Source of the DNA: Streptantibioticus cattleyicolor NRRL 8057 = DSM 46488
GTDB lineage: Bacteria > Actinomycetota > Actinomycetes > Streptomycetales > Streptomycetaceae
Length of the DNA: 64,000 nucleotides
Direction: 5' to 3'
Assembly (NCBI RefSeq): GCF_000240165.1
Contig: NC_017586.1
Location: 5,717,228 to 5,781,227, forward strand
Shown piece by piece: positions 1 to 64,000 of the stretch. A program made the position numbers and the translations under genes. The notes beneath the pieces were generated by a model that searched no databases, was not told the DNA's origin, and saw only the letters and a program-made list of their open reading frames with translations. The stretch's first letter is position 1, and each line of letters starts with the position of its first letter.

Positions 1-460
1 CATCGGGGAGCGCCTGGTGCTGATAGAACGCGGCATCGAGAGCTGGCTCGACGAGCACCGGCCCGAATTCGTCGCCGTGGAGCGGGTGTTCAGCCAGCAC
101 AACGTGCGCACCGTGATGGGCACCGCCCAGGCGAGCGCGGTGGCCATCCTCTGCGCCTCGCGCCGCGGGCTGCCGGTCGCGCTGCACACCCCCAGCGAGG
201 TCAAGGCCGCCGTCACCGGCTCCGGCCGGGCCGACAAGGCGCAGGTCGGCTCGATGGTCACCCGGCTGCTGCGGCTCGCCGCGCCGCCGAAGCCGGCCGA
301 CGCCGCCGACGCCCTCGCGCTCGCCATCTGCCACATCTGGCGCGCCCCGGCCACCAACCGGCTCCAGCGCGCGGTCGAGAAGCTGGCCGCCGCGCAGCCG
401 TCCGCCACCGGCCCGTCCGCCGTGAACCCGGCCGTCGAGAACAGGAGAGGCACCGCATGA
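1..460 (+). CDS. ruvC: Holliday junction endonuclease RuvC, 5' truncated by window edge
   Basis: RuvC resolves Holliday junctions made by recombination, working with the RuvAB motor. The frame is open from position 2, so the true start lies upstream and only about the last 152 residues are present. Visible RuvC features are the acidic residue in [11 protein letters not shown], the stretch [14 protein letters not shown], and the C-terminal acidic cluster [14 protein letters not shown] that supplies the last metal ligands. The stop TGA overlaps the ruvA start (ATGA), so translation is probably coupled. The gene order ruvC-ruvA-ruvB is the usual one in actinobacteria. The operon promoter is outside the window. 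Confidence 0.95.
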
Positions 461-1080
461 TCGCCTTCGTGACCGGACCGGTCGCCGCCGTCGCCCCCGA
501 CTCGGCCGTGATCGAGGTCGGCGGCGTCGGCATGGCCGTCCAGTGCACCCCGGGCACCCTGGCCGGGCTGCGGGTGGGGGAGCGGGCCCGGCTCGCCACC
601 TCACTGGTCGTCCGGGAGGACTCGCTGACCCTGTACGGCTTCGCCGACGACGACGAACGCCAGGTCTTCGAACTCCTCCAGACCGCCAGCGGTGTCGGAC
701 CCCGGCTCGCCCAGGCGATGCTCGCCGTCCACTCGCCCGAGGCGCTGCGGCTCGCGGTGGCCCAGGGCGACGAGAAGGCGCTGACCGCGGTGCCGGGCAT
801 CGGCAAGAAGGGCGCCCAGCGGCTGCTGCTGGAGCTGAAGGACCGGCTCGGCGCGCCCACCGGCGCGGCCGCCGCCCGTACGGTGGCCGCCTCCGCGCCC
901 CCCGCCTGGAGCGATCAGCTGCACTCCGCCCTGGTCGGCCTCGGCTACCAGCCCAAGGAGGCCGAGGAAGCGGTCGCCGCGGTCGCCCCGCAGGCCGAGG
1001 CGGCGGCCGGGGAGGGCAAGGCCCCGGACGTCTCCACCCTGCTGCGCGCCGCCCTGCGCACCTTGAACCGCACCCGCTGA
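457..1080 (+). CDS. ruvA: Holliday junction branch migration protein RuvA
   Basis: RuvA binds four-way junctions as a tetramer and loads the RuvB helicase. The 207-residue product has the N-terminal OB-fold start MIAFVTGPV, tandem helix-hairpin-helix motifs ([14 protein letters not shown] and [18 protein letters not shown]), a Pro/Ala-rich linker, and a C-terminal RuvB-contacting helical domain ([17 protein letters not shown]). Length is normal for the family. The ATG overlaps the ruvC stop, and GAGAGG a few bases upstream can serve as the ribosome binding site. Confidence 0.96.
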
Positions 1081-1130
1081 CCCGCCCCGCACCCGCGACC
1101 CCGACCCGTACCGCCTGCCTGAGGACCTCG

Positions 1131-2195
1131 ATGACCTGGGACGAGACCGACTCCGCCGCCTCCGACCGCCTGGTCGCCGCCCTCGCCGACGGCGAGGACC
1201 GCGCGGTCGAGGCGGCGCTGCGCCCCAAGGACCTGGCCGAGTTCGTCGGCCAGGAACGCGTCCGGGAACAGCTCGACCTGGTCCTCAAGGCCGCCCGGCA
1301 GCGCGGCGGCACCGCCGACCACGTCCTGCTCTCCGGCGCCCCCGGCCTGGGCAAGACCACCCTGTCCATGATCATCGCGGCCGAGATGGGCGCCCCGATC
1401 CGGATCACCTCCGGTCCGGCGATCCAGCACGCCGGTGATCTCGCGGCCATCCTCTCCTCGCTCGCCGAGGGCGAGGTGCTCTTCCTCGACGAGATCCACC
1501 GCATGTCGCGGCCGGCCGAGGAGATGCTCTACATGGCGATGGAGGACTTCCGGGTCGACGTCGTGGTGGGCAAGGGCCCCGGCGCCACCGCCATCCCGCT
1601 GGAGCTGCCGCCGTTCACGCTGGTCGGCGCCACCACCCGGGCCGGTCTGCTGCCGCCGCCGCTGCGCGACCGCTTCGGCTTCACCGGCCACATGGAGTTC
1701 TACGCCCCGGCCGAGCTGGAGCGGGTGCTGCACCGCTCGGCCCGGCTGCTCGACGTCCCGCTGGACGCCGAAGGAGCCGCCGAGATCGCCGGCCGCTCCC
1801 GCGGCACCCCCCGCATCGCCAACCGCCTGCTGCGCCGGGTACGGGACTTCGCCCAGGTCAAGGCGGACGGCGTGGTCACCCGCGAGGTGGCCGCCGCGGC
1901 GCTCGACGTGTACGAGGTCGACGGGCGCGGCCTCGACCGGCTCGACCGCGCGGTGCTCGACGCGCTGCTGCGGCTCTTCGGCGGCGGCCCGGTCGGCCTG
2001 TCGACGCTGGCCGTCGCGGTCGGCGAGGAACGTGAGACCGTGGAAGAGGTCGCCGAACCGTTTCTGGTCCGTGAAGGACTGCTGGCCCGTACGCCCCGTG
2101 GCCGGATCGCCACCCCCGCGGCCTGGGCCCACCTGGGCCTGGCACCCCCGCAGGGCACCGGCGCTCCTGGTCAGCAGGGCCTGTTCGGGCCATGA
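1131..2195 (+). CDS. ruvB: Holliday junction branch migration helicase RuvB
   Basis: RuvB is the hexameric AAA+ ATPase that drives branch migration with RuvA. The frame is open far upstream, but the ATG at 1131 gives the normal length (354 aa) and a typical Streptomyces N-terminus ([13 protein letters not shown]). The protein shows [13 protein letters not shown], Walker [10 protein letters not shown], Walker B FLDEIHR, sensor GATTRAG, and the C-terminal winged helix ending in the common QGLFGP tail. It lies 50 nt after ruvA, in the same operon. Confidence 0.96.
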
Positions 2196-2242
2196 CGGCG
2201 CGGAGACTCGCCGCTTCCGGAACCGCAGTGGGATGCTGGGCG

Positions 2243-2272
2243 TTGTTACCGAGGTGCGGGTTCGCCTAGACT
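2243..2272 (+). promoter_or_regulatory. Candidate promoter for yajC-secD-secF
   Basis: TTGTTA (2243-2248) and TAGACT (2267-2272) are separated by 18 nt and lie about 85 nt before yajC. Both resemble the principal sigma factor (HrdB) consensus. The position fits a separate transcription unit starting after ruvB. Confidence 0.55.
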
Positions 2273-2357
2273 CCGCCGACGCCTCCCCGCAAGGACGGCG
2301 CCCCATCCGTAGACCAGGCCGCGCGCATGTGGCCATGCGAAGGAAACCCCCCAGGCC

Positions 2358-2813
2358 GTGAATTACGCCACGTTCCTCCCCTTCATCCTGATCATCGGCG
2401 TCATGTTCCTCATGACGCGCTCGGCCAAGAACAAGCAGCGCCAGGCCGCCCAGATGCGCGACCAGATGCAGCCCGGTTCCGGTGTCCGGACCATCGGCGG
2501 CATGATCGCCCGCGTCAAGGAGGTCCGGGACACCACGGTGCTCCTCGAGATCGAGCCCGGTGTGCACGCCCTCTTCGCCAAGACCGCCGTCGCCACGGTG
2601 CTGCCCGACGAGGAGTTCGAGCGCCTGGTCAGCAACGACGTCCCGCTCACCTTCGAGGAGCCGTCCGCGGCCGACGCCACCCCCGGCGACGCCGGTGACG
2701 AGCCGCACGAGGCCGCCGCCGAGGAGACCGACGCCACCGCCGGCCCGTCCCTCGTCAAGGACACGGCCGACGAGAAGGACGCGACGAAGGACGCCAAGGC
2801 CGACGGCAAGTAG
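2358..2813 (+). CDS. yajC: Preprotein translocase accessory subunit YajC
   Basis: YajC is a small membrane partner of SecD-SecF in the Sec translocon. The 151-residue product has one N-terminal membrane segment (FLPFILIIGVMFLMT, about residues 6-20), a basic stop-transfer stretch (RSAKNKQRQAAQMRDQ), the YajC core (VRTIGGMIARV), and a long Asp/Glu/Ala-rich cytoplasmic tail that is longer than in E. coli. GTG is the start, with AAGGAAA about 10 nt upstream. Its place directly before secD supports the assignment. Confidence 0.93.
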   Translation: MNYATFLPFILIIGVMFLMTRSAKNKQRQAAQMRDQMQPGSGVRTIGGMIARVKEVRDTTVLLEIEPGVHALFAKTAVATVLPDEEFERLVSNDVPLTFEEPSAADATPGDAGDEPHEAAAEETDATAGPSLVKDTADEKDATKDAKADGK

Positions 2814-2820
2814 CGTGTGA

Positions 2821-2849
2821 GGTCCGGCATGCCAGGGGCGTGCCGGGCC
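2821..2849 (+). terminator. Hairpin between yajC and secD
   Basis: Thirteen-base arms (2821-2833 and 2837-2849) pair with two G-U wobbles around a 3-nt loop, 7 nt after the yajC stop. No T-run follows. It could be a weak terminator, an RNA processing site or a stability element that sets different levels of YajC and SecDF. Confidence 0.4.
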
Positions 2850-2943
2850 TTCGCCGGAGAGCGTTCGTTACGTCCTCACAACATTTCGTGGCCGCCCGTG
2901 GCACCGTTGGACGCGGAGCGGTTGGACAGGGAGAAACGAGAAG

Positions 2944-4677
2944 GTGGCAGCACCCAAGAAGGGGCGCAGGTCCCCGGGCGCACAGGGTCATCCCGGCCGC
3001 GCGCTGGCCGGGATCCTGGTGGCGTTGGTCGCGCTGACCGGAGCGATGTTCGTCTCCGGCGACACCACCCCGCGGCTGGGCATCGACCTGGCGGGCGGCA
3101 CCAGCATCACGCTGACGGCGCACAACCCGCCCGGGCAGCCCAACGCGATCAACCCGACCAACATGAACACCGCCGTCAACATCATCAACCGGCGGGTCAA
3201 CGGTCTGGGTGTCACCGAGTCCGAGGTGCAGACCCAGGGGAGCGACAACATCGTCGTCAACATCCCCAAGGGCACCAACAGCGATCAGGCGGCCAAGCAG
3301 GTCGGCACCACCGCCCGGCTGTACTTCCGCACCGTGGTGACCGAGGCGGCCGGCGCCCCCACCCCCTCCCCGTCCTCCAGCCCCTCGACGTCCCCCTCGG
3401 GCAAGGCCACCGGCAAGCCCTCCTCCGGCAAGGGCACCACCCCCTCGCCCAGCGCCACCACGCAGGGCCGGGCCGTCACCGACGCGCTGAAGAACCCGGG
3501 CGCCGGCGGCAAGCCGGCCACCCCGTCGGCCCCCGCCACCCCGCCGACCACGCCGGGCACCTCCAGCCTGGCGAGCGTGCCGCCCGCGGTGCAGAAGCAG
3601 TTCGCCGAGTTGGACTGCACCAAGCCGGCCCAGCGCAGCCAGGCCGGCGCCAACGCCACCGCGACCGACACCACCGTGGGATGCAGCCAGGACGGCAAGG
3701 CCAAGTACATCCTCGGCCCGTCCCAGGTCGACGGCAAGGACGTCACCAGCGCCAAGGCGGTCTTCGACACCCAGCAGGGCTCCGGCTGGACGGTCAGCCT
3801 CGGCTTCAACTCGCACGGCGCCAACCGCTTCACCGACGTCACCAGCCAGCTGGCCAAGCAGCAGCCGCCGAACAACCAGTTCGCCATCGTGCTGGACAAC
3901 CAGGTGGTCTCCTCCCCGTCGGTCTCCCAGCCGATCACCGGCGGCCAGGCGGAGATCTACGGCAGCTTCACCCAGCAGTCCGCCGAGGACCTGGCCAACG
4001 TGCTCTCCTACGGCGCGCTGCCGCTGTCGTTCTCCATCTCCGACCGCACCACCGTCTCCCCGCAGCTCGGCGGTGAGCAGCTCCAGGGCGGTCTGATCGC
4101 CGGCGCCGTCGGCCTCGCCCTCGTCGTGCTCTACCTGCTGGCCTACTACCGGGGCCTGAGCTTCGTGGCCGTGGTCAGCCTGATCGTCTCTGCCGTGCTC
4201 ACCTACACGATCATGGCGTTGCTGGGGCGGGCGATCGGCTTCGCGCTCAACCTGCCGGCCGTCTGCGGCGCCATCGTGGCCATCGGCATCACGGCGGACT
4301 CGTTCATCGTCTACTTCGAACGGATCCGGGACGAACTGCGGCACGGCCGCAGCCTCGCCCCCTCGGTCCAGCGGGCCTGGCCGCGTGCCCGGCGCACCAT
4401 CCTGGTCTCCGACTTCGTGTCGTTCCTCGCCGCGGCCGTGCTCTTCATCGTCTCGGTCGGCAAGGTGCAGGGCTTCGCGTTCACGCTGGGGCTGACCACG
4501 CTGCTCGACGTGGTCGTGGTCTACCTGTTCACCAAGCCGCTGATGACCCTCCTGGCCCGCCGCAAGTTCTACGCCCAGGGCCACCCGTGGTCCGGCCTCA
4601 ACCCCAAGAGCCTGGGTGTCCAGGCCCCGCTCCGCCGCGGTCGCCGCCCGGCACGCCCCGAAGCCAAGGAGGCCTGA
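2944..4677 (+). CDS. secD: Protein translocase subunit SecD
   Basis: SecD with SecF uses the proton gradient to help pull secreted proteins across the membrane. The 577-residue protein has one N-terminal membrane segment (about 20-37), the conserved LGIDLAGGTSITL motif, the extracellular domain, and five C-terminal membrane helices containing AIGITADSFIVYFERIRDE. Residues about 137-210 are a Pro/Ser/Thr/Gly-rich low-complexity insertion inside the extracellular domain, absent from E. coli SecD. GTG at 2944 follows GGGAGAAACGAG, a usable ribosome binding site. The stop overlaps the secF start. Confidence 0.95.
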   Translation: MAAPKKGRRSPGAQGHPGRALAGILVALVALTGAMFVSGDTTPRLGIDLAGGTSITLTAHNPPGQPNAINPTNMNTAVNIINRRVNGLGVTESEVQTQGSDNIVVNIPKGTNSDQAAKQVGTTARLYFRTVVTEAAGAPTPSPSSSPSTSPSGKATGKPSSGKGTTPSPSATTQGRAVTDALKNPGAGGKPATPSAPATPPTTPGTSSLASVPPAVQKQFAELDCTKPAQRSQAGANATATDTTVGCSQDGKAKYILGPSQVDGKDVTSAKAVFDTQQGSGWTVSLGFNSHGANRFTDVTSQLAKQQPPNNQFAIVLDNQVVSSPSVSQPITGGQAEIYGSFTQQSAEDLANVLSYGALPLSFSISDRTTVSPQLGGEQLQGGLIAGAVGLALVVLYLLAYYRGLSFVAVVSLIVSAVLTYTIMALLGRAIGFALNLPAVCGAIVAIGITADSFIVYFERIRDELRHGRSLAPSVQRAWPRARRTILVSDFVSFLAAAVLFIVSVGKVQGFAFTLGLTTLLDVVVVYLFTKPLMTLLARRKFYAQGHPWSGLNPKSLGVQAPLRRGRRPARPEAKEA

Positions 4678-5837
4678 TGTCCCGGCTCGGCACTCTCGGT
4701 CACCGTCTGCACCGGGGCGAGGTCTCGTACGACTTCGTCGGCAAGCGCAAGATCTGGTACGGCGTCTCGATCCTGATCACCCTGGTCGCGATCGTCGGCC
4801 TCGCCGTCAACGGCCTCAACCGGGGCATCGAGTTCTCCGGCGGCGCGGTCTTCACCACGCCCAAGACCTCGATGTCCACCGCCGCCGCCCAGTCCAAGGC
4901 GTCCGACGCGGCGGGCGGACGCCACGACGTCATCGTCCAGAAGCTGGGCACCGGCGGGCTGCGGATCCAGATCAGCGGCATCAACGGCGGCACCGCGGAC
5001 AACGTCAAGGACAAGCTCGCCGCCGGCCTCGGCGTGAAGTCCGTCGACGCCCAGGTGGTCGGCCCCAGCTGGGGCAAGGAGATCTCCCAGAAGGCCCTGC
5101 TCGGCCTGGTGATCTTCATGGTCCTGGTCGTCGTCTACCTGGCGATCGCCTTCGAGTGGCGGATGGCGCTCAGCGCGCTGGTCGCCCTGGTGCACGACCT
5201 GACGATCACCGTCGGCGTCTACGCGCTGGTGGGCTTCGAGGTCACCCCGGGCACCGTGATCGGCCTGCTGACCATCCTCGGTTACTCCCTCTACGACACC
5301 GTCGTCGTCTTCGACGGTCTGAAGGAGACCACCAAGGGCATCACCGGCCAGACCCGGTTCACCTACAGCGAGCTGGCCAACCGCAGCCTCAACCAGACGC
5401 TGGTGCGCTCCATCAACACCACCGTCGTCGCGCTGCTGCCGGTGGCCGCGCTGCTCTTCGTCGGCGGCGGCCTGCTGGGCGCGGGCATGCTCAACGACAT
5501 CGCGCTCGCGCTCTTCGTGGGCCTGGCGGCCGGCGCCTACTCCTCGATCTTCATCGCCACCCCGCTGGTCGCCTCCTTCAAGGAGCGCACCCCCGAGATG
5601 CGCGGGCTGGCCCGGCGGGTCGCCGCCAAGCGGGCCAAGGGCGGCGCCGACGAGGGCGACGAGTCCGGTACCGGCACCGTCGGCCCCGACGAGAACGCCC
5701 CCGAGGACGGCGCGGACGACGACGAGCCGGTGGAAGCCGGAAGCGGAGCCGGTACCGGCATCGGCAGCCAGCGGCGCACCTCCGCCCCCCGCAGCAACCG
5801 GGGTGGCCGAGGCCGCCCCTCCGGCAAGCGCCGCTAG
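4677..5837 (+). CDS. secF: Protein translocase subunit SecF
   Basis: SecF is the partner of SecD. The start ATG overlaps the secD stop by one base (TGATG), so translation is probably coupled; upstream in-frame codons lie inside secD. The 386-residue product has a basic N-terminus, the motif GLNRGIEFSGGAVF, six predicted membrane helices, and LGYSLYDTVVVFD in the conserved fifth region. The last 75 or so residues form a hydrophilic Gly/Asp/Arg-rich cytoplasmic tail. Confidence 0.95.
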   Translation: MSRLGTLGHRLHRGEVSYDFVGKRKIWYGVSILITLVAIVGLAVNGLNRGIEFSGGAVFTTPKTSMSTAAAQSKASDAAGGRHDVIVQKLGTGGLRIQISGINGGTADNVKDKLAAGLGVKSVDAQVVGPSWGKEISQKALLGLVIFMVLVVVYLAIAFEWRMALSALVALVHDLTITVGVYALVGFEVTPGTVIGLLTILGYSLYDTVVVFDGLKETTKGITGQTRFTYSELANRSLNQTLVRSINTTVVALLPVAALLFVGGGLLGAGMLNDIALALFVGLAAGAYSSIFIATPLVASFKERTPEMRGLARRVAAKRAKGGADEGDESGTGTVGPDENAPEDGADDDEPVEAGSGAGTGIGSQRRTSAPRSNRGGRGRPSGKRR

Positions 5838-5864
5838 CCACCCTCCGGCCCCGAGGAGAAGACC

Positions 5865-6425
5865 ATGACCACGGCCGACATAGCCGACGCCGGCCTGCGG
5901 AAACTGCTGCTCAGCAGGATCCGTGACGTACCCGACTACCCGCAGCCCGGGGTCGTCTTCAAGGACATCACCCCGCTGCTCGCCGACCACGCCGCCTTCA
6001 GCGCGCTGATCGACGCCCTCGCCGCGCTCTGCGTGCGCCACGAGGCCGACAAGGTGGTCGGGCTGGAGGCACGCGGCTTCATCCTCGCCGCGCCGGCCGC
6101 GGCCAAGGCCGGGCTCGGCTTCGTCCCGGTACGCAAGGCCGGCAAGCTCCCCGGGGCCACCCTGCGCCAGGCGTACGAGCTGGAGTACGGCACCGCGGAG
6201 ATCGAGGTGCACGCCGACGCCTTCCAGCCGGGCGACCGGGTGCTCGTCATCGACGACGTCCTCGCCACCGGCGGCACCGCCGAGGCGTCCATGGCGCTGA
6301 TCGAACGGGCCGGCGCCCGGGTCGCCGGCCTCGCGGTCCTGATGGAGCTGGGGTTCCTGAGCGGCCGTGACCGGCTCGCCCCGGCCCTGGCGGGGGCACC
6401 GCTGGACGCCCTGGTCACGGTCTGA
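5865..6425 (+). CDS. apt: Adenine phosphoribosyltransferase
   Basis: This enzyme salvages adenine to AMP using PRPP in the cytoplasm. The 186-residue product contains DYPQPGVVFKDITPLL, LEARGFILAAPAA, and the PRPP-binding loop VLVIDDVLATGGTAEAS, all typical of APRT. It follows secF by 27 nt with GAGGAGAAGACC as ribosome binding site. The order secD-secF-apt-rel is conserved in Streptomyces. A long perfect hairpin closes the unit. Confidence 0.95.
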   Translation: MTTADIADAGLRKLLLSRIRDVPDYPQPGVVFKDITPLLADHAAFSALIDALAALCVRHEADKVVGLEARGFILAAPAAAKAGLGFVPVRKAGKLPGATLRQAYELEYGTAEIEVHADAFQPGDRVLVIDDVLATGGTAEASMALIERAGARVAGLAVLMELGFLSGRDRLAPALAGAPLDALVTV

Positions 6426-6432
6426 CCGTGTC

Positions 6433-6481
6433 CGGCCCCGGGGCCCGTCCGATCACCACCACCGGACGGGCCCCGGGGCCG
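6433..6481 (+). terminator. Intrinsic-type terminator after apt
   Basis: Perfect 19-bp inverted repeat (6433-6451 and 6463-6481) with an 11-nt loop, starting 7 nt after the apt stop. It is very GC-rich with only a short T stretch after it, as is usual for Streptomyces terminators. It separates the secDF-apt unit from rel. Confidence 0.75.
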
Positions 6482-6654
6482 TTACGTCCCGCCGCACCCG
6501 GCGGCCACCCGCCGCCGGCCCGCACCCCGCACGCCGTGGCCGGCGCACCGGTGCGCCCTTCCCCCCACCGCCCACCGGCGACCCGTTGTCTCGGCCATCG
6601 GGTCGATACCATGGGATTCCGGCCCGTCCGGGCCGGACCGCTTGAGGAGTGCCC

Positions 6655-9117
<2,463 letters not shown>

Positions 9118-9130
9118 CCGCGCCAAGTCC

Positions 9131-9166
9131 GCGGCCCCCGCACCCGGCACCGGGTACGGGGGCCGC
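9131..9166. terminator. Bidirectional hairpin between rel and the DUF349 gene
   Basis: Arms of 17 bases (9131-9147 and 9150-9166) pair with one internal mismatch around a 2-nt loop. The hairpin sits between two convergent genes and could stop transcription from both sides. Confidence 0.65.
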
Positions 9167-9186
9167 GGCGAAGGCGCCGCCCGGCG

Positions 9187-10416
9187 TCAGCCGCCGAACT
9201 CCTGGAGCCCCTTGAGCGCCTGGTCGAGCAGGGCCTGCCGGCCTTCCAGCTCCTTGGCGAGCTTGTCGGCCTTGGCGGTGTTGCCGGCCGCCCGCGCCGC
9301 CTCGATCTGCCCGCGGAGCTTGTCCACGGCGGCCTGGAGCTGACCGGTCAGCCCCTCGGCCCGGGCCCGCGCCTCGGGGTTGGTGCGCCGCCACTCGGCC
9401 TCCTCGGCCTCCTGGATCGCCCGCTCCACCGCGTGCATGCGCGCCTCGATCCGCGGCCGGGCGTCCCTGGGCACGTGGCCGATGGCCTCCCACCGCTCGT
9501 TGACCGAACGGAACGCAGCCCGGGCCGCCTTCAGATCGGTCACCGGCAGCAGCTTCTCGGCCTCCGCGGCCAGCTCCTCCTTGCGGGTGAGGTTCTCCCG
9601 CTGCTCGGAGTCGCGCTCGGCGAACGCCTCGGAACGGGCCGCGAAGAAGACGTCCTGGGCGCCGCGGAAGCGGTTCCACAGCTCCTCCTCGGCCTCCCGC
9701 TGGGCCCGGCCGGCCGCCTTCCAGTCGGCCATCAGCTCGCGGTAGCGGGCCGCGGTGGCCCCCCAGTCGGTGGAGCCGGAGATCTCCTCCGCCTCGGCCA
9801 CCAGCCGTTCCTTGACCTTCCGGGCCTCCTCGCGCTGGGCGTCCAGCGAGGCGAAGTGCGCCTTGCGCCGCTTGGAGAAGACCGACCGGGCGTGGCTGAA
9901 GCGGTGCCACAGCTCGTCGTCGGTCTTGCGGTCCAGCCGCGGCAGCGACTTCCAGGTGTCCACCAGGGCCCGCAGCCGCTCCCCGGCCGACCGCCACTGC
10001 TCGCTCACCGAGAGCTGCTCGGCCTCGGCGACCAGGTCCTCCTTGGCCTTCCTGGCCTCGTCGGCGGCCTTGGCCTTGGCCACCTTGCGCTCCTCGCGGC
10101 GCGCCTCGACCTCCGCGGAGAGCGCGTCGAGGCGGCGGGCCAGTGCTTCGAGGTCGCCCACCGCGTGCGCGTCCACCACGGAGGCGCGCAGGTGCTCGAT
10201 GGCGGTCTGCGCGTCCTTGGCCGACAGGTCGGTGGTGCGTACCCGGCGTTCGAGGAGGCCGATCTCGACCACGAGCCCTTCGTACTTGCGCTTGAAGTAG
10301 GCCAGCGCCTCATCGGGAGAGCCTGCCTGCCACGAGCCGACCTCCCGTTCACCGTCGGCCGTCCGCACGTACACGGTCCCCGTCTCGTCGACGCGTCCCC
10401 ATGGGTCGCTGCTCAC
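9187..10416 (-). CDS. DUF349 repeat protein
   Basis: Predicted cytoplasmic protein of 409 residues made of several DUF349 repeats, recognisable by WRFSHARSVFSKRRKAHF, ELWNRFRGAQDVFFAARSEAF and related Trp/Arg-rich helices separated by Glu/Ala/Lys-rich coiled-coil segments. The molecular function is not established. The start is GTG at 10416 (protein begins SSDPWGRVDETG) because GGAGGAGG lies just before it; the open frame extends further but without coding character. It is convergent with rel and its position next to rel is conserved in Streptomyces. Confidence 0.88.
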   Translation of the reverse strand: MSSDPWGRVDETGTVYVRTADGEREVGSWQAGSPDEALAYFKRKYEGLVVEIGLLERRVRTTDLSAKDAQTAIEHLRASVVDAHAVGDLEALARRLDALSAEVEARREERKVAKAKAADEARKAKEDLVAEAEQLSVSEQWRSAGERLRALVDTWKSLPRLDRKTDDELWHRFSHARSVFSKRRKAHFASLDAQREEARKVKERLVAEAEEISGSTDWGATAARYRELMADWKAAGRAQREAEEELWNRFRGAQDVFFAARSEAFAERDSEQRENLTRKEELAAEAEKLLPVTDLKAARAAFRSVNERWEAIGHVPRDARPRIEARMHAVERAIQEAEEAEWRRTNPEARARAEGLTGQLQAAVDKLRGQIEAARAAGNTAKADKLAKELEGRQALLDQALKGLQEFGG

Positions 10417-10690
10417 AGCGCCTCCTCCACGTGATGCCCGTGCCGCCTCCCGGCGGCGGACATCGTCCACAGTTCTCTCCGGCCGGGCCTCGCCCTGGCC
10501 GGTCCGACGGTGCTGCCGGCCGCGCGTACCGTGCGGTCCGCGCGGTCCGGGTACTTCCTGGCATCGGGTGGCAGCCGTCGGCATAGGCACCCTATACACC
10601 GCCAACATAGGCGACCGGTGGCCTGGCTGTCCGCATCCAGCGCTGGCGAATTCACCAGCTGGACGCCGGTCGCCACGACCACCGGGACCG

Positions 10691-11521
10691 CTACGACCGG
10701 GTGACCGTCGCCTTGTCGACGACCACGGTGGCGTTGGGCGCGCCGTCGCCGCTTCCGGTGGACTCCCCGGCGGCGGCGATCTTCTGCAGCACCTTCATCC
10801 CCTCCGGGCTCACCGTGCCGAACGGGGTGTAGGAGGCCGGCAGCCGGCTGTCCTTGTAGACCAGGAAGAACTGGCTGCCGCCGGAGTGCGGTTGGCCGGT
10901 GTTGGCCATCGCCACGGTGCCCGCCGGATAGGTGCCCTTGGAGATCGCGGGCGCCTTCAGGTTCTCGTCCGGGATGGTGTAGCCGGGGCCGCCCTGGCCG
11001 GTGCCCTTGGGGTCGCCGCACTGGAGCACGTACAGCGGGGCGCTGGTGGTCAGCCGGTGGCACCTGGTGTGGTCGAAGAAGCCTTGCGCGGCGAGGAAGT
11101 TGAAGGAGTTGACGGTGTGCGGCGCGGCGGCGGCGTCCAGCTTGAGGGCGATGTCACCGCAGGTGGTGCGGAGATCCATGGTGTAGGAGGCGCCCTTGTC
11201 GATGGTCATCGCCGGCTCGCTCTTCCACTGCTTGGTGCCCGGCGAGCCCGGGGCCGGCTTGCCGCAGGGGTCGGCGCCCTTGTGGTCGGCGCCCGGTGTG
11301 GTGGCGGAGCCGGAGGGGGCCGCCGCGTCGGTCTTGTGCCCGTCGCCGCCGAGCCCGGTGGAGGCCCAGGCCGCGGCGCCGGCGGCCACCGCCACCGCGA
11401 CCACCACGCCGATCACCGTGTTGCGCCGCCTGGCCTTGGCCCGCTGCGCCGCCCGGCGCTCCTGCTGCCGCTGGTACTTCTCGCGGGCGAGCTGCCGCCG
11501 CCGCTGATCCTTGCTTGCCAC
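10691..11521 (-). CDS. Membrane-anchored cyclophilin-type peptidyl-prolyl isomerase
   Basis: Predicted extracellular prolyl isomerase that assists folding of exported proteins. The 276-residue product begins with a very basic cytoplasmic stretch (KDQRRRQLAREKYQRQQERR), then one membrane segment (TVIGVVVAVAVAAGAAAWAS), a low-complexity linker, and a cyclophilin domain (GDIALKLDAAAAPHTVNSFNFLAAQGFFDHTRCHR; FFLVYKDSRLPASYTPFGTVS). GTG at 11521 is preferred because GGAAGGG precedes it at good spacing; the earlier ATG lacks one. It is divergent from the hydrolase-hisS pair. Confidence 0.92.
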   Translation of the reverse strand: MASKDQRRRQLAREKYQRQQERRAAQRAKARRRNTVIGVVVAVAVAAGAAAWASTGLGGDGHKTDAAAPSGSATTPGADHKGADPCGKPAPGSPGTKQWKSEPAMTIDKGASYTMDLRTTCGDIALKLDAAAAPHTVNSFNFLAAQGFFDHTRCHRLTTSAPLYVLQCGDPKGTGQGGPGYTIPDENLKAPAISKGTYPAGTVAMANTGQPHSGGSQFFLVYKDSRLPASYTPFGTVSPEGMKVLQKIAAAGESTGSGDGAPNATVVVDKATVTRS

Positions 11522-11635
11522 TTCAGCCCTTCCGATGACTGCCGATACCGCCTCGTGCGCGGTGCCGCCGATCCTCGCGCCGGTGCTCCGTACAGTCCAG
11601 GGGCGGCGGCACACCCGGTGCCGTGACGATACGGG

Positions 11636-11666
11636 TTAGCGTCCGGATCGTCCCCGCCGGTAGGCT
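11636..11666 (+). promoter_or_regulatory. Candidate promoter for the hydrolase-hisS unit
   Basis: TTAGCG (11636-11641) and TAGGCT (11661-11666) are spaced 19 nt and lie 57 nt before the GTG of the hydrolase gene. The -10 match is good; the spacing is slightly long. Confidence 0.4.
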
Positions 11667-11722
11667 CTTGCCCTGGACAGCCGCCCACCGCGCGGACCGT
11701 CGCGGACGACAGAAGGACGATC

Positions 11723-12433
11723 GTGCTCATTGCCGGGTTCCCTGCCGGGGCCTGGGGGACCAACTGTTATCTGGTCGCCCCCGCCGCCGGTGAGGAGTGC
11801 GTCATCATCGACCCGGGCCACGAGGCGGCCCGCGGCGTCGAGGAGACCATCGCCAAGCACCGGCTCAAGCCGGTCGCCGTCATCGCGACCCACGGCCATC
11901 TGGACCATGTCGCCTCCGTCGTCCCGGTGTGCGGCGCCCACGACGTCCCCGCCTGGATCCACCCCGCGGACCGCCACATGCTCAACGACCCGGAGAAGGG
12001 GCTCGGCCGCGCCATCGGGCAGCAGCTGCTGGGCGAGCTGACCATCGGGGAGCCGGACGACGTACGGGAGCTGTCGGACGGCGCGGTGCTGCGGCTGGCC
12101 GGGCTGGAGCTGACCGTGGCGCACGCGCCGGGCCATACCAAGGGGTCGGTGACCTTCCGGTTGCCGGAGACCGCCGACGTCCCGTCGGTGTTCTTCTCCG
12201 GGGACCTGCTGTTCGCCGGCTCCATCGGACGCACCGACCTGCCCGGCGGCTCCCACGCCGAGATCCTCGAATCGCTGGCCCGCGTGTGCCTGCCGCTCGA
12301 CGACTCGACCGTGGTGCTCGCCGGCCACGGCCCCCAGACCACCATCGGCCGCGAACGCGCCACCAACCCCTTCCTGAGCGAGGTGGCCCGCGGCCAGGGA
12401 GCCGGCACCACGGCTCCCCGACGAGGATTGTGA
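11723..12433 (+). CDS. Metallo-beta-lactamase-fold hydrolase (glyoxalase II-like)
   Basis: A 236-residue cytoplasmic metallohydrolase. Metal ligands are visible in [11 protein letters not shown] (HxHxDH), in [11 protein letters not shown] (His), and in [15 protein letters not shown] (Asp). The fold is that of hydroxyacylglutathione hydrolases, but actinomycetes lack glutathione, so the substrate may be a mycothiol thioester or something else. GTG is the start, with GAAGGA upstream. Its stop overlaps the hisS start (GTGA), implying coupled translation. Confidence 0.88.
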
Positions 12434-13707
12434 CGACACCGCCGTTGAACACCTTCTCCGCCCCCAAGGGCACGTACGACCTGATCCCGCCGGCCTCCTC
12501 GGCGTTCCTCGCGGTACGTGAGGCGATCGCCGCGCCGCTGAAGCGGGCCGGCTACGGCTACGTCGAGACCCCCGGCTTCGAGCACGTCGAACTCTTCTCC
12601 CGCGGCGTCGGCGAGTCCACCGACATCGTGACCAAGGAGATGTACACCCTCACCACCAAGGGCGGCGACCAGCTCGCGCTGCGCCCGGAGGGCACCGCCT
12701 CGGTGCTGCGCGCCGCGCTCCAGGCCAACCTGCACAAGGCCGGCAACCTGCCGGTCAAGCTGTGGTACTCGGGCTCGTACTACCGCTACGAGCGTCCGCA
12801 GGCCGGCCGTTACCGGCACTTCTCGCAGGTCGGCGCGGAGGCGCTGGGCGCCGAGGACCCGGCGCTGGACGCCGAGTTGATCATCCTGGCCGTCGACGCC
12901 TACCGCTCGCTGGGGCTGCGGAACTTCCGGCTGCTGCTCAACTCGCTCGGCGACAAGGAATGCCGCCCGGTCTACCGCGCCGCCCTCCAGGACTTCCTGC
13001 GCGGTCTCGACCTCGACGAGGACACCCGGCGCCGGATCGAGATCAACCCGCTGCGGGTGCTGGACGACAAGCGCGAGGCGGTGCAGCGCCAGCTGGTGGG
13101 CGCCCCGATGATGCGCGACCACCTGTGCGAGGGGTGCAAGGCCTACCACGAGCAGGTGCGCGAGCTGCTGACCGAGGCCGGCGTCGCCTTCGAGGACGAC
13201 CCCAAGCTGGTGCGCGGCCTGGACTACTACACCCGCACCACCTTCGAGTTCGTCCACGACGGCCTCGGCTCGCAGTCCGCGGTGGGCGGCGGCGGGCGCT
13301 ACGACGGCCTCTCCGAGATGATCGGCGGCCCGGCGCTGCCGTCGGTGGGCTGGGCGCTGGGCGTCGACCGCACGGTGCTGGCGCTCCAGGCCGAAGGGGT
13401 GGAGCTGGAACTCCCGGCGGCCACCGAGGTGTTCGCGGTGCCCGTGGGCGAGCAGGCCCGGCGCGCCCTGTTCGGCGTGGTCACCGAGTTGCGCCGGGCC
13501 GGGGTCGCCGCCGACTTCGCCTACGGCGGCAAGGGCCTGAAGAACGCCATGAAGTCGGCCAACCGCTCCGGCGCCCGCTACGCGATCGTGGCCGGCGAAC
13601 GCGACCTGGCCGAGGGCGTCGTCCAGCTCAAGGACCTCGGCAGCGGCGAGCAGTCGCCGGTCGCGGTGGACGCGGTGGCCGCCGCGGTGCGCGAGCGCCT
13701 GGGGTAA
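12430..13707 (+). CDS. hisS: Histidyl-tRNA synthetase
   Basis: Charges tRNA-His. The 425-residue class II synthetase shows motif 2 ([20 protein letters not shown]), the histidine-specific stretch [15 protein letters not shown], motif 3 ([14 protein letters not shown]), and a C-terminal anticodon-binding domain. GTG at 12430 overlaps the upstream stop, and the N-terminus [17 protein letters not shown] fits the family; the frame is open further upstream inside the hydrolase gene, which I treat as a shadow. Confidence 0.95.
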
Positions 13708-13736
13708 CCCCGCGGCGACGCCAGGTGATCGTCCAC

Positions 13737-13767
13737 GGGCCGCCCGGCCGTCAACGCCGGGCGGCCC
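13737..13767 (+). terminator. Terminator after hisS
   Basis: Perfect 12-bp inverted repeat (13737-13748 and 13756-13767) with a 7-nt loop, 29 nt after the hisS stop. Confidence 0.65.
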
Positions 13768-13872
13768 GCCTTCACCCCCGGATCCGCGGTAGCGGCGGGC
13801 CGGTCCTGGTGCAGAATGAGGCACGCTGGGATACGCGGTACCGGTATCGAAGACACGGCGACAGAAGGCGAC

Positions 13873-14514
13873 ATGACGACATCGGCGCTTGACCAGACGC
13901 GCAGCGGGGAGCGGACGGAGCCGGGCGGCTTCTTCGGGGCGGGCCGTGCCTTCGGCGTGCTCCTGGTGATCTGCGGAGCGCTGGGTCTGCTCGCCTCCTG
14001 GGTGATCACCATCGACGAGTTCGAGCTGCTGAAGAACCCGAACTTCGTGCCGTCGTGCAGCATCAACCCGATCCTGTCCTGCGGCAACATCATGAAGAGC
14101 GCGCAGGCCAAGGTCTTCGGCTTCCCCAACCCGATGATCGGGCTGGTCGCCTACCCGGTGGTGATCTGCGTCGGCATGGCGGCGCTGGCCGGCGCCCGGT
14201 TCCGCCGCTGGTTCTGGCTGGGCCTGCAGACCGGGAGCCTGCTCGGCGTCGTCTTCGTCACCTGGCTCCAGTACGAGTCGCTGTACACCATCGGCAACCT
14301 GTGCCTGTGGTGCATGCTCGCCTGGGTGGTGACCATCGCCACCTTCTGGTACACCGCCGTGCACAACGTCAAGCACGGCATCATCCCGGCGCCGGCGAAG
14401 CTGCGGCAGGTGGTGCTGGAGTTCCACTGGGCGGTCCCGGTGCTGTGGTACGGGGTGATCGCCATGCTGATCCTGACCCGCTGGTGGTCGTACTGGAGCA
14501 CCCACGTGCTGTGA
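13873..14514 (+). CDS. Vitamin K epoxide reductase (VKOR) family membrane protein
   Basis: Bacterial VKOR homologues reoxidise DsbA-like proteins to form disulfides outside the membrane, using menaquinone. The 213-residue product has four to five membrane helices, a loop cysteine pair (Cys62 and Cys70 in [12 protein letters not shown]), and the catalytic CxxC at 144-147 (NLCLWCML). These are the four cysteines expected. I chose ATG at 13873, which has AGAAGG upstream, over the ATG 57 nt earlier. It is transcribed alone after hisS. Confidence 0.9.
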
Positions 14515-14564
14515 CCCGGCACGGGCGCCGGGGCGGTCCCGGCGGCGTTGTCGGTGGTGTGGCC

Positions 14565-14577
14565 TAGGCTTCTTGGC
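14565..14577 (+). promoter_or_regulatory. Leaderless-type promoter of rarA
   Basis: TAGGCT (14565-14570) lies exactly 7 nt before the GTG and there is no ribosome binding site. This spacing is that of actinobacterial leaderless transcripts, in which the mRNA begins at the start codon. Confidence 0.6.
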
Positions 14578-15930
14578 GTGGAGGAGCCCGATCTGTTCAC
14601 CGCCGCCGCCGAGGAACGCCGGGAGAAGGACCCCGGTGCCAGTCCGCTCGCCGTGCGGATGCGCCCGCGCACCCTGGACGAGGTGGTGGGCCAGCAGCAT
14701 CTGCTGCGTCCCGGGTCACCGCTGCGCCGACTGGTCGGGGAGGGCGGCGGCGGTCCGGCCGGTCCCGCCTCGGTGATCCTGTGGGGGCCGCCCGGCACCG
14801 GCAAGACGACGCTGGCCTACGTGGTCAGCCGGGCCACCCGGCGGCGTTTCGTGGAGTTGTCGGCGATCACCGCGGGCGTCAAGGAGGTCCGCACCGTCAT
14901 CGAGAGCGCCAAGCGCGAATCGGGCGCCTACGGACGCGAGACGCTGCTCTTCCTCGACGAGATCCACCGCTTCAGCAAGGCCCAGCAGGACTCGCTGCTG
15001 CCCGCGGTGGAGAACCGCTGGGTCACCCTGATCGCCGCCACCACCGAGAACCCCTACTTCTCGGTGATCTCCCCGCTGCTCTCCCGGTCTCTGCTGCTCA
15101 CCCTCGAAACCCTCACCGACGACGACCTGCGCGGGCTGCTGCACCGGGCGGTGGCCGACCCCAGGGGGCTGGCCGGCACCGTCTCGCTGCCCGAGGACGC
15201 CGAGGCCCATCTGCTGCGGATCGCCGGCGGTGACGCCCGCCGGGCGCTCACCGCGCTGGAGGCCGGGGCCGGCTCGGCGATCGCCAAGGGCGAGCCGGAG
15301 ATCACCCTGGAGACGCTGGAGGCCGCGGTCGACCGGGCGGCGGTGACGTACGACCGCTCCGGCGACCAGCACTACGACGTGGCCAGCGCGCTGATCAAGT
15401 CGATCCGCGGCTCCGACGTGGACGCGGCGCTGCACTACCTGGCCCGCATGATCGAGGCCGGTGAGGACCCGCGTTTCATCGCCCGCCGGCTGATGATCTC
15501 GGCCAGCGAAGACATCGGGATGGCCGACCCCACGGCGTTGCAGACCGCGGTGGCCGCGGCCCAGGCGGTCGCCCTGATCGGCTTCCCGGAGGCCCGGATA
15601 ACCCTGTCCCAGGCGGTGATCGCGCTCGCCCTGGCGCCCAAGTCCAACGCCGCCTACCTGGCGATCGACGCGGCCCTGGCCGACGTGCGCAAGGGGCTGG
15701 CCGGCCCCGTGCCGCCCCATCTGCGGGACAGCCACTACCAGGGGGCCGGCGACCTCGGCCACGGCCACGGCTACCGCTACCCGCACGACCTGCCCGGGGC
15801 GATCGCGGCCCAGCAGTACGCCCCGGACGCGGTGCACGGCAAGCGCTACTACGAGCCCACCCGTTACGGCGCCGAGGCGCGTTACGCCGATGTGCTCGAC
15901 CGCGTCCGGGAGCGGCTGTCGGGGGAGTGA
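14578..15930 (+). CDS. rarA: Replication-associated recombination ATPase RarA (MgsA)
   Basis: AAA+ ATPase that acts at stalled replication forks. The 450-residue product shows [15 protein letters not shown], Walker [13 protein letters not shown], Walker [16 protein letters not shown], the sensor [18 protein letters not shown], and the C-terminal tetramerisation region ([15 protein letters not shown]). GTG at 14578 is chosen because it sits 7 nt after a -10 box and gives the N-terminus [14 protein letters not shown], which fits the family; an in-frame codon 30 nt earlier lies inside the promoter. Confidence 0.93.
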
Positions 15931-15949
15931 CCTCCCTCAACGGCGTTGG

Positions 15950-16249
15950 TCAGCCGGGCAGTTGCTCGCGGTACCCGTCGAGCGCCGGGGCCGTCTTGGT
16001 CGCGTAGAACTCGGTGATCCGGTAGGTGCCGACGCCTCCGGTGACGAAGGGGTCGTCGGCGATGAGCGCCTCGACGGCCGCCCGGTCCGGGGCCGTCGCG
16101 AGGATGACGCCGCCGTCCCGGGGGTTCTTGCGCCCGGAGGCGAGGAAGGCGCCGGCCGCGTAGTGCTCGTCGAGCCAGGCGACGTGGTCCGGCAGGAGGG
16201 CGTCGACGCGTTCGGCCGGCGCGGTGTAGGTGACTTCGAGGATGAACAT
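15950..16249 (-). CDS. YciI family protein
   Basis: A 99-residue cytoplasmic protein of the YciI/YCII (dimeric alpha-beta barrel) family: MFILEVTYTAPAERVDALLPDHVAWLDEHYAAG, followed by SGRKNPRDGGVILATAPD. The His in PDHVAWLDEH is the commonly conserved family residue. The exact reaction is unknown. ATG at 16249 is preceded by TAGGGT 7 nt away and no ribosome binding site, so the transcript is probably leaderless. It is convergent with rarA across 19 nt. Confidence 0.85.
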   Translation of the reverse strand: MFILEVTYTAPAERVDALLPDHVAWLDEHYAAGAFLASGRKNPRDGGVILATAPDRAAVEALIADDPFVTGGVGTYRITEFYATKTAPALDGYREQLPG

Positions 16250-16256
16250 GACCGGC

Positions 16257-16262
16257 ACCCTA
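16257..16262 (-). promoter_or_regulatory. Leaderless-type -10 box of the YciI gene
   Basis: On the minus strand TAGGGT ends 7 nt before the ATG at 16249, and no Shine-Dalgarno sequence intervenes. Confidence 0.5.
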
Positions 16263-16284
16263 GCGCCGCCGGCCACGCGCGAGG

Positions 16285-17172
16285 TCAGGGCTCCCGTACC
16301 GCCTCCCGCGCCGCCTCGAAGAGCGCGTGCAGGGCGCGGGGGAGTTCACCGGGGCCGGTCAGCGGGCGGGGGAAGTCGAAGCGGGCGTCGAAGACCCCGT
16401 CGGCGCCGCCCACCGTCGTACCCCGGTCCGCCGCGCCGCCGGCGCCAGTCGTACCCCCGTCCGCCGCGCCGCCCACCGCCGTACCGCCGCGCCCGGTCGT
16501 GAAGCGCACCCGCAGCCCGAACCGGTCCAGCGCCAGCGGGACCGCCCGGCGCGGCACCGCGCAGGCGCCGCCGGTCAGCGCGCACAGCCACCCCACCTGC
16601 TCGGCATGGGAGGCGGCCAGGTGCTGGAGCACCTCGGCCTCGCGCGCGGCCAGCGGATCGGCCGCCGCCGCGGCGAACTCCTCCGGCTCCACCTGGCCCA
16701 CCCCCCACAGGTCGTCCACCGACGCCTCCCCGACCTCCAGCCGCAGCCACCCCGGCTCGGCCCGGCCGCGCGGCGGGGTGAGCCAGCCGGCCACCCAGGC
16801 CCGGCCGCGGATGCGGTGGGCGACGGCGACCGGGGCCACGTCCGTCAGCTCCAGCACCGCGGTCACCTCGTCGCCGGCGGCGTGGGTGGCCGCCCGTACC
16901 GCGGGGGAGTCGGGGGCGAAGCGCAGCCACACCTCGCCGTCGGCGCCGTGGACCCGCTCGGCGGGCATCATCGGCTCGGCCGGGGCCGGGAAGGCGCCGG
17001 GAATGACGAGGACGGCCGAGGAGTTACCCTCGACGAGAGTTCGCACCCGCTCGGCTGCCGAGGGCATCCGGGCCGTTTCTTTGCCTCCGGGACGCGGCTG
17101 ACCACCTTCCGGTACCTCCTGCGCCGCCGCGGCGTGGCCGGTGCCGGATGTGGGGTTCCCAGGTCGAAACAT
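16285..17172 (-). CDS. DUF2470 domain protein, probably iron-regulated
   Basis: A 295-residue soluble protein. The C-terminal part (EAEVLQHLAASHAEQVGWL, PLALDRFGLRVRF, FDFPRPLTGPGELPRALHALFEAA) looks like DUF2470, a domain also found beside HugZ-type haem-degrading flavin-fold domains. The N-terminal half (EVWLRFAPDSP, RGRAWVAGWL) could be a flavin-fold remnant. A Gly-rich segment near residues 228-254 is coded by a short tandem repeat. ATG at 17172 is chosen for its AGGAG site. An iron-box-like operator lies 15 nt upstream. A role in haem or iron handling is inferred, not shown. Confidence 0.75.
   Translation of the reverse strand: MFRPGNPTSGTGHAAAAQEVPEGGQPRPGGKETARMPSAAERVRTLVEGNSSAVLVIPGAFPAPAEPMMPAERVHGADGEVWLRFAPDSPAVRAATHAAGDEVTAVLELTDVAPVAVAHRIRGRAWVAGWLTPPRGRAEPGWLRLEVGEASVDDLWGVGQVEPEEFAAAAADPLAAREAEVLQHLAASHAEQVGWLCALTGGACAVPRRAVPLALDRFGLRVRFTTGRGGTAVGGAADGGTTGAGGAADRGTTVGGADGVFDARFDFPRPLTGPGELPRALHALFEAAREAVREP
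16411..16490 (-). repeat. Tandem 30-33 bp repeat inside the DUF2470 gene
   Basis: Three units beginning near 16415, 16448 and 16478 (spacing 33 and 30 nt) share the core gtcgtaccc...gtccgccgcgccgcc. They encode a Gly/Ala/Thr-rich linker with variants of TTVGGADG, TTGAGGAADRG and TAVGGAADGG. The copy number is likely to vary between strains. Confidence 0.65.
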
Positions 17173-17186
17173 GCGATCTCCTCGGC

Positions 17187-17205
17187 TAAGGTAAGGCTCA
17201 CCTAA
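17187..17205. promoter_or_regulatory. Iron-box-like operator (DmdR/IdeR type)
   Basis: TAAGGTAAGGCTCACCTAA matches 16 of 19 positions of the DtxR/IdeR/DmdR consensus TTAGGTTAGGCTAACCTAA. It lies in the 55-bp gap between the divergent DUF2470 gene and rpsD, where it would overlap the promoter region of either. Iron-loaded DmdR would be expected to repress the DUF2470 gene. Confidence 0.75.
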
Positions 17206-17227
17206 CTTACATGGAGGTCTGGAGAAC

Positions 17228-17839
17228 GTGAACCAGTCGCGTCCCAAGGTCAAGAAGTCCCGTGCGCTCGGGATCGCGCTGACGCCCAAGGCGGTCAAGT
17301 ACTTCGAGGCGCGGCCGTACCCGCCCGGGGAGCACGGCCGGGGCCGCAAGCAGAACAGCGACTACAAGGTCCGCCTGCTGGAGAAGCAGCGGCTGCGCGC
17401 CCAGTACGACATCAGCGAGACCCAGATGCGGCGCGCCTACGACCGGGCCCGCAAGGTCGAGGGCAAGACCGGTGACGCCCTCATCATCGAGCTGGAGCGC
17501 CGGCTGGACGCCCTGGTGCTCCGGGCCGGCCTCGCCCGCACCATCTACCAGGCCCGCCAGATGGTCGTCCACGGCCACATCGAGGTCAACGGCCGCAAGG
17601 TCGACCGCCCGTCCTTCCGGGTCCGCCCGGACGACGTGGTGATGGTCCGCGAGCGCTCCCGCGCCAAGACGCCGTTCCAGATAGCGCGTGAGGGCGGCTG
17701 GGCCGGCGAGGGCGAGGCGCCCAAGTACCTCCAGGTCAACCTCCAGGCGCTCGCCTTCCGGCTGGACCGGGAGCCCAACCGCCGGGAGATCCCGGTGATC
17801 TGCGACGAGCAGCTGGTCGTCGAGTACTACGCCCGCTGA
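17228..17839 (+). CDS. rpsD: 30S ribosomal protein S4, zinc-free form
   Basis: S4 binds 16S rRNA early in 30S assembly. The 203-residue product has the S4 N-terminal domain ([21 protein letters not shown]) and the S4 RNA-binding domain ([31 protein letters not shown]). It lacks the N-terminal Cys4 zinc site of classical S4, having instead [17 protein letters not shown], so it is a C-minus type. It stands alone, away from the main ribosomal protein operons, as in other Streptomyces. GTG at 17228 has GGAG just upstream. Confidence 0.95.
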
Positions 17840-17862
17840 CCCGCCGCCAGTACGGCCCGCGA

Positions 17863-17900
17863 CCGGCCCGCCGCACCCCGCCCGGGGCGCGGCGGGCCGG
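17863..17900 (+). terminator. Terminator after rpsD
   Basis: A 12-bp outer stem (17863-17874 with 17889-17900) encloses a second 5-bp stem (17876-17880 with 17883-17887), beginning 24 nt after the rpsD stop. Confidence 0.7.
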
Positions 17901-18036
17901 CCGCGTTCCGCGCCCCGGTGCCCCACGGACCGTGCCCGCGCCTTGGCGCATCGTGGCCGCCGCGTAGAATTCCCGGACCGGCCGGCGACGCGCGGCCCGC
18001 GCGCGGCGATACGCGGTACGACGGGCCAACCGCGGC

Positions 18037-18060
18037 GCGGTAGGGTCGATACCCTGCCGC
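18037..18060. promoter_or_regulatory. Inverted repeat in the alaS-operon leader
   Basis: GCGG-T-AGGGT-CGAT-ACCCT-G-CCGC is symmetric except for one T/G pair. It contains the 11-mer GGGTCGATACC, also found upstream of rel at 6600-6610. It could be an operator overlapping a promoter, or a leader hairpin. Confidence 0.45.
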
Positions 18061-18181
18061 CCGGGTCGTCCGGCGGGGGTGCCGGACGGGGCCGCGACGC
18101 GGGGCAGCCGTCCCCTCGTCCCGTCGCGCGTCCCGCTCGTGGGCGGTCACCCCGACACGAAGACCTAAGGAGCGCACAGCA

Positions 18182-18649
18182 GTGTCCGGTGCAGAGGTGG
18201 CCGGCCTCATCGTGGCCGTCTTCTGGGCGATCCTGGTCTCCTTCCTGGCCGTCGCCCTGGTCCGGCTCGCGCAGACGCTCAAGAAGGCGGGCCGGCTCGT
18301 CACCGAGGTCACCGAGCAGGCGGTCCCGTTGCTCGGCGAGGCGACCGCGGCGGTGCGCTCCGCCCACGTCCAGCTCGACCGGGTCGACACCATCACCGCG
18401 GACGTCCAGGAGGTCACCGCCAACGCCTCGGCGCTGAGCACCACCGTGGCCTCCACCCTCGGCGGCCCCCTGGTGAAGGTCGCCGCCTTCGGCTACGGGG
18501 TGCGCCAGGCCGTCGGCCGGCAGAACGAGACGGGCCGCGGCACCGGCCGGGGAGCAGGCCGTACGGTGATCATCGGCAAGACGCCGCCGGCCGCCGGCCC
18601 CGCGCCCACCCGCCGGGGACTGCTGCGCCGCACCCGAGGAAAGGGCTGA
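18182..18649 (+). CDS. DUF948 family membrane protein
   Basis: A 155-residue protein with one N-terminal membrane segment ([22 protein letters not shown], about residues 6-27) and a helical region of repeated short Val/Thr/Asp segments ([32 protein letters not shown]) typical of DUF948, then a basic Gly/Arg-rich tail ending LLRRTRGKG. Function is unknown; DUF948 proteins are often seen near alaS in Gram-positive bacteria. GTG follows AAGGAGCGCACAGCA. It probably begins the operon leading into alaS. Confidence 0.85.
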
Positions 18650-18657
18650 CCCACACC

Positions 18658-18990
18658 ATGTTCCGCCGCCTGTTCTGGTTCGTCGCCGGAATCGCCGCGG
18701 GCACCTGGGCGACCACCAAGGTCAACCGGGCCGCACGCCGCCTGGCCCCCGACAGCCTCGCCGCGACCGCCGCCGACCGGGCGGTCCGACTCGGCGGCCG
18801 AGCGCGGCAGTTCGCGCTCGACGTGCGGGCCGGGATGACCGAGCGCGAACAGGAACTCCACCACGCGCTGGGCCTGGACGGCACGCCCGCCGAACTCCCC
18901 GGGCAGCGCCCGGAGATCGCCCACCGGGACCGGGCCGCGACCGACCACGCGTACCACCGACACGTGCACAAGCAGAAAGAGGGCCACTGA
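18658..18990 (+). CDS. Small single-pass membrane protein of unknown function
   Basis: A 110-residue protein with an N-terminal membrane segment ([18 protein letters not shown]) and a charged helical cytoplasmic part ([21 protein letters not shown]) ending in a His/Lys-rich tail ([11 protein letters not shown]). It resembles a family annotated only as DUF6167 in streptomycetes; I am not certain of that label. It lies 8 nt after the DUF948 gene and its stop overlaps the alaS ATG, so it is in one operon with them. Confidence 0.8.
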
Positions 18991-21659
18991 TGGAGTCGGC
19001 AGAAATCCGCAGGCGCTGGCTGCGCTTCTTCGAGGAGCGTGGGCACTCGGTCGTGCCGTCGGCGTCGCTGATCGCGGACGACCCGACGCTGCTGCTGGTC
19101 AACGCGGGCATGGTGCCCTTCAAGCCGTACTTCCTCGGCGAGGTCAAGCCGCCCTACGCGCGCGCCACCAGCGTGCAGAAGTGCGTCCGCACCCCGGACA
19201 TCGAAGAGGTCGGCAAGACCACCCGGCACGGCACCTTCTTCCAGATGTGCGGCAACTTCTCCTTCGGCGACTACTTCAAGGAAGGCGCCATCTCCTACGC
19301 CTGGGAGCTGCTCACCACGCCCCAGGCGGCCGGCGGTTACGGCCTGGAGCCGGAGAAGCTGTGGATCACCGTCTACGAGGACGACGACGAGGCCGAGCAG
19401 ATCTGGCGTGACGTGGTCGGCGTCCCCGCCGAACGCATCCAACGCCTGGGCAAGAAGGACAACTTCTGGTCCATGGGCGTCCCCGGCCCCTGCGGCCCGT
19501 GCTCGGAGATCAACTACGACCGCGGCCCCGCCTTCGGCCCCGAGGGCGGCCCGGCCGTCAACGACGAGCGCTACGTGGAGATCTGGAACCTGGTCTTCAT
19601 GCAGTACGAGCGCGGCGCGGGCACCTCCAAGGAGGACTTCCCGATCCTCGGCGACCTGCCCGCCAAGAACATCGACACCGGTCTCGGCCTGGAACGCCTG
19701 GCGATGATCCTCCAGGGCGTCAACAACATGTACGAGACCGACACCCTGCGCGTGGTGATCGACAAGGCCACCGAGCTGACCGGGGTCCGCTACGGCGACG
19801 GCCACGACAGCGACGTGTCGCTGCGCGTGGTCGCCGACCACCTGCGTACCTCCGCCATGCTCATCGGCGACGGCGTCACCCCCGGCAACGAGGGCCGCGG
19901 CTACGTGCTGCGCCGCATCATGCGCCGCGCCATCCGCAACATGCGGCTGCTCGGCGCCACCGGACCGGTCGTCCACGACCTGCTCGACGTGGTGCTGAAC
20001 ACCATGGGGCAGCAGTACCCCGAGCTGCTGGTGGACCGCAAGCGCATCGAGACCGTGGCCCTCGCCGAGGAGGCCGCGTTCCTCAAGACCCTCAAGGCCG
20101 GCACCAACATCCTGGACACCGCGGTCACCGAGACCAAGGCCAAGGGCGCCTCCGTCCTCCCCGGCGACAAGGCGTTCCTGCTCCACGACACCTGGGGCTT
20201 CCCGATCGACCTCACCCTGGAGATGGCCGCCGAGCAGGGCCTGAGCGTGGACGAGGAGGGTTTCCGCCGGCTGATGAAGGAGCAGCGGGAACGCGCCAAG
20301 GCCGACGCCCGGGCCAAGAAGACCGGCCACGCCGACCTGTCCGCCTACCGCGAGGTGGCCGACAACTCCGGCGCCACCGTCTTCACCGGCTACACCGACC
20401 ACGAGGGCGAGTCCACCGTCGTCGGCCTGCTCGTGGACGGCCTGCCCTCACCGGCCGCCACCGAGGGCGACGAGGTCGAGGTGGTCCTGGACCGCACCCC
20501 GTTCTACGCCGAGGGCGGCGGCCAACTCGCCGACACCGGCCGGATCAGGACCGGCACCGGAGCCGTCATCGAGGTCCGCGACGTCCAGCAGCCGGTGCCC
20601 GGTGTCACCGTGCACAAGGGCGTGGTCCAGGTCGGCGAGGTCACCGTGGGGGCCGGCGCGCACGCCGCCATCGACCTGGTGCGCCGCCGCGCCATCGCCC
20701 GCGCCCACAGCGCCACCCACCTGACCCACCAGGCGCTGCGCGACGCCCTCGGCCCCACCGCCGCCCAGGCCGGTTCGGAGAACGCCCCGGGCCGCTTCCG
20801 CTTCGACTTCGGCTCGCCGTCCGCCGTGCCCGGCACGGTCCTCAACGACGTCGAGCAGAAGATCAACGAGGTGCTCGCCCGCGAACTCGACGTCACCGCC
20901 GAGGTGATGTCCATGGCCGAGGCGAAGAAGCAGGGCGCCATCGCCGAGTTCGGCGAGAAGTACGGCGAGCGGGTCCGGGTGGTCACCATCGGCGACTTCT
21001 CCAAGGAGCTGTGCGGCGGCACCCATGTGCACAACACCGCCCAGCTCGGCCTGGTCAAGCTGCTCGGCGAGTCCTCCATCGGCTCCGGGGTGCGCCGGGT
21101 CGAGGCGCTGGTGGGCGTGGACGCCTACAAGTTCCTCGCCCGCGAGCACACCCTCGTCTCCCAGCTGACCGACCTGGTCAAGGGGCGCCCGGAGGAGCTG
21201 CCGGACCGCGTCTCCGGCGTGCTGGCCAAGCTGCGCGAGGCCGAGAAGGAGATCGAGCGGTTCCGGGCCGAGAAGGTGCTGGCCGCCGCCGCCGGGCTCG
21301 CCGAGTCCGCCGAGGACGTGCACGGCGTCGCGCTGGTCACCGGCCGGGTGCCGGAGGGCACCGGCGCCGACGAACTGCGCAAGCTGGTGCTGGACGTCCG
21401 GCAGCGGATCACCGGTGGCCGTCCGGCCGTGGTGGCGCTGTTCACCGTGGCCAACGGCCGCCCGCTCACCGTGATCGCCACCAACGAGGCCGCCCGGGAA
21501 CGCGGCGTCAAGGCCGGTGAGCTGGTGCGCACCGCCGCCAAGACGCTCGGCGGCGGTGGCGGCGGCAAGGACGACGTGGCCCAGGGTGGCGGCAGCGACC
21601 CCTCGGCCGTCGACGAGGCCGTCGAGGCGGTCCGCCGCCTGGTGGCCGAGAAGGCCTGA
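18990..21659 (+). CDS. alaS: Alanyl-tRNA synthetase
   Basis: Charges tRNA-Ala and removes wrongly attached Ser or Gly. The 889-residue protein has the full domain set: class II aminoacylation core ([31 protein letters not shown]), tRNA-recognition helices, the editing domain with zinc ligands ([13 protein letters not shown] and [13 protein letters not shown]), and a C-terminal coiled-coil/DHHA1 oligomerisation domain ([21 protein letters not shown]). ATG overlaps the preceding stop. Confidence 0.97.
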
Positions 21660-21675
21660 CGGAGGAAGAACGACC

Positions 21676-22140
21676 ATGCGACGCGGTAGGCGGATCGCCA
21701 TCGACGTCGGGGACGCCCGGATCGGGGTCGCCGCGTGCGACCCCGACGGCCTGCTGGCCACCCCCGTGGAGACCGTCCCCGGCAAGGACCAGCCGGCGGC
21801 CCGCCGCCGCATCGCGGCCATCGTCGCCGAGTACGAGCCCATCGAGGTCGTCTGCGGCCTGCCCCGGTCGCTCAGCGGCGGCGAGGGCCCGGCGGCGGCC
21901 AAGGTACGCGCGTTCGCCGCCGGTGTGGCGAAAGTCATCGCACCGGTTCCGGTACGCCTGGTCGATGAGCGGATGTCGACGGTCAGCGCCACCCAGGGCT
22001 TGCGGGCCTCCGGCGTCAAGGCGAAGAAGGGCCGTTCGGTCATCGACCAGGCGGCGGCCGTGGTGATCCTGCAGAGCGCCCTGGAGACCGAGCGGGTCGC
22101 CGGCCGGCCCCCCGGGGAGACCGTCGAGGTGGTCCTCTGA
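21676..22140 (+). CDS. ruvX: Putative pre-16S rRNA nuclease YqgF/RuvX
   Basis: RNase H-fold nuclease implicated in maturing the 5' end of 16S rRNA. The 154-residue product has the N-terminal acidic motif RIAIDVGDARIGVAACD, the central VCGLPRSLSGGEGPAA, and the C-terminal LVDERMSTVSA with KGRSVIDQAAAVVILQSAL. ATG at 21676 follows GGAGGAAG and gives the normal length; the open frame upstream lies within alaS. The alaS-ruvX-mltG order is widely conserved. Confidence 0.93.
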   Translation: MRRGRRIAIDVGDARIGVAACDPDGLLATPVETVPGKDQPAARRRIAAIVAEYEPIEVVCGLPRSLSGGEGPAAAKVRAFAAGVAKVIAPVPVRLVDERMSTVSATQGLRASGVKAKKGRSVIDQAAAVVILQSALETERVAGRPPGETVEVVL

Positions 22141-22237
22141 TCGCGGTACGGTAACGTTCCGCGCCGAACAGGCGGGGCCCCGTCGGGCCGAGCCACCCCC
22201 ACGGCTCGACAGCCGCCTTCGCGTCACCAGGAGACCC

Positions 22238-23986
22238 ATGACCGACTACGGGCGAGGACCCGCACCGCAACCCTGGCACACCGACGATCCGCTCTACGGC
22301 GATCCGGCGGGCCACAGCGGTCAGGACGGCCACTCGACCGGCGGCTGGGACCCCTACCAGGACCACCTGGCGCAGCAGTACCCGCAGGCGTTCCCGCACC
22401 AGCAGGCCCCCTACCCGCAGCCGCAGTACGCCGAGACCTACGCCGACCAGTACGCCGACCCCGGATACCAGCAGGCGCCCTACCCGCCGCAGTACCCCGA
22501 CCCCGGCCCGGCGTACTGGGACGACGCCCCGCAGCGGCAGCAGCCCTACGCCGACCCCGGCCCGCAGGCGTACCCCGGCTGGGAGCAGCAGCCGCCCGCC
22601 GACCCGTACGCCGGGTACGTCCCGCAGCAGGAGGCGTACGGCACCGGATACGCCGAACCCCACCCGCAGGCCCCGTTCCACGAGCAGCCGGTGCCCGAAC
22701 AGGCGCCGGAGCAGGGGGCGTTCACCGAGCAGCCGGTCCACGAGGAGAGCGCGGTCGAGCGGACCGCCGAGTGGCAGGCGTTCGACGACGACGCGGACGG
22801 CACCGAGCAGCATCCTTTCTTCACCGGCTCCGACAGCGGTGACGACGAGGCGGACGACGACGCCGGGCAGGCCCCGGCCACCCGCCGCGAAGGGCGCCGG
22901 GAACGCCGGCGGCGCGGGGCCGGCAAGCGGCGCAGCGGCGCCTCCTGCCTGATCGCCGTCGTCGCGCTGGGCGCCGTGCTCGGCGGGGGCGGCTGGTTCG
23001 GCTACCGCTACTACCAGAACCACATCGCCCCGCCGCCGGACTACGCGGGCAGCGGCAGCGGCGAGGTGCAGGTGGAGATCCCCGAGCGGGCGTCGATCGC
23101 GCTGGTCGGCAACATCCTCAAGAAGGACGGCGTCGTCAAGAGCGTCGACGCGTTCACCGCGGCGGCCCATGCCAACCCCAAGGGCCTGAGCATCCAAAGC
23201 GGCGTCTACCTGCTGCACCAGCAGATGTCCGCCTCCGCCGCGGTCGCCATGATGCTCAGCCCCAGCAGCCAGTCGACGCTGACCATCCCCGAGGGCACCC
23301 GCGCGGTGCGGGTCTACACCCTCATCGACGAGAAGCTCCGGCTGCCCGCCGGCAGCACCGCCAAGGTCGCCCACGACCAGGCCGGCAGCCTCGGCCTGCC
23401 CGACTGGGCCACCGGCGACAAGATCAAGGACCCGCTGGAGGGCTTCCTCTTCCCCGACCGCTACGCCGCGGCCCAGGGCATGAAGCCGCAGGACGTGCTC
23501 AAGCAGATGGTCCAGCGGGCCACCAGCCAGTACGACCAGCTCGGGGTGGACTCCGCGAACGCCTCCAAGCTGGGCCTGAAGTCCCCGCTGGAGGTGCTCA
23601 CCGTGGCCAGCCTGGTGCAGGCCGAGGGGAAGACCGACGACGACTTCCGCAAGATGTCACGGGTCGTCTACAACCGCCTCGACCCGGCCAACCGGCAGAC
23701 CTTCGGCATCCTCGAATTCGACTCCACCTACAACTACATCAAGAACCAGAACTCCACCCGGCTCAGCCTCGGAGCCATGCGGGCGCTGGACGACCCGTAC
23801 AACACCTACCGCTACAAGGGGCTGCCGCCCGGCCCGATCGACAACCCGGGCACCGCGGCGATCAAGGCCGCGCTCGACCCCGAGCCGGGCAACTGGTACT
23901 ACTTCATCTCGCTGGACGGGAAGACGACCCAGTTCACCGAGACGTGGGCGGAGCACGAGAAGCTCGCCAAGCAGTACAAGGGCTGA
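22238..23986 (+). CDS. mltG: Endolytic murein transglycosylase MltG with long disordered N-terminus
   Basis: MltG cuts nascent glycan strands and so helps end peptidoglycan chain synthesis. The 582-residue protein starts with about 215 residues of Pro/Gln/Tyr/Ala-rich, then acidic, low-complexity sequence, followed by a basic cluster (TRREGRRERRRRGAGKRR), one membrane segment (about 236-254), and an extracellular YceG domain. The catalytic Glu is most likely Glu463 in ASLVQAEGKTDDDFRK, ahead of VVYNRLD. E. coli MltG is about 340 aa, so the extra length is all cytoplasmic. CCAGGAGACCC precedes the ATG. Confidence 0.93.
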   Translation: MTDYGRGPAPQPWHTDDPLYGDPAGHSGQDGHSTGGWDPYQDHLAQQYPQAFPHQQAPYPQPQYAETYADQYADPGYQQAPYPPQYPDPGPAYWDDAPQRQQPYADPGPQAYPGWEQQPPADPYAGYVPQQEAYGTGYAEPHPQAPFHEQPVPEQAPEQGAFTEQPVHEESAVERTAEWQAFDDDADGTEQHPFFTGSDSGDDEADDDAGQAPATRREGRRERRRRGAGKRRSGASCLIAVVALGAVLGGGGWFGYRYYQNHIAPPPDYAGSGSGEVQVEIPERASIALVGNILKKDGVVKSVDAFTAAAHANPKGLSIQSGVYLLHQQMSASAAVAMMLSPSSQSTLTIPEGTRAVRVYTLIDEKLRLPAGSTAKVAHDQAGSLGLPDWATGDKIKDPLEGFLFPDRYAAAQGMKPQDVLKQMVQRATSQYDQLGVDSANASKLGLKSPLEVLTVASLVQAEGKTDDDFRKMSRVVYNRLDPANRQTFGILEFDSTYNYIKNQNSTRLSLGAMRALDDPYNTYRYKGLPPGPIDNPGTAAIKAALDPEPGNWYYFISLDGKTTQFTETWAEHEKLAKQYKG

Positions 23987-24004
23987 CCACGCGGGGAAGA
24001 CACC

Positions 24005-24862
24005 ATGAATCGAACGGACACCGGGATTGGCCGCGCCGCGGTCCTCGGCTCACCCATCGCGCACTCGCTCTCCCCGGTGCTGCACCGCGCCGCCTACGCC
24101 GCGCTCGGCCTCGACGGCTGGCGCTACGACCGCTTCGAGGTGGACGAGGCCGCGCTCGCCGGATTCCTCGACGGCCTCGACGACTCCGCGGGCCGCTGGG
24201 CCGGGCTCTCCCTCACCATGCCGCTCAAGCGCGCGGTCATCCCGCTGCTCGACGAGGTGAGCGCCACCGCCGCTTCCGTCGAGGCGGTCAACACCGTGGT
24301 CCTCACCGCCGACGGACGGCGGCTCGGTGACAACACCGACATCCCCGGCATGGTGGCCGCGCTGCGCGAACGCGGGGTGACCCGAATCTCCTCGGCCGCC
24401 GTCCTCGGGGCCGGCGCCACCGCCTCCTCCGCGCTCGCGGCGCTCGGCCGGATCTGCGACGGCGAGGTCACCGCCTACGTCCGCTCCGCCGCCCGGGCCG
24501 CCGAGATGCGCCGCTGGGGTGAGCGCCTCGGGGTGGGCGTGGCCACCCGCGACTGGTCCGAGGCGGCCCGCGCGTTCGACGCCGAACTGGTGGTCGCCAC
24601 CACCCCGGCCGGCGCCACCGACGCCCTCGCCGACGCCGTGCCGGAACGCCCCGGCGCCCTCTTCGACGTCCTCTACGACCCCTGGCCCACCCCGCTGGCC
24701 GCCGCCTGGCGCGCCCGCGGCGGCGCCGTGACCGGCGGCCTCGACCTGCTGGTGCACCAGGCCGTGCTCCAGGTCGAGCAGATGACCGGGCACGCCCCCG
24801 CCCCGCTGGCCGCCATGCGCGCGGCCGGCGAGGCCGCCCTGGCCGCCCGCGCCCGCGTCTGA
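24005..24862 (+). CDS. aroE: Shikimate dehydrogenase
   Basis: Reduces 3-dehydroshikimate to shikimate with NADPH. The 285-residue product shows the substrate motif [16 protein letters not shown], the catalytic Lys in [21 protein letters not shown], and the dinucleotide loop [16 protein letters not shown]. It follows mltG by 18 nt and precedes aroC, the normal location in actinobacteria. Confidence 0.95.
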
Positions 24863-24988
24863 CCCCCGCCGCACCCGCCGACCTGACCAGGTGTGCGTCC
24901 GTCCGCCGGACAGCCGCCCGCCCGGCCGCCCCCACGTGGGAGGATCGGGACGAGAACGTCCAACGGGTGCAGGAGAGAGGGAACACCG

Positions 24989-28273
<3,285 letters not shown>

Positions 28274-28300
28274 ACAGGCACGTCGGGCACGCGTGGCACC

Positions 28301-28330
28301 CCCCGGCCGTTGCCACGACGACGGCCGGGG
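28301..28330 (+). terminator. Terminator after aroQ
   Basis: Perfect 10-bp stem (28301-28310 and 28321-28330) with a 10-nt loop, 27 nt after the aroQ stop, closing the shikimate operon. Confidence 0.6.
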
Positions 28331-28441
28331 AGGGTACGGTTCGGTGTCGAGCGGCCCGCACGACGGCCGCTCACCGCGACCGGCGGGCGGATCGGGCCCG
28401 GCCGGGAGCGGGCCACCGGTACCGGACGAAAGTGGGCCGAC

Positions 28442-29146
28442 ATGCAGCATGCCGTGGGGGTGCCGCCGACACCGCCGCACGGCCCGGGACACGGGCACGC
28501 CGACGGCTGGGTCCCCGGGCCGCCGCCCGGGGCGCCGGGCGTACCGCGGGTCCCCGGGTGGCCCGCCGCCACCGTGCCGCCGCCCGCCGCCGCGCCGCCA
28601 GCCCCGGTCGCCGTGCTGCTGATCGGCCCGGCCGGCGCCGGCAAGACCACCGTCGCCCGCCACTGGGCCGACCACCGGGCCACCCCCACCGCCCACATCA
28701 GCCTCGACGACGTGCGCGAATGGGTCCGGTCCGGCTTCGCCGACCCCCAGTCGGGGTGGAACGACCAGTCCGAGGCCCAGTACCGGCTCGCCCGCCGCAC
28801 CTGCGGCTTCTCCGCCCGCAACTTCCTGGCCAACGGCATCTCCTGCATCATCGACGACGCCGTCTTCCCCGACCGCCCGGTCGTCGGCCTCGGCGGCTGG
28901 AAACGCCACGTCGGACCCGGCCTGCTCCCCGTCGTCCTGCTGCCCGGCCTCGACATCGTGCTCGCCCGCAACGCCGGCCGCACCGGCAACCGGCGGCTGT
29001 CCGACGAGGAGGTCGCCCGCATCCACGGCCGGATGGCCGGCTGGTACGGCTCCGGGCTGCCGATCATCGACAACTCCCAGCTCGACGTGGCCGCCGCCGC
29101 TGAGGCCCTGGACCACGTGGTCACCCGTACCCTGGCCGGCCGCTGA
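28442..29146 (+). CDS. P-loop kinase-like protein (AAA_33 / polynucleotide-kinase type)
   Basis: A 234-residue protein. The first 55 or so residues are Pro/Gly-rich and probably disordered. The rest is a P-loop domain: Walker A GPAGAGKTTVARH, the Asp-containing HISLDDVREWVRSGF, and a Walker B-like SCIIDDAVFPDRP. It resembles small kinases such as the T4 polynucleotide kinase or zeta families, but the substrate is unknown. ATG at 28442 is chosen for its position after the aroQ terminator and a GAAAGTGGG site. A possible -10 box TACGGT is near 28335. Confidence 0.7.
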   Translation: MQHAVGVPPTPPHGPGHGHADGWVPGPPPGAPGVPRVPGWPAATVPPPAAAPPAPVAVLLIGPAGAGKTTVARHWADHRATPTAHISLDDVREWVRSGFADPQSGWNDQSEAQYRLARRTCGFSARNFLANGISCIIDDAVFPDRPVVGLGGWKRHVGPGLLPVVLLPGLDIVLARNAGRTGNRRLSDEEVARIHGRMAGWYGSGLPIIDNSQLDVAAAAEALDHVVTRTLAGR

Positions 29147-29208
29147 GCCCCTGGCCCCGGGGGTGACCCCAACGGCTCCGGCCGGGGTGCGGGCCGCGCC
29201 CGGCCGCG

Positions 29209-29220
29209 TAGGCTCGGTGC
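29209..29220 (+). promoter_or_regulatory. Leaderless-type promoter of the M24 gene
   Basis: TAGGCT (29209-29214) ends 6 nt before the ATG at 29221 and no ribosome binding site lies between them. Confidence 0.6.
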
Positions 29221-30327
29221 ATGTCCGAGGCGCACGCTTCCCGACGAACGCGGCTGCGCGAGCGCTGCACGGCGGCCGGGGCCGCGGCGGCACTTGTCTC
29301 CCGCCCCGCCAACATCCGCTATCTGACCGGCTGGTCGCCGCCGGGCGCGGCGCTGCTGCTGGCCCCCGGGGCGGAGGTGCTGGTGCACGCGCGGCGCGGC
29401 TTCACCGAACCGGGGGAGGGGCGCCGCCCCGACGACCTGCGCCCAGTGGAGCTGGCCGAGCCGGGCGCCGATCCCGCGGTGGCCGCCGCCGCCCTCGCCC
29501 CCGAACTGGGCGCGGACTCCCTGGCGGTGGAGGAGCACCATCTGACCGTGGCCCGGCACCGGGCGATCCGCGCCGCCGTCCCCGGGCTCGACCTGGCCGA
29601 CCTGGGGCAGGCGGTGGAGCACCTGCGGCTGGTCAAGGACGAGGACGAGATCGCCTGCCTGCGGATCGCCGCCGAGATCACCGACCAGGCCCTCGGCGAA
29701 CTGCTGGAGTCCATCCTGGTCGGCCGCACCGAACGCCACCTCGCCCTGGAGCTGGAGCGCCGGCTGGTCGACCACGGCGCCGACGGCCCGGCCTTCCCCA
29801 CCTACGTCGGCGCCGGCCCGCACTCCGGCGCCGCCCGCCACGTACCCACCGACCGCCGGGTGGAGGAGGGCGACTTCCTCACCGTATGCCTCGGTGCCTG
29901 CTACCGCGGCTACCGCTGCGAGGTGGGCCGCACCTTCGTCATCGGGGCCGCCCCCGCGAGCTGGCAGATCGACCTGTACGATCTGGTGTTCCAGGCGCAG
30001 CGCGCCGGGCGCGAGGCGCTCGCTCCCGGGGTGGAGTGCCGTGCCGTGGACCGGGCGGCACGCCAGATGCTGGAGCGCGCCGGCCACGCGGACGCCGTCG
30101 GCGCGTCCACCGGGCACGGCGTCGGACTGGAAATCGACGAGGACCCTCGGTTGTCCCCGTCGGCCATGGGTAAACTGGACGCTTGCGTGCCGGTCACCGT
30201 CGAACCGGGGGTCCACTTCCCGGGCCGGGGCGGTGTCCGCATCGACGACACACTCGTCGTGCGCCCCGCGGCGGACGGCGGGCCCGAGCTACTCACCATC
30301 ACGACCAAGGAGCTCCTCGCCCTGTAG
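29221..30327 (+). CDS. Aminopeptidase P-like M24 family protein with altered metal ligands
   Basis: A 368-residue protein with the creatinase N-terminal domain ([18 protein letters not shown]) and an M24 pita-bread domain. Its gene lies directly before efp, a linkage seen in many bacteria. Of the five canonical metal ligands, the first Asp is replaced by Cys ([11 protein letters not shown]), the second by Glu (YRCEVGRTF), and the final Glu by Asp (GVRIDDTL); His in STGHGVGLE and Glu in VEPGVHFPG remain. Peptidase activity is therefore doubtful. The start is leaderless-type. Confidence 0.85.
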
Positions 30328-30376
30328 CGGGGCTGTCCTGGTCCCCGATGCAGCACTTTCAGGAGAATCCGCGACC

Positions 30377-30943
30377 GTGGCCACCACGAACGACCTCAAG
30401 AATGGCATGGTGCTCAAGCTCGAAGGGGACCAGCTCTGGTCCGTCGTCGAGTTCCAGCACGTCAAGCCGGGCAAGGGCCCCGCTTTCGTCCGCACCAAGC
30501 TGAAGAACGTGCTCTCCGGCAAGGTGGTCGACAAGACCTTCAACGCCGGCCTCAAGGTCGAGACGGCCAGCGTGGACAAGCGCGGCATGCAGTTCTCGTA
30601 CATGGACGGCGAGTACTTCGTCTTCATGGACATGGACACCTACGACCAGCTCCATGTCGACCGCAAGACCGTCGGCGACGCCGCCAACTTCCTCCTCGAG
30701 GGCTTCGAGGCCGTCGTCGCCATCCACGAGGGCAACGTCCTGTACGTGGAGCTGCCGGCCGCGGTCGAGCTGACCATCGAGCACACCGAGCCCGGCGTCC
30801 AGGGCGACCGCTCCACCGGCGGCACCAAGCCCGCGAAGCTGGAGACCGGCTACGAGATCCAGGTCCCGCTCTTCATCACCACCGGTGAGAAGATCAAGGT
30901 CGACACCCGCTCGGGTGAGTACCTCGGCCGGGTGAACAGCTAG
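30377..30943 (+). CDS. efp: Translation elongation factor P
   Basis: EF-P relieves ribosome stalling at polyproline stretches, which are frequent in this proteome. The 188-residue product has the KOW-like domain I with the P-site loop [12 protein letters not shown] (loop lysine present, its modification unknown), then two OB domains ([40 protein letters not shown]). GTG at 30377 follows AGGAG (11 nt away); the frame upstream lies inside the M24 gene. nusB starts 2 nt after the stop. Confidence 0.96.
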
Positions 30944-30945
30944 TC

Positions 30946-31371
30946 GTGGCTGCTCGCACCAAGGCCCGCAAGCGCGCTTTCCAGATCCTCTTCGAGGCGG
31001 ACCAGCGCGGCGCCAAGCCGGTGACCGTGATGGCCGACTGGATCCGGCTCGCGCGGACCGACGACCGGCAGCCGCCGGTGACCGAGTACACGATGCGGCT
31101 GGTCGAGGGGTACGAGGCCAACGCGGCCCGGGTGGACGAGCTGATCGCCACCTACGCCGTCGGCTGGACCCTGGACCGGATGCCGGTGGTCGACCGCAAC
31201 GTGCTGCGTCTCGGCGCCTACGAGCTGATCTGGGAGGACGAGATCCCGGACGCGGTCGTGCTGGACGAGGCCGTGCAGCTCGCCAAGGAGTTCTCCACCG
31301 ACGAGTCGCCCGCCTTCGTCAACGGCCTGCTCGCCCGGCTGAAGGACCTCAAGCCCACCTTGCACCGCTGA
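30946..31371 (+). CDS. nusB: Transcription antitermination factor NusB
   Basis: NusB with NusE (S10) binds boxA RNA for rRNA antitermination. The 141-residue product begins AARTKARKRAFQILFEADQRG and has the core LDRMPVVDRNVLRLGAYEL and DEAVQLAKEFSTDESPAFVNGLLARL. GTG starts 2 nt after the efp stop, so the pair is likely translationally coupled. A strong terminator follows. Confidence 0.95.
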   Translation: MAARTKARKRAFQILFEADQRGAKPVTVMADWIRLARTDDRQPPVTEYTMRLVEGYEANAARVDELIATYAVGWTLDRMPVVDRNVLRLGAYELIWEDEIPDAVVLDEAVQLAKEFSTDESPAFVNGLLARLKDLKPTLHR

Positions 31372-31397
31372 CCGCCACGGGCGGCCGGCCGATGCCA

Positions 31398-31447
31398 CGC
31401 CGCGGGGCCCGGACACGTAGGAGCGTGTCCGGGCCCCGCGGCGTTTT
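31398..31447 (+). terminator. Strong intrinsic terminator after nusB
   Basis: Perfect 20-bp stem (31398-31417 and 31424-31443) with a 6-nt loop TAGGAG, followed by TTTT. It lies between convergent nusB and bldD. Confidence 0.85.
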
Positions 31448-31482
31448 CCGGCGGCGTCGGCGGCGTCAGGGGCGCGCGAAAG

Positions 31483-31520
31483 CCCGTGGGCGGTGTCCGG
31501 CGCCGGACACCGCCCACGGG
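31483..31520 (-). terminator. Terminator of bldD (38-bp perfect palindrome)
   Basis: Positions 31483-31520 form a perfect 38-bp palindrome (19-base arms, no spacer), 23 nt past the bldD stop on the minus strand. The following minus-strand bases are CTTTCG, so it is a hairpin-dependent type with a poor T-run. Confidence 0.7.
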
Positions 31521-31543
31521 CGGGACGTTTCTGCTGGCGGGGC

Positions 31544-32044
31544 TCAGCCCTCGTCGTGCTGGACGGCCCGGCGGGCGTCCGCGTCCAGCACGCCCCAGCC
31601 GATGAGCTGCTCGGTCAGCACCGAGGGGGACTGGTCGTAGATGACGGCGAGGGTGCGCAGGTCGTCCTGGCGGATCGAGAGCACCTTGCCGTTGTAGTCG
31701 CCGCGCTGGCTCTGGATCGTGGCGGCGTACCGCTGCAGCGGGCCGGCCTTCTCCGACGGCACCTGGGCGAGGCGCTCCAGGTCCAGGACGAGCTTCGGCG
31801 GCGGCTCGGCGGCACCACCGGGCGCCGTGCCCGGCAGCAGCTCCTGCACGGGGACGCCGTAGAAGTCGGCCAGCTCGGCAAGGCGCTGCACGGTGACCGC
31901 CCGGTCGCCACGCTCGTAGGAGCCGACGACGACGGCCTTCCAACGCCCCTGGGACTTCTCCTCGACGCCGTGGAGGGAGAGTCCCTGCTGCGTGCGGATG
32001 GCCCGGAGCTTGGCCCCGAGCTGTTTGGCGTAATCGCTGGACAT
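31544..32044 (-). CDS. bldD: Developmental master regulator BldD
   Basis: BldD represses sporulation genes during vegetative growth when bound to cyclic di-GMP. The 166-residue protein has an N-terminal Xre-type HTH (LGAKLRAIRTQQGLSLHGVEEKS; VVGSYERGDRAVTVQRLAEL) and a C-terminal domain carrying the c-di-GMP signature RGD-X8-RQDD (Arg114-Asp116 and Arg125-Asp128). Both halves are almost identical to the S. coelicolor protein as I remember it. ATG at 32044 follows GGGGAG. Its promoter contains two BldD sites, which fits known autoregulation. Confidence 0.97.
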   Translation of the reverse strand: MSSDYAKQLGAKLRAIRTQQGLSLHGVEEKSQGRWKAVVVGSYERGDRAVTVQRLAELADFYGVPVQELLPGTAPGGAAEPPPKLVLDLERLAQVPSEKAGPLQRYAATIQSQRGDYNGKVLSIRQDDLRTLAVIYDQSPSVLTEQLIGWGVLDADARRAVQHDEG

Positions 32045-32068
32045 AAGGCTCCCCGGATGGACACGTCG

Positions 32069-32096
32069 TAACTCACTGTGAGGTTACGCAGCGTAA
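32069..32096. promoter_or_regulatory. Tandem BldD operators
   Basis: TTACGCAGCGTAA (32084-32096) matches the BldD consensus TNACNCWGNGTNA at every fixed position and is a near-perfect palindrome. TAACTCACTGTGA (32069-32081) matches with one deviation. Centres are 15 bp apart. Together they cover the -10 box and the expected start of bldD transcription. Confidence 0.85.
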
Positions 32097-32110
32097 TTTG
32101 ACTTCGTCAA
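32081..32110 (-). promoter_or_regulatory. bldD: bldD promoter
   Basis: On the minus strand TTGACG (32110-32105) and TAACCT (32086-32081) are spaced 18 nt, a good HrdB-type promoter. The predicted transcription start is near 32074, giving a 30-nt leader. Confidence 0.75.
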
Positions 32111-32193
32111 GCCGACCGCGGGGGGCCGCCCCCTGAGCAGGGACGTCCCGGAGTCCTGATACGGTTGAGGCGTTACCCCGACGTCCTTTAAGG

Positions 32194-32790
<597 letters not shown>

Positions 32791-32944
32791 GACGGCACCG
32801 GCGCGCCCGTGCGCCCCGGCACCCCCGTACCCCGCCTCGCGCGCGGCCCGCTCCGGGCGGTCCGCCGGCCCGACGTGCCCGCGACCGCGCCGCCGCCGTC
32901 CGCCCGTACCCGTACCGCCCCCACTTCCCGGAGTTGAACCGACG

Positions 32945-33967
32945 ATGAAGCGTCACCTGATCTCGGCCGCGGACCTCACCCGCGACGACGCGCTGCTGGT
33001 CCTCGACACCGCCGAGGAGATGGCCCGTCTCGCCGACCGGCCGATCAAGAAGCTGCCCACCCTGCGTGGCCGTACCGTGGTCAACCTCTTCTTCGAGGAC
33101 TCCACCCGCACCCGGATCTCCTTCGAGGCCGCCGCCAAGCGCCTGTCGGCCGACGTGATCAACTTCTCCGCCAAGGGCTCCTCGGTCTCCAAGGGCGAAT
33201 CGCTCAAGGACACCGCGCTCACCCTGGAGGCGATGGGCGCCGACGCGGTCGTGGTCCGCCACCACGCCTCCGGCGCCCCGCACCGGCTGGCCACCTCCGA
33301 CTGGATCGGCGGCTCGGTGGTCAACGCCGGCGACGGCACCCACGAACACCCCACCCAGGCGCTGCTGGACGCCTTCACCATGCGCCGCCACCTGGCCGGC
33401 GCCCCGGACGGCGGCCCCACCCACCACCGCGGCCCCGGCGACGGCACCGGACGCGACCTGGCCGGCCGCCGGATCACCATCGTCGGCGACGTCCTGCACA
33501 GCCGGGTGGCCCGCTCCAACGTGCTGCTGCTGGGCACCCTCGGCGCCGAGGTCACCCTGGTCGCGCCGCCCACCCTGCTGCCCATCGGCGTGGAGCGCTG
33601 GCCCTGCGAGGTCTCCTACGACCTGGACTCGGTGCTCGCCAAGTCGGACGCCGTGATGATGCTGCGGGTGCAGAACGAGCGGATGAACGCCGCCTTCTTC
33701 CCCACCGAGCGGGAGTACGCCCGCCGCTACGGCCTGGACGGCATCCGGATGGCCGCCCTGCCCGAGCACGCCATCGTGATGCACCCCGGCCCGATGAACC
33801 GCGGCATGGAGATCACCGCCGAGGTCGCCGACTCCGGCCGGTGCACCGCCGTCGAACAGGTCGCCAACGGCGTCAGCGTCCGCATGGCCGTGCTCTACCT
33901 GCTGCTCGGCGGCAACGAACCCGCCTCCCCCGCGAACACGAACCACCGCACCGAGGAGAACAACTGA
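32945..33967 (+). CDS. pyrB: Aspartate carbamoyltransferase catalytic subunit
   Basis: Condenses carbamoyl phosphate with aspartate. The 340-residue product has the carbamoyl-phosphate motif [13 protein letters not shown], the mobile loop [14 protein letters not shown], and [14 protein letters not shown] Gly/His-rich insertion (about residues 148-170, [14 protein letters not shown]) separates this from the aspartate-binding domain and accounts for the length above the usual 310. ATG at 32945 follows CCGGAG; the preceding 154 bp is non-coding. Confidence 0.94.
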
Positions 33968-33969
33968 CC

Positions 33970-35262
33970 ATGAGCAAGACGCTGATCCGCGGTGCGAAGG
34001 TGCTCGGCGGCGAGCCGCAGGACGTGCTGATCGACGGCACGGTCGTCGCCGCCGTCGCGGACGCCGGGGAACTCGACGCCGCCGGCGCCACCGTCGTCGA
34101 CGCGGCCGGCCAGGTGCTCCTGCCGGGCCTGGTGGACCTCCACACGCATCTGCGCGAGCCCGGCCGCGAGGACTCCGAGACCGTCCTGACCGGCACCCGG
34201 GCCGCCGCCCTGGGCGGCTACACCGCCGTGCACGCCATGGCCAACACCTTCCCCGTCGCCGACACCGCCGGCGTGGTCGAGCAGGTCTGGCGGCTGGGCC
34301 AGGAGTCCGGCTACTGCGATGTGCAGCCGGTCGGCGCCGTCACCGTGGGCCTGGAGGGCCGCCAGCTCGCCGAACTGGGCGCGATGGCCGACTCCGCCGC
34401 CGGGGTGCGGGTCTTCTCCGACGACGGCAAGTGCGTCGACGACGCGGTGATCATGCGGCGGGCGCTGGAGTACGTCAAGGCGTTCGACGGCGTCGTGGCG
34501 CAGCACGCCCAGGAGCCCCGGCTGACCGAGGGCGCCCAGATGAACGAGGGCACCGTCTCCGGGGAGCTGGGGCTGCGCGGCTGGCCGGCGGTGGCCGAGG
34601 AGTCGATCATCGCCCGGGACGTGCTGCTCGCCGCCCACGTCGGCTCCCGGGTGCACATCTGCCACCTGTCCACGGCCGGCTCGGTGGAGATCGTCCGCTG
34701 GGCCAAGTCCAAGGGGTGGCAGGTCACCGCCGAGGTCACCCCGCACCACCTGCTGCTCACCGACGAACTGGTGCGCTCCTACAACCCGGTCTACAAGGTC
34801 AACCCGCCGCTGCGCACCGAGACCGACGTGATGGCGCTGCGCGAGGCGCTGGCCGACGGCACCATCGACTGCGTCGCCACCGACCACGCCCCGCACCCGC
34901 ACGAGGACAAGGACTGCGAGTGGTCCGCGGCGGCCATGGGCATGATCGGCCTGGAGACCGCGCTCTCCGTGGTGCAGCACACCATGGTCGACACCGGACT
35001 GCTCGACTGGGCCGGGGTCGCCGACCGGATGTCCTGGCGCCCCGCCGCCATCGGCCGGCTGTCCGGACACGGCCGCCCCGTCTCGGTGGGCGAGCCCGCC
35101 AACCTGACCCTGGTCGATCCGGCATACCGTGGAGTCGTCGACCCCGCGGGCTTCGCCTCCCGCAGCCGCAACACCCCGTACCAGGGGCTCCAGCTGCCGG
35201 GCCGGGTGACCGCGACCTTCCTGCGGGGCAAGGCGACGGTCATGGACGGGAAGCTCGCGTGA
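33970..35262 (+). CDS. pyrC: Dihydroorotase (class I)
   Basis: Closes carbamoyl-aspartate to dihydroorotate. The 430-residue zinc enzyme has the metal site [52 protein letters not shown], and [13 protein letters not shown] at 33970 lies 2 nt after the pyrB stop with GAGGAGAAC upstream. Its stop overlaps the start of the next gene. Confidence 0.95.
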
Positions 35263-35828
35263 ACGCATCGATGTACGACGTACTGCTGGCAGCCGAGAAG
35301 CACTCGCAGAAGACCACCCACCTCGGCGAACGCCTGCTGTGGGTGCTGGTCCTGGTGGCGCTGGTCGCCGCCGTCTACTGGCTGATGTGGCGGGCCTGGC
35401 GCAAGCGCGCCGCCCGCCAGTCCGACCTGCCGGAACTGCCCGCGATCCCGGAGCGGACCGGCCCGCCGCTGGCCGAGCTGACCGGCCGCTACCTGGGCAG
35501 CACCACCGCCGGCGACTGGCTGGACCGGATCGCCGCCCGCGGCCTGGGCACCCGCAGCCTCGCCGAGGTCGAGCTCAGCGAGGCGGGTCTGGCGGTGCAC
35601 CGGCCGGGCGCCGCGGACTTCTTCGTCCCGGCCGCCGCGCTGCGCGGGGCCCGGCTCGACAAGGGCATCGCCGGCAAGGTGGTCCCGGAAGGCGGCCTGC
35701 TGGTGGTCACCTGGCAGCACGGCGACCGGACCATCGACTCCGGATTCCGCTCCGAGCACCCGGCCGACCACCCGGCCTGGGTCGAAGCGATCGAGAACCT
35801 CAACACCGCAAGGGAAGGCGCACGATGA
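35259..35828 (+). CDS. PH-like domain membrane protein embedded in the pyr operon
   Basis: A 189-residue protein with one membrane segment ([19 protein letters not shown], about residues 28-46), a basic stretch, and a cytoplasmic beta-rich part ([38 protein letters not shown]) that resembles bacterial PH-like domains. Function is unknown. A similar membrane protein occupies the same place between pyrC and carA in mycobacteria. GTG at 35259 overlaps the pyrC stop; ATG at 35271 is an alternative. The stop overlaps the carA ATG. Confidence 0.82.
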
Positions 35829-36965
35829 CCACCTCCACCCGGGGGACCCGGGCCGACCAGGGCCGCAGCCCCGCCGTACTCGTCCTGGAGGACGGCCGCA
35901 CCTTCCGCGGCCGGGCCTACGGGGCCGTGGGGGAGACCTTCGGCGAAGCGGTCTTCTCCACCGGCATGACCGGCTACCAGGAGACCCTGACCGACCCCTC
36001 CTACCACCGCCAGGTCGTGGTGATGACCGCGCCGCACGTCGGCAACACCGGCGTCAACGACGAGGACCCGGAGTCCAAGCGGATCTGGGTCGCCGGCTAC
36101 GTCGTCCGCGACCCCGCCCGCACCCCCTCCAACTGGCGCTCGCGCCGCTCCCTGGACGAGGAGCTGGCCGCCCAGGGCGTCGTCGGCATCAGCGGTGTCG
36201 ACACCCGGGCCCTCACCCGGCACCTGCGGGAACGCGGCGCGATGCGGGTCGGCATCTTCTCCGGCGAGGCGATCGCCGACGAGGCCGCGCTGCTCGCCCG
36301 GGTCCAGGCCGCACCGCAGATGACGGGGGCCGACCTGTCCGGTGAGGTGGCCACCACCGAGCCCTACGTGGTCCCCGCGACCGGCACCAAGCGGTTCACC
36401 GTGGCCGCCCTCGACCTGGGCATCAAGGCGATGACCCCGCAGCGGATGGCCGAGCGCGGCATCGAGGTGCACGTGCTGCCCGCCACCGCCACCCTGGAGG
36501 AGGTCTACGCGGTCCAGCCGGACGGCGTCTTCCTCTCCAACGGCCCCGGCGACCCGGCCACCGCCGACCTGACCGTGGTCAAGGGCGTCCTGGAGCGCGG
36601 CACCCCGCTGTTCGGCATCTGCTTCGGCAACCAGCTCCTCGGCCGCGCCCTGGGCTTCGGCACCTACAAGCTCAAGTACGGCCACCGCGGGATCAACCAG
36701 CCGGTGCAGGACCGCACCACCGGCAAGGTCGAGGTCACCGCGCACAACCACGGCTTCGCCGTCGACGCCCCGCTCGACGGCCCGGCCGACACCCCCTACG
36801 GCCGCGCCGAGGTCTCCCACGTCTGCCTCAACGACAACGTGGTGGAGGGCCTGCGCCTGCTCGACCGGCCGGCCTTCAGCGTCCAGTACCACCCCGAAGC
36901 CGCGGCGGGCCCGCACGACGCGGCCTACCTGTTCGACCGCTTCGTCAGCCTGATGGAGGGCCAGC

Positions 36966-36973
<8 letters not shown>
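35825..36973 (+). CDS. carA: Carbamoyl-phosphate synthase small subunit
   Basis: Glutamine amidotransferase subunit that feeds ammonia to CarB. The 382-residue protein has the N-terminal CarA domain ([35 protein letters not shown]) and a class I GATase domain with the nucleophile Cys in [14 protein letters not shown] and the His/Glu pair in [16 protein letters not shown] overlaps the preceding stop, and the carB GTG begins 8 nt before its end. Confidence 0.96.
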
Positions 36974-40277
<3,304 letters not shown>

Positions 40278-40290
40278 CCGGCTGACGGCA

Positions 40291-40317
40291 GGGGGACACC
40301 GCCCGGCGGTGTCCCCC
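40291..40317 (+). terminator. Intra-operon hairpin between carB and pyrD
   Basis: Perfect 11-bp stem (40291-40301 and 40307-40317) with a CCCGG loop, 13 nt after the carB stop. It could lower pyrD-pyrF expression relative to carAB or mark a transcription boundary. Confidence 0.55.
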
Positions 40318-40362
40318 TCCGTGCTGCTCGCCTCCCGCCCGATTCACGCCGAAAGTTGCTGT

Positions 40363-41471
<1,109 letters not shown>

Positions 41472-41475
<4 letters not shown>

Positions 41476-42320
41476 CCGTAGAACCCTTCGGCGCACGGCT
41501 GCGCCGCGCCATGGACACCCGCGGGCCGCTGTGCGTGGGCATCGACCCGCACGCCGCGCTGCTGACCGCCTGGGGCCTCGGTGACGACGTGGCCGGTCTG
41601 GAGCGCTTCTCCCGCACCGTGGTGGAGGCGCTGGCCGACCGGGTGGCGGTGCTCAAGCCGCAGTCGGCCTTCTTCGAGCGGTTCGGCTCCCGGGGCGTCG
41701 CGGTGCTGGAGCGGGCGGTGGCCGACGCGCGGGCGGCCGGCGCCCTGGTGCTGATGGACGCCAAGCGCGGTGACATCGGTTCCACCATGGCCGCCTACGC
41801 CGCCGCCTACCTGGACCCGGCGAGCCCGCTGTTCAGCGACGCGGTGACGGTCAGCCCCTACCTCGGCTACGGCTCGCTGGCCCCGGCGGTCGAGGCCGCC
41901 CGGGCCCACGGCACCGGCCTGTTCGCGCTCGCCCTCACCTCCAACCCGGAGGGCGCCGAGGTGCAGCGGGCGACCGGGGCGGACGGCACCACGGTCGCGG
42001 CCACCGTGCTGGCCCACCTGAAGGCGGAGAACGCCGGTGAGCGGCCGATGGGCTCGTTCGGCGCGGTGGTCGGCGCCACCCTGGGCCGTTCCGTCGCCGG
42101 GGCCGGGATCGACCTGGACACCGGCGGCCCGCTGCTCGCCCCCGGCATCGGGGCGCAGGGCGCCACCCCGGCCGACCTGCCCGAGGTCTTCGGCGCCGCG
42201 GTGCGCAACGTGCTGCCGAGTGTCAGCCGCGAGGTGCTGCGGCACGGCCCGGACACCGCGGCGCTGCGGCGTTCCGCGGAGCGCTTCGCCGAGGAGGTGC
42301 GGGCGGTCGTCGTGCCCTGA
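41472..42320 (+). CDS. pyrF: Orotidine 5'-phosphate decarboxylase
   Basis: Decarboxylates OMP to UMP. The 282-residue product is of the longer actinobacterial type: [12 protein letters not shown], the catalytic [15 protein letters not shown], and [14 protein letters not shown] for phosphate binding. ATG overlaps the pyrD stop. This ends the de novo UMP pathway genes; pyrE (orotate phosphoribosyltransferase) is absent from the window, as is usual in Streptomyces. Confidence 0.95.
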
Positions 42321-42477
42321 CCGCGGGGGCGGCGCGACGGGGCCGGAACGGTCGCCGGAGGGGTGCCGGAAGAGTCGGGCGGCGGGCCGAAAGCGCCGAA
42401 GTGGGCACAAACTCCGACCGTTATGGCCGATATGTCCGCACGGATCGAGTCTGACCTGGACTTTTCGTCTGTTCTCG

Positions 42478-42506
42478 CTGACGGGAGCGGGTTCGCCCGC
42501 TAGTCT
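42478..42506 (+). promoter_or_regulatory. Promoter of the sIHF gene
   Basis: CTGACG (42478-42483) and TAGTCT (42501-42506) are spaced 17 nt, giving a leader of about 100 nt. The leader contains CGTTGCT twice and a GTTGCT/AGCAAC hairpin (42539-42562). sIHF is thus expressed separately from the pyr operon. Confidence 0.65.
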
Positions 42507-42615
42507 CCGACGAGAGAACGCAAGGAAGCGCGTTGCTCGTTGCTCCGCGAGGGCGAAGCAACTAGGTTCCTCACCGGTCCGTATCCGACAGTTCTACATC
42601 CGAGGTGACGTAGGC

Positions 42616-42936
42616 GTGGCTCTTCCGCCCCTTACCCCTGAACAGCGCGCTGCCGCGCTCGAGAAGGCCGCCGCGGCTCGCCGGGAGCGCGCCGAGGTCA
42701 AGAATCGTCTCAAGCACTCCGGCGCTTCGCTGCACGACGTGATCAAGTCCGGCCAGGAGAACGATGTCATCGGCAAGATGAAGGTCTCCGCGTTGCTGGA
42801 GAGCCTGCCCGGTGTGGGCAAGGTCCGGGCCAAGCAGATCATGGAGCGTCTCGGCATCTCCGAGAGCCGTCGCGTCCGTGGTCTCGGCTCCAACCAGATC
42901 GCCTCGCTGGAGCGGGAGTTCGGCGGCAAGGCCTGA
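42616..42936 (+). CDS. Actinobacterial integration host factor sIHF (mIHF family)
   Basis: Small nucleoid protein that binds DNA and affects chromosome packing and sporulation in Streptomyces. The 106-residue product begins ALPPLTPEQRAAALEKAAAARR (long helix) and contains the conserved KMKVSALLESLPGVGKVRAKQIMERLGI, a helix-two-turns-helix DNA-binding region, and RRVRGLGSNQIASLEREFG. GTG at 42616 follows GAGGTGA. It lies between pyrF and gmk as in S. coelicolor and in mycobacteria. Confidence 0.95.
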   Translation: MALPPLTPEQRAAALEKAAAARRERAEVKNRLKHSGASLHDVIKSGQENDVIGKMKVSALLESLPGVGKVRAKQIMERLGISESRRVRGLGSNQIASLEREFGGKA

Positions 42937-42942
42937 CCTCAC

Positions 42943-42984
42943 GGGCGGCGCCGCACGGGACGGTCCGGCATCCCGGCGCCGCCC
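42943..42984 (+). terminator. Possible terminator after sIHF
   Basis: Perfect 11-bp arms (42943-42953 and 42974-42984) separated by 20 nt, just after the sIHF stop. The large loop makes it less certain than others here. A direct repeat GGACCCGTACGG (42989-43000, 43011-43022) follows. Confidence 0.45.
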
Positions 42985-43067
42985 GGCGGGACCCGTACGG
43001 ACCCTTTCGCGGACCCGTACGGGCCCCGGGTACCCGGCGGTGATTTTCCGCTCGCGCGGTGAACCGG

Positions 43068-43079
43068 GATAATCGCTGC
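43068..43079 (+). promoter_or_regulatory. Leaderless-type promoter of gmk
   Basis: GATAAT (43068-43073) lies 6 nt before the ATG at 43080 with no ribosome binding site between them. Confidence 0.5.
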
Positions 43080-43685
43080 ATGAGTACTGCGTCTCCCCGG
43101 GGGACGGCCCCCGTCCCCCCGGCCGGACAACCGCGGCTGACCGTGCTCTCCGGCCCCTCCGGGGTCGGCAAGAGCACGGTCGTCGCGCATCTGCGTCGTG
43201 TACACCCCGAAGTCTGGCTGTCCGTCTCCGTCACCACCCGCAAGCCCCGCCCGGGTGAGGTCGACGGGGTGCAGTACCACTTCGTCGACGGTGACGAGTT
43301 CGACAAGCTGGTCGCCAACGGCGAGTTGCTGGAGTGGGCCGAGTTCGCCGGCAACCGCTACGGCACCCCGCGCCAGGCCGTCCTGGAGCGGCTGGAGGCG
43401 GGCGTTCCGGTGCTGCTGGAGATCGACCTGCAAGGCGCCCGGCTGGTGCGCCGCTCCATGCCGCAGGCCCGGCTGGTCTTCCTGGCCCCGCCGAGCTGGG
43501 ACGAGCTGGTGCGCCGGCTCACCGGCCGCGGCACCGAGTCGCCCGAGGTGATCGAGCGGCGGCTGGAGGCGGCCCGGGTCGAGCTGGCGGCCGAGTCGGA
43601 GTTCGACGTCACCCTGGTCAACACCTCCGTCGAGGACGTCACGCGCGAACTGCTAGCCTTGATGACGCATAACTCTGGGGGCTGA
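43080..43685 (+). CDS. gmk: Guanylate kinase
   Basis: Phosphorylates GMP or dGMP to the diphosphate. The 201-residue product has an Ala/Pro-rich N-terminal extension of about 18 residues, Walker [15 protein letters not shown], the GMP-binding [22 protein letters not shown], and [22 protein letters not shown] at 43080 is preferred over GTG at 43059 because of the -10 box 6 nt before it. rpoZ follows by 30 nt. Confidence 0.95.
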
Positions 43686-43715
43686 CCCCAGATCCCCAGC
43701 AGCGAAAGGCAGAGC

Positions 43716-43982
43716 GTGTCCTCTTCCATCTCCACGCCCGAGGGCATCATCAACCCGCCGATCGACGAACTCCTCGAGGCCACCGACTCCAAGTACAGCC
43801 TCGTGATCTACGCCGCCAAGCGGGCGCGGCAGATCAACGCCTACTACTCGCAGCTCGGCGAGGGCCTGCTGGAGTACGTGGGCCCGCTGGTGGACACCCA
43901 CGTCCACGAGAAGCCGCTGTCGATCGCCCTGCGCGAGATCAACGCGGGTCTGCTGACCTCCGAGGCCGTCGAGACGGCCTGA
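43716..43982 (+). CDS. rpoZ: RNA polymerase omega subunit
   Basis: Omega stabilises beta-prime in RNA polymerase. The 88-residue product contains the family core [35 protein letters not shown] and the C-terminal [19 protein letters not shown] at 43716 follows GAAAGGCAGAGC. The gmk-rpoZ-coaBC-metK order is conserved in actinobacteria. Confidence 0.96.
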
Positions 43983-44013
43983 GCCGGACGACTTCCGGCA
44001 CCGTGCGACCGAG

Positions 44014-44041
44014 GGCCCGGCGGCCACCACCGCCGGGCCTT
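44014..44041 (+). terminator. Terminator after rpoZ
   Basis: Perfect 10-bp stem (44014-44023 and 44030-44039) with loop CCACCA, then TT, 31 nt after rpoZ. Confidence 0.65.
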
Positions 44042-44138
44042 CGGCGTGTCCTGACACGTGACAGGATCGGATCCGTCACAACACCACCGGTGGCGTCGCG
44101 CGCCACCAGCCGCGCGAGCGGACGGCCGGGGAGGGTCG

Positions 44139-45353
44139 ATGGGCAAGCCGCAGGTAGTCCTGGGCGTGAGCGGCGGCATCGCCGCGTACAAGGCGTGCGA
44201 GCTGCTGCGGCGGTTCACCGAGTCCGGGCACGAGGTCCGCGTGGTCCCCACCGCCGCGGCGCTCCACTTCGTGGGCGAGGCCACCTGGTCGGCGCTCTCC
44301 GGCAACCCGGTCGGCACCGAGGTGTGGAACGAGGTCCACCAGGTCCCGCACGTGCGCATCGGCCAGGGCGCCGACCTGGTGGTGGTCGCCCCGGCCACCG
44401 CCGACATCCTGGCCAAGGCCGCCCACGGGCTCGCCGACGACCTGCTCACCAACACCCTGCTCACCGCCCGCTGCCCGGTGGTCTTCGCCCCCGCCATGCA
44501 CACCGAGATGTGGGAGCACCCGGCCACCCGGGAGAACGTCGCCACGCTGCGGCGGCGCGGCGCGATCGTCATCGAGCCCGCGGTGGGCAGGCTCACCGGC
44601 GTCGACACCGGCAAGGGCCGCCTCCCCGACCCGGGGGAGATCTTCGCCACTTGTCTGCGGGTGCTGGCCCGCGGTGACCGCGCGGTCACCGCCGACCTGG
44701 CCGGCCGCCACGTGGTGGTCAGCGCCGGCGGCACCCGCGAGCCCCTGGACCCGGTGCGCTACCTGGGCAACCGCTCCTCCGGCAAGCAGGGGTACGCGCT
44801 CGCCGCCACCGCCGTGGCCCGGGGCGCCCGGGTCACCCTGGTCGCCGCCAACACCGAGCTGGCCGACCCGGCCGGCGCCGATGTGGTGCGGGTCGGCACC
44901 GCGGGTCAGCTGCGCGAGGCGGTGCTCAAGGCCGCCGCGGACGCCGACGCGGTGGTGATGGCCGCCGCGGTGGCCGATTTCCGCCCCGCCCGGTACGCCA
45001 CCGGCAAGATCAAGAAGAAGGACGGCGAGGAGCCCGCCCCGCTGGAGCTGGTCCGCAACCCCGACGTGCTCGCCGAGCTGGCCGCCACCCGCCCGGCCCC
45101 GGGCCAGGTGGTCGTCGGGTTCGCCGCCGAGACCGACGACGTCCTCGCCAACGGCCGCGCCAAGCTCGCCCGCAAGGGGTGCGACCTGCTGGTGGTCAAC
45201 GAGGTCGGGGAGCGCAAGGCGTTCGGCTCGGAGCGTAACGAGGCCGTGGTGCTGGACGCCGAGGGCGGCGAGACCCCGGTGCCGTACGGCCCCAAGGAGG
45301 CCCTGGCCGACGTGGTGTGGGACCTGGTGGCACGGCGGCTGCCGCAGCGGTGA
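44139..45353 (+). CDS. coaBC: Bifunctional phosphopantothenoylcysteine decarboxylase/synthase
   Basis: Carries two steps of coenzyme A synthesis. The 404-residue product has the N-terminal flavin-dependent CoaC domain (LGVSGGIAAYKACELLRRF; active-site His in VPHVRIGQGADLVVVAPATAD; PAMHTEMWEHP) and the CoaB domain (VVSAGGTREPLDPVRYLGNRSSGKQG; ADFRPARYATGKIKKKDGE). ATG at 44139 follows GGGGAGGG; the upstream in-frame codons lack coding character. Confidence 0.95.
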   Translation: MGKPQVVLGVSGGIAAYKACELLRRFTESGHEVRVVPTAAALHFVGEATWSALSGNPVGTEVWNEVHQVPHVRIGQGADLVVVAPATADILAKAAHGLADDLLTNTLLTARCPVVFAPAMHTEMWEHPATRENVATLRRRGAIVIEPAVGRLTGVDTGKGRLPDPGEIFATCLRVLARGDRAVTADLAGRHVVVSAGGTREPLDPVRYLGNRSSGKQGYALAATAVARGARVTLVAANTELADPAGADVVRVGTAGQLREAVLKAAADADAVVMAAAVADFRPARYATGKIKKKDGEEPAPLELVRNPDVLAELAATRPAPGQVVVGFAAETDDVLANGRAKLARKGCDLLVVNEVGERKAFGSERNEAVVLDAEGGETPVPYGPKEALADVVWDLVARRLPQR

Positions 45354-45525
45354 GACGCGGCCCACGGCCGTTCCGGGGTTTGTTCGAACGAGTCCGGCGG
45401 AGCCGCCCCTTCCGCCCCCGCCGAGGGGTTATCGTCGTAACGTTCGACTCGGTACCGCAGGTCACGGCCACCCCCGGACACTCCCGGGGAGGGGAACACC
45501 CTGTCCAACGAGTCGGTAGGACCGA

Positions 45526-45531
45526 TAAACT
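45526..45531 (+). promoter_or_regulatory. Candidate -10 box of metK
   Basis: TAAACT fits a -10 box 75 nt before metK; no clear -35 is seen. The 253-bp gap also holds GTTA-TCGTCG-TAAC (45428-45441), a short symmetric element. I see no fold that I recognise as an S-adenosylmethionine riboswitch. Confidence 0.35.
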
Positions 45532-45606
45532 GGTCGCGGTCCGTCAGGCGCAGCCCTGGTGGACCGCCCGTATCAGCCAGCAGCCGCTGCAACCCCAGGG
45601 AGCGAT

Positions 45607-46815
<1,209 letters not shown>

Positions 46816-46827
46816 CCCCGCTCGTCC

Positions 46828-46870
46828 CCGGACCGCCCGTCGCCGTCACCCGGCGGCGGGCGGTCCGGTT
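46828..46870 (+). terminator. Terminator after metK
   Basis: An 18-bp stem with a single G-U pair (46828-46845 and 46851-46868), a 5-nt loop, and TT after it, 12 nt past the metK stop. Confidence 0.75.
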
Positions 46871-46885
46871 GTCCGTGGGGTCTGG

Positions 46886-46898
46886 TAGGACTGAAGCC
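46886..46898 (+). promoter_or_regulatory. Leaderless-type promoter of priA
   Basis: TAGGAC (46886-46891) lies 7 nt before the GTG at 46899, with no ribosome binding site. Confidence 0.4.
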
Positions 46899-49052
46899 GT
46901 GAGCAGCGCGAACGAGGATCCGGCGGCCGGGCCGGCAGGGGGTGCCGAGCAGCTCGCGCTGATCAGGGAGAGCGTGCGCAAGGCGAAGGAGCCGCGCGCC
47001 AAGCCGCGTACCTGGCGCGGGGCCGCGCTCGCCGGGGAGCTGCCGGTGGCCAGGGTGCTGGTCGACAAGGGGCTGCTCCACCTCGACCAGTACTTCGACT
47101 ACGCCGTCCCCGCGGCCATGGACGAGCAGGCCCGCCCCGGGGTACGGGTGCGGGTGCGGTTCGGCGCCCGGGTGGTCCGCGGCCGGCGCGAGGGCGGTGA
47201 GCTGCACGACGGCTTCGTGATCGAACGGCTGCCGGCCAGCGACTACCCCGGCCCGCTGGCCCCGTTGGCGCAGGTGCTCTCGCCCGAGCCGGTGCTCGGC
47301 CCCGCCCTGCTCAAGCTGTGCCGGGCGGTGGCCGACCGGTACGCCGGGGCGCTGGCCGACGTCGTCCAGCTCGCCGTGCCGCCACGCCGGGCCCGCGCCG
47401 AATCAGGCCCGCCGCCGGACGTGCCGCCACCGCCGGCCCGGCCGGACGCGGGCACCTGGCGCCGGTACGCCACCGGCCCGGGCTACCTCGACGCGCTCGC
47501 GGACGGCGGCAGCCCCCGGGCGGTGTGGACGGCGCTGCCCGGTCCGCACTGGCCCGACGAGCTGGCCCGGGCGATGGCGGCGACCCTCGCCTCCGGCCGT
47601 GGCGCCCTCGCCGTCCTCCCCGACGGGCGCGCGGTGGCCCGGGTCGACGCCGCCCTCACCGCGCTGCTCGGCGCCGGCCACCACGTCGTGCTCACCGCCG
47701 ACAGCGGCCCCGAGGAGCGGTACCGGCGCTGGCTCGCGGTCAACCGGGGCCACGTCAAGGCCGTCGTGGGCACCCGGGCCGCGATGTTCGCGCCCGTCCA
47801 GGACCTCGGGCTCGCCGCGCTGTGGGACGACGGCGACTCCAGCCACGCCGAACCGCACGCCCCGCAGCCGCACGCCCGCGACGTGCTGCTGCTGCGCGCC
47901 GCCGAGGAACACTGCGCCTTCCTGCTCGGCGGGGTCTCGGTCACCGTCGAGGGCGCCCAGCTCGTCGACTCCCGCTGGGCGGCCCCGCTGGCCGCGCCGC
48001 GCGAACGGGTACGGGCCGCGGCCCCGCTGATCCGCACGGTGGGCGACGCCGACCAGGCCAGGGACGCCGCCGCCCGCACCGCCCGGCTGCCCTCGGCGGC
48101 CTGGCAGGTCACCCGGGACGCGCTGCGCCACGGCCCGGTGCTGGTTCAGGTGCCGCGGCGCGGTTACGTACCGCGGCTGGCCTGTGAACGGTGCCGGGAG
48201 CCGGCCCGGTGCGCGCACTGCGCGGGCCCGCTGGAGCTGGCGGAGGGCCCGGAGGCCGGCTCCTCGGGCACGCTGCACTGCGGCTGGTGCGGCCGTCCCG
48301 AGGCCGGCTGGCACTGCGGGGCCTGCGGCGGCGTACGGCTGCGGGCCCAGGTGGTCGGCGCCCGGCGCACCGCCGACGAACTCGGCCGCGCCTTCCCCGC
48401 CGTACCGGTGCGCACCTCCGGCCGGGACGGCGTGCTCGACCAGGTCTCCGGACGCCCGGCGCTGGTGGTCGCCACCCCGGGGGCCGAACCGGTGGCCGAC
48501 GGCGGCTACGCGGCGGCGCTGCTGCTGGACGGCTGGGCGCTGCTGGGGCGGCCGGACCTGCGGGCCGGTGAGGAGGCGCTGCGCCGCTGGCTGACCGCCG
48601 CCGCGCTGGTGCGTCCGGCCGGCGAGGGCGGCACCGTGGTGGTGGTCGCCGAGCCGACGCTGCGCCCGGTGCAGGCGCTGGTGCGGTGGGATCCGGCCGG
48701 CCACGCGGTGCGGGAGCTGGCGGAGCGGGCGGAGCTGGGCTTCCCGCCGGTCTCCCGGATGGCCTCGGTGACCGGTACGCCGGCCGCCGTCGCCGATCTG
48801 CTGGCCGATGCCCAACTGCCGGAGGGCACCGATGTGTTGGGCCCGGTGCCGTTGCCGGTGCCGCCGCCGGGACGGCCGCGCAGGCCCGGGGATCCGCCGC
48901 CGGGGGAGAGCTGGGAACGGGTGCTGCTGCGGGTGCCCCCCGGCACCGGCGCCGCCCTGGCCGCGGCGCTGAAGACCGCCCAGGTGGCGCGGATCGCCCG
49001 CAAACGCACCGACCCGGTGCGGGTACGCGTCGACCCGCCGGACATCGGCTGA
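46899..49052 (+). CDS. priA: PriA-like primosomal protein without helicase motifs
   Basis: PriA homologue of 717 residues. The N-terminal 3'-end-binding domain (LPVARVLVDKGLLHLDQYFDYAVP) and the zinc-binding region with eight cysteines (CERCREPARCAHC; HCGWCGRPEAGWHCGACGG) are kept. Where a helicase has Walker A, this protein has ALPGPHWPDELARAM, and the DEEH box is replaced by WDDGDSSH. ATP-driven unwinding is therefore unlikely; actinobacterial PriA proteins share this loss. It may act as a structural or loading factor at restarted forks. Start GTG at 46899 is leaderless-type. Confidence 0.9.
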   Translation: MSSANEDPAAGPAGGAEQLALIRESVRKAKEPRAKPRTWRGAALAGELPVARVLVDKGLLHLDQYFDYAVPAAMDEQARPGVRVRVRFGARVVRGRREGGELHDGFVIERLPASDYPGPLAPLAQVLSPEPVLGPALLKLCRAVADRYAGALADVVQLAVPPRRARAESGPPPDVPPPPARPDAGTWRRYATGPGYLDALADGGSPRAVWTALPGPHWPDELARAMAATLASGRGALAVLPDGRAVARVDAALTALLGAGHHVVLTADSGPEERYRRWLAVNRGHVKAVVGTRAAMFAPVQDLGLAALWDDGDSSHAEPHAPQPHARDVLLLRAAEEHCAFLLGGVSVTVEGAQLVDSRWAAPLAAPRERVRAAAPLIRTVGDADQARDAAARTARLPSAAWQVTRDALRHGPVLVQVPRRGYVPRLACERCREPARCAHCAGPLELAEGPEAGSSGTLHCGWCGRPEAGWHCGACGGVRLRAQVVGARRTADELGRAFPAVPVRTSGRDGVLDQVSGRPALVVATPGAEPVADGGYAAALLLDGWALLGRPDLRAGEEALRRWLTAAALVRPAGEGGTVVVVAEPTLRPVQALVRWDPAGHAVRELAERAELGFPPVSRMASVTGTPAAVADLLADAQLPEGTDVLGPVPLPVPPPGRPRRPGDPPPGESWERVLLRVPPGTGAALAAALKTAQVARIARKRTDPVRVRVDPPDIG

Positions 49053-49200
49053 GGACGGGCGGGGGTCCGAACGCCACCGCCCCGGCGTCCGACCTGTCGG
49101 CGTGGCGGGCGTCGGGGCGGGGCGGCGTACGGACACGGCGGGCGCAGCCGCCGTCGGAAGCGGGCCCGGGCAGGCGCGTGACGCGCCGCGGGCCCCGGGA

Positions 49201-50128
<928 letters not shown>

Positions 50129-50674
50129 GTGTCCGTCCTGCCGATCCGCCTCTTCGGCGACCCGGTCCTGCGTATGAAGGCGCAGCCGGTCACCGATTTC
50201 GACAAGGAGCTGCGCACGCTGGTGAAGGACCTCACCGACACCATGGCCGCGGCCCCCGGCGCGGGGCTGGCCGCCCCCCAACTCGGCGTATCCCTGCGGG
50301 TGTTCACCTATCACGTCGACGGTGAGCTGGGCCACCTGGTCAACCCCGACCTCTCCTTGACCGAGGAGGAGCAGGACGGCCCCGAGGGCTGCCTGTCGCT
50401 GCCCGGGCTGACCTACGACTGCAAGCGCGCGTACGGCGTGGTGGCCAAGGGGTTCAACATGTACGGCGACCCGGTCACCGTCGAGGGCACCCGGCTGCTC
50501 GCCCGCTGCGTCCAGCACGAGACCGACCACCTGGACGGCATCGTCTTCATCGACCGGCTCGACCCCGAGCAGCGCAAGGCGGCGATGAGGGCGATACGCG
50601 AGGCGGAGTGGGCCGGACAGACCGCTCCGCAGGTGAAGTTCTCCCCGCACCGCACGTTCGGCCGCGCGCTGTGA
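50129..50674 (+). CDS. def: Peptide deformylase
   Basis: Removes the N-terminal formyl group from new proteins; metal-dependent. The 181-residue product has all three motifs: [19 protein letters not shown] with the Cys ligand, and QHETDHLDG with the two His ligands and catalytic Glu. GTG at 50129 follows ACAGGAG. It lies directly before fmt, its functional partner. Confidence 0.96.
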
Positions 50675-50759
50675 CCGGCGGGGGCGGCCGTGGTGTCACC
50701 GCCCGCCGCGTTCCCCGCACTTCCCGACAGGTCCCCGTTCGAAAGGCACCGCACCCACG

Positions 50760-51701
50760 ATGAGGCTCGTCTTCGCCGGCACCCCCGAGGTCGCCGTCCC
50801 CGCCCTGGAGGCGCTGCTCGCCTCGGACCGGCACGAGGTCGCCGCCGTCGTCACCCGGCCCGACGCCCCCGCCGGGCGTGGCCGCAAGCTGGTGGCGAGC
50901 CCGGTCGCGCAGCGCGCCCAGGACGCCGGGATCGAGGTGCTCAAGCCCGCCCGCCCGCGGGACGAGGCGTTCCTGGCCCGGCTGCGGGAGATCGCCCCGG
51001 ACTGCTGTCCGGTGGTGGCGTACGGCGCCCTGCTGCCGCGCGTCGCGCTGGACGTGCCCCGGCACGGCTGGGTCAACCTGCACTTCTCGCTGCTGCCGGC
51101 GTGGCGTGGCGCGGCCCCCGTGCAGCACGCCGTGCTGGCCGGTGACGAGGTCACCGGCGCCTCGACGTTCCAGATCGAGGAGGGGCTCGACTCCGGCCCG
51201 GTCTACGGCGTGATCACCGAGACCATCAAGGCCGACGACACCAGCGGCGCACTGCTTCAGCGTCTGGCGCAGTCCGGTGCCGGACTCCTGGCGGCCACCA
51301 TGGACGGCATCGAGGACGGCACCCTGGTGGCCCGCCCGCAGCCCGAGGAGGGCGTCACCCTGGCCCCCAAGCTGTCGGTGGCCGACGCCCAGGTGGACTG
51401 GTCCGCCCCGGCGCTCCGTGTCGACCGCGTGGTCCGCGGCTGCACCCCGGCCCCCGGCGCCTGGACGCTCCACCGCGGCGAACGCCTCAAACTCGCCGCC
51501 CCGGTACGCCTCCTGCCCGACCGCGCCGACCTCGACCTGGCCCCCGGCGAACTCGCCGTCACCAAGAACGCCGTCTACGTCGGCACCGGCTCCCACCCCG
51601 TCCAGCTCACCGACGTCCAACCCCAGGGCAAGAAGCGCATGCCCGCCCCCGACTGGGCCCGCGGCACCCGCCTGACCTCCGGCGACCACCTGGGCACCTG
51701 A
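50760..51701 (+). CDS. fmt: Methionyl-tRNA formyltransferase
   Basis: Formylates initiator Met-tRNA with 10-formyl-THF. The 313-residue product begins [19 protein letters not shown] and has the catalytic region [28 protein letters not shown] and the C-terminal tRNA-binding OB domain ([20 protein letters not shown]). It is 85 nt after def and is followed by a hairpin and a repeat-bearing gap. Confidence 0.96.
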
Positions 51702-51754
51702 CCCCCGCCCGAGCGACCTCGGCGCGGGACGCCGGGTTCCTCCGGCGGTGATTC

Positions 51755-51787
51755 CCGGAGGGGGCCGGGCCGCCGGGCCCCCTCCGG
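51755..51787 (+). terminator. Terminator after fmt
   Basis: Perfect 12-bp stem (51755-51766 and 51776-51787) with a 9-nt loop, 54 nt after the fmt stop, ending at the edge of the first intergenic repeat copy. Confidence 0.65.
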
Positions 51788-51860
51788 TTGGGGGAGGGCC
51801 GGGCGTCGGCGGATGTGTTGGCGACGGACCGCCTGCTCCGGTGTGGGCTGGGCGTGGGGT
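51785..51860 (+). repeat. 76-bp intergenic direct repeat, copy 1
   Basis: About 66 of 76 positions match copy 2 at 51962-52037. The most constant core is gtcggcggatgtgttggcga. A shorter related piece, CGGGTGGGGAGGGCCG, lies between the copies near 51875-51890. Confidence 0.75.
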
Positions 51861-51961
51861 CGGCCGGGTCTCTCCGGGTGGGGAGGGCCGTGCGGGTGCG
51901 GGGTCCTGTGGCGCGTGGGGGCGGTTGGTGTGGGACCTGTTTCCGGGCCGTCGGGTGCCTT

Positions 51962-52037
51962 CGGGTGGGGGAGGGCCGGGTGTCGGCGGATGTGTTGGCG
52001 ACCGACCGCCTGCCCCGGCGAGGGCTGAGCGCGGGGC
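51962..52037 (+). repeat. 76-bp intergenic direct repeat, copy 2
   Basis: Second copy, 177 bp downstream of copy 1 in the same orientation, sharing the GGGGGAGGGCCGGG start and the gtcggcggatgtgttggcga core. Confidence 0.75.
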
Positions 52038-52476
52038 ACCGCGGCGCGCTTCGCCGCCCGTCCACGGCTCGCCGGCAGCGCGACCGCGCGAGCGGCCGAC
52101 GTGGGACGACGGGGCCGCGGGCCGTCCCGCTCGGGCTCGTCTCCCCGGACCCCTCCGGGCACCGCGGCGCGTGACGCCGGTCGGCGCGGGGCCCGGCGCG
52201 GGGCCGTCGCCGAGTTCCGGTCGGCAGCGCGGCCGTGTCCCGCACGCGGCCCCGGCCCCGGGCACCGGCGTCCGAGGGGGCTTCCGGCGTACCGCCACCC
52301 GCCCCGGCGGGGGCTCGCCGCCACCGCGCCCCCGGCCCCGACCGGCCACTCGTCGGCGGGCGGTCACGTAGGGTGGGCGGACCGGGGCATCCGGTCGGCG
52401 GCGGACGTAGGGACGGGCGCGGGCGGGGTGGCCGGGTGGTAGTGCCGTCGCCGACTTCTTCCGGAGCACCTTTCCC

Positions 52477-53916
52477 GTGAACGACCGTTCCCGCCGCCCG
52501 CAGGGCAAGCCGTACCGACCCCGCCGACCGCGCCCCGACGCCGTGCGCGAGCTGGCCTACGACGCGCTGCGGGCGGTGGACGAGCGGGACGCCTACGCCA
52601 ACCTCGTGCTGCCGTCGCTGCTGCGCGAGGCCGAGCGCAAGGGCGGGTTCGACCGGCGTGACGCGGCGCTCGCCACCGAGCTGGTCTACGGCACGCTGCG
52701 CCGCCAGGGCACCTACGACGCCGTGCTCGCCGCCTGCGTGGACCGGCCGTTGCGCGAGGTCGACCCGCCGGTGCTCGACGTACTCGCCCTCGGCGCCCAC
52801 CAGTTGCTCGGCACCCGGATCCCGCCGCACGCCGCGGTCTCGGCCACCGTCGACCTGGCCCGCGCGGTGCTGGGGGAGGGGCGGGCGAAGTTCGTCAACG
52901 CCGTGCTGCGCAAGGTGGCCGCCCACGACCTGGACGGCTGGCTGGACCGGGTCGCGCCGCCGTACGACGAGGACCCCGAGGAACACCTCGCCGTCGTCCA
53001 CTCGCATCCGCGCTGGGTCGTCTCCGCGCTGTGGGACGCGCTGGGCGGCGGGCGGGCCGGGATCGAGGAGTTGCTCGCCGCCGACAACGAACGCCCGGAG
53101 GTGACGCTGGTCGCGCGGCCGGGGCGGGCCACCACCGAGGAACTGGTCGCCGCGGCCGGTGGCGAGACGCTGCCGGGCCGCTGGTCGCCGTATGCCGTAC
53201 GGCTCACCGAGGGCGGCGACCCGGCGGCGCTGGACGCGGTGCGCGAGGGCCGCGCCGGGGTGCAGGACGAGGGGAGCCAGCTGGTCGCCCTCGCGCTCGC
53301 CGACGCCCCGCTGGACGGCCCCGACGCCCGCTGGCTGGACGGCTGCGCGGGACCGGGCGGCAAGGCGGCGCTGCTCGGCGCGCTCGCCGCGCGACGCGGT
53401 GCCGCCCTGCTCGCCTCCGAGAAGCAGCCGCACCGCGCCCGTCTGGTGGCCCGTTCGCTCGCCGGCAACCCCGGCCCGTACCAGGTGGTCACCGCCGACG
53501 GCACCCGGCCGGCGTGGCGGGCGGAGGCGTTCGACCGGGTGCTGGTGGACGTGCCGTGCAGCGGCCTGGGCGCGCTGCGCCGCCGCCCCGAGGCGCGCTG
53601 GCGGCGCCGCCCGGAGGACGTGGCCGCCTTCGCCCCGCTCCAGCGCGGACTGCTGCGTTCCGCGCTGCGGGCCGTCCGGGTCGGCGGGGTCGTGGCGTAC
53701 GCCACCTGTTCGCCGCATCCGGCGGAGACCCGGGTGGTCGTCGACGACGTGCTGCGCGGCCGGGCCGGCGGCCCTGCGGTGCCGGCCGAGTGGATCGACG
53801 CCCGGCCGCTGCTGCCCGGCCTCCCCGGCCTCGGCGACGGGCCGGACGTCCAGCTGTGGCCGCACCGGCACGGCACCGACGCGATGTACCTGGCGCTGCT
53901 GCGGCGCACCGGCTGA
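52477..53916 (+). CDS. rsmB: 16S rRNA (cytosine967-C5)-methyltransferase RsmB
   Basis: Methylates C967 of 16S rRNA. The 479-residue protein has an N-terminal NusB-like RNA-binding domain ([12 protein letters not shown]-type region; [27 protein letters not shown]) and a Rossmann methyltransferase domain: SAM motif [30 protein letters not shown] (motif IV Cys) and [10 protein letters not shown] (catalytic Cys). GTG at 52477 has CCGGAG 11 nt upstream. It normally sits next to fmt; here a long gap intervenes. Confidence 0.93.
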
Positions 53917-53958
53917 CCACCGCGGGTCCCCGGTTCGGCCCGGCCGGGGCGGGCGCGG

Positions 53959-53971
53959 GATACTGGGCCCC
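53959..53971 (+). promoter_or_regulatory. Leaderless-type promoter of rpe
   Basis: GATACT (53959-53964) lies 7 nt before the ATG at 53972 without a ribosome binding site. Confidence 0.45.
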
Positions 53972-54658
53972 ATGCGCCCGCAGATCAACCCCAGCATCCT
54001 GTCCGCCGACTTCGCCCGCCTCGCCGAGGAGGCGGACGCCGTGGCGGGGGCCGACTGGCTCCATGTCGACGTGATGGACAACCACTTCGTGCCCAACCTC
54101 ACGCTCGGCGTGCCCGTCGTGGAGTCGCTGCGCAAGGCCACCGGAACCCCGCTCGACTGCCACCTGATGATCGAGCAGCCGGACCGCTGGGCGCCGCAGT
54201 ACGTGGAGGCGGGCGCGGGTTCGGTCACCTTCCACGCCGAGGCGGCGGCGGCCCCGGTGCGGCTGGCCCGGGAGATCCGGGCCAAGGGGGCGCGGGCCGC
54301 GATGGCGCTCAAGCCCGCCACGCCCGTCGAGCCCTACGAGGACCTGCTCCCCGAACTCGACATGATCCTGGTGATGACGGTCGAGCCGGGCTTCGGCGGC
54401 CAGTCCTTCCTCGACATCATGCTGCCCAAGATCCGCCGCACCCGGGAGCTGATCGCCAAGCACGGCCTCGACCTGTGGCTCCAGGTGGACGGCGGGGTCT
54501 CGGAGCGGACCATCGAGCGGTGCGCGGAGGCCGGCGCCGACGTCTTCGTGGCCGGTTCGGCGGTCTACGGCGCCGACGACCCGGCGGAGGCGGTGCGCAA
54601 GCTGCGTAACCAGGCCGGGTCGGCGCTGGCCTCGGCGAGCTGGGCCTGCGCCCACTGA
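53972..54658 (+). CDS. rpe: Ribulose-phosphate 3-epimerase
   Basis: Interconverts ribulose-5-P and xylulose-5-P in the pentose phosphate pathway. The 228-residue TIM-barrel enzyme has [14 protein letters not shown], the metal site [32 protein letters not shown], and [10 protein letters not shown]. It follows rsmB by 55 nt. The upstream -10-like box suggests its own leaderless transcript. Confidence 0.95.
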
Positions 54659-54749
54659 GCCGGGCGGACGACGGCGGGCCACCGGCCGGCTGAACGCGGG
54701 CTGAACGGCGGCCACCCCGGCGCGGGTGCCCCCGTTCACCGGGCTCCCG

Positions 54750-54755
54750 TAGATT
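54750..54755 (+). promoter_or_regulatory. Candidate -10 box of the SorC-type regulator gene
   Basis: TAGATT matches the -10 consensus 88 nt before the ATG; no good -35 is evident, which would fit an activated promoter. Confidence 0.4.
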
Positions 54756-54804
54756 GGAATGGAGCAAGTCCCTGTGATCGGAGGGCCCCAAGCGCGTCGA
54801 CATC

Positions 54805-54826
54805 TGCAAAGATGATGCAAAGATGA
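54805..54826 (+). repeat. Perfect 11-bp tandem repeat before the SorC-type gene
   Basis: TGCAAAGATGA occurs twice in direct tandem (54805-54815 and 54816-54826), an unusually AT-rich element for this genome. One unit per helical turn and the place in the leader suggest an operator for the regulator itself. Confidence 0.7.
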
Positions 54827-54842
54827 GCGTGTAGGGATTCAG

Positions 54843-55880
54843 ATGAGCACTGGGGAGGGTGACGTGACCACTGGCCGCTCACCGGTCCGCATGGGCCCCG
54901 CCGAGATGGTGCAGGCGGCGGCGATGGCCCGTCGCTTCTACCTGGAGGGCAAGTCCAAGATCCAGATCGCGGAGGAGTTCGGCGTCAGCCGGTTCAAGGT
55001 CGCGCGCGTGCTGGAGTCGGCGCTCGAACGCGACCTGGTCCGCATCGAGATCCGGGTGCCGGCCGAACTCGACGCGGAGCGCTCCGACGCCCTGCGGGCC
55101 CGGTACGGACTGCGCCACGCCGTGGTCGTCGAGTCCCCCTCCGACCAGACCGCCGACTCGCCCGACCCGGAGAACCTCGGCGCGGTCGCCGCCGGCCTCC
55201 TGGGCGAACTGGTGACCGAGGGCGATGTGCTCGGCCTCGCCTGGGGCCGTTCCATCATCACCATGGCCAACGCCCTCGACCGGCTACCGCCGTGCACCGT
55301 CGTCCAGCTCACCGGCGTCTACGACGCGGGCACCGCCGAACGCGGCTCGGTCGAGGCCGTCCGCCGGGCCGCCCAGGTCTCCGGCGGCGAGGCCCATCCG
55401 ATGTACGCGCCGATGGTGCTCCCCGACGCGGCCACCGCCGCCGCGCTGCGCAAGCAGACCGGGATCGCCGCGGCCATGGGCTACTTCGACAAGGTCACCG
55501 TGGCCGTGGTCTCCATCGGCTCCTGGGAACCGCGGGTCTCCACCGTGTACGACGCCCTCACCGACGCCGAGCGCAAGCACTACGCCGACCTCGGGGTGGC
55601 CGCCGAGATGTCCTCCCACCTGTTCGACGCCGAGGGCCGCCGGGTCGGCCGCGACCTGGGCGAACGATGCATAACCGTGGACGCCGACCGGCTGCGCCGG
55701 GTGCCCGAGGTGGTGGCGATCGCGGGCGGCATCCGCAAGGCCGCCGCGGTCGGCGCGGTGCTCCGCTCCGGGCTGGTCACCTCCCTGGTCACCGACACCG
55801 CCGCCGCCGACCACCTGCTGGAGAAGCAGTCGCCGGGCGTGCGCCCGGCCATCGAGCGGGCCGACCCGGGCACCGCGTAA
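54843..55880 (+). CDS. SorC/DeoR-type sugar-sensing transcriptional regulator
   Basis: A 345-residue regulator. Residues about 25-60 form a helix-turn-helix (AMARRFYLEGKSKIQIAEEFGVSRFKVARVLESAL). The rest is a sugar-phosphate-binding domain of the SorC/CggR kind (LGLAWGRSIITMANALDRL; VVSIGSWEPRVSTVYDAL; AGGIRKAAAVGAVLRSG). Such proteins sense phosphorylated sugars. Next to rpe, a pentose-phosphate ligand is plausible but unproven. ATG at 54843; GTAGGGA about 7 nt upstream may be the ribosome binding site. Confidence 0.88.
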   Translation: MSTGEGDVTTGRSPVRMGPAEMVQAAAMARRFYLEGKSKIQIAEEFGVSRFKVARVLESALERDLVRIEIRVPAELDAERSDALRARYGLRHAVVVESPSDQTADSPDPENLGAVAAGLLGELVTEGDVLGLAWGRSIITMANALDRLPPCTVVQLTGVYDAGTAERGSVEAVRRAAQVSGGEAHPMYAPMVLPDAATAAALRKQTGIAAAMGYFDKVTVAVVSIGSWEPRVSTVYDALTDAERKHYADLGVAAEMSSHLFDAEGRRVGRDLGERCITVDADRLRRVPEVVAIAGGIRKAAAVGAVLRSGLVTSLVTDTAAADHLLEKQSPGVRPAIERADPGTA

Positions 55881-56039
55881 CCCCGCGCCCCGGTCCCGCT
55901 CCGGCGCGCGCCCGACCACCGCCGACCCGGCCGGTGCGCGCCCGCTCCGGCGCCACCCGAGTGCTGACGATCCGTCAGGAAGCGTCGGTCCACGGCCACC
56001 GGGGCGCGGCCGGAGCGGCGGTGTGGCACCATCACCGGC

Positions 56040-56486
56040 ATGCGTCACCGCTCACCGTCCACCGCACTGCGACTGTTGTGCGCCCTGCTCGCCGCCGTGG
56101 CCCTCGCCCTGGCCGGCTGTTCCGCGCACCCCCGAACCGCCGCCGAACACCGCTCCGGCGGCCCCGCGCGCACCGCGCCGTCGGCCACCACGCAGGGCGG
56201 CCACCGGCTGCGTACCGTGCCGGCGAGCAGCCTGCCCGCCGAGGCCCAGCGCACCCTGCGGCTGATCGCGGCCGGCGGCCCGTTCCCGTACCCCAAGGAC
56301 GGCGTGGTCTTCGGGAACTACGAAGGGGTGCTGCCCAAGGAGCCGCGCGGCTACTACCACGAGTACACCGTGCCCACCCCGGGCTCCCGGGACCGCGGCG
56401 CCCGGCGCATCGTGACCGGCTCCCACCAGGAGCGCTACTACAGCCAGGACCACTACCGGACGTTCGTGGCGGTGAGTTCGCGATGA
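56040..56486 (+). CDS. Secreted guanyl-specific ribonuclease (RNase Sa/barnase type)
   Basis: A 148-residue exported RNase of the microbial N1/T1/St superfamily. A signal peptide (LRLLCALLAAVALALAGC) ends in a lipobox LAGC, so it is probably a lipoprotein. The mature domain shows GGPFPYPKDGVVFGNYEGVLP, the catalytic Glu in YYHEYTVPTPGSRDRGARRIVTG, and the catalytic His in DHYRTF. Its stop overlaps the start of the barstar-like inhibitor gene, which would protect the cytoplasm. Confidence 0.92.
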   Translation: MRHRSPSTALRLLCALLAAVALALAGCSAHPRTAAEHRSGGPARTAPSATTQGGHRLRTVPASSLPAEAQRTLRLIAAGGPFPYPKDGVVFGNYEGVLPKEPRGYYHEYTVPTPGSRDRGARRIVTGSHQERYYSQDHYRTFVAVSSR

Positions 56487-56995
56487 CCGGGGCCGACGAG
56501 GACGGGCTGGCCGCCCTGCTCGGCGGACCGCTGCCGCACGGCATCGTCCACGTGCCCCAGGGCCGCGCCGCCGGGGACGTGCTGGACGCCGCCCACGTCA
56601 CCGGCTGGCAGACGGTACGGCTGAGCCTGGACGGCGTCGCCGACAAGGCCGGCTTCCTGGACGCCTGCGCCCGCCGCCTCGGCCTGCCGGAGTGGTTCGG
56701 GCACAACTGGGACGCGCTCCACGACTGCCTGACCGACCCCGACTGGGCGCTGCCCGGCCACGCGACACCGGGGCGGCGGCTGGTCCTGGTCACCGGCTGG
56801 ACGGCGCTGGCCGAGGCGGCCCCCGCGGAGTGGGAGACCGCTCAGCGGGTGCTGGCCGACGCGGTCGGCCACTGGCGGTCGACCGCCACCCCGCTGCTGG
56901 TGGTCGTCGACCGGCCGCCCGCCGACCCGTTCGCCGACGCCTTCGAGGACCCGCTCACAGACCCGGAGCCCCCCACACCGGGAACCAGCGGCTGA
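56483..56995 (+). CDS. Barstar family ribonuclease inhibitor
   Basis: A 170-residue cytoplasmic protein. The barstar core is residues about 30-150: LDAAHVTGWQTVRLSLDGVADKAGFLDACARRLGLPEWFGHNWDALHDCLTD, with the Trp/Asp-rich PEWFGHNWDALHD segment that in barstar plugs the RNase active site. It overlaps the ribonuclease gene by 4 nt, so the pair is coexpressed. A Pro-rich tail follows. The last 41 nt overlap the convergent pspAB gene. Confidence 0.9.
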   Translation: MTGADEDGLAALLGGPLPHGIVHVPQGRAAGDVLDAAHVTGWQTVRLSLDGVADKAGFLDACARRLGLPEWFGHNWDALHDCLTDPDWALPGHATPGRRLVLVTGWTALAEAAPAEWETAQRVLADAVGHWRSTATPLLVVVDRPPADPFADAFEDPLTDPEPPTPGTSG

Positions 56996-57533
56996 GGTCC
57001 TCCTCCACCCGCAGGTCGTTGCCGATCAACGCCTTCACCTGGAGCTCCAGCGCGTTGTCCCGCTTCTCCCCTCGGCGCGGCGCGAACGGGTAGAACGTGC
57101 CCCGCTTGTAGAGGTAGACCAGCGCCAGCGCGCGCCCCTCGGCGTCCTGGAAACCCACCAGCGAGCACAGCAACTGCGGGCCGAAACCGCCGTCCTGCAA
57201 CGTGGTGTTGACCGCGTGCAGATCGTTGACGAGCCCCGCCACGTCGTCCGGGTCGTGGCGGGAGAGCAGCCAGGTATAGCCGTAGGAATCCTGGCTGAAC
57301 TCCACCGGGGCGGCGCCGCCGGCCACGTCCGCGTCCAGCAGCCCCTGGACCTCCGCGCGCAGTTGGGCGAAGGCGCCGCCCTCCACCGCGGCGAAGCAGA
57401 CCGAGCCCTGGCCGGTCGGCCTCAGACCCGCGGCGGCCTGGAGGGTGACCGCGGCCGACGGCAGGCCGAAGAGCTGGTCGAGGTCGGGCCGCACCGGCTT
57501 GCTGCGGCCGAGCAGGGTGTCGAGGAAGCCCAC
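56955..57533 (-). CDS. pspAB: PspA-associated protein PspAB
   Basis: A 192-residue cytoplasmic protein: MGFLDTLLGRSKPVRPDLDQLFGLPSAA, SYGYTWLLSRHDPDDVAGLVNDLHAV, and YLYKRGTFYPFAPRRGEKRDN. It matches the family I know as PspAB, linked to the phage-shock/membrane-stress response in actinobacteria, usually beside htpX. GTG at 57533 has AGGAG 9 nt upstream. The gene overlaps the end of the barstar gene by 41 nt on the opposite strand. Confidence 0.82.
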   Translation of the reverse strand: MGFLDTLLGRSKPVRPDLDQLFGLPSAAVTLQAAAGLRPTGQGSVCFAAVEGGAFAQLRAEVQGLLDADVAGGAAPVEFSQDSYGYTWLLSRHDPDDVAGLVNDLHAVNTTLQDGGFGPQLLCSLVGFQDAEGRALALVYLYKRGTFYPFAPRRGEKRDNALELQVKALIGNDLRVEEDLSRWFPVWGAPGL

Positions 57534-57598
57534 GGGCGGTCAGCTCCTGTCGGGAAGTCGGGGAGTGGAGTGGGGGAGTCGGTTCCGGGAGCGGTGGT

Positions 57599-58504
57599 TC
57601 AGCCCTGGCCCAGCTCCGCGGCGATCCGGCCGAGCTGCTCCAGCCGCTGCTCCAGCGTCGGGTGGGTGGACAGCAGGTTGGACAGGCTCTCCCGGGAGGC
57701 GATGGCCGGCGCGAAGTAGAAGGCGTTGAACGGCTCGGCCTTGCGCAGGTCCTCGGTGGGGATCCGGGCCATCGCGCCGCTCACCTTGGTCAGCGCCGAG
57801 GCGAGCGCGGAGGGGCGGCCGGTGAGCTGGGCGGCCGAACGGTCCGCGGACAGCTCCCGGTACCGCGACAGCATCCGGGTCAGCAGGAAGCTGATCGCGT
57901 ACACCACCGCGCTCACCAGCGGTACCAGCAGCGCGATGATCGCCGCGTTCTGGTCCCGTCCGCCCCGGGCCCGGAAGCCGCCCCACAGTCCGATCCGGGT
58001 GATCATCCCGGCCAGCACACCGAGGAACGAGGCGATCGTCATCACCGCCACGTCCTTGTGGGCCACGTGCGACAACTCGTGGGCGAGCACGCCTTCCAGC
58101 TCGTGGGGTTCGAGCCGGCGCAGCAGTCCGGTGGTGGCGCAGACCACCGCGTTGTCGGCGTTGCGGCCGGTGGCGAAGGCGTTGGGCACGTCCGATGCGG
58201 CCACCGCCACCCTGGGCTTGGGCATGTCGGCGAGGGCGCACAGCCGGTCGACCACCCCGTGCAGCTCCGGGTACTCCTCGGGCGTCACCTCCCGGGCCCC
58301 CATGCTGAACGCGGCGATCTTGTCGCTGAACCAGAACTGGGCCACGAACAGCCCGCCCGCGAAGATCAGGATCACCGGCCAGGAATGGCGCAGCAGCACC
58401 ATCAGCACGCCCACGAAGACCACGTACAACAGGCCGATCAGGAACATGGTGAAAACCATGCGGCCGGCCAGCCCGCGGTCCGGCGCGAAACGCGTGCGGT
58501 TCAT
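57599..58504 (-). CDS. htpX: Membrane zinc metalloprotease HtpX
   Basis: HtpX degrades damaged membrane proteins. The 301-residue product has two N-terminal membrane segments (MVFTMFLIGLLYVVFVGVLMVLL; PVILIFAGGLFVAQFWF), the zinc motif HELSH in LEGVLAHELSHVAHKD, two further membrane segments, and the third ligand Glu in YRELSADRSAAQLTG. ATG at 58504 follows GGGAGGGG. It is 65 nt upstream of pspAB on the same strand, so the two are probably cotranscribed. Confidence 0.94.
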   Translation of the reverse strand: MNRTRFAPDRGLAGRMVFTMFLIGLLYVVFVGVLMVLLRHSWPVILIFAGGLFVAQFWFSDKIAAFSMGAREVTPEEYPELHGVVDRLCALADMPKPRVAVAASDVPNAFATGRNADNAVVCATTGLLRRLEPHELEGVLAHELSHVAHKDVAVMTIASFLGVLAGMITRIGLWGGFRARGGRDQNAAIIALLVPLVSAVVYAISFLLTRMLSRYRELSADRSAAQLTGRPSALASALTKVSGAMARIPTEDLRKAEPFNAFYFAPAIASRESLSNLLSTHPTLEQRLEQLGRIAAELGQG

Positions 58505-58622
58505 GATCCCCTCCCGGGGTCCACCAGGCCCGGCCGGGAGGCCGGGGGACGCCACATCACGATTGTCCCTCCGCTCCCGCGGATCACGACCCCGCCGTGC
58601 GGACACTCACAGCCGCCGTTAG

Positions 58623-60143
<1,521 letters not shown>

Positions 60144-60161
60144 CCGGCCGGCCACCGCGAG

Positions 60162-60202
60162 GGCCCCGCGCGTACCGCTCCGGCGGTGCGCGCGGGGCCT
60201 TT
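60162..60202 (+). terminator. Strong terminator after guaB1
   Basis: A 17-bp stem with one T-G pair (60162-60178 and 60183-60199), a TCCG loop, and TTTGTCTTCT directly after it. One of the two best intrinsic terminators in the window. Confidence 0.85.
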
Positions 60203-60253
60203 GTCTTCTCCATCACCGCAGGTCACCGGCCAAACACCACAAATCGGCCCGGC

Positions 60254-60335
60254 CGCAACGAATCGCCGGGGCGGGGTAACGTTTGCCATGCGGAGGCCGA
60301 GGGCGCGCAACGATTTTTTGCATATGCGCAACGAA
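60254..60335 (+). promoter_or_regulatory. Phased CGCAACGA repeats before the permease (putative Lrp sites)
   Basis: CGCAACGAATCG at 60254-60265, CGCAACGAT at 60306-60314 and CGCAACGAA at 60327-60335, all in one orientation. Start-to-start distances are 52 and 21 bp, close to five and two helical turns. The last two lie on the -35 side and spacer of the candidate promoter. Confidence 0.65.
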
Positions 60336-60345
60336 CCCGCATTAT
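60318..60345 (+). promoter_or_regulatory. Candidate promoter of the permease gene
   Basis: TTGCAT (60318-60323) and CATTAT (60340-60345) are spaced 16 nt in an AT-rich island. CGCAACGA repeats flank the -35 and fill the spacer. Confidence 0.5.
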
Positions 60346-60516
60346 GGGACGAAGCGCCTACCTCGTAAGGTCGTGCGCTGTACGTGGAGCAGCGGGGACC
60401 CCCAGCTCGGCGGTCCCTTGCCTGCGGGTGTGCCTTCTCGGCACGCCGTGACGCCTGGCCGGCCGCCCGCGGGTCGATCCGCGGCCCCGAGCCCGCCGAC
60501 GACGATGGAGCCCCCT

Positions 60517-62013
60517 GTGGTGGAACCCGGCATGACGCCGACCACGCCTGCCCGGCCGGACGGGCCGGTGCCGCCCGCGCCCGCGCGGTCCGGCGGCCTC
60601 GGCGCCGCGATGATGCGCCGCAAGCCCGTCGAGCGCCTGATCGCCGAGGGCGGCCAGGGCGAGGGCGGCCGGCTCAAGCGGTCGCTCGGCATGTGGCAGC
60701 TGACCATGATCAGCATCGGCGCCACCCTGGGCACCGGCATTTTCGTGGTGCTCGGCGAGGCGGTGCCGCTGGCCGGCCCGGCCGTGGTTCTCTCCTTCGT
60801 GGCCGCCGGCCTCACCGCGCTCTTCTCGGCGCTCTCCTACGCGGAGCTGGCCGGCACCATCCCGGTCTCCGGCTCCTCGTACTCCTACGCCTACGCCACC
60901 ATGGGCGAGCTGATCGCCTGGATCTGCGGCTGGTGCCTGGTGCTGGAGTACGCGGTCTCGGTGGCCGCGGTCGCGGTCGGCTGGGGGAAGTACCTCAACG
61001 AACTGCTCAGCGGCACCATCGGGGTCACCATCCCGGGCTGGATGGCCAACCCGCCCGGGGCCGGCGGCGTGATCAACCTCCCGGCGCTGCTGGTGGTGGT
61101 GCTCGCCATGGGCTTCCTGCTCGGCGGTGCCCGGGAGAGCGCCCGGGCCAACACCATCATGGTGCTGGTCAAGGTGGCCTCGCTGATCCTGTTCTGCGCG
61201 GTGGCCTTCACCGGCATCCGGGCCGGCAACTACAAGCCGTTCATGCCGCTGGGCCTGGGCGGGGTGAGCGCGGGCGGCGCCAAGCTGTTCTTCTCCTACA
61301 TCGGCTTCGACGCCGCCTCCACGGCCGGCGAGGAGGCGAAGAACGCCAAGCGCGACATGCCGCGAGCGATCATGCTCTCGCTGTTCGTCGTCACCGCGCT
61401 GTACTGCCTGGTGGCCCTGGTCGCGGTGGGCGCCATGCCGTGGAAGAAGTTCGCCGACGCCGACGCGGCCCTCGCCCAGATCATGAAGGACGTCACCGGG
61501 CAGAGCTTCTGGTCGGTGCTGCTGGCGGCCGGCGCGGTGATCGCCATCGCCAGCGTGGTGCTGACCGTGATGTACGGCCAGACCCGCATCCTGTTCTCGA
61601 TGGCCCGCGACGGCCTGGTGCCCAAGCTCTTCGCCCGGGTGAGCCCGAAGTCCGGGATCCCGGTGGCCAACACCCTGATCGTCTCCGCGTTCTGCGGGGT
61701 GCTCGCCGCCGTGGTGCCGCTGGGCGCCCTCGCGGACGCCACCAGCATCGGAACGCTCTTCGCGTTCGCCCTGGTCAACGCGGCCGTCATCGTGCTGCGC
61801 AAGACCCGGCCGGACATGCCGCGCAGCTTCAAGGTGGCCTTCTCCCCGGTCACCCCGGCCATCGGCTTCGCGCTCTGCCTGCTGCTGATGGGAAGCTTCG
61901 AGCTGATCACCTGGGAGTGCTTCATCGGCTGGATGGCGATCGGGCTCGTGGTGTACTTCACGTACGGCATGCGCCGCTCGCAGCTGGCCCGTGAGGCCCG
62001 GACAGAAAAGTGA
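60517..62013 (+). CDS. APC superfamily amino acid permease
   Basis: A membrane transporter of about 498 residues with roughly 12 membrane helices after a 60-residue Pro/Ala-rich cytoplasmic start. It shows the APC signature in helix 1 (TMISIGATLGTGIFVVLGEAVPLAGPA), the helix 3 region YAYATMGELIAWICGWCLVLEYAVS, and helix 6 KLFFSYIGFDAASTAGEEAKN, as in cationic amino acid transporters. The start is uncertain: GTG 60517 has GGAG upstream; ATG 60505 and ATG 60532 are alternatives. Beside the amidase and monooxygenase genes, lysine or another basic amino acid is the likely substrate. Confidence 0.9.
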   Translation: MVEPGMTPTTPARPDGPVPPAPARSGGLGAAMMRRKPVERLIAEGGQGEGGRLKRSLGMWQLTMISIGATLGTGIFVVLGEAVPLAGPAVVLSFVAAGLTALFSALSYAELAGTIPVSGSSYSYAYATMGELIAWICGWCLVLEYAVSVAAVAVGWGKYLNELLSGTIGVTIPGWMANPPGAGGVINLPALLVVVLAMGFLLGGARESARANTIMVLVKVASLILFCAVAFTGIRAGNYKPFMPLGLGGVSAGGAKLFFSYIGFDAASTAGEEAKNAKRDMPRAIMLSLFVVTALYCLVALVAVGAMPWKKFADADAALAQIMKDVTGQSFWSVLLAAGAVIAIASVVLTVMYGQTRILFSMARDGLVPKLFARVSPKSGIPVANTLIVSAFCGVLAAVVPLGALADATSIGTLFAFALVNAAVIVLRKTRPDMPRSFKVAFSPVTPAIGFALCLLLMGSFELITWECFIGWMAIGLVVYFTYGMRRSQLAREARTEK

Positions 62014-62026
62014 ACCACCGCCTGTA

Positions 62027-62482
62027 ATGCGACTCAACGATCTCGACGAACGCATCGTGCACGCCCTCGCCGAGGACGCCCGCCGCTCCTACTCCGACAT
62101 CGGCGCGGAGGTGGGGCTGTCGGCCCCGGCCGTCAAACGCCGGGTCGACCGGCTGCTGGCCTCCGGCGCCATCACCGGCTTCACCGTCCGGGTGGACCCG
62201 GCCGCGCTGGGGTGGGAGACCGAGGGGTTCGTCGAGATCTACTGCCGTCACAACACCTCGCCCGACGACATCCGCCGCGGCCTGGAGCGCTACCCCGAGG
62301 TGGCCGCCGCCTCCACCGTCACCGGTGAGGCCGACGCCGTCGTGCAGCTCTACGCCTCCGACATGCGCCACTTCGAGCGGGTGCTGGAACGGATCGCCGG
62401 GGAGCCCTTCGTGGAACGCACCAAGTCCGTGCTGGTGCTCTCCCCGCTGCTGCGCCGCTACACCTCCGGCTCGCCCACCTGA
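62027..62482 (+). CDS. Lrp/AsnC family transcriptional regulator
   Basis: A 151-residue feast/famine regulator. Residues 1-60 hold the HTH (RLNDLDERIVHALAEDARRSYSDIGAEVGLSAPAVKRRVDRLL) and residues 70-145 the ligand-binding RAM domain (FVEIYCRHNTSPDDIRRGLERYPEVAAASTVTGEADAVVQLYASD). It sits 13 nt after the permease gene and before the amidase, so it most likely controls this cluster in response to the imported amino acid. Its probable sites are the CGCAACGAATCG repeats. ATG at 62027 lacks a good ribosome binding site, suggesting coupling. Confidence 0.92.
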   Translation: MRLNDLDERIVHALAEDARRSYSDIGAEVGLSAPAVKRRVDRLLASGAITGFTVRVDPAALGWETEGFVEIYCRHNTSPDDIRRGLERYPEVAAASTVTGEADAVVQLYASDMRHFERVLERIAGEPFVERTKSVLVLSPLLRRYTSGSPT

Positions 62483-62494
62483 CGCCACGGGGCG

Positions 62495-62556
62495 CGCAAC
62501 GAATCGCCGGAACGGGCCGTGCGGACGCAACGAATCGGGCCGTGATGCGCAATGGC
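62495..62556 (+). promoter_or_regulatory. Phased CGCAACGAATCG repeats before the amidase gene (putative Lrp sites)
   Basis: Perfect copies at 62495-62506 and 62526-62537, and a partial CGCAATGG at 62548. Spacings are 31 and 22 bp, about three and two helical turns. They lie upstream of the -35 box, the usual place for activator sites. Confidence 0.7.
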
Positions 62557-62562
62557 GGCGCC

Positions 62563-62591
62563 TTGTTGTGGTTGATCGTGAAACGTACCTT
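62563..62591 (+). promoter_or_regulatory. Promoter of the amidase-monooxygenase unit
   Basis: TTGTTG (62563-62568) and TACCTT (62586-62591) are spaced 17 nt; the expected leader is about 40 nt. Confidence 0.6.
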
Positions 62592-62636
62592 CGTGGTGTC
62601 CCCCGACCACGGCCGGAAAACGTCTCCGAGGTTCCC

Positions 62637-63452
62637 ATGACGCCGTTGCGCATCGCGCTCCACCAAGGCCCCGCGGGGGTGCCCGGCACCCCCGACGAGA
62701 GCCTCGCCGCGCTCGACGACGCCGTCCGCCGGGCCGCCGCCGGCGGGGCGGACCTCCTGGTGACCGGCGAGATGTACCTCACCGGCTACGCGGTCGGCGA
62801 CGCCCTGCCGCGCCTCGCCGAAGCCGCCGACGGCCCCAGCGCGGCCCGGGTGGCGAAGATCGCCGCCGACCACGGCGTCGCCGTCGTCTACGGCTACCCC
62901 GAACGCGACGGCGGCCGGGTGTACAACTCCGCCCAGCTCATCGGCGCCGACGGCAGCGCGCTCGCCAACTACCGCAAGACACACCTGTTCGGCGACTTCG
63001 AGATGGCCGGCTTCACCCCCGGTGACACCCCGGTCGTCCAGGCCCGCCTCGGTGACCTCACCGTCGGCCTGCTGATCTGCTACGACGTCGAGTTCCCGGA
63101 GAACGTCCGGGCCCACGCGGTGGCCGGCACCGATCTGCTGGCGGTGCCCACCGCGCTGATGCGCCCGTACGAGTTCGTCCCCCACACCCTCGTCCCGGCC
63201 CGCGCGTACGAAAGCCAGCTCTTCGTGGCGTACACCAACCGCTGCGGCGCCGAGGGCGAGTTCCACTTCGCCGGACTGAGCTGCCTGGCCGGGCCCGACG
63301 GTGTCGTGCGGGCGCGCGCCGGGACCGGTGCAGAGCTGGTGCTCGCCGACGCCGACCCGGCGCTGCTCGCCGCCGCCCGCGCGGAGACCCCGTACCTGCG
63401 CGACCGCCGCCCCGGGCTGTACACCGCGCTCACCCGCCCCGTGGCCGGCTGA
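62637..63452 (+). CDS. Nitrilase-superfamily amidase, probably 5-aminopentanamidase (DavA-like)
   Basis: A 271-residue carbon-nitrogen hydrolase with the full catalytic triad: Glu in VTGEMYLTGYAVG, Lys in NYRKTHLFGDF, Cys in GLLICYDVEFPENVRAHA. The sequence resembles Pseudomonas DavA, which hydrolyses 5-aminopentanamide to 5-aminovalerate; shared stretches include RLAEAADGP, VYGYPERD, NYRKTHLFG, and CYDVEFPEN. The next gene codes for the enzyme that would make this amide. ATG at 62637 follows CCGAGG. Confidence 0.88.
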   Translation: MTPLRIALHQGPAGVPGTPDESLAALDDAVRRAAAGGADLLVTGEMYLTGYAVGDALPRLAEAADGPSAARVAKIAADHGVAVVYGYPERDGGRVYNSAQLIGADGSALANYRKTHLFGDFEMAGFTPGDTPVVQARLGDLTVGLLICYDVEFPENVRAHAVAGTDLLAVPTALMRPYEFVPHTLVPARAYESQLFVAYTNRCGAEGEFHFAGLSCLAGPDGVVRARAGTGAELVLADADPALLAAARAETPYLRDRRPGLYTALTRPVAG

Positions 63453-63496
63453 GCGCCCTTACCTCCCCCGCCCTGTCCCCCAGGAGTAGCTGCCCC

Positions 63497-64000
63497 ATGA
63501 CCTCCACCGTGCCCACCGCCGTCCACGACGAGCAGCAGGCCGCGGCGGCCAAGCCGATCACCATGTTCGGCCCGGACTTCCCGTACGCCTACGACGACTA
63601 CCTGGCGCACCCGGCCGGGCTCGGTGCCGTCCCGGCGACCGCGCACGGCACCGAGGTGGCGGTGGTCGGCGGCGGGCTCTCCGGCATCGTGGCCGCCTAC
63701 GAGCTGATGAAGATGGGGCTCAAGCCGGTGGTCTACGAGGCCGACCGGATCGGCGGCCGGCTGCGCACGGTGGGCTTCGACGGCTGCGACCCGGAGCTGA
63801 CCGCGGAGATGGGCGCCATGCGCTTCCCGCCGTCCTCCACCGCCTTCCAGCACTACGTGGACCTGGTCGGCCTCGAAACCCGGCCGTTCCCCAACCCGCT
63901 GGCCCCCGACACCCCCTCCACCGTCGTCGACCTCAAGGGCGAGTCGCACTACGCCCGGACCATCGACGACCTGCCGCAGGTCTACCGCGACGTGGCCGAG
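63497..64000 (+). CDS. Flavin monooxygenase, lysine 2-monooxygenase (DavB)-like, 3' truncated by window edge
   Basis: The first 168 codons of a flavin amine-oxidase-fold protein, open to the window end. It begins with about 20 variable residues, then PITMFGPDFPYAYDDYLAHPAGLG, the FAD loop VAVVGGGLSGIVAAYELMKMGL, YEADRIGGRL, and AEMGAMRFPPSSTAFQHYVDLVGL. This order and wording closely resemble Pseudomonas lysine 2-monooxygenase, which oxidatively decarboxylates lysine to 5-aminopentanamide. Tryptophan or arginine 2-monooxygenases are the alternatives. CAGGAG lies 10 nt before the ATG; the gene follows the amidase by 44 nt. Confidence 0.85.
   Translation, partial: MTSTVPTAVHDEQQAAAAKPITMFGPDFPYAYDDYLAHPAGLGAVPATAHGTEVAVVGGGLSGIVAAYELMKMGLKPVVYEADRIGGRLRTVGFDGCDPELTAEMGAMRFPPSSTAFQHYVDLVGLETRPFPNPLAPDTPSTVVDLKGESHYARTIDDLPQVYRDVAE

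Follow-up and report, generated by a model that had tools for sequence, protein, structure and literature searches.

Conserved three-box arrays at two promoters of a probable lysine cluster in Streptantibioticus cattleyicolor are the predicted operator of an Lrp clade

Many proteins of the Lrp family are repressors. In E. coli, Lrp occupies several helically phased sites upstream of ilvIH and similar promoters, where activation proceeds via higher oligomers, and the archaeal family member LysM acts in lysine biosynthesis. In Pseudomonas, davBA pairs a lysine monooxygenase with a nitrilase-type amidase. The nearest studied parallel to the locus described here is Ss-LrpB of Sulfolobus, which switches on permease genes and the catabolic operon next to it through one site or several sites at regular intervals. 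Its own control region has three sites that are filled cooperatively by three dimers, with deformation and wrapping of the DNA, and the consensus of Ss-LrpB sites is the 15-bp palindrome TTGCAAAATTTGCAA (PMC4046817). Sulfolobus LysM and Pyrococcus FL11 are lysine-responsive Lrp proteins, both mentioned in PMC3584215, where Sa-Lrp and FL11 appear as octamers driven by amino acids.

Here we analysed, purely by sequence comparison, a stretch of 64,000 nucleotides from Streptantibioticus cattleyicolor (the window), in which an lrp gene lies beside permease and catabolic genes that are preceded by regularly spaced repeats. The locus resembles that of Ss-LrpB in both the gene neighbours and the regular spacing of the sites. 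However, the boxes do not follow the palindrome of Ss-LrpB; they are CGCAACGAATCG-like with a CGCAAYR core and a weak dyad, point in one direction and keep fixed distances of 31/22 or 30/21 bp. Helically phased sites upstream of a promoter are shared with E. coli Lrp, whose consensus is A+T-rich and degenerate and serves a global regulon, whereas the array described here is G+C-rich, rigid and confined to local targets. LysM and FL11 share with the present proposal lysine as an Lrp effector, but they are archaeal, LysM belongs to lysine biosynthesis, and the regulator of this locus falls outside the NCBIfam LysM equivalog (NF040947), which is its best model at 68 of the 180 bits required. The enzyme pair is the same as in Pseudomonas davBA and stands here alongside a permease-lrp operon; no link between an Lrp and davBA was found in the open literature.

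Phasing of Lrp sites is a familiar arrangement. What appears to be new within the open literature is the CGCAA grammar, together with its tie to a single Lrp clade and its recurrence before catabolic genes of different kinds. A preliminary description of this DNA knew of no account of the motif, and we likewise found none in the open papers searched.

A probable lysine uptake and breakdown cluster

The genes are arranged in the order guaB1, permease, lrp, amidase and flavin amine oxidase, with a GMP reductase-like product for guaB1 and the last gene running past the window (Table 1). Since lrp starts 13 bp past the permease stop, the two genes probably form one operon. Both domains of the regulator score above cut-off (PF13404 with 58 bits, PF01037 with 55 bits), giving it the helix-turn-helix and the RAM ligand-binding domain of the Lrp/AsnC family.

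The closest solved relative of the amine oxidase is 3WE0, with 820 bits over 551 residues, compared to 211 bits for the next solved relative, tryptophan 2-monooxygenase. 3WE0 was deposited as an L-amino acid oxidase/monooxygenase, and we take it to be the Pseudomonas lysine enzyme with lysine as its substrate. The amine oxidase thus has a lysine oxidase/monooxygenase as its closest solved relative, the feature by which we class it as DavB-like. Due to this resemblance, the cluster probably serves lysine uptake and breakdown; the amidase, because it is paired with the amine oxidase, would be a 5-aminovaleramide amidase, and the pathway would probably lead from lysine via 5-aminovaleramide to 5-aminovalerate. 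At some of the loci compared (L035, L041, L055 and L057), the amidase and amine oxidase genes are separated from the permease-lrp operon by more than 5 kb or sit on a different contig.

Table 1. Genes, boxes and inferred promoter elements of the locus, in window coordinates.
Feature	Position	Strand	Basis or remark
Amino acid permease	60517..62013	+	AA_permease_2, cationic amino acid transporter type; TIGR00909 just under cut-off
Lrp/AsnC regulator	62027..62482	+	HTH_AsnC-type and AsnC_trans_reg; recognition helix LSAPAVKRRVDRL
Carbon-nitrogen hydrolase, probable 5-aminovaleramide amidase (DavA-like)	62637..63452	+	CN_hydrolase
Flavin amine oxidase, 566 aa, lysine oxidase/monooxygenase-like (DavB-like)	63497..64000 (start only in window)	+	3WE0
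Permease promoter, extra upstream box CGCAACGAATCGCCG (perfect 12-mer)	60254..60268	+	-73 from last box
Permease promoter, first box, degenerate, GGTAACG	60275..60281	+	position -51, CGCAA-like in 84/96 permease promoters
Permease promoter, middle box CGCAACGATTTTTTG	60306..60320	+	offset -21, present in 95/96
Permease promoter, last box CGCAACGAACCCGCA, ends at -35 start	60327..60341	+	96 aligned promoters
Permease promoter, inferred -35, TTATGG	60342..60347	+	TTA conserved 15 bp after box start, 96 aligned promoters
Permease promoter, inferred -10, TAAGGT, 18-bp spacer	60366..60371	+	TAgg.T conserved, 96 promoters
Amidase promoter, box A CGCAACGAATCGCCG	62495..62509	+	conserved array
Amidase promoter, box B CGCAACGAATCGGGC	62526..62540	+	conserved array, +31 from A
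Amidase promoter, box C CGCAATGGCGGCGCC, abuts -35 start	62548..62562	+	conserved array, +53 from A
Amidase promoter, inferred -35, TTGTTG	62563..62568	+	TTGT nearly invariant, 105 promoters
Amidase promoter, inferred -10, TACCTT	62586..62591	+	TACCGT/TACCTT conserved; spacer 17 bp here, 18 in most relatives

A rigid array at both promoters

Perfect copies of the 12-mer CGCAACGAATCG start at 60254, 62495 and 62526. Shorter copies are found at 60306 (CGCAACGATTTT) and 60327 (CGCAACGAACCC), and the copy at 62548 (CGCAATGG) is partial relative to the 12-mer. These coordinates, as well as the spacings of 52, 21, 31 and 22 bp, had been given in the preliminary description and were exact on recheck. 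The 8,095,515-base genome holds three copies of the 12-mer, every one within the promoter gaps of this cluster, the two places to which the repeats had been said to be confined, and no copy of its reversed control. A search for the three-box pattern with gaps of 30-31 and 21-22 bp returns this locus alone in the source genome. When two mismatches are allowed, the 12-mer gives 533 genome-wide matches versus 344 for the control; such a search is uninformative genome-wide, and only spacing-based patterns discriminate.

Orthologous loci were compared using 60 loci taken by place and 80 named loci, nearly all of the latter from Streptomyces, which were oriented. Box spacing was counted upstream of the amidase (106 regions) and of the permease (108 regions) and proved rigid, although the counts are not independent because the genomes are related. 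Over the orthologous regions of both promoters, 540 sites are forward and 12 reverse, matching the single orientation noted at the source locus. Spacings among CGCAAYR-like sites were counted without presetting any value; the 106 distinct amidase regions gave 31 bp (101), 22 bp (99) and 53 bp (98), with six others in total, and the 108 permease regions gave mainly 21 bp (121), 51 bp (110) and 30 bp (89). The sites are promoter-bound and lie near whole helical turns, as had been proposed, with 31 and 22 bp corresponding to about three and two turns.

More specifically, the fixed amidase-upstream element in relatives consists of gCGCAACGAATCGCCG as box A, CGCAACGRATCG as box B at +31 and CGCAAYG as box C at +53, followed by CTTGTC at +67 and TACCGT at +92. 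Within 105 distinct amidase promoters, preselected for scoring 19 or more of 21 against the array, the GCAA of box C is invariant; the copy at 62548, correctly placed in the preliminary description, therefore occupies a full array position and is not a partial one. Scored against the fixed 0/31/53 array, 110 of the 119 amidase loci with lrp in the locus reach 19-21 of 21, and the background reaches at most 17 among 10,506 windows. One locus is missed by the score through a misplaced gene start alone, two have a diverged middle box, and in one family (Lrp 61-63% identical) two arrays are clear and six loci are degenerate. As a whole, the repeats are genuine and well outside what chance would give.

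At the permease, 96 distinct promoters carry boxes at -51, -21 and 0, with TTAC at +15 and TAGGNT at +39, giving a 30/21 bp layout; an extra box at -72/-73 occurs in 28 of them. Separately from the array, the leader of the permease transcript (60378-60425) is strongly conserved (GTACGTGGAGTGGCGGGGACCGCCTGCTCGGCGGTCCCC in relatives) and can fold into a hairpin around an invariant GCTCGG, with the outer pairs partly kept. It could be a leader RNA or encode a short leader peptide.

The boxes themselves are weakly palindromic, and classical Lrp sites are more so, a point that counts against the assignment to an Lrp. Symmetry is confined to the outer CG...CG, to which the permease middle box adds CGCAA...T.CG, and a strict palindrome was therefore dropped as a defining feature.

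Mode of regulation and identity of the regulator

Both promoters share one geometry, in which the start of the last box is followed after 15 bp by the -35, a spacer of 17-18 bp and the -10. The preliminary description had placed the amidase sites above the -35, as for activation, and had let the permease sites overlap their promoter. The first placement holds, as the last amidase box ends where the -35 begins. The second does not, since 15 bp separate the start of the last permease box (60327) from the inferred -35 (60342), and the opposite modes give way to a geometry common to both promoters. This common geometry argues that the two promoters are regulated alike, most likely by activation; because at all targets the boxes stay entirely upstream and stop at the -35, activation by polymerase contact is favoured. 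Both promoters most likely carry activator-type sites.

From the array, its spacing, geometry and conservation, the co-loss described below and the shared recognition helix, all of which can be read directly in the sequences, we infer the following mechanism. Each box of about 15 bp would hold one Lrp dimer, and the three boxes, 31 + 22 bp apart at the amidase and 30 + 21 bp apart at the permease, would face the same side of the helix, which would let one octamer hold all three while bending or wrapping the DNA. As the last box ends at the -35, the final dimer would be placed to touch RNA polymerase, and Lrp would thereby most likely activate the permease-lrp and the amidase-lysine monooxygenase operons in the presence of abundant lysine or one of its close products. 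Lysine itself or a product is the probable ligand; this choice and the direction of regulation rest on position and gene content. We give a probability of roughly 85% to the proposal as a whole, namely that the repeats are the operator of the adjacent Lrp (62027-62482), with a dimer per box, wrapping and lysine-linked activation.

With the same operator and the same Lrp, both promoters might instead be repressed, lysine relieving the repression. A large Lrp assembly on a last box that abuts the -35 could block the polymerase, and repression is common in the family. However, the boxes lie wholly upstream of the -35, none covering the -35/-10 or the start, and the centre of box C falls at about -44 relative to the inferred start, a position typical of activators. 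The co-loss fits either mode. We regard repression as unlikely, and activation by the adjacent Lrp as the preferred reading.

It is considerably less probable that another transcription factor binds the array and that the lrp gene lies next to it by coincidence. Being neighbours is in itself weak evidence, given that permease and lrp probably form one operon anyway, but the array and the regulator are associated in more ways than by position. Of 249 source-family genomes, roughly 150 have an lrp ortholog (80-93% identity), which co-occurs with the amine oxidase. One genome (G070) keeps guaB1 (90%), amidase (68%) and amine oxidase (87%) and has no lrp ortholog, and its locus contains no CGCAAYG in 13.7 kb; this single case of co-loss of regulator and operator argues against another factor. 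Seven amidase loci without lrp score 12-14, equal to background. Furthermore, relatives of the amine oxidase in other families (about 62-76% identity) with no lrp nearby have no array, and the array therefore does not simply follow the enzyme.

Searches that were blind to Lrp gave a consistent picture. Among the 249 source-family genomes, the array skeleton was found in 143, nearly always at this locus and once or twice per genome; four off-locus matches that were opened each adjoin another Lrp, 56-64% identical and of the same clade. The class-wide search covered 395 genomes. Of its matches, 30 were fetched, the first among those listed rather than a random draw and none from the source family; 22 of these adjoin an Lrp with the helix AVKRRVD, in other families and before different target genes. 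This recognition helix is common to one Lrp clade. The other examined Lrp paralogs of the source genome have different recognition helices, and no array was found beside them. The Lrp-blind class search and the co-loss are the strongest independent points. The earlier tie to an Lrp/AsnC protein thus stands through co-occurrence, co-loss and a common recognition helix, and has lost only the opposite promoter modes attached to it. Of the findings named beforehand as counting against it, neither a scattered 12-mer nor a lack of conservation before orthologous clusters was seen.

A transcribed element (RNA structure, terminator or repetitive palindrome) or a leftover of the lrp or guaB1 gene end is a reading to which we attach a very low probability. 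One array does lie directly past the lrp stop codon in the source genome, but where a gene intervenes between lrp and amidase, the array keeps to about 140 bp before the amidase and does not stay with lrp. It also has one orientation and no inverted arms, is followed by a conserved -35 and -10, and Rfam returned no match over 60100-60700, the permease leader region included. Chance repeats, although a 12-mer allowed two mismatches is no rarity in the window, are refuted by the rigid spacing conserved in the 106 amidase and 108 permease upstream regions, by the restriction of the 12-mer to this locus, by array scores above those of all 10,506 background windows and by the recovery of the locus in the skeleton search, leaving a negligible probability.

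Related arrays in other actinobacteria

The array-linked Lrps form a clade with support of 99/96, from which the four other source-genome Lrp paralogs put in the tree are excluded. We define an AVKRR-type class by the helix pattern LSxxAVKRR(V/I/L)D(R/K)(L/M) and by an array of three CGCAA boxes that precedes a neighbouring gene, with intervals of 30-31 and 21-22 bp; the source Lrp carries this helix and the source locus these boxes. In 20 of 25 foreign arrays, a TANNNT -10 follows at +38/39 from the start of the last box. In our reading, the array is genuine and conserved and represents the operator grammar of a clade of actinobacterial Lrps, whose binding to it is predicted.

The genes downstream of the class arrays, where read, are dimethylargininases (NCBIfam DiMArgaseDdahMtb), and in one genome the dimethylargininase is followed by a class III aminotransferase. 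At loci L273-L298, from several actinobacterial families and one of them probably mycobacterial, the array and an AVKRRVD-type Lrp stand before dimethylargininase genes. In the gene order of M. tuberculosis, an Rv2324-like regulator is located next to ddaH. The arrangement at L273-L298 suggests that these arrays are the operator of Rv2324-like regulators. These mycobacterial-type regulators thus resemble the source locus in array and Lrp type, but their target is dimethylargininase instead of lysine breakdown.

Within the source family, three other genera (loci L255, L082, L083 and L257) combine a 64-67% identical Lrp and the same array with a pyridoxal-dependent decarboxylase-like gene, which takes the place of the lysine genes behind the array and was called by domain in one genus and by similar sequence in the other two. 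At L301 (1450-1558), an array precedes a reading frame resembling dimethylargininase, and no Lrp is encoded within 1.5 kb. At L258 (6275-6330), the array comes after a related Lrp in a genome that lacks the lysine-type ortholog of lrp, and the next open frame is WD40-type-like.

We consider it likely, at a lower confidence than the reading of the source locus, that one actinobacterial Lrp clade with the helix AVKRRVD keeps a rigid three-box grammar (about 31 + 22 bp, ending at the -35) that serves lysine monooxygenase/amidase and permease, dimethylargininase/ornithine aminotransferase and pyridoxal-dependent decarboxylase genes. Regulator and promoter would then evolve together as a unit that can be reused, with changes falling mainly on the ligand pocket.

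These findings provide a ready-made operator code for an Lrp group across actinobacteria, probably including mycobacteria, whose sites seem to be undescribed in the open literature. The neighbouring gene predicts the target and the likely ligand class of each clade member. Furthermore, with the boxes mapped and their distance to the -35 fixed, the contact between an Lrp assembly and RNA polymerase can be tested directly, and the locus probably offers a lysine-responsive promoter pair for work in Streptomyces.
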